From Megalodesulfovibrio gigas DSM 1382 = ATCC 19364 (GTDB taxonomy: Bacteria > Desulfobacterota > Desulfovibrionia > Desulfovibrionales > Desulfovibrionaceae): a DNA stretch of 42,081 bases. The notes beneath the pieces were generated by a model, which was given only the letters and a program-made list of their open reading frames with translations, made no database searches and was not told the origin of the DNA. Positions 1 to 42,081 of the stretch are shown here, piece by piece. How positions within the stretch are numbered: the first letter of the stretch is position 1; each line of letters begins with the position of its first letter. A program made the position numbers and the translations under genes. The stretch spans positions 1,135,258 through 1,177,338 of the forward strand of contig NC_022444.1 in NCBI RefSeq assembly GCF_000468495.1, read 5' to 3'.

Positions 1-92
1 AAAAAGTCTTTGGGAAGGGGGCCAGCTTTTGAAGGGCGGAAGAACATTTCTTCAGACAAGGGTTCCCCCGAGAGTTCTTTTCAAAAACAACG
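1..92 (-). repeat. Degenerate copy R1 of a dispersed palindromic repeat
   Basis: The left end reads AAAAAGTCTTTGGGAAGGGG, the same tail as in copies R2 to R5 (35029-35092, 35153-35212, 41340-41402, 42033-42081). The right part keeps AAGGGTTCCCCCGAGAG, one hairpin arm, but the centre is degraded and no perfect stem remains. It lies directly downstream of the HD-GYP gene on the minus strand, so read in that direction the order is arm, then CCCTTCCCAAAGACTTTTT. That is the same gene-hairpin-tail order as R2, R4 and R5. It may act as a weak terminator or mRNA-end element. Confidence 0.6.
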
Positions 93-114
93 TGCTCTAG
101 CGAGCGTCGCGTCC

Positions 115-1350
115 TCACCCCACCAGGGGGGTGACGTCCAGTTTGTAGTCCCGCGGGTCCAGGCAATCCACGATCTTGCGGGCGCGGGGGCCTTGCAGGG
201 TCTTTTCCTGCGCCAGATCCACCAGCACCTGCGATCGCGGCCGCATGCGTTCGTCAAAGGCCACCTTCACCAGGGGCAGCAGGGGCAGGGACGGGTTGGC
301 CGCCACCACCACGCCGTGGGAAAAATCCGAAAGCCGCACCAGACTGCCCACGGGATAAATGCCCACGGTTTTGATGAACCGCTCCACCATGCCGGGGAAG
401 AAATCCTCCCCGCGCATGTTGTACATGATGGACAGGGCCTTGTTGGGCAGCATGCCGCCTTTGTACACCCGGCGGCTGGTCAGGGCGTCATAGACGTCCG
501 CCACGCTGATGATGCGCCCGAAGAGGTGCACGGCCTCGCCGGTCAGCTTGGCCGGATAGCCGCAGCCATTGCATTTTTCGTGATGTTCGAGGATGCCGCG
601 CAGTACGGCGGCGTCCTTGATGCCGCTGGAGGCGCATAATGCGTACCCGCGCTCCGGGTGCGACTTGATGACCTCGAACTCTTCCGGACTCAGTTTGCCG
701 GGCTTGTTGAGCACGTGCTGTGGAACGCGCTGCTTGCCCAGGTCGTGAAACAGGCCGGCCAGCCCAAGGAGCCGCAGCGTGGATTTCGGCAATTGCAGGG
801 ACTTGCCGAAGGACACGCTGAGCACCGAGACATTGATGCTGTGCGTGTACGTGTATTCGTCGAAGGTCTTCAGCTTGGTGAGGGAGATGAGGGCATCGTC
901 GCTGCGCAACAGGGACTCGATCACCTGCTCCACCAGGACTTCGCAGGCGGCGATCTCCGGCATGGAGCCGTCACGGGCAGCGTCGAGAAACATGCGGACA
1001 TTCTGCATGGCCTCGGCATACAGCCGCCTGGCGGTGTTCATCTCCCCGCGCAAGGCGTCGTGCCGGTCAAGCATGATCTTGGCTTCCGACCAATCGCCTC
1101 GTTCCGGGGCGGCCAGCACGCCGTCGGCCATGTGCTGTTCCGGGGTGCGGCCGTCGTCCTCGAACACGTAGGTGCCGCGGGCCGGATCCACGAAGACATC
1201 CGTATAGCCTTCCTTCACCAGCGAATCCACGAGCTCCTGGCTTGTCACCAGGCCTTCCTGGGCGTATAAATTCGGGTGTTCCAGCCAGGACAGGCCGGAA
1301 TCGGCAATGAACATGCCCACCTTGAGATCACCGACGCACATTTTCTTCAC
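115..1350 (-). CDS. HD-GYP domain cyclic-di-GMP phosphodiesterase (DUF3391-HD-GYP type)
   Basis: Predicted cytoplasmic c-di-GMP phosphodiesterase of 411 residues. The N-terminus (about residues 5-110) matches the DUF3391 pattern, with a DLKVGMF start followed by SWLEHP. The HD-GYP domain follows, with the metal-binding HD of FHDLGK near residue 202 and HHEKCNGCGYP near 256-266. I chose the GTG at 1350 because AGGGAG lies 6 nt upstream and the family begins close to its VGM motif. The in-frame ATG at 1407 has no good ribosome site and overlaps the -35 of a plausible promoter (1385-1412). The gene is divergent from the hybrid kinase operon and would couple c-di-GMP breakdown to nearby motility functions. 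The biochemical activity is inferred from family motifs. Confidence 0.88.
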   Translation of the reverse strand: MKKMCVGDLKVGMFIADSGLSWLEHPNLYAQEGLVTSQELVDSLVKEGYTDVFVDPARGTYVFEDDGRTPEQHMADGVLAAPERGDWSEAKIMLDRHDALRGEMNTARRLYAEAMQNVRMFLDAARDGSMPEIAACEVLVEQVIESLLRSDDALISLTKLKTFDEYTYTHSINVSVLSVSFGKSLQLPKSTLRLLGLAGLFHDLGKQRVPQHVLNKPGKLSPEEFEVIKSHPERGYALCASSGIKDAAVLRGILEHHEKCNGCGYPAKLTGEAVHLFGRIISVADVYDALTSRRVYKGGMLPNKALSIMYNMRGEDFFPGMVERFIKTVGIYPVGSLVRLSDFSHGVVVAANPSLPLLPLVKVAFDERMRPRSQVLVDLAQEKTLQGPRARKIVDCLDPRDYKLDVTPLVG

Positions 1351-1384
1351 AAGATGCTCCCTTAGAGCTGACGGCGTGCCGGGA

Positions 1385-1412
1385 ACTCTAGCAGATTTTT
1401 TCGACATGACAA
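1385..1412 (-). promoter_or_regulatory. Candidate sigma70 promoter of the HD-GYP gene
   Basis: On the minus strand TTGTCA (1407-1412) and TAGAGT (1385-1390) are separated by 16 nt. Transcription would start near 1378, leaving about 28 nt of leader that includes the AGGGAG ribosome site before the GTG at 1350. An imperfect palindrome CACAATGTTGTG at 1460-1471, in the gap shared with the divergent operon, could be an operator. No experimental support is visible. Confidence 0.4.
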
Positions 1413-1532
1413 TGACATATCTTCCCACACACCCATTGCGGCCACGGCAGCGCCCCTGCCACAATGTTGTGCCGCCCTCTTGATGCATCTCGGCGTTTCA
1501 GGCACCTTCACAGGATACCGAGGACAATGGGC

Positions 1533-3125
1533 ATGGCAGAAGTGGAAATCATGATTGTGGACGACGAACGCATCGTCGCCCTGGACATCAAGAATACCCT
1601 GGAACGCCTGGGCTACAAGGTTCCGGCCATCTGCTCCACCGGCGAGGAAGCCGTGGAAAAGGCGGCAGAGCTGACGCCAGACCTCATCCTCATGGACATC
1701 AAGCTCAGGGGCGAGATGGACGGGGTGCAGGCAGCGGAGCTCATCCACACGCGGCAGGGGACGCCCATCATCTTCCTCACCGCCTATTCCGACGAAAAAA
1801 CGCTGGAACGCGCCAAGCTCTCGGAGCCCTTCGGCTACCTCATCAAGCCCTTTGAAGAACGCGAGCTGCATTCCAACATCGAAATCGCCCTGTTCAAGGT
1901 CCGCGCCGAGCGGCAACTGCGCTCGGCCAAGCAGACCGCCGAACGCGCCAGCCAGCACAAAAGCGCCTTTCTGGCCAACATGAGCCACGAAATCCGCTCG
2001 CCCATGAACGGCATCATCGGCATGACCGAACTGGCCCTGGACACGGACCTCACCGACGAACAGCGCGACTTCCTGGAAACCGTGCGCGACTCGGCGGAAA
2101 CCCTGCTGCGCATCATCAACGATATCCTGGATTTTTCCAAAATCGAAGCCCGCAAGATGGAACTGGCCAAGGTGGATTTCGACCTGCGGGCCACCCTGGA
2201 CAAGGCCCTCAAGCCCCACCGACACGCCTGCGAACGCAAGGGCATCTTCTGTTCCCTGCACATCAGCCCGGACGTGCCTCCCCGTCTGAACGGCGATCCC
2301 GGCCGCCTGGGGCAGATCATTGGCAACCTCGTCTCCAATGCCGTCAAATACACCGACGCCGGCGGCGTGGAGGTGGAGGTGAACATGGTCACCGTACCCC
2401 TGAGCCGCGAGGAGGTGGAGGCCAGGGCCAGGGCCATGCAGCCCAGCCCGGTGAAGCTCCTGTTCTCCGTGCGCGATTCCGGCCTGGGCATCCCCCAGGA
2501 AAAGCACCGCGAAATTTTTGAATGCTATCTCCAGGCCCCCACGGCCCGGCAGTATGGCGGCACCGGGCTGGGGCTGGCCATCGCCAAGGAACTGGCGGAG
2601 ATGATGGCCGGCGCCATCTGGCTGCGCAGCCGGCCGGGGCTGGGCTCCACGTTTTACTTCACCGCCACCTTCCAGCCGCCGGCCGTGCTTGCGCCGCGTC
2701 CGGCCGCAGCCGAATCCCTGCCTGCCGGCAGCGCCCGCTGTCTGGAAGTACTGATGGTGGACGACAACATCGTCAGCCAGCGTCTGGCCGTGCGGCTGCT
2801 GGAAAAGCAGGGCCACCAGGCAGTGTGCGCCGGCAATGGCCTGCAGGCCCTGGACGCCCTGCAGACCCGACGCTTCGACATGGTGCTGACCAACATCCAG
2901 ATGCCGGAAATGGATGGCCTGGAACTGCTGGAACACATCCGCAACGGCGCCGTGCCCGGCCTGTCTCCCAGCATTCCCGTGGTGGCCATCACCGCGCATG
3001 CCCTCAAGGGCGACCGGGAACGCTTTCTCGCCGCCGGCATGGACGGGTACATCGCCAAACCCGTGAACGCAGCCGAATTCCAACGCGTACTGACCCAGGT
3101 GGCCAGCAGGCTCCCTGCCGAGTAA
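1533..3125 (+). CDS. Hybrid sensor histidine kinase, REC-HisKA-HATPase-REC
   Basis: A 530-residue soluble protein without membrane segments. The N-terminal receiver (about 3-120) has the acidic pair in VDDE, phospho-acceptor D55 (LILMDIKL), the T of FLTAYS and the K of LIKPFEE. The HisKA H-box MSHEIRSPMNG contains H152. The ATPase domain has the N box (NLVSNAVKY), DSGLGIP and GGTGLGLAIA. A second receiver starts near residue 400 (VLMVDDN), but the phospho-acceptor position is Asn454 (VLTNIQMPEMDG) where Asp is expected. The ATG at 1533 has GAGGA 8 nt upstream; an ATG at 1527 is too close to it. It is the first gene of a three-gene signalling operon. With no sensor domain, input probably comes from another kinase through the first receiver. 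Confidence 0.9.
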   Translation: MAEVEIMIVDDERIVALDIKNTLERLGYKVPAICSTGEEAVEKAAELTPDLILMDIKLRGEMDGVQAAELIHTRQGTPIIFLTAYSDEKTLERAKLSEPFGYLIKPFEERELHSNIEIALFKVRAERQLRSAKQTAERASQHKSAFLANMSHEIRSPMNGIIGMTELALDTDLTDEQRDFLETVRDSAETLLRIINDILDFSKIEARKMELAKVDFDLRATLDKALKPHRHACERKGIFCSLHISPDVPPRLNGDPGRLGQIIGNLVSNAVKYTDAGGVEVEVNMVTVPLSREEVEARARAMQPSPVKLLFSVRDSGLGIPQEKHREIFECYLQAPTARQYGGTGLGLAIAKELAEMMAGAIWLRSRPGLGSTFYFTATFQPPAVLAPRPAAAESLPAGSARCLEVLMVDDNIVSQRLAVRLLEKQGHQAVCAGNGLQALDALQTRRFDMVLTNIQMPEMDGLELLEHIRNGAVPGLSPSIPVVAITAHALKGDRERFLAAGMDGYIAKPVNAAEFQRVLTQVASRLPAE

Positions 3126-3132
3126 GGCTCCC

Positions 3133-5046
3133 GTGTCCGCACCAGAAAAACCGCCCGATCTCGGGCCGCCTCTTCCGGGGCAGGACACGCTGGCCCTGTA
3201 TCGCCTCATCGCCAACCTGTTGCCCGTGGCCGTGGCCATCACGGATCCGCAAGGCCGCATCGTCGAGGCCAACGCCGCCGCGGCCGCCATCTTCGACCGA
3301 CCGCGGGAACAGCTCCTCGGCCACGAGGTAACGGCCGCGCGCTGGCCGATGTTCCAGCAGGATGGTTCCCCCCTGCCCCCGCACGCATCTCCCGCTGCCG
3401 AAGCACTGGCCCAGGGCGCGATGCGCGGTCCCGCCTTGCTGGGTATGCGCCGGACGGATGGCGCCATGGCCTGGCTGCGCACCTGGGCCGCGCCCATCCC
3501 GCTGCCGGGCTACGGCGTGGTGCTGGTGGCCCAGGACGAAACAGCCCACTGCGCCACAATGGACGCGCTCCACGCCCGCGAACAGCGATATCGCCTGGCC
3601 CTGGTGGCCGGCGGCCTGGGCAGCTGGGAATGGAACATGGCGGCACGCACGCTGCATCTGGACGTCTTCCTCAAGCAGATGCTGGGCTTTGCCGAGACGG
3701 AACTGCCCTCCACCGTGGACGCCTGGGCCGCCCGCATCCATCCGGATGATCGGGAATCCGTTCTCGCTGCAGCCCGCGCCCATGTGGAAGGCGCGCTGGA
3801 TGTCTTCGAGATGGAACACCGCATGCTCCACAAAGACGGCCGCATCCTGTGGTTCCTCACCCGGGGCGCGGTGGTGCGGGATGACGCCGGCAAACCCTTG
3901 CTGTTCCGCGGCACGCATGTGGATGTCACCCATTTTCGCCACGCCCGCGAGGCCGCCGCCAAAGGCGAACGTCTGGCCCAGTCCATCACCGACAACCTGC
4001 CCCTGGGACTGGCGGTGATCGATTCGCAGCGACACATCGTGCTGGCCAATCACAAGCTGCGGCAGTGGTATCCCCACGTGGATTTCGACTCCCTGCCCCA
4101 ATGCCGGCTGCTGCTGCCCACCCTGGCCCAGACAGCGCCCTGCCCCTGCGAGACGACCGGCTGCTGCCGGGACACCCCTCGGGAACTGCATCTGGACGTG
4201 CCCCTGCCCCACGGCATGCGCACCCTGCGCTTCTCCTTCTGCCCGCTGCCCACGGCGGCCCCTGGCGGGCAGGACGTGGTGCTGCTGGTGGAAGACGTGA
4301 CCGAAAAGCTGGCCGTGGAAGCCCGGCTGCACCGCGCCCAAAAGCTGGAAGCCATGGGCACCCTGGCTGCTGGCATCGCCCACGAGATCAACCAGCCCCT
4401 GAATGCCTTGCAGCTGTACGGCAGCGGCCTGGAAATGCTGCTGGAGAGCAACCCCAGCCTGCCCGTGGCCACCATTCGGGAACGCATCGGCCTGATGTTG
4501 CAGGAGGCCAACAAGGTGCGCGACATCATCAACCACATGCGCGCCCTCTCCCGCCTGGACACTCCGGCCGCCATCCAGCCCGTGGACATGGCAGCCTCGG
4601 TGCGCAGCGCCCTGCAACTGGTGCGTGCCCAGCTTGCCGCCCACGGCATCGAACTCGCCCTGCACCTGCCTGCGGCGCTGCCGCACGTCCTGGCCAGCCC
4701 CGTACAACTGGAGCAGGTGGTCATCAACCTGGTGGTCAACGCCATGCAGGCCCTGGATACCCTGCCCGTGGACCCGCTGCGCCCGAAACTCATTCGCGTG
4801 GAGGGCTGCGCCCGGGGTGGACAGGTCCTGCTGATCGTGGAAGACAATGGCCCTGGCCTGGGTGGACGCCAGGACCGGCTGTTCGATCCGTTCTTCACCA
4901 CCAAGGACGCCAGCCTGTGCATGGGGCTGGGATTATCCATCGTGCACAGCCTGGCCCGCTCCTGGGGCGCGGACGTGCTGGCCGAAGCCGCCGCCGGACA
5001 GGGAGCCCGTTTCTCCCTGGTACTGCGCGCGGCCGACCCGTCGTGA
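3133..5046 (+). CDS. PAS-domain sensor histidine kinase
   Basis: A 637-residue cytoplasmic kinase starting at GTG, 7 nt after the previous stop codon, with TAAGG just upstream. Three PAS-like regions are visible: about 20-130, 150-270 (a PAS/PAC pair with WEWN and IHPDDR) and 285-395. The third contains the Cys cluster CPCETTGCC (Cys337, 339, 344, 345), which could bind metal or an Fe-S cluster. HisKA follows (AHEINQPLNAL, His417), then HATPase_c with NLVVNAMQALD, EDNGPGL and FDPFFTTKD. This H-box and ATPase form are typical of kinases that pair with NtrC-family regulators. The next gene is such a regulator, so they are very probably cognate. The signal sensed is unknown. Confidence 0.9.
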   Translation: MSAPEKPPDLGPPLPGQDTLALYRLIANLLPVAVAITDPQGRIVEANAAAAAIFDRPREQLLGHEVTAARWPMFQQDGSPLPPHASPAAEALAQGAMRGPALLGMRRTDGAMAWLRTWAAPIPLPGYGVVLVAQDETAHCATMDALHAREQRYRLALVAGGLGSWEWNMAARTLHLDVFLKQMLGFAETELPSTVDAWAARIHPDDRESVLAAARAHVEGALDVFEMEHRMLHKDGRILWFLTRGAVVRDDAGKPLLFRGTHVDVTHFRHAREAAAKGERLAQSITDNLPLGLAVIDSQRHIVLANHKLRQWYPHVDFDSLPQCRLLLPTLAQTAPCPCETTGCCRDTPRELHLDVPLPHGMRTLRFSFCPLPTAAPGGQDVVLLVEDVTEKLAVEARLHRAQKLEAMGTLAAGIAHEINQPLNALQLYGSGLEMLLESNPSLPVATIRERIGLMLQEANKVRDIINHMRALSRLDTPAAIQPVDMAASVRSALQLVRAQLAAHGIELALHLPAALPHVLASPVQLEQVVINLVVNAMQALDTLPVDPLRPKLIRVEGCARGGQVLLIVEDNGPGLGGRQDRLFDPFFTTKDASLCMGLGLSIVHSLARSWGADVLAEAAAGQGARFSLVLRAADPS

Positions 5047-5053
5047 GGTGCCC

Positions 5054-6514
5054 ATGCGCGTGCTGGTAGTGGATGACAATCCCAACAGTCTCAAAAGTCT
5101 GGAAGTGGTCATCGCCGACCTGGGCCACTCCCCTGCCGCGGTTGCCGGCGGGCAGGAGGCCATGGCCGCGCTCCGGCGCGAACGCTTTCCCCTGGTGGTC
5201 ACGGACATCCGCATGCCCGGCATGGACGGCCTGGAGCTGCTGACGGCCATCAAGACGGACCCGGCCTGCAGCACCTGCGACGTGGTGCTCATCACCGGCC
5301 ACGGCGACATGGAAACCGCCATCGAAGCCCTGCGCAAGGGCGCCTATGACTATCTGAACAAACCCATCAATGCCCGCGAACTGGCCGCCGTCATCGAACG
5401 CGCCGCGGAACACCAGGCCCTGCTGCGCGAAAATCAGGCCCTCAAGGCCCCCGTGGAGCAGCATGTGGCCGCCGCCACGACCAGCCTGCGCCAGGATCTG
5501 GACCAGGCCCGCAAACTGCTGCGGAAGCATGCCGGCCTGGACGGCGTGGTGGCTGCCGCCCCGCGCATGCTGCAGCTCTTTGACGAAACCCGGCTGTTCC
5601 ATGCCAACCCGGATGTGCCCGTGCTGCTGGAAGGAGAAACCGGCGTGGGCAAGGAAGTCCTGGCCCGGGCCATCCACTTTGGCGAATCCGGGTGCGATCA
5701 GCCCTTCATTGCCATCAACTGCGCCGCCATCCCCACAGAGCTGTTCGAATCCGAACTGTTCGGCCACGATCCGGGTGCCTACACGGGCAGCGCGCCCCGC
5801 GGCGCCCTGGGCAAGATGGAACTGGCCGGCCAGGGGACCCTCTTTCTGGACGAAATCGCCGAACTGCCCCTGACGCTGCAACCCAAGCTGCTGCGGGTGC
5901 TGGAGGAACGCACCTTCTATCGCGTGGGCGGCGTCAAGCGGCGGCAGTTCAAGGCCCGTGTCGTCTGCGCAGCCAACCAGGGTCTGGAGCAACTGGTGCA
6001 TGCGGGCCGGTTCCGGCGCGACCTCTTCCACCGCCTCAAGGTGGGCCATCTGGTCATCCCCCCGTTGCGGGAACGCCCCCAGGATATCGAGGCCCTGGCC
6101 CGTCACTTTCTGCAGCGCGAAGCCGTCAAAAAGCGCAAGGCCTTCCGCTCCCTGCATCCGGACACCCTGGCCCTGCTCCAACGCTGCTCCTGGCCGGGCA
6201 ATGTGCGGGAACTGGAACACGCCATCGAACGCGCCGTGCTCCTCTGCGACGATACGGTGCTGCGGCCCGAGCACCTGTCCTTCCTGGCCTCTCCCGCCAC
6301 CGCCTGCACGGAGACAACGTCCCTGCCGCCCTCGTCCATCCTGCACCTGCCCCAGGCCCTTCCGGAAGAGGGGCTGGACCTGGAAGCCCTGACCGCGCAC
6401 ATCGTGGAACAGGCTGTGGCCAAATTCCATGGCAATAAGAGCCGCGCCGCGGCATATCTGGGCATCTCCCGCTTTGCCCTGCACCGCCGGCTGCAAAAAG
6501 AGCCCGGGCGATAA
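5054..6514 (+). CDS. Sigma54-dependent NtrC-family response regulator (REC-AAA+-Fis)
   Basis: A 486-residue enhancer-binding protein. The receiver (about 1-120) has VVDDN, D51 in VVTDIRMPGMDG, the T of LITGHG and the K of NKP. The AAA+ domain has Walker A GETGVGKE (194-201), a Walker B GTLFLDEI and the FRRDLFHRL region. The sigma54-contact loop is GAYTGS (241-246), not the usual GAFTGA. A Fis-type helix-turn-helix ends the protein (GNKSRAAAYLGISRFALHRR). ATG at 5054 follows GAGGTG, 7 nt after the upstream kinase stop. It should activate a sigma54 promoter when phosphorylated. The best candidate in this window is 124 bp downstream of its own stop codon (6638-6653), with palindromic motifs in between. 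Confidence 0.93.
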   Translation: MRVLVVDDNPNSLKSLEVVIADLGHSPAAVAGGQEAMAALRRERFPLVVTDIRMPGMDGLELLTAIKTDPACSTCDVVLITGHGDMETAIEALRKGAYDYLNKPINARELAAVIERAAEHQALLRENQALKAPVEQHVAAATTSLRQDLDQARKLLRKHAGLDGVVAAAPRMLQLFDETRLFHANPDVPVLLEGETGVGKEVLARAIHFGESGCDQPFIAINCAAIPTELFESELFGHDPGAYTGSAPRGALGKMELAGQGTLFLDEIAELPLTLQPKLLRVLEERTFYRVGGVKRRQFKARVVCAANQGLEQLVHAGRFRRDLFHRLKVGHLVIPPLRERPQDIEALARHFLQREAVKKRKAFRSLHPDTLALLQRCSWPGNVRELEHAIERAVLLCDDTVLRPEHLSFLASPATACTETTSLPPSSILHLPQALPEEGLDLEALTAHIVEQAVAKFHGNKSRAAAYLGISRFALHRRLQKEPGR

Positions 6515-6521
6515 CGCACAG

Positions 6522-6548
6522 CGCACAGGTATATGTGCGAAAACGCAC
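6522..6548 (+). promoter_or_regulatory. Candidate upstream activating sites for a sigma54 activator
   Basis: Overlapping palindromes: CGCACA (6522-6527) pairs with TGTGCG (6534-6539), and GTGCG (6535-6539) pairs across AAAA with CGCAC (6544-6548). They sit about 105-130 bp upstream of the -12 element at 6649-6653, the usual distance for an NtrC-family activator, and directly after the activator gene. There is no T-run, so they do not read as a terminator. Assignment to that activator is inference. Confidence 0.4.
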
Positions 6549-6637
6549 CCTCGCCGCCGACGCATGCCGGGGGTGCCCCAGGGTGATTATCCCTATCAAT
6601 TCGGATTGTTGCCCGAATATCACCCCGTGGCGAAATT

Positions 6638-6653
6638 TGGCACGCCAGATGCA
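6638..6653 (+). promoter_or_regulatory. Sigma54 (-24/-12) promoter
   Basis: TGGCACGCCAGATGCA matches the sigma54 consensus TGGCAC, any 5, TTGCA at all positions but one, with correct GG-to-GC spacing. Transcription would start near 6664-6666 and reach the small ORF at 6683 after a leader of about 18 nt. A second inverted repeat, ATTCGG (6599-6604) with CCGAAT (6613-6618), lies 20 bp upstream and may be a regulator site. This is the only strong sigma54 box I noticed in the window. Confidence 0.72.
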
Positions 6654-6682
6654 TAAAGAGCCTCAAGTAAGGCTGCGTTGCC

Positions 6683-7027
6683 ATGCACGTACTCGTCATT
6701 CACAGATGCGCCACCACATTGCAGCAGGTTTGCCAGGCACTGCAGGCGGCCGGGCTCACCTGCGAATGCCACAGCTCCCCAGTGGCGGCAGCGTACACGT
6801 TCGCCTTCAGCGGTGTCCCGTTTGAGGCGGTGCTGGTCGATGGCGAGATGGGGAAAGAATGCAGCAGTGGCGTGCTCCAGGTCATCCGCGCCCTGCAACC
6901 GGACATCCACATCCAGGTTGCGGAAACGGCCCTGGAGGCCTGCCGGGTCGCAGGCGATTTGCAGCGCACGGCAAAGGAGCTGCATTCCCTTGCCACAGCG
7001 AAACTTGCTGGCGGCCGACTGAGTTGA
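6683..7027 (+). CDS. Small degenerate receiver-like protein
   Basis: A 114-residue soluble protein that I recognise only by fold-like pattern. It starts MHVLVIHRC where a receiver has a beta strand then an acidic pair, and has FEAVLVDGEMGKE around residues 47-57 where the phospho-acceptor loop (D53) would be. The acidic pair is replaced by His-Arg, and no conserved Thr or Lys follows, so ordinary Mg-dependent phosphorylation is unlikely. TAAGG at 6668-6672 is a 10-nt-spaced ribosome site for the ATG at 6683. It is the first gene after the sigma54 promoter and is followed by the C-loop hairpins. Possible roles are partner or antagonist of the upstream kinases, or a short coding leader of the RNA. 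Function is unknown. Confidence 0.7.
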   Translation: MHVLVIHRCATTLQQVCQALQAAGLTCECHSSPVAAAYTFAFSGVPFEAVLVDGEMGKECSSGVLQVIRALQPDIHIQVAETALEACRVAGDLQRTAKELHSLATAKLAGGRLS

Positions 7028-7054
7028 ATTGATGCGGTGGATTGTTCTCTGACA

Positions 7055-7300
7055 TTGCCCGGCCCATGCCGGCAACCATATCGGCCGTCCTTCCCCCCCC
7101 TGGACGGCTGACCTGCCGACCGCTCTCTCATAGGACCCCCCCTCCTGCAGCGGTCGGTTCGACGCAACGGGAGCTCGCGGCGGCTGCGCATCCTGCGCGG
7201 CTGCCCGCTCCCTGCCCATAGCGGGGACCATCCCCCCCGGTCCCCCCCCCAAGCGCCTTGCCTGCCAGGTACCCCCCCCACCGGGCAGGCAAGGCCTTTT
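7055..7300 (+). ncRNA. Candidate structured RNA: six tandem hairpins with C-run loops
   Basis: Every part of this gap folds locally. H0 is 7055-7075 (loop CCCATG). H1 is 7084-7108, GCCGTCC/GGACGGC closing TTCCCCCCCCT. H2 is 7116-7157, a 9-bp outer stem with an inner AGGA/TCCT closing exactly C7. H3 is 7169-7212, outer GGGAGC/GCTCCC with an inner 12-bp stem and loop TCC. H4 is 7223-7245, GGGGACC/GGTCCCC around AT plus C7. H5 is 7255-7295, a 12-bp stem with an inner GGT/ACC around A plus C8, followed by CTTTT. So four hairpins present C7-C8 and the element ends in its own terminator. It could be the 3' part of the sigma54 transcript or an independent sRNA. I know no named family with this layout; the ncRNA call is inference from structure. 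Confidence 0.55.
7255..7300 (+). terminator. Intrinsic terminator ending the receiver-like/C-loop transcript
   Basis: GCCTTGCCTGCC (7255-7266) pairs perfectly with GGCAGGCAAGGC (7284-7295), a 12-bp GC-rich stem followed by CTTTT at 7296-7300. The 17-nt loop includes C8. It is oriented for the + strand. Read from the minus strand the stem is followed by a G-run, not a T-run, so it does not serve the convergent kinase gene as a classical terminator. Confidence 0.75.
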
Positions 7301-7340
7301 CATGGCGCGTTGCGAGCCAGGATCAAAGGGAATTGCCGAC

Positions 7341-9545
7341 TCACCCCTCGAAGCGTGCATACCTCGGCAGCACGAAGGTGAAGGAGGCGCCTTGTCCCGG
7401 GGAGGACTCCGCCCACATCCGGCCGCCGTAATGCTCGACAATCTGGCGGGATATGGCCAGACCAAGGCCGGTGCCGCTGGCTTTGTCCGTGTCCTGGTTT
7501 TTGGCGACCTGATAGAAGCGATCAAAAATCCGCTCCAGATCCTCGCCAGGGATGCCGATGCCACTGTCTTGCACCGTGACCGTGACCCCTTGCCCGGACG
7601 CGTCCGGACCGACGGTGACGCGGATGAAACCTTCTGCGGAGAATTTCAGGGCGTTGGACAGCAGATTGATGAACACCTGGCGGATACGATCGCAATCGGC
7701 CATCACGAGGGGGGCCTCAGGGTGCATGGCAACTTCCACGCGGAGCTGAGGCTTTTCGGAGAACTCGCGCTGCAGCACCCGCACGGCGGCCCTGGCTTCC
7801 TCGGCAAGGTTGACGGGCCGGTCATGCCAGGGCTGTCTGCCCGATTCGATCCGGTTGAGATCCAGCAGATCGTTGATGAGGCGTGAGAGCCTGCCCCCCT
7901 CGCTTTCGATCACCTGCAGATTGTCCAGAATCTGGTCTCCACGCACTGTCAGCGGGGCGTCATCCTGGACCAGGGGTTTGAAATGCTTGCGGAAAGCCTT
8001 GGACGTGACCTTGGCGTAGCCGAGCACCGACGTCAACGGCGTGCGCAGTTCATGGGACACCAGGGAAATGAACGAGCTCTTCAGTTCATCAAGCTGCAGG
8101 AGCTTGAGGTTGGCCTCCCGTAATTCCCTGGTCCGCTCCGCCACGCGCAGTTCGAGATCTTCCTTGGCCTCAAGCAACGCGTGCTCCATGCGCCGGTGCT
8201 CGGTGATGTCGATGCCGATGCCGGTGAAGTAGGTCGCGCCGTCGATGTCCAGCCGCACGGCGGTCAGGAAAAAGGGGACACGCCGGCCGTCTTTGGTGCG
8301 GATTTCGGCTTCTTCATTGCCGATGCCCTGCGCGAAGACACGGCGGACAGCGGCGGCGATTTTTTCCTGCATGGCAAGGTCGCCCTCGTACCAGTCCATG
8401 AGATGCATGGAGGCCAGTTCCTGGCCGGTGTAGCCCGTCAAGGTTTCATGCATCCGGTTCCAGCGCACCAGCCGTTGGTGATCATCATACAGAAAGAGCA
8501 GGCCGGGGACGCTGTCCAGCACGGCGTTGGTGAAAACGCGCTCACGGTGCAGCTGGGCCTGCATGCGTTTGCGGTGCGCCACCTCCTGGCGCAACCGGCG
8601 GTTGTGCCACAGCGTGGTCCCCATCACCGCCAGGACGGGCAGGCAGATCACCAGCAGCAAGGTGAAGACGTCCAGGGGCGTGATGCCATGCTCATAGCGG
8701 ACAGAAAGCCATTTGCCCCGCAGCTGGGCGTGATGCCGCCAGGTGAGGGCGTCCAGGGCCTTGTTCAAAATGCCGACAAGCTCCGGCCAGTCCTGGCGAA
8801 CGGCGAAATGCAGGTCGTAGTTGCCGTATGAGGTCGGGGCAGCGACCTTGAGATTGGCCAGGCCGTACTTGTCGATGAGGTAGCTGGCGGCCGCAAGATT
8901 TTCGATGGCGGCATCGGCGGCGCCTTCGGCCACGGCTTCGAGGGCCTCCTGAGGCGAGCCTACGGGCACGAGGTTCACGTCGATATTGTCGCGCTTCAGC
9001 CAGGTACCGACGATGTTATCTGGAATGAGCGCCACGTTCATGCCCCGCAGGTCATCCAGCCCGCCAATGAACCTGGCGTCCCTCCGGCTGATGATGACTA
9101 TGGGAAAAGACAGATACGCCTTCGAGAAAACAAGAAAGGACTCGCGCTCCTGGGATCGGGCGATGCAGGGAATGAGGTCAAGGGATTGTTCCTTGATCCG
9201 CTCCAGGGTCTCAGGCCAGGGAGCGACGGGCTCTTGTTGCAGCGTCAGGCCGAGGGACTTCGCAATCAGATGCAGGTAGTCCAGGGCCATGCCCTGGGCG
9301 CTGCCGGTCTCGTCATAAAAATGAAAGGGCGGGAAGGCCCTGGGGCCGCCGATGCGCAGGATGGGATGCGCCTGGAGCCAGGCGGTTTCCTCGGCAGTAA
9401 GGGGCACGGCGGGAGGCGCAAGGTCGTAAGGGCCGGCCTCGCGGCCGCCTCCGGCCGGGCACGGCGTTGCCGTCAGCAGCAGGGCCGCCAGCAACAGACA
9501 GATCGGGACATGTCGCACGAAGAAACGTGCCGCGCGTATCGCCAT
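7341..9545 (-). CDS. Membrane histidine kinase with periplasmic solute-binding (SBP_bac_3) sensor and PAS domain
   Basis: A 734-residue protein. Residues 1-34 are a signal sequence or first membrane segment. About 50-270 is a family-3 solute-binding domain, as in BvgS/EvgS-type sensors. A membrane segment lies at about 292-312, a PAS/PAC at about 340-450, then a short coiled coil and HisKA with SFISLVSHELRTPLTSVLGY. HATPase_c follows, with NLLSNALKF, DSGIGIP and GTGLGLAISR. It probably senses a small periplasmic ligand, possibly an amino acid. The ATG at 9545 starts a proper signal sequence; longer in-frame versions would run into the promoter at 9607-9635. Its leader carries a G8 tract at the ribosome-site position. 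No cognate regulator is adjacent on the same strand. Confidence 0.9.
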   Translation of the reverse strand: MAIRAARFFVRHVPICLLLAALLLTATPCPAGGGREAGPYDLAPPAVPLTAEETAWLQAHPILRIGGPRAFPPFHFYDETGSAQGMALDYLHLIAKSLGLTLQQEPVAPWPETLERIKEQSLDLIPCIARSQERESFLVFSKAYLSFPIVIISRRDARFIGGLDDLRGMNVALIPDNIVGTWLKRDNIDVNLVPVGSPQEALEAVAEGAADAAIENLAAASYLIDKYGLANLKVAAPTSYGNYDLHFAVRQDWPELVGILNKALDALTWRHHAQLRGKWLSVRYEHGITPLDVFTLLLVICLPVLAVMGTTLWHNRRLRQEVAHRKRMQAQLHRERVFTNAVLDSVPGLLFLYDDHQRLVRWNRMHETLTGYTGQELASMHLMDWYEGDLAMQEKIAAAVRRVFAQGIGNEEAEIRTKDGRRVPFFLTAVRLDIDGATYFTGIGIDITEHRRMEHALLEAKEDLELRVAERTRELREANLKLLQLDELKSSFISLVSHELRTPLTSVLGYAKVTSKAFRKHFKPLVQDDAPLTVRGDQILDNLQVIESEGGRLSRLINDLLDLNRIESGRQPWHDRPVNLAEEARAAVRVLQREFSEKPQLRVEVAMHPEAPLVMADCDRIRQVFINLLSNALKFSAEGFIRVTVGPDASGQGVTVTVQDSGIGIPGEDLERIFDRFYQVAKNQDTDKASGTGLGLAISRQIVEHYGGRMWAESSPGQGASFTFVLPRYARFEG

Positions 9546-9554
9546 GGACTGGAG

Positions 9555-9562
9555 CCCCCCCC
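9555..9562 (-). promoter_or_regulatory. G8 tract in the ribosome-binding position
   Basis: In the mRNA (minus strand) eight consecutive G lie 9 nt upstream of the ATG at 9545, where the Shine-Dalgarno should be; no other purine-rich site is present. The tract is exactly complementary to the C8 loops at 7093-7100 and 7272-7279. A homopolymer of this length could also vary by slippage. Regulation through it is inference. Confidence 0.45.
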
Positions 9563-9606
9563 GGGTATCCTGTCTGTTGGTGCGTCCGCCGTCAGGATTT
9601 TCGGGG

Positions 9607-9635
9607 AGAATATCGTCATCGCCCATTCCCGTCAA
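9607..9635 (-). promoter_or_regulatory. Sigma70-type promoter of the 7341-9545 kinase
   Basis: On the minus strand TTGACG (9630-9635) and TATTCT (9607-9612) are 17 nt apart, close to consensus in sequence and spacing. The start would be near 9600, giving a leader of about 55 nt that contains the G8 tract. The rest of the 228-nt gap (9546-9773) shows no ORF or clear terminator. Confidence 0.6.
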
Positions 9636-9773
9636 AGATCATGTGCGTTGCAGGCCCTCTTTCCGACGTGTTGGGAAAGAAATCCGCCGGAGATATTGCC
9701 AGGGCGGTCGAGGTCTGCGCTTGGCGCAACCGGGGGATTTGGTTGGCGGCGTTGCCCGAACCCGTCACTGGCA

Positions 9774-10964
9774 TCAGGACGCCTCGACCGCCTGCCCGGC
9801 CGCGCCTTCCTCCTCCACTTCGGGAATGTCCGTGCCCGGAAGATGCACGCGAAGGATCTGCACCACCCGCTTGCGACCGCGCAGCGTACCGAGGTTATCC
9901 AGGCAACAGCGCGCCCAGGAATGCACGAGCATGGACAGATGGATTTGGCGGAAGCCTATCCCCTCGGTGCCCGGCACCTCCTTGAGGTTGGCCCGCACCA
10001 CGTTGGCAAAGGCCTCCAGCTTGGTTTCCTCGCAGAACACCTGCAGGATGTGCACGATATACGCCAGCAGATACTGCTTCACGTGCGGTTCCTCGAAGTA
10101 CTCCGTCAGGCGGGAGCGCTGGAATTCGGATTGCGCCGTGCAGTATTTGTAGATGCTCTGGATGAGCTTCTTGTTGGTGGCGTCGTACTTGTCCGAGCCG
10201 ATGACGTAGCTGCGCAGCGCCTGCAGCACCGGCGCGCATAACAGGCGCGGGAAATTCGTATCGCTGGCCAGGGTGCAGGAATCTATGCCTCTGCAACAGT
10301 CCACGGGATGCAGCAGACCTCGTCCGAAGGCGTCCAGCAGTTGCGGCACGGTTTCTTCCCGAGGGGCTTCCTCCTCCTGCACGCAGCAATAGTCCTTCTT
10401 CAACGAGCGATGCATCCGGCAATACAATTCCACCAGTTCCACATTCAGCCGGCGGACGCGGGGTTCCATCTCGCCACGAAACTGCACCACATACCCGGAG
10501 GTTTCGCCTGTGGGAGACTCGGCCGACGGACGGGCGTTCAGGGCGCACATGGACTGGTCCAGATGCGCGGCAAAGGCATCGGCCAGATCATCCAGAAAGG
10601 TGTGGGCAATGGCCTCGGCCTTCGGGCCGGGCAGAAACCCCAGGCCAGGATCGCGCGAGGCCTCCTCGATGACGGCCTTCATCACGCTCAGCAGCCGGCC
10701 GAGGTAGTGGCTTTCCATGCGGCCGGCCACGGCCTGGCGAAAGGCGTCCGCCGCGCATTGCACCTGGTCGGCATTGTCCTGGGCCAGCACGGCGCCGGCC
10801 CGGGTCATCCAACGGCCCAGATACAGCAGATAGCGCTTGCTGGCTGTGTCCACAAAGGACCGCTTGCGCTCCAGGATGCGGGAGAGCAGCTCTTCGCGAC
10901 TCTGCAGCCAGGCTTCCGCCTGGTCCTGGGTCCCGCAGGTGGAAGAGGAATCGGATTGCCGCAT
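9774..10964 (-). CDS. Uncharacterised cytoplasmic protein
   Basis: A 396-residue protein with no signal peptide or membrane segment and no domain I recognise. It looks largely alpha-helical. It is unusually rich in Cys between about 190 and 250 (CRMHRS, YCCVQEEE, DCCRGIDSC), which might bind metal, and the C-terminus is acidic (IPEVEEEGAAGQAVEAS). I chose ATG 10964, preceded by GTGGGG at 7 nt; an in-frame ATG at 10979 has a poorer site. It follows cheV on the same strand after a 116-nt gap that contains an inverted repeat (10978-11046). Codon use and GC-rich third positions match the neighbours, supporting a real gene. Function is unknown; a link to chemotaxis is suggested only by position. 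Confidence 0.8.
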   Translation of the reverse strand: MRQSDSSSTCGTQDQAEAWLQSREELLSRILERKRSFVDTASKRYLLYLGRWMTRAGAVLAQDNADQVQCAADAFRQAVAGRMESHYLGRLLSVMKAVIEEASRDPGLGFLPGPKAEAIAHTFLDDLADAFAAHLDQSMCALNARPSAESPTGETSGYVVQFRGEMEPRVRRLNVELVELYCRMHRSLKKDYCCVQEEEAPREETVPQLLDAFGRGLLHPVDCCRGIDSCTLASDTNFPRLLCAPVLQALRSYVIGSDKYDATNKKLIQSIYKYCTAQSEFQRSRLTEYFEEPHVKQYLLAYIVHILQVFCEETKLEAFANVVRANLKEVPGTEGIGFRQIHLSMLVHSWARCCLDNLGTLRGRKRVVQILRVHLPGTDIPEVEEEGAAGQAVEAS

Positions 10965-10977
10965 GGCCACGCCCCAC

Positions 10978-11046
10978 ATTGTTGTCCGTTCACCACCGGG
11001 AACATCCCGAGGTCATCAGGAAATATCCCCAATGTGTGACAACAAT
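10978..11046. repeat. Inverted repeat between cheV and the 9774-10964 gene
   Basis: ATTGTTGTC (10978-10986) and GACAACAAT (11038-11046) are a perfect 9-bp inverted repeat 51 nt apart. A second pairing CACATTG/CAATGTG overlaps the same ends. One arm abuts the possible start codons of the downstream gene. It could be paired operator half-sites or an mRNA hairpin between the cistrons. No T-run is present, so it is not a standard terminator. Confidence 0.4.
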
Positions 11047-11080
11047 GCGGCAGCGCGACCAACAAGATGTGATGACCCGC

Positions 11081-12055
11081 CTACCCCCAGCGCGACTTGA
11101 TGAGCGCCCGGGCGCGCTGGGCCAGTTCCGTGATCTGCGGCTTGGAAATCTGGTCGTCCGCGCCCACGGCCTCGCCCTTGTGGCGCAGTTTGTCCGTGAT
11201 GAGGGACGAGAAAAGCATGATGGGCAAATCCCGCAGCACGGGATCCTCCTTGATGCGCTTGGTCAGGTGGTGGCCGTCCATCTGGGGCATTTCAATGTCC
11301 GAAACCAGCACATGCACAAAATCGCGCACCGGGCGGCCCTGTTCCGTGGCAGCCTGGGCGATGCGCTGCAGGGTTTCCCAGGCATCGCGCCCATTGGTGA
11401 AGGCGGTGACGTCGAAGCCGGCCTTTTCCAGCAAATCGCGCATCATCTCGCGGATGACGCCGGAATCGTCGGCCACGATGGCCCGATAGCGGATGTCCGT
11501 GCTCCAGTCGATGGCTTCATCCAGCTTCAGGCCCAGGGCAGGATTCAGGTCGGTGACGATCTTTTCCAGATCCAGCAGAAACACGATGCGATCTTCCAGC
11601 CGCACCACGCCGGTGATGGAATTGTCGCTCATGGCGGCCATGTATTCGTTGGGCGGCTCCACAGATTCCCAGCTGATGCGGTGAATGCGCGTGACGCCGG
11701 AAACCATGAACGCCGTGACCGAGTCGTTGAACTCCGTGACGATGACCTTGGGCGCCTCGTTTTCCGCGCGCTGCTTGCCCAGCCAGATGGACAAATCCAC
11801 CAGCGGAATGATGTTGTTGCGCTGGTTGAAGGCCCCCAGGATGGCGGAATTGGACGCCTCGGGCAGTTCCGTCACATTGGGCATGCGGATGATTTCCAGC
11901 ACCTTGGCCACGTTTACGCCGTAGTAGCCCCGGTAGCTGGCAGACTTGCCGGTCTTCGATTCGCCGCCTGTGTCGGAGCCTGCTTCTTCCAGATAGAACT
12001 CCACCACTTCCAGTTCATTGGTGCCGGCTTCAAGCAGAATGTTCGTCTGGGCCAT
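11081..12055 (-). CDS. cheV: Chemotaxis coupling protein CheV (CheW-REC fusion)
   Basis: A 324-residue two-domain protein. A CheW-like domain (about 35-180, with GYYGVNVAKVLEI and GAFNQRNNIIPLVDL) couples chemoreceptors to CheA. It is joined to a receiver (about 190-320) with VADDSG, the Asp of VSDIEMPQMDG, SS in place of the T region (LFSSL) and the K of ISKPQ. CheV proteins dock at receptor arrays and can act in adaptation or as a phosphate sink. AAAGGAG lies 6 nt upstream of the ATG. It follows ispH by 18 nt and is probably co-transcribed, so a chemotaxis gene sits at the end of the flagellar/housekeeping block. Confidence 0.95.
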   Translation of the reverse strand: MAQTNILLEAGTNELEVVEFYLEEAGSDTGGESKTGKSASYRGYYGVNVAKVLEIIRMPNVTELPEASNSAILGAFNQRNNIIPLVDLSIWLGKQRAENEAPKVIVTEFNDSVTAFMVSGVTRIHRISWESVEPPNEYMAAMSDNSITGVVRLEDRIVFLLDLEKIVTDLNPALGLKLDEAIDWSTDIRYRAIVADDSGVIREMMRDLLEKAGFDVTAFTNGRDAWETLQRIAQAATEQGRPVRDFVHVLVSDIEMPQMDGHHLTKRIKEDPVLRDLPIMLFSSLITDKLRHKGEAVGADDQISKPQITELAQRARALIKSRWG

Positions 12056-12073
12056 GGGGGGCTCCTTTGGGGC

Positions 12074-12925
12074 TCAGGCAAATGCGCGCAGGCGGGATTC
12101 CACTGCGTCGATGATGTGTTTCGGGGTGGAGGCCCCTGCCGTGAGGCCGGCCAGACGGCGGCCGGCAAAGGCGGCAGGGTCCAGCCCGTCCGCAGTTTCC
12201 ACATGGTGGCAGGGCGCACCGGCGGCCACGGCCACATCCACCAGACGGCGGGTGTTGCCGGAATCGAAGCCGCCCACCACCACCATCACGTCCACGGTCT
12301 CGGCCAGGGCCTTGGCTTCGTCCTGACGCTCGCGGGTGGCGTCGCAGATGGTTTCCAGCACGGGCAAATCCGCGCCCAGCCGGGCCTGCAGCCAGGCCCG
12401 CACGTCCTCGAAGCGGCGGCGGTCCTGGGTGGTCTGGGAGGCCAGCACATAGGCTTGGCCGGGCTCCACAGGCAGGGCCGTGAGGGTTTCCAGATCCTGG
12501 AACACCAGACAGCCCGGGCCGGCGTAACTCACGAGCCCCACCACTTCCGGGTGGTCCGGCTCGCCAAACAGCAACAGCTTGCGGCCCTGGGAGGCCTGTT
12601 TCTGGATGAGCAGCTGGGCGCGCTTGACCTTGGGGCAGGTGGCGTCCAGAATTTCCACGCCGCGGTTGCGCAGGTGTTCTTCCACAGCCTGGGGCACGCC
12701 GTGGGCGCGAATGACCACCTGGGCGTTGCGCGGCAAGGCGTCGGGATCGTCCTGGCGGGTCACCCCGCGGGCGGCATAGTGCTCCAGCACCTGGGGATTA
12801 TGGATGATGGGCCCCAGGGTGTGGATGGGCTGCGCGCCGTTTTGCTGCAGCAGGCGGTCCAGCTTGTGCAAGGCCAGACTCACCCCCATGCAGAACCCGG
12901 CGGTGCGGGCACGCTTGACGTCCAT
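12074..12925 (-). CDS. ispH: 4-hydroxy-3-methylbut-2-enyl diphosphate reductase (IspH/LytB)
   Basis: Last enzyme of the MEP isoprenoid pathway, reducing HMBPP to IPP and DMAPP with a [4Fe-4S] cluster. The three cluster cysteines are in GFCMGV (near residue 12), DATCPK and ETICDATRERQ, and the active-site motifs IRAHGVP and SGNTRRL are present. The product is 283 residues from ATG 12925, placing the first Cys where family members have it. A GTG at 12946 would overlap the dus stop as GTGA but has no ribosome site and adds seven residues unlike the family. The leader includes a G5 tract. It is co-directional with dus and cheV. Confidence 0.95.
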   Translation of the reverse strand: MDVKRARTAGFCMGVSLALHKLDRLLQQNGAQPIHTLGPIIHNPQVLEHYAARGVTRQDDPDALPRNAQVVIRAHGVPQAVEEHLRNRGVEILDATCPKVKRAQLLIQKQASQGRKLLLFGEPDHPEVVGLVSYAGPGCLVFQDLETLTALPVEPGQAYVLASQTTQDRRRFEDVRAWLQARLGADLPVLETICDATRERQDEAKALAETVDVMVVVGGFDSGNTRRLVDVAVAAGAPCHHVETADGLDPAAFAGRRLAGLTAGASTPKHIIDAVESRLRAFA

Positions 12926-12942
12926 GACGCGACAATTCCCCC

Positions 12943-13989
12943 TCACGGCATATATTCAGCCAAGTCCACCGGTTCCACCGGCTCTACCGGTTCCATGGCG
13001 GGCAAGGCGTCGATGACTGCGGCAATGGTCTCCAGCTCTTCCCAGTTCTTACACAAGGTCAGCCGTCTGCGCAACGTCCCGCCTTCCGGCAGCCGCTTGA
13101 CATAGCGGGGAATGAAGCCACGCATGCGAAAAAATTGCGCCGGGCTGGAGGCATGTTCCCGGGCCAGGCTGGCATGGCGGCGGATGCAGGCGGCCAGGGC
13201 CTGGGGCGAATCGTGCGGCAAGGGGACATCCGGCAGCGCGGACGTGCCGGCCAGGCGGCGGAAGCCTTCGAAGATGCCGGGATTCTTGAGCGCACCGCGG
13301 GCGAACATCACCCCGGCGGCCCCGGTCTGCTCCAGACAGCGCACGCCGTCTTCCGGCTGAAACAAGTCTCCGCTGGCCAGGACCGGGATGGACACGGCCT
13401 GCACCACGCGGCCGATGGCCTCCCAGCGGGCCTGCCCGCCGTAGCCCTGGGTGGCATGGCGCGGATGCAGGGTAATCCACCCTGCCCCGGCCTCTTCCAG
13501 CCGGCAGGCCAGTTCCACGGCCACGTCGTCCCCGGTGGTCCAGCCCAGGCGGTATTTCACCCCCAGCCGGCCCGGGCCGAGCTGGCGGGCCATGTCCCGC
13601 ACCATCTGCAGCAGCCGGCTTCGGCCGTCCTCGTCGCGCACCAGAGCTGCGCCGCAGCCGGTCTTCACCACTTTGGGGACGGGGCAACCGGCGTTGATAT
13701 CGAACCATTCAAAACCCTTGGACAAGCACAGGTCCAGGGCCGGGAGCATGAATTTCGACTCCGGGCCAAACAACTGCAGCACCACCGGAGCCTCTGCCTC
13801 CAGGGTGGCCAGGTACTCGCGGGTGCCGGGGGAGCCGTAGACAAGGCCCTTGGCGCTGACCATTTCCGTGCAGCAGACGGCAGCGCCGTACTCGCGGCAC
13901 AGCAGGCGGAAGGCGAGATCGGAATAGCCGGCCAGGGGCGCCAACCAGGGCGCGCCGGGCCCCATGGGCAGGGGGCGGGGAGGTGTCAT
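12943..13989 (-). CDS. dus: tRNA-dihydrouridine synthase
   Basis: A 348-residue FMN enzyme of the Dus family that reduces uridine in the tRNA D-loop. The TIM-barrel start APLAGYSDLAFR, the catalytic Cys of INAGCPVPKV near residue 100, the flavin-contact KYRLGW and TLHPRHATQGYGG, and ASGDL/GVMFARGAL are all present. The C-terminus ends in the tandem EPV repeat (MEPVEPVEPVDLAEY), encoded by 9-bp DNA repeats at 12965-12991. ATG 13989 lies 5 nt after the stop of the preceding small gene and has no strong ribosome site, suggesting translational coupling. Which Dus subtype it is cannot be fixed. Confidence 0.93.
   Translation of the reverse strand: MTPPRPLPMGPGAPWLAPLAGYSDLAFRLLCREYGAAVCCTEMVSAKGLVYGSPGTREYLATLEAEAPVVLQLFGPESKFMLPALDLCLSKGFEWFDINAGCPVPKVVKTGCGAALVRDEDGRSRLLQMVRDMARQLGPGRLGVKYRLGWTTGDDVAVELACRLEEAGAGWITLHPRHATQGYGGQARWEAIGRVVQAVSIPVLASGDLFQPEDGVRCLEQTGAAGVMFARGALKNPGIFEGFRRLAGTSALPDVPLPHDSPQALAACIRRHASLAREHASSPAQFFRMRGFIPRYVKRLPEGGTLRRRLTLCKNWEELETIAAVIDALPAMEPVEPVEPVDLAEYMP
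12965..12991. repeat. 9-bp tandem repeat in the 3' end of dus
   Basis: Three units (TCCACCGGT, TCCACCGGC, TCTACCGGT) in tandem, followed by a partial fourth. They encode the Glu-Pro-Val repeats at the Dus C-terminus. Length change would stay in frame. Confidence 0.7.
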
Positions 13990-13994
13990 GCGTT

Positions 13995-14342
13995 TCAGAT
14001 GGTGATATGCAGCCTGGGGCGGGCAGCCTCGTCCGCTGTCGCGGCGGCATTGTTTCGGGCGACCATGGCCAGCACAATCTCCGGCTCAAGGGCGTTGACC
14101 TGCAGCAAAAACCGGTCGCCGGGGGCGAAGTCGCCGCACAGGGGCGCACGCAGGGCGTGGCTGTCCACCTCCACCCAGGCCAACCCGGAGGCGTCGGCTG
14201 TGGCAGGGCGCAGTTCCCATTCCAGGAACCGGGCCCGGACAATGTCTCCAGGGCGATGGGAACGCCGGAAGGCCTCACGCCGTTCCCGGGAGGAGTCGAA
14301 AGAGTGGCCCCCCAGGCCGGCTTGGTCGCGTCCCACACGCAT
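13995..14342 (-). CDS. Small uncharacterised flagellar-operon protein
   Basis: A 115-residue cytoplasmic protein. The N-terminal 30 residues are polar and look disordered. From about residue 30 it alternates beta-like strands (GDIVRARFLEWEL, AWVEVDSHALRAPL, GDRFLLQVNAL), which could be a small beta-barrel; I do not recognise the family. GGGAG lies 6 nt upstream of ATG 14342, and the start is within 4 nt of the preceding stop. It is tightly packed between the coiled-coil gene and dus, so it belongs to the same transcript. Function is unknown. Confidence 0.7.
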   Translation of the reverse strand: MRVGRDQAGLGGHSFDSSRERREAFRRSHRPGDIVRARFLEWELRPATADASGLAWVEVDSHALRAPLCGDFAPGDRFLLQVNALEPEIVLAMVARNNAAATADEAARPRLHITI

Positions 14343-14345
14343 GGG

Positions 14346-14774
14346 CTACTCCCTCTCCAGCTCCGACTGCGACTGCCGGAGAATAAGCGTCACTTCATCC
14401 AGCGTCAGCCCCGTGGCGTGGGCCAGCGCCTTGAGGGACTGCCCGCGGCGGTGCCCCTGCAAGACCATATGCCGCAGCGTCTGGGGCGAACGGGTGATGC
14501 GCTCCGCCTTGTCCACCAGATCCCTCAGTTCCTCGGCGCGGCGATCCATCTGTTGCGACAGGTGCACCAGTTCCTGCTGCCGCTGGGCGAAACTGGAGAC
14601 AAGTTCCTGTTCCAGCTGGGCGTTGAACTGGAGCCGTTGCAGCAGCCGCTCCTGGTTGGATTGCAATTCCAGCACCAGCTGCTCGGAACGCTTGAGTCGC
14701 AAAAAAAACAACCCCACCAGCACAAGCAACAGCACTTCTGCGGCGGTGAGAACGATGATGATCCATTGAGGCAT
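14346..14774 (-). CDS. Membrane-anchored coiled-coil protein with C-terminal helix-turn-helix-like segment
   Basis: A 142-residue protein. One membrane helix (about 4-26, IIIVLTAAEVLLLVLVGLFF) is followed by a long Gln/Glu/Leu-rich coiled coil (about 28-95). The C-terminal segment SLKALAHATGLTLDEVTLIL resembles a helix-turn-helix. A membrane anchor plus coiled coil suggests a scaffold or assembly factor near the flagellar base, but this is inference from position. No strong ribosome site precedes ATG 14774. Confidence 0.72.
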   Translation of the reverse strand: MPQWIIIVLTAAEVLLLVLVGLFFLRLKRSEQLVLELQSNQERLLQRLQFNAQLEQELVSSFAQRQQELVHLSQQMDRRAEELRDLVDKAERITRSPQTLRHMVLQGHRRGQSLKALAHATGLTLDEVTLILRQSQSELERE

Positions 14775-14799
14775 GGTGAGGGCAGTCCATTACTGGCGG

Positions 14800-15126
14800 T
14801 CAGACGTTGACATTGATGAGAACGCCTTGCCAGGGGCCTTCGGCATGGGCGTGGGTAATCGTCGGTGCAGGCTCCGCGCTGGCAGGGCGTTTGCGTCCCT
14901 GGCGCTGCCGGCGGGGGGGCGGCCCCTGGCCGCCGCCATCCTTGCCCAGGGATTCGAGGCCGGTTTGCGGGTCCACGGCCGGCGTTTTTTGCCGGTCCCG
15001 CACCAGCGCATCGAAGGCCGCATCCCTGGCTGCATGGGCCTGCGCTTGCGGCAATGCCAGTTCCGCACCGGCGATCTCGCCGGCCAGAGGAATGGGGGCC
15101 ACAAGAAGGTTCATGTGCACAGGCAT
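14800..15126 (-). CDS. Small uncharacterised protein of the flagellar block
   Basis: A 108-residue protein with an Ala-rich N-terminal half (LPQAQAHAARDAAFDALV) and a basic, Gly/Pro/Arg-rich middle, ending GVLINVNV. No domain is recognised. CGGAGAG lies 7 nt upstream of ATG 15126, which favours this frame over an overlapping frame at 14790-15104. It sits between the FliL-like gene and the coiled-coil gene with short gaps. It may be a linker or chaperone-like accessory protein; the low-complexity middle makes the call less certain. Confidence 0.55.
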   Translation of the reverse strand: MPVHMNLLVAPIPLAGEIAGAELALPQAQAHAARDAAFDALVRDRQKTPAVDPQTGLESLGKDGGGQGPPPRRQRQGRKRPASAEPAPTITHAHAEGPWQGVLINVNV

Positions 15127-15168
15127 GCATGCTCTCCGGGGTGCCGGCCCTGCTGCACGGACCGTGCA

Positions 15169-15894
15169 TCATTTGATGAGATATTCTTCGATAAGCACCA
15201 CCTCAAGCTGGTCGCCGGCCATGTACTGGTTGATCACGGAAAGCAAATCCTTCTTGAGCTGCGCCACGTTGTTCGTGTCGGACAGAAACAACATGTCCTT
15301 ATTACGCAGATAGTAAAAAATTGCATCCCTGAGCACAACAAGTTTGTTCCGTACGTCAAAGGATACCCGCTCGCTGCCTGTGGCCAGGGAAAACCGGGCC
15401 ATGAGAAAGCGATACGTCCCGTTTGGTTGCAGGTATTCCACCATGAACGGCTCCAGGGAGACGATGAAGTCGTAGCCCGTGGTGCTCTCGGGCTCCAGCT
15501 CCACCTCGGGGGCAGTCTCCTCCACGGGGGGGGGAGGCGCCGGAGGTGGTGGCGGTGGCGGCGAGTCGGACCAGAGCAGCAGGCCGACAAGCCCCGCCAG
15601 CAGCGTCCCGGCCACGCCCAGGGCGATCTTGCCTTTTTTGGTGGCGAGGAACTCCCTGGCCCGTTCCACCAGCAGGGCCAGCACGGAGGGCCGCGCAGGG
15701 GCGGCATCCACGGCAGGCGCGGGCACGGCAGGCTGTTCCGGCTCCGGCGCCACCTCCTCTTCTTCGTCGAGGAAGGGCGCGTCGTCCAGGTCGAGCTCCA
15801 CCTTGTCGGAATCCGGGGCGGCTTGCGCCTCGCCTGTGGAGAGCTCCTCGGTGTCGAGGAGGGCTTTTTCCTTTTGCTGAGTCTCGTCGGCCAT
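15169..15894 (-). CDS. FliL-like flagellar basal-body protein
   Basis: A 241-residue protein. Acidic cytoplasmic N-terminus (about 1-85), one membrane segment (about 90-108, ALGVAGTLLAGLVGLLLW), a Pro-rich linker with a run of seven prolines, then a periplasmic domain with the FliL pattern LRDAIFYYLRNK, LKKDLLSVINQYM and a closing VVLIEEYLIK. FliL proteins surround the stator and support torque generation. The N-terminal extension and linker make it longer than most FliL proteins. The linker codons include C9 on the coding strand (15526-15534), a possible slippage site. It is co-directional with fliA, 15 nt away. Confidence 0.8.
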   Translation of the reverse strand: MADETQQKEKALLDTEELSTGEAQAAPDSDKVELDLDDAPFLDEEEEVAPEPEQPAVPAPAVDAAPARPSVLALLVERAREFLATKKGKIALGVAGTLLAGLVGLLLWSDSPPPPPPPAPPPPVEETAPEVELEPESTTGYDFIVSLEPFMVEYLQPNGTYRFLMARFSLATGSERVSFDVRNKLVVLRDAIFYYLRNKDMLFLSDTNNVAQLKKDLLSVINQYMAGDQLEVVLIEEYLIK

Positions 15895-15909
15895 GGTCGC
15901 CCGCAGGGG

Positions 15910-16707
15910 TTACATCGTGAAATCCTGGCCGTAGCGTTTGCGGAACAGCGACCGCAACCGGGTCATGGCCTGGCTGTGCAACTGGGACACACGGCCCTCG
16001 GTCACCTCCATGACTTCCGCCACCTCACGCATGGTCAGCTCATCACCATAATACAAGGACATGACCATCCGTTCGCGGGGCGTCAGTTCCTCAATGAGGC
16101 CGGCCACCTTGTCGATCACTTCCTGCAACGCTGTGGAATGATACGGCTCGTTCTCCGTGTGTGCCCTGTTTTCGGACGAGAAGGTGTCCTGGATGGCGTC
16201 GAGGTCCAGGCAGAACTGGTTCTGCAGGGCCTCCAGGCCGTGGCGGACATCCTTTTCCGAAAGGCCCGTATCCTGGGCAAGCTCTTCTTCCGTGGGCCTG
16301 CGGCCATGGGTGTATTCGAAGCGTTTCGCGTGGTCTTCCAGGAGCTTCACCCGGTGCCGCAGGCCCCTGGAGAACCAGTCCATGCGCCGCAGCTCATCCA
16401 GCATGGCGCCTTTGATGCGGTTTTCGGCGTAGGTATCGAACTTGATGCCCAGCTCAGGGTTGAACTTGCCCAAGGCCTCCATGAGCCCCAGGGTGCCAGA
16501 GCTGATGATGTCTCCCAACTCCACATGGCGGGGCAGCTTGGCCTTGAGCCGCAGGGCCAGATATTTGATCTTGGATGCGTAATGGCGCACCACCCGCTGC
16601 TTGGCAGGGGCGTCCATGTCGTGCCAGGCGAGCTTGCCGGTTTCGAGCAACTCCCAGGCCTCAGGCGTGGAAAAGGAGTTTTTTCCAGAAGAACTTGATG
16701 TTTCCAT
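15910..16707 (-). CDS. fliA: Flagellar sigma factor FliA (sigma28)
   Basis: A 265-residue sigma factor of the FliA/WhiG family. Region 2 is clear (LPRHVELGDIISSGTLGLME, KFDTYAENRIKGAMLDELRR, MDWFSRG), region 3 follows, and region 4 has LTPRERMVMSLYY and a helix-turn-helix (MREVAEVMEVTEGRVSQL). It directs RNA polymerase to late flagellar and chemotaxis promoters. I chose ATG 16707 because homologues carry a short leader before the WELLETGKL segment. This start overlaps the end of flhG by 47 nt in another frame and has only a weak ribosome site, so translation may depend on flhG translation. Confidence 0.93.
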   Translation of the reverse strand: METSSSSGKNSFSTPEAWELLETGKLAWHDMDAPAKQRVVRHYASKIKYLALRLKAKLPRHVELGDIISSGTLGLMEALGKFNPELGIKFDTYAENRIKGAMLDELRRMDWFSRGLRHRVKLLEDHAKRFEYTHGRRPTEEELAQDTGLSEKDVRHGLEALQNQFCLDLDAIQDTFSSENRAHTENEPYHSTALQEVIDKVAGLIEELTPRERMVMSLYYGDELTMREVAEVMEVTEGRVSQLHSQAMTRLRSLFRKRYGQDFTM

Positions 16708-17476
16708 CCAGGTTCGCCGCCGGGTTCCAGGTTGCGATGTCCTTGGCAAGCTTTTGCAAACTTTGTGCCGCCTGAGAATCAGGATACGCCGAACACACAG
16801 GTTCCTGCCGCATCACCGCCTTCTTCACCAATGGGTCATGCGGGATACAGCCCACAAGGTCAAGGGAGACGCCGGCCAAAAAGTGATCGCAGGCCTTGGC
16901 CAGGCGGGCATATACTTCCTTCGCCTCTTTTTCCGAAGGCGCCATGTTCACCAGGATGCGGAAACGTTCCACATCGTGCTGCAGCGTCAGCACCTTGATC
17001 AGGGCGTAGGCATCGGTCAGGGAGGTGGGCTCCGGCGTCATCACCACCAGGCGTTCCTGCACGGCCAGGTTGAAATACAGCACATTATCGTTGATGCCGG
17101 CCCCGGTGTCTACAATCAAATAATCGATGTGCTCCTCCAGGGCATCCATGGCTTCCAGCAGTTCCAGCTTCTGCCCTGTGGTCAGGGAGATCATGTCTGC
17201 CACGCCCGAGGACGCCGGCAGGATGGAGAAGCCGTAGGGCGTGGGGAAGAGGATGTCTTCCAGCGTGGCGCCCTCGTGGAACAGGTGGAACAGGTTGCGC
17301 TGCGGGGAAACCCCAAGCACAATATCGACGTTGGCCAGGCCGAGGTCGGCATCCAGCAGGATGACGCGCTTGCCCTGCCGGGCCAGGGAGTATGCCAGAT
17401 TGGCGGAAATGTTCGTCTTGCCCACCCCTCCCTTGCCGGAGGTGACAGACATGACCAATGGCAGCCGCTCGTCCAT
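16661..17476 (-). CDS. flhG: Flagellar number regulator FlhG (MinD-like ATPase)
   Basis: A 271-residue ParA/MinD-type ATPase (also FleN/YlxH). Deviant Walker A SGKGGVGKTN lies near residues 9-17, with LLDADLGLANVDIVLG and VDTGAGI as the other nucleotide motifs. FlhG counts and places flagella with FlhF. GGAGGA lies 10 nt upstream of ATG 17476. It directly follows flhF (39-nt gap), the usual arrangement, and overlaps fliA at its 3' end. Confidence 0.95.
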   Translation of the reverse strand: MDERLPLVMSVTSGKGGVGKTNISANLAYSLARQGKRVILLDADLGLANVDIVLGVSPQRNLFHLFHEGATLEDILFPTPYGFSILPASSGVADMISLTTGQKLELLEAMDALEEHIDYLIVDTGAGINDNVLYFNLAVQERLVVMTPEPTSLTDAYALIKVLTLQHDVERFRILVNMAPSEKEAKEVYARLAKACDHFLAGVSLDLVGCIPHDPLVKKAVMRQEPVCSAYPDSQAAQSLQKLAKDIATWNPAANLDGNIKFFWKKLLFHA

Positions 17477-17515
17477 GATGATGCAATCCTCCAAGGCCAA
17501 CGTGCACGGTTTGCG

Positions 17516-18664
17516 TTACTGGGGCTGCGCCGCACCGGGAAGCCGGTGCTTGAACAGCAGCTCCCACAATGCGCGATGACTGGCAGGCGTCAGGTCGTCC
17601 TGCAGTCCCGGGCTGGCAGAAAAAGCCACGGCTGGCAGGCCCAGCGCATGCGCCGTGTTCACCAGATTCCCGAAGGTATAGGCTTCGTCCAACTTCGTCC
17701 AGAGCAGGCCGGCCATGTTTTCCGTCTGGTACTGGCGGCCGAACTGCCGAAGCTGCGTCGGCGCATAATGGGGCGACAGCGCCAGCAGCATGCGCAGCGG
17801 CGCCACTGCTTCCAGGGCCCGCAGCCCCAGCCGCAGCATGAGCTGTTCCATGGTTTCCCCGCGGGACAGGGCCGGCAGATCCACGAGGAGCAGATCCGCC
17901 ACGCCGCAGTCTTCCAGCAGCACGGTGGCGTCTTCGCCGGGGGCGATTTCGCGGTAGTGCAGGCCGGCCAGCTCGGCGTACTGACGCAGCAGCATGCGGC
18001 TCTGGGCGCGCTGGGCATCCGCATTCACCAGACAGATGCGCCCGCCGGGCCGGGCCCGGCGCGCCTGCAGCGCCAGACGGATGGCTGCCGTGGTTTTGCC
18101 CACGCCATGCGGACCGGCCAGGGCCAGCACCTGCCGTGCGCCGGCAGCGAGATCCAGCGGCGCCACGAGGGCCATGTCTGCCAGGGGCACCAGCACGGAG
18201 CAGGCTGGCTTGCCGTGCAGCGCGGCTACCAGATCGGCCAGCACGGCATCGTCCACGCCCTCGCGCTCCAGGTATTCCAGGGCCAGCCGTTGCCGTGGCG
18301 CCAGGGCCTGCAGGGGCAGCTGTGGCTTGAGGGCCGTGAGCAGGTGCTCGCGGATCTTCAACCATTCCTGCTGCCAACTGCCCACCCCGGCCCCGCCTGT
18401 CAGAATGGCCACCACTTCTTCCTGCGGCGGCGGGGACGAACCCGCCATGCCCGGCGCAGCGTGGGTGCCACAGGTGGCGGCTGGTGTCATTTTTCTGGCA
18501 GATGACGCGGCGTCGTGCTCCAGGGCAGCCGTCATCTCGCACACGGCGGCGCCCTCCTCCTTGAAGTTGCGGGTGGAGAGGATCACCGCGTCGGCCCCGA
18601 GTTCGGCCTTGATGCGCTTGAGCACACTGGCCGAGGAATCACCGCGAAATGTCTTCACTCGCAT
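17516..18664 (-). CDS. flhF: Flagellar placement GTPase FlhF (divergent G motifs)
   Basis: A 382-residue SRP-family GTPase. The N-terminus begins MRVKTFRGDSSASVLKRIK as in FlhF, then comes a variable linker. The NG domain has P-loop GPHGVGKTT (184-192) and TKLDE (323-327). The second motif is NADAQ (214-218) where FlhF usually has a DTYR-like sequence, and the third is VDLPALSRG (261-269) where DTAGR is usual, so GTP hydrolysis or switching may be altered. GGTGGGG precedes ATG 18664, which overlaps the flhA end region. It should recruit early basal-body parts to the cell pole together with FlhG. Confidence 0.93.
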   Translation of the reverse strand: MRVKTFRGDSSASVLKRIKAELGADAVILSTRNFKEEGAAVCEMTAALEHDAASSARKMTPAATCGTHAAPGMAGSSPPPQEEVVAILTGGAGVGSWQQEWLKIREHLLTALKPQLPLQALAPRQRLALEYLEREGVDDAVLADLVAALHGKPACSVLVPLADMALVAPLDLAAGARQVLALAGPHGVGKTTAAIRLALQARRARPGGRICLVNADAQRAQSRMLLRQYAELAGLHYREIAPGEDATVLLEDCGVADLLLVDLPALSRGETMEQLMLRLGLRALEAVAPLRMLLALSPHYAPTQLRQFGRQYQTENMAGLLWTKLDEAYTFGNLVNTAHALGLPAVAFSASPGLQDDLTPASHRALWELLFKHRLPGAAQPQ

Positions 18665-18665
18665 G

Positions 18666-20783
18666 TTACAACCCCACCGTGGAGACGGCATTCAATTTGA
18701 TGTCTGAAGGAATCTCTGCCTGCGAAATCACCGGCAGTGTCGGCAAGAACCTTTGCAGTAATTGGGCCAAATGCGGCCGCACCATGGGCGTGGTCAGCAG
18801 CACGGGCTGACCTTCGGCGGCGGCAGCGGCGTCCACCGCCTGGTTGAGCTTGCTGATGAGCTTGTGGGCTGTGCCGGGCTCCAGGGCCAGGAAGGCCCCG
18901 TTGTCCGTGCGGCGCAGGCTTTCCTGCAGCATGCGCTCCGCGCCGTTGTCCAGGGTGATGATGGAGAGCACGCCTTCCTGACTCAAATGCGGCTTGACGA
19001 TGGTCCGGGACATGCGCTCGCGCACGTATTCCGTGAGCTGGTCGGGGTCCTTGGTGCCGTGTCCGTAGTCGGCCAGGGCTTCCACGATGGTCAGCAGGTC
19101 GCGGATGGAGACGCCCTCGCGCACCAGGTTCTGCAGCACCTTTTGTACCGCTCCCAGATTGAGCACGCCGGGGGTCAGGTCTTCCACGGCCTTGGGATAG
19201 CTCTTGCCCAGGTTGTCCAGCAGCCCCTGCACTTCCTGGCGGCCCAGGAACTCGTGCAGCTGGCGCTTGAACACTTCCGTCAGGTGCGTGGCGATGACGG
19301 TGGACGGATCCACCACGGTGTAGCCGGCCAGCATGGCTTCTTCCTTCTGGCGTTCGGGAATCCACAAGGCCGGGAGGTTGAAGGCCGGCTCGCGGGTTTC
19401 CACACCGGGCACACGATGCTTGACGTCGCCCGGATCCATGGCCAGCAGGTGATCGATGAGAATTTCCGCCGAGGCCACCTCGTTGCCCTTGATGAGCACG
19501 GCGTACTGGCCGGGCTTGAGCTGGAGGTTGTCCCGCAGGTGCAACGAAGGGATGACCACCCCCATATCCAGGGCGAACTGCCGGCGGATGGACCGGATAC
19601 GCGTGAGCAGGTTGCCGCTTTGCTCCTCGTCCACCAGGGGGATGAGCCCGTAGCCCACCTCCAGTTCCAGGATGTCCAGGGGCAGCAGGGCCTGCACTTC
19701 CTCGGGGGTATCCAGCGCCGGGCCGCCCTTGCCCAGCTTTTTGGCTGCTTCCTTGCTGTCCACGCCGCCGGGCTGGCCTTCGCCCTTGCCGCCGCTGACC
19801 ATCTGCGCGCCCATGAACATCATGACGGCAAAGATCAGGAACGGGATGGTGGGCATGCCCGGCACCATGGCAAAGATGAACAGCACCACCGCCACCAGTT
19901 TGAGGGAGCGGGAGTTGTATGCCAACTGGCCGATGAATTCCTCGCCCATCTTGGCCTTGGAGGCCGACCGCGACACGATGATGCCCGCGGCGGTGGAGAC
20001 GATGAGGGAGGGGATGGTGGAGACGAGACCGTCGCCGATGGTCAGCAGGGTGTAGGTCTCCGCGGCTTCCTGCCAGGTCATGCCTTTCTGCAAGATGCCA
20101 ATGGCGATGCCACCCACGATATTGATGAGGGTGATGATCATGCCGGCTTTCACGTCCCCCTGGACGAACTTGCCCGCGCCGTCCATGGCGCCGTAGAAGT
20201 CGGCTTCCTTGCGGATGTTCTCGCGCATCTCCCGGGCTTCTTCCTCGGTGATGAGGCCGGAATTCAAATCCGCCTCAATGGCCATCTGCTTGCCGGGCAT
20301 GGCGTCCAACGTGAAGCGGGCCGCCACTTCGCCGATACGCGTGGTACCGGCGACGATGACGGTTTTGTTCAGGGTGAACAAAATGAAGAAGATGACGATG
20401 CCGATGACGAAGCTGCCGCCCACCACGAACTCGCCGAAGCTCTTGATGACCTGCCCGGCCGCGTCCACGCCCTCATGCCCGTACAGCAGGATGAGCCGGG
20501 TGGAGGCCACGTTCAGGGCCATCCGCAGCATGGTCAGCACCAGCAGCAACGAAGGAAACACCGAGAATTCCATGGGGCTGGTCATGAACATGGAGGTGAT
20601 GAGCACCACCATGGAGAGCGAAATGGAGAGGGAGAGCATCATGTCCAGCACAATGGTGGGCATGGGCACCAGCATGACGAACAGAATGACCACCACGCCG
20701 CCGGCAAGCAGGATGTCGCCCTGTTTGGCGAAGCGCTGGTAATCTATCTGGGGACCCTTGAATTGGGCGAGGGGGTTGGCCAT
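18666..20783 (-). CDS. flhA: Flagellar type III export gate protein FlhA
   Basis: A 705-residue FHIPEP-family protein: about eight membrane helices in the first 330 residues, a conserved cytoplasmic loop (RFTLDAMPGKQMAIEADL) and a large C-terminal cytoplasmic domain that docks export chaperones. AAGAGGTG lies 9 nt before ATG 20783. It follows flhB after 54 nt and ends 1 nt before the flhF start. Length and motifs are normal. Confidence 0.97.
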   Translation of the reverse strand: MANPLAQFKGPQIDYQRFAKQGDILLAGGVVVILFVMLVPMPTIVLDMMLSLSISLSMVVLITSMFMTSPMEFSVFPSLLLVLTMLRMALNVASTRLILLYGHEGVDAAGQVIKSFGEFVVGGSFVIGIVIFFILFTLNKTVIVAGTTRIGEVAARFTLDAMPGKQMAIEADLNSGLITEEEAREMRENIRKEADFYGAMDGAGKFVQGDVKAGMIITLINIVGGIAIGILQKGMTWQEAAETYTLLTIGDGLVSTIPSLIVSTAAGIIVSRSASKAKMGEEFIGQLAYNSRSLKLVAVVLFIFAMVPGMPTIPFLIFAVMMFMGAQMVSGGKGEGQPGGVDSKEAAKKLGKGGPALDTPEEVQALLPLDILELEVGYGLIPLVDEEQSGNLLTRIRSIRRQFALDMGVVIPSLHLRDNLQLKPGQYAVLIKGNEVASAEILIDHLLAMDPGDVKHRVPGVETREPAFNLPALWIPERQKEEAMLAGYTVVDPSTVIATHLTEVFKRQLHEFLGRQEVQGLLDNLGKSYPKAVEDLTPGVLNLGAVQKVLQNLVREGVSIRDLLTIVEALADYGHGTKDPDQLTEYVRERMSRTIVKPHLSQEGVLSIITLDNGAERMLQESLRRTDNGAFLALEPGTAHKLISKLNQAVDAAAAAEGQPVLLTTPMVRPHLAQLLQRFLPTLPVISQAEIPSDIKLNAVSTVGL

Positions 20784-20837
20784 GCTTTTGACACCTCTTG
20801 CAGTTCGGTCGCTGTTCTCTGACGCCTGGGGACCCGG

Positions 20838-21944
20838 CTACCGGGTGGCCCCGGCCGGCCCCATTCCCATCGGCTGCCCGCGATTGGCCTTGGTTTTGTA
20901 GATCTGCGCCAGGATGGAGGCCACGGCCTGGTACATTTCTTCGGGAATGATGTCGCCGACTTCCACGGACTTATACAAAGCCTGTGCCAGCGGCTTGTTT
21001 TCGCGGATGGGCACGCCGTTCTCGCGGCCGATTTCCTTGATGCGCTGGGCCATGCGGTCCGCGCCCTTGGCCAGCACCATGGGGGCAGGCGCCACGCTGA
21101 CATCGTACTTCAGCGCCACGGCAAAGTGGGTGGGGTTGGTGATGATCACATCCGCCTTGGGCACCTGCTTGAGCATGCGCATCTGCATGAATTCCAGCAT
21201 CTTGCGCTTCTGCCTGGCCTTGATGACAGGATCACCCTCGGCCTGCTTGCGTTCGTCCTTGACTTCGTCCTTGGTCATCTTGAGATTTTCCGAATACTCG
21301 TGGCGGGTGTACCACAAGTCGAACGCGGCAATGGCCACCATGGGCAGCAGGGCATACAGCAACACCTTGGCCCCGGTCTCCAACATGAAGCCCGCCAGAT
21401 AGTCCGGCTCCTGGTAGTACAGGGGCAACAGGTTGTGCATGGCGCCTTCGATCACCCAGTAAATGGCCGCGCCAATGCAGACCGCCTGCAAAATACTCTT
21501 GCCCAGCCGGATCAAGGTCTGCACATCCACGAACAGCCGCTGGAGGCCCTTGCCGATGTCCAGCATCCGATTCAGTTTGAATTCGAACACCTTGGGCGCC
21601 CACAGCGGCCCCACCTGGACGCGCAGCACCAGCCAGGCCATGAAACCGATGAACCCGACCACCGGCAGCACCATGATTGCCAGTTCCTTGCACACCATGA
21701 TCACCAGGGCGTGAACACTCTGCGCGGACAACTCAAACGTGCTGAACCCGCTGAAAAACCAGCGGAACACCTTGAGCAGGTCCTCCCAGATGTAGGCGGC
21801 GTACAAGCGGAGCGCCACATAGCCAGCCAGCATGGTGACCAGCTTGTTGATCTCCTGCGACTTGGCGACACTGCCTCGTTGCCGGGCTTTTTTGACGCGT
21901 TTTGGTGTCGCTTGTTCTGTTCTTGACGGATCTTGTTGCGCCAT
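20838..21944 (-). CDS. flhB: Flagellar export switch protein FlhB
   Basis: A 368-residue protein with the typical TEQATPKRVKKARQRGSV start, four membrane helices and a cytoplasmic domain with the self-cleaving NPTH site (Asn270-Pro271). It switches export from rod/hook to filament substrates. GAGG lies 7 nt upstream of ATG 21944, and the gene follows fliR by 18 nt. Confidence 0.97.
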   Translation of the reverse strand: MAQQDPSRTEQATPKRVKKARQRGSVAKSQEINKLVTMLAGYVALRLYAAYIWEDLLKVFRWFFSGFSTFELSAQSVHALVIMVCKELAIMVLPVVGFIGFMAWLVLRVQVGPLWAPKVFEFKLNRMLDIGKGLQRLFVDVQTLIRLGKSILQAVCIGAAIYWVIEGAMHNLLPLYYQEPDYLAGFMLETGAKVLLYALLPMVAIAAFDLWYTRHEYSENLKMTKDEVKDERKQAEGDPVIKARQKRKMLEFMQMRMLKQVPKADVIITNPTHFAVALKYDVSVAPAPMVLAKGADRMAQRIKEIGRENGVPIRENKPLAQALYKSVEVGDIIPEEMYQAVASILAQIYKTKANRGQPMGMGPAGATR

Positions 21945-21962
21945 GGGAGCCTCGCGCGGCGG

Positions 21963-22742
21963 TTAGCGCATCAGAAGAAACATGCCTTCGTACATGCGCG
22001 TCATCTGTCCGATGAAGTCCTGCACAAAGTCGGCCATGATGGTGAACAGCATGCCCAGGAACATGAATCCCACGCCGATCTTCAAGGGAAAGCCGATGAA
22101 CAGCACGTTCATCTGCGGCGCGGCGCGCGACACCAGGGCCAATCCCAGATCCACCAGGAACAGGGCCACCATGATGGGCGCGGCAATCCTGACGGCAAGC
22201 ACGAAGATCTGTCCCGATGCCGCCAGCACCTGCCCCGCCAACCCCGGCGTGAGCAGCAGGCCGCCGGGCGGGACCATCTCGAAGGTCAGCGCCACGGCCT
22301 TCAGAAGCATCAGGTGCCCATTGAGCGACAGAAAGGTCAGCATGGTCACCATCCACAGAAAATGCGCCGTCACGCCTTCGCTTTGTCCGCTCATGGGATC
22401 GATGACGTTGACCATGGTCAGCCCCATCTGGAAGCCGATGACCTGCCCGCCCGTCTGGATGGCTGCGAAAATGAAATGCACCACCAGCCCCATGGTCAGC
22501 CCCAGGACCAGTTCTCCCAACAACAACAGCATGATGGAGAGAGGATGCGCCGGGAACGCCACGGCAGGCAGGTGCAGGTATGGCCAGATGGCCAGGGCCA
22601 GCACAATGAGCAACGCGCCCTTGATGGGCATGGGAATCTTCTCCCCCCCGAAAAAGGGGAGCAGAAAGAGCACCACGCTCAACCGGAACAGCGTGAGCAG
22701 AAAGGAAAGGACGGTCTCTGGCGTCAAACCCATGAATTCCAT
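21963..22742 (-). CDS. fliR: Flagellar export gate protein FliR
   Basis: A 259-residue integral membrane protein with about six helices and the FliR pattern (RLSVVLFLLPFFGGEKIP, GFQMGLTMVNVIDP). It forms the export pore with FliP and FliQ, whose genes are not in this window. GAGG lies 8 nt upstream of ATG 22742. It is the first flagellar gene of the block and starts only 54 nt after the end of pglF. Confidence 0.96.
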   Translation of the reverse strand: MEFMGLTPETVLSFLLTLFRLSVVLFLLPFFGGEKIPMPIKGALLIVLALAIWPYLHLPAVAFPAHPLSIMLLLLGELVLGLTMGLVVHFIFAAIQTGGQVIGFQMGLTMVNVIDPMSGQSEGVTAHFLWMVTMLTFLSLNGHLMLLKAVALTFEMVPPGGLLLTPGLAGQVLAASGQIFVLAVRIAAPIMVALFLVDLGLALVSRAAPQMNVLFIGFPLKIGVGFMFLGMLFTIMADFVQDFIGQMTRMYEGMFLLMR

Positions 22743-22796
22743 GGGCCGGCCTCAGCAAGAAACGAACCATCGGCAGCCCCGCCGACCCGGCCCGCC

Positions 22797-24707
22797 CTAC
22801 GCCGGCCGGTATTCCGGCACCCCCCGGCGCAACAGCTCGCGAATGCGCCCGCCGTCGCGCGTGGCCGCCGCCACGGCCAGCTCCTCCAGCAGCCCATCCA
22901 GGGACCCCGCGGCGCAGTCCTCGCCCTTGAGGACCATCAACTGCTCATGAGCCGAGGCCACCACGCCTTCGCCCTCGGTCACCAGCTCTTCATACAGCTT
23001 TTCCCCGGGCCGCAGGCCGATGAACTCGACAGCCACGTCCCGCCCGGGCTCGCGGCCGGACAGGCGGATCAAGTCCTCGGCCATCTGGGCGATGTTCACC
23101 GGCCGGCCCATCTTCAGCAGGTAGATCTCCCCTGCCCCGCCCCCGGGCGCCCGGCCCAGGGCCCCGGCCTGCAGGATGAGCAGGCAGGCCTCCTCCACGG
23201 TCATGAAGTAGCGGACCACCTCGGGATGCGTCACCGTCACCGGCCCGCCGCGCTCAATCTGGGCGCGAAACAGGGGGATCACCGACCCGGAAGAGCCCAA
23301 CACGTTGCCGAAGCGCACGGCCATGAGCCGCATGCCGGCCCGGGCCGCCGAAGAACAGTGAGACTGCAGCAGCCGCTCGGCCAGCCGTTTGCTGGCCCCC
23401 ATGACGCTGGTGGGTCGCACGGCCTTGTCCGTGGAGACCAGCAACAGACTTTCCACCTCGCTGTCACGGGCGGCCTGCAGCAGGTTGTTCATGGCCAGGA
23501 TGTTGTTGATGACGGCCTGCCAGGGGTGCTGCTCCAGCATGGGCACGTGCTTGTAGGCCGCGGCATGGAAGATGACCTGGGGGCGATGCGTCTGCAGCGC
23601 CCAGTGGGTCCAGGCGGTGTCGGCCAGGGAGCCCAGCAGCGGCGTGTGCCGGTGGAACTGCCGGTCGTAGGCCAGTTCCATTTGGATGCCGTAGAGGGCG
23701 CTTTCGCTCATGTCCAGCAACTGCAGTTCTGTCGGCTCAAATGCCAGCAACTGGCGGCAGAGCTCCGAACCGATGGAGCCGCCGGCCCCGGTCACCAGCA
23801 CGCGTTTGCCGGCCACGGCATGGCGGATGCTGTCGGGATCGGGCCGGGCTTCCTCTCGGGGCAGCAAATCCCGATAGTCCACATCGCGCAGGGCCTTCAC
23901 GTTCACGCGGCCCTGGGCCAGCTCCCGCAGGCTGGGGATGGTCCGGCAGGGCAGGCGGGCCGTCTCGCACACCTGCACAATGCGCCGCATGGCCGGGCCC
24001 GTGGCCGAGGGCATGGCGATGAGGGCTTCCTGGGCCGCGATGCGTCGGCCCGCCAGCCACTGGGGCAGGGCATCGATGGCGTCCAGTACGGGTGTGCCGT
24101 GAAGGGTCTTGCCATGCTTGGTGCGGTCGTCGTCAAAAATTCCCGCCAGCCGGATGCCGGCACGAGGGGAGGACAGGATGTCGCGCACCAGCTTTTCCCC
24201 GGCCTCGCCCGCGCCCAGGATGACGCAGTCGCGCACCGGGACCGCCGTTCCAGCCACGCCTGTACCGCCGGTCATGCCAGACAGCCCCGAGCGCATGGCC
24301 GGCCCCTTCCACAGCCGGATGCCCAGGCGGGCCCCGGCGAAGGCCAGCAGGGTATACAGCCAGTCCAGCAGAAACACGGAGCGCGAAAAGCCTTCGAACC
24401 GCTGGGTCACGAGCAGGAAGGACATCATCGCCAGGGAGGCCAGGGTCACGGCCTTGGCGATGCGCAGCACGTCCGGCAGGCTGGTGTAGCGCCACATGCC
24501 GCGGTAGCCGTCCATGGCGGCGAGGCAGGCCAGTTTGATGCCCACGGCCCAGGCGGCCCAGGCGGTGAAGTTCTCCCACTGCGCCCCGGGCAAGGCGCCC
24601 TCGAACCGGGTGAGGTATGCCAGCAGATGCGCCGCCAGGGCCAACAGGGCATCCAGGGCCAGCAGCAGCCAGGCGTTGCGGTGGGAGAGAAGCCGCAGCA
24701 GGCGCAT
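22797..24707 (-). CDS. pglF: UDP-GlcNAc 4,6-dehydratase, PglF/WbpM type
   Basis: A 636-residue membrane-anchored SDR enzyme. Four hydrophobic helices occupy about 10-130, then a Rossmann-like regulatory part (CVILGAGEAGE, about 162-172) and the catalytic NAD-binding domain with GAGGSIG (307-313). Thr426-Asp427-Lys428 (STDKAV) and MGASK (436-440, Met in the usual Tyr position) match the long bacterial 4,6-dehydratases. It would make the UDP-4-keto-6-deoxy sugar, first step of UDP-diNAc-bacillosamine. It follows pglE by 3 nt. No strong ribosome site is seen, so coupling is likely. A flagellin-sugar role (pseudaminic acid type) is an alternative, but the adjacent pglC, D and E favour bacillosamine. 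Confidence 0.9.
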   Translation of the reverse strand: MRLLRLLSHRNAWLLLALDALLALAAHLLAYLTRFEGALPGAQWENFTAWAAWAVGIKLACLAAMDGYRGMWRYTSLPDVLRIAKAVTLASLAMMSFLLVTQRFEGFSRSVFLLDWLYTLLAFAGARLGIRLWKGPAMRSGLSGMTGGTGVAGTAVPVRDCVILGAGEAGEKLVRDILSSPRAGIRLAGIFDDDRTKHGKTLHGTPVLDAIDALPQWLAGRRIAAQEALIAMPSATGPAMRRIVQVCETARLPCRTIPSLRELAQGRVNVKALRDVDYRDLLPREEARPDPDSIRHAVAGKRVLVTGAGGSIGSELCRQLLAFEPTELQLLDMSESALYGIQMELAYDRQFHRHTPLLGSLADTAWTHWALQTHRPQVIFHAAAYKHVPMLEQHPWQAVINNILAMNNLLQAARDSEVESLLLVSTDKAVRPTSVMGASKRLAERLLQSHCSSAARAGMRLMAVRFGNVLGSSGSVIPLFRAQIERGGPVTVTHPEVVRYFMTVEEACLLILQAGALGRAPGGGAGEIYLLKMGRPVNIAQMAEDLIRLSGREPGRDVAVEFIGLRPGEKLYEELVTEGEGVVASAHEQLMVLKGEDCAAGSLDGLLEELAVAAATRDGGRIRELLRRGVPEYRPA

Positions 24708-24710
24708 GGG

Positions 24711-25889
24711 CTACGCGCTCGCCGCAGCGGCGAGGATCTCGCAGATGCGGTCCTGGTCCGCCTCGGTCAAGGTCGTTCCGGACGGCAGGGCCAGGCCGCG
24801 GGCAAACAGGTCGTCTGCCACGTCGCCGCCTTCCACCAACCCCGCCCCGGCCAGCTCGGTCAGGGCCGGCTGGCGATGCAGCGGCGTCCACAGGGCGCGG
24901 GCCTCGATGTTCTCGCGCTCCAGGGCCAGGCGCACGGCCTCGCGGCGGGCGTGCCCGCGGGCCGAGCCGGGATCGTCGAAGACGATGCACGTCAGCCAGT
25001 GGTTGGACGTGCCCCAGGCCGGATCCGGCTCGGGCAAAAAGGAGATCCCCGCCACCCCGGCCAACCGCTCCCGGTAGCCCTCCAGCACGCGCCGCTTCTG
25101 CTCCAGCCGCTGCGGCAGGGCCTCCAGCTGCGCCCGGCCCAGGGCGGCCAGCAGGTTGCTCAGGCGGTAGCTGTAGCCCAGGAAGGAATGGGTGAAGAAC
25201 GGGCCGGGGTCCCGGGCCATAGTGGCCAGGGCCAGGGCCTTTTCGGCATCCTCCGGACGGGCGCAGCAGAGCATGCCGCCGCCGGAGGTGGTGATGAGCT
25301 TGTTGCCGTTGAAGGAAAGAATGCCGAAGTCGCCCAGGGTGCCGGTGTGGCGGCCCAGGGCCGTGGCGGCCAGGGACTCGGCAGCGTCCTCGATGAGCGC
25401 CAGCCCGAAGCGGCGGGCGAGGTCCAGGAACCGATCCATGCGCGCGGGCCGGCCATAGCCGTGCACCACCACCAAGGCCTTGGCCGGGCGGCCCTCCCGC
25501 TGCAGGCGGACCAGGGCGGCTTCGGCGCGATCGGGATCCATGTTCCAGGTGGCGTATTCGGCGTCCACGGCGCAGATCTGCGCCCCCAGCTGCACCACGG
25601 GCGCGGCCGAGGCGATGAAGGCGAAGTCCGGACAAAGCACCACGTCCCCTGCGCCCACCCCGGCCAACACCAGGGCCAGATGCAGGGCCGCAGCGCCGGA
25701 GTTCAGGGCCACCAGCCGCCGGCCGGTGGTGGGAAGCGCGGGAAGCGCCAGCAGCCGGCCGATCTCGGCCTCAAAGGCGTCCAGATCCGGCCCCACGGGG
25801 GCGAGATAGTTGCTCTCCAGGGCCTGCTGCAAAAACGCCAGCTCCGTGCCCGCACGGTGCGGCGGAGAAAGAAAAATCCGGTCTGCCAT
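24711..25889 (-). CDS. pglE: DegT/DnrJ-family PLP aminotransferase, PglE-like
   Basis: A 392-residue aminotransferase of the sugar-modifying family. It has the cofactor-binding IEDAAES (Asp168), the PLP lysine in SFNGNKLITTSGGG (Lys197) and the N-terminal substrate loop SPPHRAGTE. It would aminate the 4-keto sugar made by PglF. I chose ATG 25889; an in-frame TTG at 25904 is less likely. TTGGAGA lies 11 nt upstream. It sits between the acetyltransferase and dehydratase genes of the same pathway. Confidence 0.9.
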   Translation of the reverse strand: MADRIFLSPPHRAGTELAFLQQALESNYLAPVGPDLDAFEAEIGRLLALPALPTTGRRLVALNSGAAALHLALVLAGVGAGDVVLCPDFAFIASAAPVVQLGAQICAVDAEYATWNMDPDRAEAALVRLQREGRPAKALVVVHGYGRPARMDRFLDLARRFGLALIEDAAESLAATALGRHTGTLGDFGILSFNGNKLITTSGGGMLCCARPEDAEKALALATMARDPGPFFTHSFLGYSYRLSNLLAALGRAQLEALPQRLEQKRRVLEGYRERLAGVAGISFLPEPDPAWGTSNHWLTCIVFDDPGSARGHARREAVRLALERENIEARALWTPLHRQPALTELAGAGLVEGGDVADDLFARGLALPSGTTLTEADQDRICEILAAAASA

Positions 25890-25966
25890 GGGGCGCGTCT
25901 CCAACAGATTGCGGTTACGAATACACGTCTCTGGAAAGGGAGTTCTTCCCCCGAAAATTCTTTACC

Positions 25967-26620
25967 CTACCCCACATCCCGCGGCGGCAGCTTGCGCACC
26001 ACCACGGCCGGCACGCCCAGGGCCAGGCTGTCCGGCGGGATATCCTTGACCACGGCCGCGCCCGCGCCCACCACGCACTGTTCGCCCACGCGCATCTCCT
26101 GGATCACGCAGCTGCCGATGCCCAGGTGGGTGCAGTCCCCCACCTGCACGCCGCCAGCCAGGCGCACGCCCGGGGAGCAGTGCACGCCGTCGCCCAGCAC
26201 GCAGTCATGATCCACGCTGGCGGCGGTGTTGACGATGCAGCTGCAGCCCAGAATGGCCCCCGGCTGGACCACGGCCATGGCGAACACCACCGTGCCCGCG
26301 CCCAGTGTGGCATGGGGGGAGACCCAGGCCCGCGGGTGCACCACCGTGGGCACGGTGTAGCCTTGGGAAAGCAGATCCAGCGTCAGGGCCAGACGGCGGT
26401 GATTGTCGCCAAGGGCCGGCAGCACGGCCACTTCCGGGCCGGGAGGGGGCAGGGCGTCCTCGCCGCCGAGCACGAGCGCCCCCATGATCTGCGTGCCGTG
26501 CAGGGTGGCGTTGCCATCCAGAAACAGACACGCCTTGAAGGCGCCGCAGGCCTGGGCCGTTTCCAGCACCACGCGGCCGTGGCCGCCTGCGCCGAGGATG
26601 TAGCACATGGGGAGATTCAT
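25967..26620 (-). CDS. pglD: Sugar O/N-acetyltransferase, PglD/NeuD type (left-handed beta-helix)
   Basis: A 217-residue protein. An N-terminal Rossmann-like part (YILGAGGHGRVVLE, about 6-19) is followed by hexapeptide repeats of a left-handed beta-helix from about 95, with the catalytic-type His in SVDHDCVLGDGVH. PglD acetylates the C4 amine of the UDP-sugar. ATG 26620 overlaps the stop of pglC as ATGA, a clear coupling signal. The 77-nt gap to pglE holds nothing recognisable. Confidence 0.9.
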   Translation of the reverse strand: MNLPMCYILGAGGHGRVVLETAQACGAFKACLFLDGNATLHGTQIMGALVLGGEDALPPPGPEVAVLPALGDNHRRLALTLDLLSQGYTVPTVVHPRAWVSPHATLGAGTVVFAMAVVQPGAILGCSCIVNTAASVDHDCVLGDGVHCSPGVRLAGGVQVGDCTHLGIGSCVIQEMRVGEQCVVGAGAAVVKDIPPDSLALGVPAVVVRKLPPRDVG

Positions 26621-27231
26621 TGCTGCTGATCGCTTCCTTGAAACGGCGCACGGGTGGCATGACCGGGCTGGCAGACATTGCGGCGCGCCAGCACCAGACA
26701 AATCGTCCGCCAAAGGATGGAGATATCCAACAAAAAGGCACAATTGTCCACATATTCCACGTCCAGGCGGAACTGCTCCTCCCAGGTGCAGGCGTTGCGG
26801 CCCGAGACCTGCGCCAGGCCCGTGATGCCCGGCCGCACCAGATGCCGGCGGCGTTGTGCGGCATTGTATTTGTCCAGATATTCCATAAGCAGGGGCCGCG
26901 GACCCACCAGGCTCATGGTTCCGTTGAGCACCAGGAGCAGTTCGGGCAGTTCGTCCAGGCTGGTGGCCCGCAGCCAGCGGCCCAGGGCGGTGAGCCGCTC
27001 GGCATCGCTGCCGGGGCCGTCGCGCATGGTGCGGAACTTCACCAGCTCGAAGGGTGCGCCCAGGAGGCCGGGGCGCTGCTGCCGGAACAGCACCGGCCGG
27101 CCCAGCCCCACGCGCACCGCCGCGGCCGTGGCCAGCATCAGGGGCAGCCACAGGGGGGCAAGGGCGAGGGTCAGGGCGAGGTCCAGGGGGCGTTTCCACC
27201 AGGGCAGGCGCGGGGATTCGGCGGCGGGCAT
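26617..27231 (-). CDS. pglC: Undecaprenyl-phosphate phosphoglycosyl transferase, PglC type
   Basis: A 204-residue monotopic sugar transferase. The N-terminal re-entrant membrane helix (about 14-40) is followed by FRQQRPGLLG, KFRTM, the catalytic Asp93-Glu94 in SLDELPEL, SLVGPRPLL, VRPGITGLAQVSGRN and a closing GHATRAPFQG. It would transfer phospho-diNAc-bacillosamine to undecaprenyl phosphate, starting a lipid-linked glycan. I chose ATG 27231, which matches PglC length; an upstream GTG at 27276 is possible. It is the first gene of the pgl operon, divergent from the universal stress gene. Desulfovibrio species are known to contain PglB-type oligosaccharyltransferases, which suits this set, but none is in this window. 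Confidence 0.9.
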   Translation of the reverse strand: MPAAESPRLPWWKRPLDLALTLALAPLWLPLMLATAAAVRVGLGRPVLFRQQRPGLLGAPFELVKFRTMRDGPGSDAERLTALGRWLRATSLDELPELLLVLNGTMSLVGPRPLLMEYLDKYNAAQRRRHLVRPGITGLAQVSGRNACTWEEQFRLDVEYVDNCAFLLDISILWRTICLVLARRNVCQPGHATRAPFQGSDQQQ

Positions 27232-27315
27232 GCCCCGGCATAGCCCCTTTCCTGCAGGGGGGCAATGGCTGGGCACGGGGGATTTTTTGCCGAAGTTGCC
27301 GCGCGGGTTCCCGGC

Positions 27316-27343
27316 TTGTCTTTTTGCGGCGGCGTGTTATTGT
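27316..27343 (+). promoter_or_regulatory. Candidate sigma70 promoter of the universal stress protein gene
   Basis: TTGTCT (27316-27321) and TATTGT (27338-27343) are 16 nt apart, about 60 nt upstream of ATG 27401. The opposite strand of this divergent gap has TACAAT overlapping the same -10 and could serve pglC. Moderate match only. Confidence 0.35.
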
Positions 27344-27400
27344 ACCGTACCGTCTGCACCCTATCTGCCGTTCACCCAGAACGTGTCAAGGAGCTTTGTC

Positions 27401-27850
27401 ATGGACCCAAAGACCATACTCTGGCCCACGGACCTGAGCAGCGAATCCATTGCCTCCGCCCCGAAGGTGATGGCGCTTTCGCAGCAATACAACGCTGCTG
27501 TGGTGATGCTGTATGTTGCGGTGGACCTGTGCAGCTATTTCCCCGCCTACGGCAACTTCCCCTCCAATGAGGTGGTGGACCACTTCCGCCTGTGGGAAAT
27601 CAAGCACGCCCGCGCACTGATGGAAGACGTGTGCGAAAAGGATTTCAAGGCCTGCCCGCATCTGGAGCTGGAGCTGGCCAACGGTGATCCTGTGGAGGAG
27701 ATTTTCAAGATGGCTGCCCGGAAGAATGCGGATCTCATTGTCATGACCGCCACGCACGGCCGCCATGGCAAGGACGGCCCTGGCCTGGGCCACGTGGCCG
27801 AAGCCGTGGCCACCCGGGGCGCACTGCCCGTGCTGTTTGTGACGCCGTAA
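27401..27850 (+). CDS. Universal stress protein (UspA family)
   Basis: A 149-residue single-domain Usp. The start KTILWPTDLSSES has the ATP-binding Asp, and the C-terminal region has TATHGRHGKDGPGLGHVAEAV, a form of the family's G-2X-G-9X-G nucleotide loop, then LPVLFVTP. AAGGAG lies 8 nt upstream of ATG. It is a lone gene, divergent from pglC and convergent with livF. Role in stress or energy limitation is by family only. Confidence 0.92.
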   Translation: MDPKTILWPTDLSSESIASAPKVMALSQQYNAAVVMLYVAVDLCSYFPAYGNFPSNEVVDHFRLWEIKHARALMEDVCEKDFKACPHLELELANGDPVEEIFKMAARKNADLIVMTATHGRHGKDGPGLGHVAEAVATRGALPVLFVTP

Positions 27851-27872
27851 GCCCGCGCGGCTGGTTCGCGTG

Positions 27873-27902
27873 TTCGGGGGGACCAGTGCCGGTTCCCCCG
27901 AA
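27873..27902. terminator. Hairpin between convergent usp and livF genes
   Basis: TTCGGGGGGACC (27873-27884) pairs with GGTTCCCCCGAA (27891-27902), 12 bp with one G-T wobble and loop AGTGCC. It lies between two convergent stop codons, so it can end transcripts from both sides. No T-run follows on either strand, so termination efficiency is uncertain. Confidence 0.55.
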
Positions 27903-27928
27903 CGCGGCCACCCGTGCAAAGACGCGCG

Positions 27929-28657
27929 CTATTCGCCCAGGTAGGCTTTTCGGATTTCCGGATTGTGCAGCAGGGTCTTAGCATCGTCCTCCAGCACCAC
28001 GCGGCCGGTCTCCAGCACGTAGCCGCGGTGGGCCATCTGCAGGGCGATGTTGGCGTTCTGCTCCACCAGCAGGATGGTCATGCCGCGTTCGGCGTTCACC
28101 GTGCGGATAATCTGGAAGATGTGCTTGGCGAACAGGGGCGAGAGGCCCAGGGACGGTTCGTCCAGCAGCAGCAGCGTGGGCCGGCCCATAAGCGCCCGGG
28201 CGATGGCCAGCATCTGCTGTTCCCCGCCGGAGAGGGTGCCGCCGTGCTGGTGGGCGCGTTCCTTGAGCTTGGGGAACAGGTCGAAGACCATGTTTTGATC
28301 GTCCCGGATGCCGGCGGCGTCCTTGCGCAGGTAGGCCCCCATCTCCAGGTTCTCCAGCACGGTAAGGCGCGGGAAGATGCGCCGGCCTTCGGGCACCTGC
28401 ACGAGTCCGCGCTTGGGCAGGGCATGCGCCGGCACGCCGCGGATGGGGCTGCCATCATACGTGATGCTGCCTGCCGAGGCCTTGACCACGCCGCAAATGG
28501 TCATCAGTGTGGTGGATTTGCCGGCCCCGTTGGCCCCGATGATGGTCACGATCTCGCCGGCGTAAATCTTGAGAGACACGTCCTTGAGGGCCTGAATGCG
28601 GCCGTAGCAGGCGTCCACGTTCGCCAGTTCCAGCAGGGGGGCGCGTTCGTGCATCAT
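27929..28657 (-). CDS. livF: Branched-chain amino-acid ABC transporter ATPase LivF
   Basis: A 242-residue ABC ATPase with Walker A GANGAGKST, LSGGEQQMLAIARAL signature, Walker B LLLLDEPSLGL and the LivF-type switch VEQNANIALQMAHRGYVLE. It powers uptake with LivG. GGGGAGG lies 7 nt before ATG 28657, and the start overlaps the livM stop as ATGA. Last gene of the transporter operon. Confidence 0.95.
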   Translation of the reverse strand: MMHERAPLLELANVDACYGRIQALKDVSLKIYAGEIVTIIGANGAGKSTTLMTICGVVKASAGSITYDGSPIRGVPAHALPKRGLVQVPEGRRIFPRLTVLENLEMGAYLRKDAAGIRDDQNMVFDLFPKLKERAHQHGGTLSGGEQQMLAIARALMGRPTLLLLDEPSLGLSPLFAKHIFQIIRTVNAERGMTILLVEQNANIALQMAHRGYVLETGRVVLEDDAKTLLHNPEIRKAYLGE

Positions 28658-29880
28658 GCCTCGTCCTCCCCGCGCTTGCCCATGCGCATGGCCGGGATGA
28701 GCCCCTGGGGCCGCACGAGCATCATCACGGCCATGGCGCCGCCGAACACCAGCATGCGGTATTGCTCGAACTCCCGGAAGACCTCGGGCAGGGCGATGAG
28801 CGCCAGGGCTCCCAGCACAATGCCCGGGATGGAACCCAGCCCGCCCAGCACCACCATGGCCAGCACCAGGGCCGATTCGATGAACGAAAAACTATTGGGC
28901 GCCACGGACTTCATACGCGCGGCAAAGAAGGCCCCGGCCAGGCCGCCAAAGGTGGCCCCCATGGCATAGGCCAGCAGCTTGAAGCGAAAGGTGTTCACGC
29001 CCATGAGCTCGGCGGCGGTCTCATCCTCGCGGATGGCTTCCCAGGCCCGGCCAATGCGCGAAAAATTCAGGTGCCGCACGGCAATCACCGTCCCCACAGC
29101 CAGCACCAGCACCACATAGTACATCTGATCCAGCTTGCGCAGCAGGACATGTTCCAGGGAGATGCCGCCGTCAAACACCACGGTGTAGAAGCCCGGCGGC
29201 GGGATGCTGATGATGCCGTTGGGGCCGTTGGTCAGACTCATCCAGTTGTTGATGATGATGCGGATGATCTCCCCGAACCCCAGGGTGACGATGGCCAGAT
29301 AGTCCCCGCGCATGCGCAGGGTCGGATACCCGATGCAGGCCCCGGCCACGGCAGCCAACACCGCGGCAATAGGCAGGCAGATCCAGAAGGACACGCCAAA
29401 CTGCGTGGCCAGGATGGCGTAGGTGTACGCGCCCACGCCGTAAAAGGCGATGTAGCCCAGATCCAGCAGGCCGCACAGTCCCACCACCACATTCAGGCCC
29501 AGGCCCAGACAGACGTACACCAGCACGTTCACGGCCACATCCACGCCGTAGCGGCCCACCAGTTGCGGGTACGCCGCCAGACCGGCCAGCAGCAGCGTGA
29601 TCCACACGAAGGTCGGCACACGGGAGACGGCCGTTGCCGCGCCGGCCCGGGCCGAGTCCGCCGCCCGGCGGAGTCCGGCCGCCGCAGGCAGATGCGAGAG
29701 GGACACCAGCCCCACAATGCCCACCGCAGCCAGGGCCACCGGCTTGAGCACGTTCCACGTGGTCTGGAAGGTCAACCCGTCCGGGGTGATGCCCAGCAGC
29801 GGGAACAGCAGCAGGGCAAACCAGCCCAGGCCCACGGCCAGGCCCAGCCACAGGCGCGCGTGCTTAGACCCGAGCGTCAT
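28654..29880 (-). CDS. livM: Branched-chain amino-acid ABC transporter permease LivM
   Basis: A 408-residue permease with about ten membrane helices and the LivM motif LNVVVGLCGLLDLGYIAFYGVGAY followed by the cytoplasmic EAIREDETAAELMG loop. The N-terminal 120 residues form an extra hydrophobic extension before the core permease. GGGAGAG lies 7 nt upstream of ATG 29880, and the start overlaps the end of livH by 17 nt. Confidence 0.95.
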   Translation of the reverse strand: MTLGSKHARLWLGLAVGLGWFALLLFPLLGITPDGLTFQTTWNVLKPVALAAVGIVGLVSLSHLPAAAGLRRAADSARAGAATAVSRVPTFVWITLLLAGLAAYPQLVGRYGVDVAVNVLVYVCLGLGLNVVVGLCGLLDLGYIAFYGVGAYTYAILATQFGVSFWICLPIAAVLAAVAGACIGYPTLRMRGDYLAIVTLGFGEIIRIIINNWMSLTNGPNGIISIPPPGFYTVVFDGGISLEHVLLRKLDQMYYVVLVLAVGTVIAVRHLNFSRIGRAWEAIREDETAAELMGVNTFRFKLLAYAMGATFGGLAGAFFAARMKSVAPNSFSFIESALVLAMVVLGGLGSIPGIVLGALALIALPEVFREFEQYRMLVFGGAMAVMMLVRPQGLIPAMRMGKRGEDEA

Positions 29881-30781
29881 TGACGTTCTCTCCCATGATG
29901 CCCGTGGGGCGGAAGTACAGCACGGCGATGAGGATGATGAAGGCAAAGACGTCCTTGTACTCCCCGCCGTGCGGGATGTAGGCCGCGGCCATAATCTCCA
30001 CCATGGCGATGAGGAACCCGCCCAGCATGGCCCCGTACAGGTTGCCAATGCCGCCCAGCACGGCCGCGGAAAAGGCCTTGATGCCGGGGACAAAGCCCAT
30101 GTCGTAGCGCACCGAACCGTAGTACAGGCCCACCAGGATGCCCGCCGCCGCCGCCAGGGCCGCGCCGATGGCGAAGGTGACGCTGATGATGCGGTTGGCG
30201 TCGATGCCGGTCAGCGCGCTCATGGTCTTGTCCATGGAGGTGGCGCGCATGGCCTTGCCGAGCTTGGTTTTGAAGACCACGAAATTCAGGGTCAACAGCA
30301 GCGTGACGGTCAGGCCGAGGATCAATCCCTGCATGAGGCTGATGGTCACCGGCCCCAGGGTGATGGAACCATGGGTGAACTCGGTGGGATAGGCCTTGTC
30401 GTACACGCCCTGGGTCAGCATGAGCCCGTTCTGCAGAAAAATGCTCATCCCCAGGGCGGAGAGCAGCACCGAAAGCCGGGTGGAACTACGCAGGGGCTTG
30501 TAGGCCACCTTTTCCACGGCCATGGCCAGCATGGCGCAGTAGGCCATGGAGAGGCATAGCGCCACCCCCAGGCACAGCCAGGGGTGGGAGTCCATGTAGC
30601 CCTGGGAGGCCAGAAAGGAGAGCAGAATCACGCCCATGTAGCCCCCGGCGGCAAAGAACTCGCCGTGGGCAAAGTTGATGAGCTGGATGATGCCGTACAC
30701 CATGGTGTAGCCCAGCGCCACCAGGGCGTAGACGCCGCCGAGGGTCAGGCCATTGAGGAATTGCTGAAGAAAATAGTCCAT
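29864..30781 (-). CDS. livH: Branched-chain amino-acid ABC transporter permease LivH
   Basis: A 305-residue permease with about eight helices, the LivH start FLQQFLNGLTLGGVYALVALG and loop AMRATSMDKTMSALTGI. Its ribosome site is weak (CGGAACC). It follows the binding-protein gene after 99 nt that contain a strong hairpin (30822-30862). Confidence 0.95.
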   Translation of the reverse strand: MDYFLQQFLNGLTLGGVYALVALGYTMVYGIIQLINFAHGEFFAAGGYMGVILLSFLASQGYMDSHPWLCLGVALCLSMAYCAMLAMAVEKVAYKPLRSSTRLSVLLSALGMSIFLQNGLMLTQGVYDKAYPTEFTHGSITLGPVTISLMQGLILGLTVTLLLTLNFVVFKTKLGKAMRATSMDKTMSALTGIDANRIISVTFAIGAALAAAAGILVGLYYGSVRYDMGFVPGIKAFSAAVLGGIGNLYGAMLGGFLIAMVEIMAAAYIPHGGEYKDVFAFIILIAVLYFRPTGIMGENVNDARV

Positions 30782-30821
30782 GGTTCCGGCCGCAGGCTAA
30801 AGGAATATGCAGGGGCAAGAG

Positions 30822-30862
30822 GGGGGACGCGCTGCCCCGGGGCTCCCCGGACGGCGTCCCCC
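30822..30862 (-). repeat. Intercistronic stem-loop between livJ and livH
   Basis: GGGGGACGC (30822-30830) pairs with GCGTCCCCC (30854-30862), with a further GCCCCGGGGC palindrome in the loop. It lies between the binding-protein stop and the livH start, where such hairpins often stabilise the upstream mRNA or allow partial termination so that more binding protein is made. No T-run follows. Confidence 0.55.
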
Positions 30863-30880
30863 TCCGCAGAACGACTCTCC

Positions 30881-32005
30881 CTAGTAGGTCTTGCCGGTGG
30901 CAGGATCCCAATAGTTGATGAACTGGCCGCCCTTGACCTGGCGGATGATGTAGTTGGAGCCGGAGTCCCCGTTTTCGGTGAACTTGATCTTCTTGGTGGC
31001 GCCCTGGAAGTCCATCTTCAGGATTTCAGCGCGAACCTTGGCCGGGTCCGTGCTGCCGGCGGCCTTGATGGCGCTGAAGAGCACGGTGGCGGCGTCGTAG
31101 GCGTAGCCGGAGTAGGCGCCGGGCTTGCCGAATTCTTCGTAGGCAGCCAGGAACTTCTTGAAGGTGGGGGCGTCTTCGTCAATGAAGCCGAAGGTCAGGT
31201 ACACGCCTTCGGCGGCGTCCTTGGCCACTTCCATGAGCTGGGGATGGTACACGGCGTCCTGGGCCAGGATGGCGGCGTCGATGCCGGTGCGCTTGGCCTG
31301 GATGAGCATCAGGGCCCCGGAGGCGCTGTTCTGCAGGCTCATGTAGAAGACGTCGGGCTTGGCAGCCTTGATCTTGGTCAGCACGGCGCTGAAGTCCTTG
31401 TCGCCTTCGTTCACGTGGTCGCGGGCCACGGTGAGGCCGGCGGCTTCGGAGAGCTTGGCCACGTTGTCGGCCAGGCCCTGGGAATAGGTGGTCTTGTCGT
31501 CCACGATGAAGATGCTTTTGGCCTTCAGATTATTCTGGATGAACGCCATGGCGGCCTTGGACTGGTCGTCGTCGCGGCCGCAGATGCGCCACATGTGCTT
31601 GAGGCCACGCTCGGTGACTTTTTCGCTGGTGGAGCCGGGGGTCAGCATGGGGATGTCTTCCTCGGCCAGCACTTCGGATGCGGGAATGGTGGCGGAGGAG
31701 CAGTACGCGCCGACAACGCCCACCACTTTGGAGTTGATGAGCTTGTTGGCAGCGGCCACAGCCTGGCGGGGGTCGCAGGCGCTGTCTTCGGCCATGAGTT
31801 CGATCTTGTCGAAGCCCGGCAGGCCGCCTTCAGCAGTGACCACCTTGATGGCGGCGCGCACGCCGTTGGCAATATCGTTGCCGTCGGCGGCGTAGGGGCC
31901 GGTCAGGGGAGACAGGGAGCCAACCTTAAGGGTCTGAGCCCAGGCAAACTGCGCCGTGCCCAGGCAGAGGGCCAGCACCAGCACGACGAGACGGGAAATG
32001 CGCAT
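30881..32005 (-). CDS. livJ: Branched-chain amino-acid-type periplasmic binding protein (LivJ/LivK family)
   Basis: A 374-residue exported binding protein. A signal peptide of about 23 residues ends AWA before QTLKVGS. The mature start LSPLTGPYAADGNDIANGVRAAI and the Cys pair expected in this family are present, as is SGYAYDAATVLF. AGGAGG lies 9 nt upstream of ATG 32005; an ATG at 32014 is too close to it. The ligand may be leucine-type amino acids, an amide or urea. Confidence 0.92.
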   Translation of the reverse strand: MRISRLVVLVLALCLGTAQFAWAQTLKVGSLSPLTGPYAADGNDIANGVRAAIKVVTAEGGLPGFDKIELMAEDSACDPRQAVAAANKLINSKVVGVVGAYCSSATIPASEVLAEEDIPMLTPGSTSEKVTERGLKHMWRICGRDDDQSKAAMAFIQNNLKAKSIFIVDDKTTYSQGLADNVAKLSEAAGLTVARDHVNEGDKDFSAVLTKIKAAKPDVFYMSLQNSASGALMLIQAKRTGIDAAILAQDAVYHPQLMEVAKDAAEGVYLTFGFIDEDAPTFKKFLAAYEEFGKPGAYSGYAYDAATVLFSAIKAAGSTDPAKVRAEILKMDFQGATKKIKFTENGDSGSNYIIRQVKGGQFINYWDPATGKTY

Positions 32006-32070
32006 GGAACACATCCTCCTGAAAAGAAATGTTGAATCACACCATACGCCTGATCCGGTCGCCGTGTCGT

Positions 32071-32832
32071 TCAGACGGACGCTCCCAGATAGGCTTCTAC
32101 AACTCGCTGATCGCGCTGCACTTCCTCCGGAAGCCCGGCGCAGATGATCTCGCCGTGGTCCAGGACCACCACCCGATGGGAGAGGTTCATCACCACGCTC
32201 ATGTCGTGTTCCACCAGCAGCACGTTGATGCCCGTGGCGGCAATGCGGCGGATGGTCTCCATCAGGTCCTTGGACTCCGAGGGATTCAGCCCGGCGGCCG
32301 GCTCGTCCAGCAGCAGCGTCCGCGGCTCGCTGCCCAGGGCCCGGGCAATCTCCAGGCGGCGTTGCAGGCCGTAGGGCAGATTGCGGGCGACTTCGTCGGC
32401 GTACTGGTCCATGCCCACGAACGCCAGGGCGGCATGGGCCTTTTCCTCGATGCGGCGTTCCTCGCGGCGCTGACCGGGCAGGCGGAAGATGGCCCCGACC
32501 ACCCCGGCCGAAGCCCGGCAGTGCTGCGCCACCATCACGTTTTCCAATGCCGTCATCGCCGTGAACAGCCGGATATTCTGAAAGGTGCGGGCAATGCCCC
32601 GCGCCAGTCGCTGGAAGGGCCGCAGGTGCAGAATGCTCTGCCCATCGTAGCGCACGTCACCATCGGACGGCTTGTAGACGCCGGTGATGACGTTGAAGAT
32701 GGTCGTCTTGCCTGCGCCGTTGGGGCCGATGAGCCCGAGGATCTCCCCTTCCTGCAACGACAAATCAGCCCTGCTCAGGGCCTGAAGTCCGCCGAAGCGG
32801 ACACTGACGTCGTGGAGTTGCAGCAGTGCCAT
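32071..32832 (-). CDS. livG: Branched-chain amino-acid ABC transporter ATPase LivG
   Basis: A 253-residue ABC ATPase with Walker A GPNGAGKTT, the LivG hallmark ARTFQNIRLF, a PYGLQRRLEIARAL signature, Walker B LLLDEPAAGL and LVEHDMSVVM. It is the first gene of the operon, before the binding protein, an unusual position. There is no clear ribosome site for ATG 32832, and the nearest promoter-like sequence (32842-32871) would start the mRNA within a few nt of this codon. Confidence 0.93.
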   Translation of the reverse strand: MALLQLHDVSVRFGGLQALSRADLSLQEGEILGLIGPNGAGKTTIFNVITGVYKPSDGDVRYDGQSILHLRPFQRLARGIARTFQNIRLFTAMTALENVMVAQHCRASAGVVGAIFRLPGQRREERRIEEKAHAALAFVGMDQYADEVARNLPYGLQRRLEIARALGSEPRTLLLDEPAAGLNPSESKDLMETIRRIAATGINVLLVEHDMSVVMNLSHRVVVLDHGEIICAGLPEEVQRDQRVVEAYLGASV

Positions 32833-32841
32833 GGGACGCTG

Positions 32842-32871
32842 AACATACACAAACGTAACGAGAAAAAGCAA
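32842..32871 (-). promoter_or_regulatory. Candidate promoter of the liv operon with adjacent palindrome
   Basis: On the minus strand TTGCTT (32866-32871) and TATGTT (32842-32847) are 18 nt apart. Just upstream, TGACATTATTGTCA (32882-32895) is a 14-nt palindrome with 5-bp arms, a possible operator. Predicted start about 32835, giving an almost leaderless livG mRNA. Confidence 0.35.
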
Positions 32872-32905
32872 GCCGCCACAATGACATTATTGTCAATATC
32901 GCCAC

Positions 32906-33808
32906 TCAACTTGTGCTTTTCCGCCCGAATTGCTGCAGCCCCAGTCCGGCCAGCACCAGCGCCAGCCCTGCAAAGGTGCTGGCGTGGATGGTTTCGCCCA
33001 ACAAAAAATGAATCAGCACCAGGGAGATGGGCGGCGACAGGAAAATCAGCGTGGAGACCTGCGCCGCGCTGGGAGCCAGCCGCAGGGCCGTGACCCACAG
33101 GGCGAAGGTCAGCCCCATCTCCAGGCAGCCGATGTACGCCGCCCCGGCCACCCCCTGCCAGGACACGTCCAGCGGCGAGGAGAGCACCAGACAGGCGATC
33201 AGGCATCCCGGCAGGCTCATGCAGAAATTGGCGGCCAGGGCGGCCACGGGGTCCCGGCGGTCCGAGGCCGCGGCAATCCAGTAGCCGGACCAGATGAGCG
33301 TGGAAAGAAGCGCCAGGGCCAGCCCCAGGCCATCCACCCGCCCCCAGCTGCCCCACTCCCCCTGCATGGAGAGCAGCACCACGCCGGCATAGGCCACGGC
33401 GGCGGCGGCCATGTCCTTCCCGCGCAGCCGCTGCTTCAGAAACACCGCCGCCAGCAGGGAAAGGGTAATGGCCCAGGTGTAGTTCACCGGCTGGGCCACC
33501 TGGGCCGGCAGGCGGTCGTATGCCTCGAACAGCACCAGATAATAAACCAGCGGGTTGATGGTCCCCAGCCCCAGGGACCGCCACGGGTGCTGCGTCAACG
33601 CCGTCACGAACAGACGCCAGCGCCCCTGCACTGCCAGCAGCGCCAGCAGGGATGCGGTGGAAAACACCGCCGCGTACAACAGCAGTTGCGGCGGATCCAG
33701 CTCGCGAAGGGTGAGCTTGAAGGCCGTGGCCACCGTGGACCAGCACAGCACCGTGGCCAGACCAAAGGCCATGGCCCGGCGGGGATTCTTGGCGTCGATT
33801 TCCTGCAT
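32906..33808 (-). CDS. EamA/DMT-family transporter
   Basis: A 300-residue inner-membrane permease with about ten helices in two EamA repeats (LATVLCWSTVATAFKL in the first; LALALLSTLIWSGYWIAA in the second). Members export or import amino acids, nucleosides or other small metabolites; the substrate cannot be told. It ends just upstream of livG on the same strand, so a link with amino-acid transport is possible. ATG 33808 has only a distant GGAAGG; the start is fairly secure from the MQEIDAKNPRRAM beginning. Confidence 0.88.
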   Translation of the reverse strand: MQEIDAKNPRRAMAFGLATVLCWSTVATAFKLTLRELDPPQLLLYAAVFSTASLLALLAVQGRWRLFVTALTQHPWRSLGLGTINPLVYYLVLFEAYDRLPAQVAQPVNYTWAITLSLLAAVFLKQRLRGKDMAAAAVAYAGVVLLSMQGEWGSWGRVDGLGLALALLSTLIWSGYWIAAASDRRDPVAALAANFCMSLPGCLIACLVLSSPLDVSWQGVAGAAYIGCLEMGLTFALWVTALRLAPSAAQVSTLIFLSPPISLVLIHFLLGETIHASTFAGLALVLAGLGLQQFGRKSTS

Positions 33809-33840
33809 GATCCATGCGGTCTATTCCTTCCCCTGCCGCC

Positions 33841-33869
33841 TTGGCAAGCGGCGGCGGCGGTGATAGGGT
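33841..33869 (+). promoter_or_regulatory. Candidate promoter of hypD
   Basis: TTGGCA (33841-33846) and TAGGGT (33864-33869) are 17 nt apart, about 38 nt upstream of the GTG at 33907. The -10 is weak (3 of 6). Confidence 0.35.
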
Positions 33870-33906
33870 CGCAGCCTCTCATCCACCCTTGACCAAGGAC
33901 GACTTC

Positions 33907-35025
33907 GTGGAGCGACAGTTCTTCGATTTCTCCAAGGCGTTCAGCGATCCCGCCCTGGCCCGCTCCCTGGTGCAGGCCATTGAGCGCGAGTGCGCCGAGC
34001 CCCTGACCTTCATGGAAGTCTGCGGCACCCATACCGTGGCCATTTTTCGCAGCGGCATCCACTCCATCCTGCCGGAAACCGTGGTGCACCTCTCCGGGCC
34101 GGGCTGCCCGGTGTGCGTCACCCACGAGCAGGAAGTGGAATTGTTTCTGCAGATTGCCGCCCGGCCAGACGCCATTGTGGCCACCTTCGGGGACCTGATG
34201 CGCGTGCCGGGGATGCAGGGGCAAAGCCTCAAAACCGCCCAGGCCGAGGGCGCACGGGTGGAGGTGGTCTATGCCCCCTTCGATGCCCTGGACCTCGCCC
34301 GCGCCAACCCAGACAAGCAGGTGGTCTTCCTGGGGGTGGGCTTCGAGACCACGGCCCCGGCCATCGCCGCCACCATGCAGATGGCCAAGGCCCAGGGACT
34401 CGGCAACTTCCTGGTCCTCTCCATGCACAAGCTTGTCCCCCCGGCCCTCAAGGCCCTGCTGGACGACGACAGCGCCCGCGTGGACGCCTTCATGCTTCCC
34501 GGCCATGTGTCGCTGGTGCTGGGACTGGCGCCCTATCAGTTCATCGCCCGCGACTACGGCATCCCGGCCGTGGTGGCCGGCTTCGAACCCCTGGACATCC
34601 TGGCCGCCCTGCTCACCCTGGCCCGCCAGCGCAACGCCATCCGCCAGGGCGCAGCCGCCGAAATCATCAACGACTATCCCCGCGCCGTGAGCGAACACGG
34701 CAACCCCAAGGCCCGCGCGGTGATGGATGAAGTCTTCACCGTGGTGGACGCCCGCTGGCGCGGTCTGGGCGTCATCCCGCAGTCCGGCCTGGCCATCGCC
34801 GAGGCCTACGCCGACCAGGATGCCATGCGTGTCCTCGGCCTGACCATGCCCGAACCGCGCACCCTCCCCGGCTGCAAATGCGGCGACGTGCTCAAGGGCA
34901 AGATTCGCCCGGATCAGTGCCCCCTGTTCAAAAAGGCCTGCACCCCGGCCAATCCCGTGGGGCCGTGCATGGTCTCCACCGAGGGCAGCTGCGCGGCGTA
35001 TTACAAATACCATGCAGAGGTATAG
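33907..35025 (+). CDS. hypD: [NiFe]-hydrogenase maturation protein HypD
   Basis: A 372-residue Fe-S protein. Together with HypC it is the scaffold on which the Fe(CN)2CO group is built. Conserved cysteines are Cys39 (EVCGTH), Cys67 and Cys70 (GPGCPVC), and the C-terminal cluster Cys set lies in PGCKCGDVLKG, CPLFKKACTP and GPCMVSTEGSC. I chose GTG 33907 with AAGGA 7 nt upstream, giving the family length and aligning Cys positions; an upstream ATG at 33814 adds an unrelated tail. No hypC gene is adjacent. Confidence 0.95.
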   Translation: MERQFFDFSKAFSDPALARSLVQAIERECAEPLTFMEVCGTHTVAIFRSGIHSILPETVVHLSGPGCPVCVTHEQEVELFLQIAARPDAIVATFGDLMRVPGMQGQSLKTAQAEGARVEVVYAPFDALDLARANPDKQVVFLGVGFETTAPAIAATMQMAKAQGLGNFLVLSMHKLVPPALKALLDDDSARVDAFMLPGHVSLVLGLAPYQFIARDYGIPAVVAGFEPLDILAALLTLARQRNAIRQGAAAEIINDYPRAVSEHGNPKARAVMDEVFTVVDARWRGLGVIPQSGLAIAEAYADQDAMRVLGLTMPEPRTLPGCKCGDVLKGKIRPDQCPLFKKACTPANPVGPCMVSTEGSCAAYYKYHAEV

Positions 35026-35028
35026 GCG

Positions 35029-35092
35029 CTGGAGGGAACCCCTTTCTGCAGAAAGGGGTTCCCTCCAGACCTCCCTCCCCAAAGACTCTTAT
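35029..35092 (+). repeat. Copy R2 of the palindromic repeat, perfect 40-bp palindrome
   Basis: Positions 35029-35048 and 35049-35068 are exact reverse complements with no loop (arm begins CTGGAGGGAACCCC). The conserved tail GACCTCCCTCCCCAAAGACT follows (35069-35088). It starts 4 nt after the hypD stop and may end that transcript. See R1, R3, R4 and R5. Confidence 0.85.
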
Positions 35093-35152
35093 GCGGGGGG
35101 ACGGGCAGCGATGGTTGTTCGAGAACGCCAACTGTAATGCAAAAATACCGAT

Positions 35153-35212
35153 AAAAAGTTTGGGAAGGGGGAGCGCGAGGGGGAGAACCCTTTTCAAAGG
35201 GTGTCCCCTCGC
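35153..35212 (-). repeat. Copy R3 of the palindromic repeat, inverted relative to R2
   Basis: The tail comes first on the + strand (AAAAAGTTTGGGAAGGGGG from 35153), then a hairpin at 35175-35212 with GCGAGGGG/CCCCTCGC and ACCCTTT/AAAGGGT arms. It is in the leader of hypE, 25 nt before its ATG, in opposite orientation to R2. The two flank about 60 nt of otherwise featureless DNA. Confidence 0.8.
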
Positions 35213-35237
35213 ATCTTCCTTTCAAAAGGACTCCCTC

Positions 35238-36260
35238 ATGACCGCTTCTTCCCGCCTTCTTCTCGACGCCGGTTCCGGCGGCCAGGCCTCGCACCGGCTG
35301 GTGGCCGACCTGTTTTTGAAGCATTTTGACAATCCTGTCCTGGCCGTGATGGACGACGCCGCCCGGCTGCACCTCAGCGGACCGGTGGCCATGTCCACGG
35401 ATGGCTTCATCGTCGATCCCATCATCTTCCCCGGCGGCAACATCGGCTCCCTGGCCGTGCACGGCACGGTGAACGACGTGGCCATGCTCGGCGCGCGGCC
35501 GCGGTACCTCACCGCCGGCTTCATCCTGGAAGAAGGGCTGGACATGGCCGTGCTGGAAACCATCGTCGCGGCCATGGGCCAGGCCGCCCGGGACGCCGGG
35601 GTGCAGATTGTGGCCGGGGATACCAAAGTCGCCCCCAAGGGCGCACTGGACAAAATTTTCATCACCACCACCGGCATCGGAGAGATTCTGGTGGATCCCG
35701 CGCCCTCCGGCCACCGCGCCAGACCGGGAGACGCCGTGCTGCTCTCCGGCACCATGGGCGATCACGGGCTGGCCATCCTCTCCACGCGCCAGGGCCTGGC
35801 CTTCGAGACGCCCATCGTCAGCGATTGCGCCTCGTTGAACGGCCTGGTGGAGTCCCTCATCACCACCCTGCCCGACGTGCACACCCTGCGCGACCCCACC
35901 CGCGGCGGCTTGGCTACCACATTGAATGAAATCGCCAGCCAGTCCGGGGTGGTGGTGGAGGTGGAGGAGGAAGCCATCCCCGTGCATCCGGCCGTGGCCG
36001 CGGGCTGCAGCTTCCTGGGTCTGGACCCGCTCTATCTGGCCAACGAGGGCAAGCTCCTGTGCATCGTGCCCGAGGCCGACGCGGAACACGCCCTGGCCCT
36101 GCTCAGGGCGCATCCCCTGGGCGGCAATGCCGCGCGCATCGGCACCATCCAGGAACCCCAGGGCAAAACCCGCGCCGGGCAGGTGCTGCTGCGTACGCCG
36201 CTGGGCGGCCGCCGGCTGCTGGGCATGCTGGAAGGCGAACAACTGCCTCGAATTTGTTAA
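35238..36260 (+). CDS. hypE: [NiFe]-hydrogenase maturation protein HypE
   Basis: A 340-residue PurM-like protein that dehydrates the carbamoyl group on its C-terminal Cys to the cyanide ligand. It ends in the essential PRIC, and has LDAGSGGQASHRL, STDGFIVDP, GTVNDVAMLGA and DPTRGGLATTLNE. AAAAGGA lies 8 nt before ATG 35238. It follows hypD after a 212-nt gap filled by repeats R2 and R3. Confidence 0.96.
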   Translation: MTASSRLLLDAGSGGQASHRLVADLFLKHFDNPVLAVMDDAARLHLSGPVAMSTDGFIVDPIIFPGGNIGSLAVHGTVNDVAMLGARPRYLTAGFILEEGLDMAVLETIVAAMGQAARDAGVQIVAGDTKVAPKGALDKIFITTTGIGEILVDPAPSGHRARPGDAVLLSGTMGDHGLAILSTRQGLAFETPIVSDCASLNGLVESLITTLPDVHTLRDPTRGGLATTLNEIASQSGVVVEVEEEAIPVHPAVAAGCSFLGLDPLYLANEGKLLCIVPEADAEHALALLRAHPLGGNAARIGTIQEPQGKTRAGQVLLRTPLGGRRLLGMLEGEQLPRIC

Positions 36261-36264
36261 AGAA

Positions 36265-36271
36265 GGGGGGG
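36265..36271 (+). promoter_or_regulatory. G7 ribosome-binding site of the SDR-DUF2867 gene
   Basis: AAGAAGGGGGGGAT directly precedes ATG 36274, giving a G7 tract as the only Shine-Dalgarno. It is the second G-tract leader in the window besides 9555-9562, and matches the C7 loops of the RNA at 7055-7300. Any regulation is inference. Confidence 0.5.
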
Positions 36272-36273
36272 AT

Positions 36274-37836
36274 ATGCAAGACGATCGTCCTGTGCTGGTT
36301 ACCGGCGCCACGGGCTACATTGGCGGCCGGCTGGCGCCGCTGCTGCTGGAACGCGGGCATCGGGTGCGGGTGATGGTCCGCTCCGCCGCCAAGCTGGGCT
36401 GCCGGCCGTGGGCCGGGCATCCGCGCCTGGAGATCGTCGAGGCCGACGTCTTCGACTATCCCGCCGTGCGCAAGGCGGCCGCCGGCTGCCGGGCGGTGTA
36501 TTATCTCATCCATTCCATGAATCCCCTGGCCCGGGACTACGCCGCCGCAGACCGGCTGGCGGCGCACATCATGATGCGCGCCTGCGAGAACGAAGGCGTG
36601 GAGCGCATCCTGTACCTGGGCGGCATGGGCCAGGACAGCGGGACGCTTTCGGCGCATCTGCAGTCCCGCAACGAGGTGGCGGCGATTCTGGCCGGCGGCA
36701 CCCCGCGGGCGACGATTCTGCGGGCGGCCCAGATCCTCGGCGCGGGCAGCGCCAGCTTCGAGATTGTCCGCTATCTGGCCGATCGCCTGCCCCTGATGGT
36801 CTGCCCGCGCTGGGTGTACACCGAGGCCCAGCCCGTGGCCGTGCGCGACGTGCTGCACTGCCTGGCCGGCTGCCTGGAGCATCCCGAGACCGCGGGCGAG
36901 GATTACGACATCGCCGGCCCGGATGTGCTGACCTACAAACAACTTTTCCGCCTGTATTGCGAGGTGGCCGGCCTGCCCACGCCGCGGCTCATCCCCGTGC
37001 CGGTGCTCACGCCGTTTTTGTCGTCCCTGTGGGTGGGGCTGGTCACGCCCATCCCGGCCAGTCTGGCCCGGCCGTTGGTGCAGGGCCTCAAGACGCGGGT
37101 GGTGGCCCGGGACAATCGCCTCATGGAGCTGCTGCAGCACAAGCCCCTGCCCGCGCGCGAGGCCATGACCATGGCCCTGGACAAGATTCGGCAACACACC
37201 GTGGAAACCTGCTGGAGCGACGCCGGCGAGGCCCGCGCCCCGGAATGGCTCGGCTGCGGCGATGCCCCCTATGCCGGCGGCACGGTGCTGGGCGAGACCT
37301 ACCGCCTTGTCCTGGACGCCCCGGCAGCGCAGGTGTGGCAGCATGTGACAAGCATCGGCGGAGAAAACGGCTGGCTGTTCGGCAACATCCTGTGGAAGCT
37401 GCGCGGCTGGCTGGACACCCTGGCCGGCGGGCCGGGCCTGCGGCGTGGCCGGCGGCATCCGGAACAGCTCTTCATCGGCGATGCCGTGGATTTCTGGCGC
37501 GTGCTGGATGTGCAGCCCAACCGGCGGCTGATGCTCCTGGCCGAGATGCGCCTGCCCGGCGAAGCCCTGCTGGAATTCCGCTGCACCCCCCTGGACGAAC
37601 ACCGCACGGAGCTGGTGCAGCGCTCCCGGTTCCTGCCCCGCGGGCTGTGGGGGCTGGCCTACTGGTGGGCCACGTTCCCGTTGCACCTGCTCATCTTCAA
37701 GGGCATGCTCCGGACCATCGGCCGGCAGAGCGGCGCGGCCGTGCTCGCTGGTCCCGAGCGCGTCACCGGCCGGGAGACGACCGCCTGCAGCCTGGATGCC
37801 CTCAAGACGCCGGAGCGATTGCTGCACAAAGGATGA
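36274..37836 (+). CDS. NAD(P)-binding SDR (NmrA-like) fused to DUF2867 domain
   Basis: A 520-residue protein. Residues 1-310 form an atypical short-chain dehydrogenase fold with VLVTGATGYIGGRLAP near residues 7-22 and YLIHSMNP, but the usual YxxxK pair is not evident; such proteins can bind NAD(P) without classical catalysis. Residues about 350-500 match DUF2867 (YRLVLDAPAAQVWQHV, GENGWLFGNILWKLRGWLD, DFWRVLDV). It starts 13 nt after hypE and ends 6 nt before the molybdopterin oxidoreductase, so these are probably one operon. It may supply a redox or quinone-related function; substrate unknown. Confidence 0.82.
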   Translation: MQDDRPVLVTGATGYIGGRLAPLLLERGHRVRVMVRSAAKLGCRPWAGHPRLEIVEADVFDYPAVRKAAAGCRAVYYLIHSMNPLARDYAAADRLAAHIMMRACENEGVERILYLGGMGQDSGTLSAHLQSRNEVAAILAGGTPRATILRAAQILGAGSASFEIVRYLADRLPLMVCPRWVYTEAQPVAVRDVLHCLAGCLEHPETAGEDYDIAGPDVLTYKQLFRLYCEVAGLPTPRLIPVPVLTPFLSSLWVGLVTPIPASLARPLVQGLKTRVVARDNRLMELLQHKPLPAREAMTMALDKIRQHTVETCWSDAGEARAPEWLGCGDAPYAGGTVLGETYRLVLDAPAAQVWQHVTSIGGENGWLFGNILWKLRGWLDTLAGGPGLRRGRRHPEQLFIGDAVDFWRVLDVQPNRRLMLLAEMRLPGEALLEFRCTPLDEHRTELVQRSRFLPRGLWGLAYWWATFPLHLLIFKGMLRTIGRQSGAAVLAGPERVTGRETTACSLDALKTPERLLHKG

Positions 37837-37842
37837 TCTTCC

Positions 37843-39765
37843 ATGACGACCACCCTCACCGCCTGCCTGTCCCACTGTCACGACGGCTGCGCCCTCCTCG
37901 CTGAGCGGCAGGAGGACGGCCGCATCCGTCTGCGCGGGCATCCCGACCATCCCTTCACCGCCGGCTTCTGCTGCGCCAAGATGCAGGACTACGTCCAGCA
38001 GACCCTGCAGCGGCCCGATCGCATCGTCACGCCTTTGATCAAGCAGGACGGGCAGTTCCATCCCGCATCCTGGGAAGAGGCCATGGACCTGATCGCGGCA
38101 CAGCTCACAGCCCTGCGAGACACGCCCGAGCGCATCCTGCATCACATCGACTACGCCTCCTTCGGCGTGCTGCACCGGGCCAGCGAATACATCTTCGGCC
38201 GCCTGGGCGCGGCCGGGCTGGCCGGCGGCTCCTGCGTGCGGGCCATGGGCGCGGCCATCGTCAAGGATTTTGGTGTCCAGCGCGAACCCCACTGGAGCAC
38301 CGCCTTGGCGGCCCGGCGCATCGTGCTGTGGGGCCGCAACCTCGCGGCGCAAACGCCCCATGCCGGCCGCGTGCTGCTCCAGGCCCGCAAAAAGGGCATC
38401 TCCGTGCTGGCCATCCATCCCGGCGACCCCGGCTACACCCCCTTTGCCGATCAGACTATCCGCATCCGGCCGGGGTCGGATCGCTTCCTCGCCGCCGCAG
38501 CCCTGAAAATTCTGAAAGACACCGGCCGGCTGGATCAAAATGCCCTGGCCCGCTGCACCGGTGCGGATGCCCTGGTGCCGCTGCTGGATGCACACTCCCT
38601 TGACGCCCTGGCTGCGGCCTGCGACGTCTCCCCCGAATCCATCCACCTGCTGGCCGACTGGATGGCGGATGCGCCCGTGCACGTCGTCCTGGGCCGGGGC
38701 CTGCAACGCTATGCCCTGGGCGGAGAAAACGTGCGGTGGGTGAACGCCCTGGCCATGTGCTCGGGCAACATCGGCCGCGAGGGCGGCGGCATCTCCTTTG
38801 CCGGTGGCGACAAGGGCCACGTGTCCTACGGCTGGACCAAGGCCCCGGCCGACATGCCGCGCCGGCGCACCCTGCCCTTCGCCGCCCTGGGCCAGGCCCT
38901 GGAAACAGCCGAACCGCCCGTGACCTTCGTCTGGACCGAAGGCTGGAACCCCGTGGCCACCGCACCGGACGCCGCACGCATCGCCCAGGCCCTGCGGGGG
39001 CGGTTCCACGTGGCCGTGGAACCCTTCATGACCGACACCGCCGCCTGCGCCACGGTGATTCTGCCGCCGGCCCTGCTCTTTGAACGCGAGGACATCGCCC
39101 GGGCGGCAGGGCACGATTTCGTGATGCACGGCCGGCCCCTGCCGCCGGAATGGCACACCCCGCCCGCCGGGGTGCGCAGCAACTTCCAGATCCAATCCCT
39201 GCTGGCCGCGCGGCTGGGCATGGACTTCCCGGACGCCGACACCGTGCTTGCCGAAGCCCTGCAAACAGCCACGCCGGCCGGCACCCTGGCGGCACTGCGC
39301 AGCCAGGGCTGGCTTGCGGCGCAGCCCCAGCCCGTGCCCTGGGCCGACGGGCAGTTTGCCACCAAAAACGGCCGGTTCCATCTGGTCAGGACCCTCACTC
39401 CCGAACCGCCCGCGCCGGACGGCTATCCCCTGCGTCTGCTGACCTTTGTGGAGCGCGAATCGCTTCTGTCCCGCCGCCGGCCCGAACAGATGCAGGATCT
39501 GCCCGTGGCCCGCATCGCGCCGGAATCACCGTGCGCCGCAGCCCTGGATCCGGCCCGCCCGGCCCGGCTGGTCACCCCCCTGGGCAGCATGGCCGTGCGG
39601 CTGGCCCTGCGACCGGGCCTGCATCCGGAAGGCGTGCTGGTGCCGCGCGGGGGCTGGCTCTCCCGTGGCTGGGGCATCAATGCCCTCATCGAACCCCGGG
39701 AAGCGGATCTGGGTGGGCAGGCAGCCTATTACGCCCAATGGTGCCGGCTGGAGCAGGAGAGCTGA
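37843..39765 (+). CDS. Molybdopterin (Mo/W-bisPGD) oxidoreductase
   Basis: A 640-residue member of the DMSO-reductase superfamily. The N-terminal [4Fe-4S] ligands are Cys8, Cys12, Cys16 and Cys44 (CLSHCHDGC ... FCCAK), as in the CPxDCPDTC-type enzymes. Cofactor motifs follow (VLWGRNLAAQTP, GRGLQRYALGGENVRWVNAL, EPFMTDTAACATVILPP). No Tat signal is present, so it should be cytoplasmic. AAAGGA lies 10 nt upstream of ATG 37843. Substrate unknown; it is co-directional with hypE and the SDR fusion. Confidence 0.88.
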   Translation: MTTTLTACLSHCHDGCALLAERQEDGRIRLRGHPDHPFTAGFCCAKMQDYVQQTLQRPDRIVTPLIKQDGQFHPASWEEAMDLIAAQLTALRDTPERILHHIDYASFGVLHRASEYIFGRLGAAGLAGGSCVRAMGAAIVKDFGVQREPHWSTALAARRIVLWGRNLAAQTPHAGRVLLQARKKGISVLAIHPGDPGYTPFADQTIRIRPGSDRFLAAAALKILKDTGRLDQNALARCTGADALVPLLDAHSLDALAAACDVSPESIHLLADWMADAPVHVVLGRGLQRYALGGENVRWVNALAMCSGNIGREGGGISFAGGDKGHVSYGWTKAPADMPRRRTLPFAALGQALETAEPPVTFVWTEGWNPVATAPDAARIAQALRGRFHVAVEPFMTDTAACATVILPPALLFEREDIARAAGHDFVMHGRPLPPEWHTPPAGVRSNFQIQSLLAARLGMDFPDADTVLAEALQTATPAGTLAALRSQGWLAAQPQPVPWADGQFATKNGRFHLVRTLTPEPPAPDGYPLRLLTFVERESLLSRRRPEQMQDLPVARIAPESPCAAALDPARPARLVTPLGSMAVRLALRPGLHPEGVLVPRGGWLSRGWGINALIEPREADLGGQAAYYAQWCRLEQES

Positions 39766-39786
39766 TCCCGATCCGGCGCGCCTGCA

Positions 39787-39815
39787 TTGCATCCTGCCGG
39801 GCTTCGGGGTAGGAT
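39787..39815 (+). promoter_or_regulatory. Sigma70-type promoter of ubiD with overlapping repeats
   Basis: TTGCAT (39787-39792) and TAGGAT (39810-39815) are 17 nt apart. CATCCT (39790-39795), AGGATG (39811-39816) and CATCCT (39823-39828) alternate in orientation across the promoter and could be operator half-sites. The rest of the 108-nt gap shows no other feature. Confidence 0.5.
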
Positions 39816-39873
39816 GTTCGTTCATCCTCACCCTATTTCCTCCCGAATCATTCTGGAATCATCAGGAAGAATC

Positions 39874-41334
39874 ATGGCCTACAAAGACCTGCACGCCTTT
39901 CTGAAGCGCCTGGACGAGAAGAAAGAGCTGGTGCGCATCACGGAGCCGCTGGACCCGTATCTGGAGATCGCCGAAGTCACGGACCGCACGTCCAAGGGCT
40001 TCGGGCCGGCGCTGCTCTTCGAAAACGTCAAGGGCTCCAAGTTTCCCGTGCTCACCAACGCCTTTGGCTCCTTCTCGCGCATGCACATGGCGCTGGAAGT
40101 GGAGAGCCTGGACGCCGTGGCCGAGCAGATCCAGGAATTCATGGAGATCGAAAAGCCGGACTCCATCCTTAAAAAGCTCAAGCTGCTGCCCAAGCTGGCC
40201 AAGATGGCCAACATCTTCCCCAAGGAAGTGACCAAGGCCCCCTGCCAGGACGTGGTGTACACCGGGGACGATGTGGATCTGGGCATCATCCCCGTGCTGA
40301 CCACCTGGCCCGGGGATGCCGGTCCCTTCATCACCCTGCCCCTGGTCATCACCAAGAACCCGGAAACAGGCATGCGCAACATGGGCATGTACCGCATGCA
40401 GGTGTTCGACAAAAACACCACGGGCATGCACTGGCACCGGCACAAGGGCGGGGCGTATCATTATCATCTGGCGGAAAAAAAGGGCCAGCGCCTGGAAGTG
40501 GCCGTGGCCATCGGGCCGGACCCGGTTGTCACGTACGCCGCCACCGCCCCCATTCCCGACGAGATGGACGAGTTCATGTTCGCCGGGTTCCTGCGGCAGT
40601 CCCCGGTGGAGTACGTGAAGTGCAAGACGGTGGATCTGGAGGTGCCGGCCAACAGCATGTTCGTGCTGGAAGGCTATGTGGATCCCGGCGAGCGCCGCCG
40701 CGAGGGTCCCTTTGGCGACCATACCGGCTACTATTCCCTGGCGGACGACTACCCCGTGTTCCACGTCACCGCGCTGACCCACCGCAAGGACGCCGTGTAC
40801 CCGGCCACCCTCGTGGGGCCGCCGCCCATGGAAGACTGCTTCATGGGCAAGGCCACGGAGCGCATCTTCCTGCCGCTCATCAAAAAACAGCTCCCCGAAG
40901 TGGTGGACATGAACCTGCCCCTGGAAGGCGTGTTCCACAACCTGTGCTTCGTCTCCATCGACAAGCGCTACCCCGGCCAGACCCGCAAGGTGATGTACGC
41001 CCTGTGGGGTCTGGGGCAGATGATGTTCACCAAGATCATCGTCATCGTGGACAAGGACGTGAACGTGCAGAACACCTCCGAGGTGCTCTGGCGGCTGGGC
41101 AACAACGTGGATCCGCGGCGCGATATCGTCATCCTGGAAGGGCCGCTGGATGCGCTGGATCATTCCTCGCCCACGGCTTTCTACGGGGCCAAGATGGGCA
41201 TCGACGCCACCAAGAAAGGCCCGGACGACGGCCATTTCCGCGAATGGCCCGACTCCCTGACCATGGACCCCGAGGTCAAGCGCAAGGTCGCCGCCCTGTG
41301 GCCCAAGCTGGGAATCCCGCTGACGAAGAAATAA
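39874..41334 (+). CDS. UbiD-family prenylated-FMN decarboxylase
   Basis: A 486-residue decarboxylase of the UbiD family, which needs prenyl-FMN made by UbiX, encoded next. The active-site region includes the conserved Arg/Glu set in MRNMGMYRMQV and REGPFGDHTGYY, plus VGPPPMEDCFMGKATE and NLPLEGVFHN. AGGAAG lies 5 nt upstream of ATG 39874. In a Desulfovibrio-like cell it may decarboxylate a futalosine-pathway naphthoate in menaquinone synthesis; aromatic-acid decarboxylation is an alternative. Confidence 0.92.
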   Translation: MAYKDLHAFLKRLDEKKELVRITEPLDPYLEIAEVTDRTSKGFGPALLFENVKGSKFPVLTNAFGSFSRMHMALEVESLDAVAEQIQEFMEIEKPDSILKKLKLLPKLAKMANIFPKEVTKAPCQDVVYTGDDVDLGIIPVLTTWPGDAGPFITLPLVITKNPETGMRNMGMYRMQVFDKNTTGMHWHRHKGGAYHYHLAEKKGQRLEVAVAIGPDPVVTYAATAPIPDEMDEFMFAGFLRQSPVEYVKCKTVDLEVPANSMFVLEGYVDPGERRREGPFGDHTGYYSLADDYPVFHVTALTHRKDAVYPATLVGPPPMEDCFMGKATERIFLPLIKKQLPEVVDMNLPLEGVFHNLCFVSIDKRYPGQTRKVMYALWGLGQMMFTKIIVIVDKDVNVQNTSEVLWRLGNNVDPRRDIVILEGPLDALDHSSPTAFYGAKMGIDATKKGPDDGHFREWPDSLTMDPEVKRKVAALWPKLGIPLTKK

Positions 41335-41339
41335 CGCCT

Positions 41340-41402
41340 GCGCGGGGGATGCCTTTTTGCATGGTGTCCCCCGCGTGCTCCCCCTTCCAGAAATTTTTTT
41401 AT
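41340..41402 (+). repeat. Copy R4 of the palindromic repeat, downstream of the UbiD-family gene
   Basis: CGCGGGGGA (41341-41349) pairs with TCCCCCGCG (41367-41375), then comes the conserved tail CTCCCCCTTCCAGAAA and a T7 run (41394-41400). It lies between the UbiD-family gene and ubiX, and the ubiX ribosome site (GGGGG) begins just after it. Confidence 0.75.
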
Positions 41403-41419
41403 CCGGGGGTTGCTTCGAC

Positions 41420-41998
41420 GTGAAAACCCGTATTGTGCTTGGGCTCTCCGGAGCCAGCGGCATGCCCTATGCCCTGATGCTCCTGGACCTGCTGGCCGCC
41501 CGGCCGGACGTGGCCGTGCATTGCATCGTCTCCGACGGCGCCTGGGAAGTGCTACAGGTGGAAATGGGGCTGGACCGGGCACACGTGGCCGCGCACCTGG
41601 ACGCCCGCTGCGAGCGTCGCTACAGCCAGCAGGAAATCGGCGCCGGGCCGGCCTCAGGATCCTGGCGGCATGCGGGGATGGTGGTCTGCCCGTGCTCCAT
41701 GGCCTCCCTGGCGGCCATCGCCCAGGGGCTGGGGGCCAACCTGCTGCACCGGTCCGCCGACGTGACCCTCAAGGAGCGCCGGCCGCTGATCCTGGTGGTC
41801 CGGGAAACGCCCTTCAACCGCATCCACCTGCAGAACATGCTGGCCGCCCACGACGCCGGCGCCACCATCGTGGCGGCGTCACCGGGCTTTTATCATCGGC
41901 CAACCACCATCGACGACCTCACCCGCCACCTGGCCACGCGCCTGCTGGATCACCTGGGCCTGCCCGATCCCCACGCCCCGCGCTGGCAGGACGGCTGA
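41420..41998 (+). CDS. ubiX: Flavin prenyltransferase UbiX
   Basis: A 192-residue flavoprotein that prenylates FMN to the UbiD cofactor. It has the FMN-binding LGLSGASGMPYAL (near residues 7-19), VVCPCSMASLAAIAQG, KERRPLILVVRETPFN and ASPGFYHRP. GTG 41420 gives the family length; GGGGG lies 10 nt upstream and the preceding in-frame codons lie inside repeat R4. It pairs with the UbiD-family gene just upstream. Confidence 0.95.
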   Translation: MKTRIVLGLSGASGMPYALMLLDLLAARPDVAVHCIVSDGAWEVLQVEMGLDRAHVAAHLDARCERRYSQQEIGAGPASGSWRHAGMVVCPCSMASLAAIAQGLGANLLHRSADVTLKERRPLILVVRETPFNRIHLQNMLAAHDAGATIVAASPGFYHRPTTIDDLTRHLATRLLDHLGLPDPHAPRWQDG

Positions 41999-42032
41999 GG
42001 CCATCCGGACATTCTTCCTGAAAAATGTATTG

Positions 42033-42081
42033 GCGAGAGGGGAAACCTTTTTGCAAAAGGTTTCCCCTCTCGCGCTCTCCC
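42033..42081 (+). repeat. Copy R5 of the palindromic repeat, cut by the window end
   Basis: Arms 42033-42051 and 42055-42073 are perfect 19-bp reverse complements with loop TGC (arm begins GCGAGAGGGGAAACC). The tail GCTCTCCC runs off the window. It lies 34 nt after ubiX and is the closest to a classical transcript-end hairpin among the copies. Confidence 0.85.

Follow-up and report, generated by a model that had tools for sequence, protein, structure and literature searches.

The window analyzed here, a stretch of 42,081 nucleotides from Megalodesulfovibrio gigas DSM 1382 (D. gigas hereafter), contains an array of hairpins with C-runs that lies between a small receiver-like gene on the + strand (6683-7027) and, convergent to it on the - strand, a gene for a sensor kinase (7341-9545). 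Upstream of the array, also on the + strand, a gene for a PAS histidine kinase (3133-5046; Pfam PAS, HisKA and HATPase_c) is followed by that of an NtrC-type response regulator (5048-6514), whose receiver, sigma54 activation and Fis helix-turn-helix domains match Pfam Response_reg, Sigma54_activat and HTH_8. These two proteins would make up the two-component system that controls the array. The receiver-like gene encodes a protein of 114 aa without a Pfam match, and is predicted to belong to the same transcription unit as the array.

The order of kinase, regulator and small gene is retained in the sister genome G001, the other genome of genus g1 examined, where the 114-aa protein is 58% identical. 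Since the gene beyond the array differs in G001, the array appears to travel with the regulator side. The gene past the array in G001 (locus L045, about 5345-6300), which replaces the sensor kinase gene, is by eye ADP-ribosylglycohydrolase-like. Used as a search anchor, the small open reading frame gave, besides G001, two marginal matches (E about 9e-4), both inside long frames; among named records, a relative of the protein is found in JAIWOE010000023.1, from the Desulfovibrio sp. W18 MAG. A receiver-like protein of this kind precedes the array in two genera, and the copies in genus g11 (L117 and L118), located between regulator and array, are 26-27% identical, within an overall range of 26-30%.

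Two palindromes read in the sequence directly behind the regulator gene, CGCACA-N6-TGTGCG and GTGCG-AAAA-CGCAC (6522-6548), are probable enhancer sites. Farther downstream, a sigma54-type promoter of the form TTTGGCACG-N5-TGC (GG-N10-GC) occupies 6636-6652 on the + strand, with a predicted transcription start near 6664. Both the promoter and the upstream TGCG/CGCA half-sites are found between the regulator and the small gene in D. gigas as well as in G001, where the GG and GC elements are shared and the bases of the gap differ. This arrangement agrees with a sigma54 promoter and with enhancer sites at which the adjacent regulator, the probable activator of the array RNA, would bind. As far as the sequence can tell, the array is thus the end of a sigma54-type transcription unit coupled to the neighboring two-component system, and not an isolated intergenic RNA.

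Fold and C-runs of the array

The first-pass annotation had described six consecutive hairpins after the small receiver-like gene, and folding confirms them at 7055-7298 of the + strand, four with C7-C8 loops. The predicted minimum free energy of this strand is -139.6, against a mean of -106.8 for shuffled sequences (z -6.43), and none of 200 dinucleotide shuffles folded as low; for the - strand, the z value is -0.64 and 25 of 100 shuffles were as low.

The first and fourth hairpins, H1 (7055-7075) and H4 (about 7164-7213), contain no C-run; H4 has diverged in sequence in G001 with its pairing retained. H2 (7081-7111) presents the loop UU-C8-U (C8 at 7093-7100), and all of the four pairs (out of ten) that are changed in G001 can still form. 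In H3 (7115-7158), which was compared with G001 as well, a C7 loop (7136-7142) is closed by an inner stem of 5 bp, and H5 (7223-7245), GGGGACC-AUCCCCCCC-GGUCCCC, holds its C7 (7232-7238) in the loop AU-C7. An inner stem that closes on the C-run, previously noted for H2 and H5, is therefore borne out for H5 and belongs to H3 instead of H2. H6 (hairpin 7251-7298; 7251-7300 with its T-run) combines the last C-loop (C8 at 7272-7279) with a TTTT at 7297-7300 and is terminator-like, as first described; its counterpart in G001 is followed by a longer T-run. The four C-runs listed earlier are exact in their coordinates and all fall in predicted loops, and a fifth, C9 at 7242-7250, had been overlooked; four of its nine bases lie within the stem of H5 and the rest follow that hairpin.

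C-runs are much more concentrated at this locus than in the chromosome. A 400-kb sample contains 186 runs of C6 or longer per 800 kb of strand, about 0.23 per kb, compared with five in 187 nt of the array. A local-fold script places 33 of those 186 in hairpin loops that have five or more unpaired C's and a stem of six pairs or longer; applied to the array, it does so for three of the five runs and puts a fourth on a 5-pair stem. A whole-genome pattern of two C6 runs 12-42 nt apart gave 45 overlapping matches. Further closely spaced C6 repeats are found on contig C2 of the D. gigas assembly at 3351322-3351363 and 3457022-3457054. Altogether, the region probably encodes a small regulatory RNA made of hairpins.

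Relatives beside orthologous regulators

In a sequence search, the array had a strong match only to G001 among the matches listed; that region is 84% identical and retains the hairpins and all four C-runs. Other matches listed for the family were 18-69 nt long, and those inspected were palindromes or unrelated sequence. Genus g25 (L009-L011, L013, L014 and L022) contains G7/C7 palindromes of the GGGGGGGATCATCCCCCCC type, and several genomes match the stretch twice. A covariance search of related genomes, as had been suggested, was performed with an H2-H3 model on 348 genomes of the order; it gave two strong matches, D. gigas itself (G000) and G001, and weaker ones (E <= 1) in 18 other genomes, the highest of which scored 28.8 bits and two of which had E values of 0.007-0.008. 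The strong matches of both searches stay within the genus, and primary sequence thus hardly carries the family. A pattern of three C7 runs, applied to 288 genomes, was uninformative: many of the matches listed fell at contig ends or in long homopolymers, and owing to the gap between H3 and H5 it misses the D. gigas array itself.

Relatives were located by synteny instead, with the kinase and the regulator each serving as an anchor in 285 genomes of the family. Kinase relatives were found in 40 of these (E <= 1e-60), and a regulator at least 50% identical in 43 (E <= 1e-120). The tally comprises these 43 genomes and G065, found via its kinase, in which the regulator is in two pieces (63.6 and 62.1% identical). 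A sigma54-type promoter and a hairpin RNA with C- or CCUCC-loops lie beside the regulator in 33 of the 44. Three to five pure runs of C6-C10 on the regulator's strand characterize 22 genomes (two in g1, two in g11, one in g15, ten in g21 and seven in g38); two g9 genomes have the RNA in two tandem copies with C4-C6 loops, and every copy has a sigma54-type promoter to itself; six g19 genomes have a same-strand RNA with a CCUCC-type loop, and in three more of that genus (G094, G055 and G106) a CCUCC-type RNA is convergent to the regulator. The RNA was not found beside the regulator in nine (G140 and G186 of g19; G017 of g17; G098, G134, G062 and G034 of g34; G045 and G003 of g3), and two loci (G144 and G149) are cut by contig ends. 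The stems of the tandem copies in g9 (L248, 3111-3614; L252) are related, and both copies follow one regulator. At the g19 loci L244, L258 and L260, the RNA gene lies on the strand opposite to the regulator and has its own sigma54-type promoter.

An exact GG-N10-GC promoter is present in 20 of the 22 loci with C6-C10 arrays, and both g11 loci have the near-consensus GG-N10-GT. In five of the seven RNA-bearing genera (g15, g21, g38, g9 and g19), the distance from the promoter to the first loop leaves no room for a gene. A perfect TGCG-N4-CGCA occurs within 250 nt behind the regulator in at least 12 of 30 same-strand RNA loci, and TGCG-N3-CGCA in at least one of 13 other ortholog loci, some stop positions in this survey having been misplaced by the script. 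As controls we used the regions downstream of ten paralogs, out of 13 listed regulator matches below 50% identity; none of the ten has a promoter and array, and the same palindrome survey gave none of them a perfect TGCG-N4-CGCA within 250 nt. At 16 relatives' loci, no match reached an Rfam gathering score except two FMN riboswitches. In genus g38, such a riboswitch lies shortly downstream of the array (L121, 2680-2840; L130, 2867-3025). Judging from these comparisons, the layout is retained in six further genera while the stem sequences change, and computation points to a conserved RNA family that goes together with a single two-component system and with a promoter of the sigma54 type.

Pairing is maintained through these changes. 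In the consensus fold of D. gigas and G001, all 66 pairs hold and four have changed on both sides, although two sequences are slim evidence and this fold was fitted to them. The expectation that stems would covary around constant C-run loops in relatives was realized in genus g21, where 91.3% of cells pair over ten sequences, 19 of 46 pairs have two-sided changes and the loops remain C6-C10. The two-sided cells number 41, compared with 15.6 +/- 2.9 in shuffles, none of which reached that number in 500, and with 4-11 when the structure was slid along; the structure was derived from the same ten-sequence alignment that was used for the test, and in helices 4 and 5 just 74-78% of cells pair. Genus g38 is too alike for such a test (1 of 64 pairs). 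At 21 array loci, with 60 shuffles each, z ranges from -2.3 to -10.9 on the + strand and from +0.3 to -6.0 on the - strand; in g11 and g15 the - strand also folds well (z -3.9 to -6.0), so that strand preference is clear only in the other genera. At the same loci, the mean unpaired probability is 0.74-1.00 for C-run bases and 0.22-0.44 for other C's.

In genus g19, the loop itself has changed. One hairpin loop reads UCCUCCUCCC in G193, G172, G077 and G130 and CUCCUCCUCU in G118, and a single RNA of G165 contains CCUCCCCC, CCUCCUC and CCUCCUU together with C6 stretches. CCUCC is the core of the anti-Shine-Dalgarno sequence. This change from C-runs to CCUCC behind orthologous regulators connects the two loop types, and the shift to UCCUCCUCCC-type loops is the best evidence that the loops may act as seeds for translation-start regions.

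Candidate targets and possible actions

G-runs were counted over 1.24 Mb of D. gigas sequence, in which 960 genes and their starts had been called by codon usage and without Shine-Dalgarno signals. Runs of G6 or longer that end 0-9 nt before predicted starts number 17, whereas the other 10-nt bins average 2.1 (Poisson P 1.6e-10), and runs of G7 or longer number 6 compared with 0.5; for C6 or longer, the values are 5 and 3.9. The mean of the other bins omits the bin from -10 to -1. Runs of G5 or longer peak likewise and the AGGAG peak is much larger, so that these G-runs may simply be variants of the Shine-Dalgarno sequence; pure C-runs are an imperfect match to the usual GGAGG. Raw ATG profiles over 442 kb gave no signal of G-runs at ribosome-binding distance, with an excess solely at 0-3 nt, and a count of the G-run pattern against its reverse, which is confounded by trinucleotide bias, gave none at that distance either. 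The answer thus depends on how starts are called. Before ATG in six AT-rich genomes, G8 is not in excess (53 versus 61 for the reversed pattern).

In 19 genes the start follows a run of G6 or longer by 0-14 nt; 17 of them were compared with Pfam, and the matches include three hybrid kinases, MCP, CheW, STAS and HDOD, among others. Histidine kinases make up three of the 19, compared with 30 of the 960 (P 0.019), a weak and post hoc difference; in a random sample, HATPase_c and HisKA were matched in two of 110 genes. A wider count of signaling genes was discarded as circular, the query proteins having been drawn from the matches. A candidate target site closer at hand is a G8 on the - strand (9555-9562), nine nt before ATG 9545 (a start chosen by eye) of the convergent sensor kinase gene, with which the loops might pair; the start caller passed over that ATG, which is why this gene is missing from the 19. 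Another possible G-run start is that of a NAD-binding protein of 520 aa, with a G7 run (36265-36271) two nt ahead of its ATG.

The reading that we favor, and regard as reasonably likely, is that of an sRNA driven by the two-component system and sigma54, with loops that would pair with G-rich translation starts. The NtrC-type regulator would bind the palindromes behind its own gene and turn on the sigma54 promoter, and the D. gigas transcript would include the small receiver-like gene and terminate in the hairpin array, which might act in place or be released as an sRNA derived from the 3'-UTR. The RNA of most relatives would begin directly at the promoter. Rigid stems would present several equivalent C-run loops as seeds, and by pairing with a G-run or a G-rich Shine-Dalgarno region these would block the translation of many mRNAs; the array RNA thus probably silences messages with a G-rich ribosome-binding site. 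The initial proposal of a multi-site sRNA that pairs with G-tract leaders has therefore survived in part: the RNA is structured on the + strand, and G-run enrichment and CCUCC loops make G-rich starts likely partners, but it is the end of a sigma54-type unit rather than a free-standing intergenic RNA. We put forward, more tentatively and at less than an even chance, a riboregulator of the Desulfovibrionaceae, in which an RNA made by one two-component system through sigma54 would silence, by means of several interchangeable seed loops, a regulon marked by G-run ribosome-binding sites that includes other sensor kinases, the seed evolving between C-runs and CCUCC as the stems drift freely.

Other readings draw on the same features. 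The variable C-tract length among relatives, the G7-G9 runs of the - strand and the repeated G7/C7 palindromes of genus g25 could suggest an element that acts as DNA, through tracts prone to slippage, repeat palindromes or a G-quadruplex formed by the opposite strand. This we hold to be very improbable, as folding in D. gigas and G001 is strand-specific, some pairs go from G-C to G-U between the two, as suits a + strand RNA, and the D. gigas genome contains no second copy of the array region at E <= 0.001. It is also improbable, if somewhat less so, that the array merely stabilizes the 3'-UTR of the receiver-like gene and reinforces its terminator, its C-runs having no partner. The array does follow that gene in g1 and g11, and the end hairpin is terminator-like in D. 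gigas and G001, but g15, g21, g38, g9 and g19 have the promoter directly before the RNA and yet keep C- or CCUCC-loops.

Many equivalent loops would also suit a sponge that titrates a C-binding protein (Rho or other) or G-rich sRNAs, as CrcZ does with Hfq/Crc. Rho is poorly served by short C loops held between strong stems, which counts against such a role, and the change of the g19 loop to UCCUCCUCCC is expected for Shine-Dalgarno pairing and not for a poly-C binder. The layout of kinase, regulator and sigma54 RNA, on the other hand, matches cbrA-cbrB-crcZ, and CrcZ binds Crc/Hfq directly and so interferes with it (PMC8871633); on balance, we consider a sponge unlikely. Compatible with the sRNA reading favored above, and in our judgment slightly more probable than its opposite, is the view that the array RNA is the D. 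gigas counterpart of the ncRNA behind DVU0679 (Dv_sRNA2) or DVU0653 of D. vulgaris. Both genes are listed with a downstream ncRNA (PMC4641369), but the word "hairpin" does not occur in the main text of that paper, and no structure is described in the available portions of it or of PMC3333781.

Comparison with known systems

No Rfam match in the window reaches its gathering score. At the locus itself, with E up to 10, the search gave just sX13 (RF02232; 12.0 bits, compared with a gathering threshold of 50; E 8, one hairpin) and a snoRNA. The first-pass annotation knew of no named family with this layout. That statement is not supported in this form: sX13, 6C/B11 and alpha-r14 (NfeR1) are published C-rich multi-loop sRNAs, and D. 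vulgaris has ncRNAs behind sigma54 regulators. The 6C RNA, which we take to be Rfam accession RF01066, is an actinobacterial family. Like 6C, four hairpins of the array hold at least six C's in the loop; unlike 6C, which has two stem-loops and belongs to another phylum, the array has no Rfam 6C match. In mycobacteria, 6C/B11 is 93 nt long, has six conserved cytosines in its two stem-loops and interacts with the panD and dnaB mRNAs (PMC8628891).

The sX13 RNA of Xanthomonas has three stable stems with apical C-rich loops, for which Hfq is dispensable, and its repression requires the C-motifs of the loops and G-motifs near the translation starts of the mRNAs (PMC3771888). Its loops are short C motifs such as UCCCCCU, in contrast to the C7-C8 loops of the array, and the available text describes no sigma54 or two-component linkage of the kind predicted here (PMC3771888). 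The several C-rich apical loops are the feature that the D. gigas array shares with it. HPnc5490 of Helicobacter, also named RepG, pairs with a G-repeat. This sRNA, a repressor of TlpB, carries a UCCCCCU loop; it differs from the array in being described with one such loop and in another phylum (PMC3771888).

In alpha-r14 RNAs of rhizobia, among them NfeR1, each of three hairpins contains the anti-Shine-Dalgarno motif CCUCCUCCC on highly different stems; these RNAs act at the translation initiation region, and NfeR1 silences ntrB (PMC10746234). The activator of NfeR1 is LsrB and its repressor NtrC, and no sigma54 link is described in the available text (PMC10746234). Genus g19 comes near to this design with a loop, UCCUCCUCCC, that almost equals CCUCCUCCC, although in one loop; the D. 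gigas loops, unlike those of alpha-r14, are pure C7-C8, without CCUCCUCCC in three loops.

To our knowledge, CrcZ has no C-run loops; CrcZ-type sRNAs have repeated A-rich Hfq/Crc binding sites, and the array loops are by inspection C-runs. In Pseudomonadaceae, the genes for CrcZ/CrcY lie right behind a kinase/regulator pair, and their sigmaN promoter is activated by that regulator (PMC8871633). The array unit resembles this in sequence and position, with its predicted sigma54 promoter directly behind an NtrC-type two-component regulator, but CrcZ acts on the Crc/Hfq complex (PMC8871633), unlike the action favored for the array RNA. Dv_sRNA2 lies downstream of DVU0679, is a target of this regulator and is expressed on a tiling array, and is reported without a function (PMC3333781). 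Like the array RNA, it and the DVU0653 ncRNA lie directly behind a sigma54 response regulator (PMC4641369, PMC3333781). No description of C-rich hairpin RNAs in this family was found in the open-licence literature (e.g., the available text of PMC11124144), and one may be in print elsewhere.

For a kind of RNA whose function the D. vulgaris work left unknown, the present analysis offers a predicted structure, promoter and controlling system along with a mode of action that can be tested. It also leads one to expect, in sulfate reducers, a regulon marked by G-runs. By analogy, the array RNA would work like sX13, 6C and NfeR1; it is wired like CrcZ, matches neither 6C nor sX13 in Rfam and lacks the triple loop motif of alpha-r14. 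The array RNA unites two known designs, the two-component/sigma54 RNA genes exemplified by CrcZ and the C-loop antisense RNAs exemplified by sX13, 6C and NfeR1.
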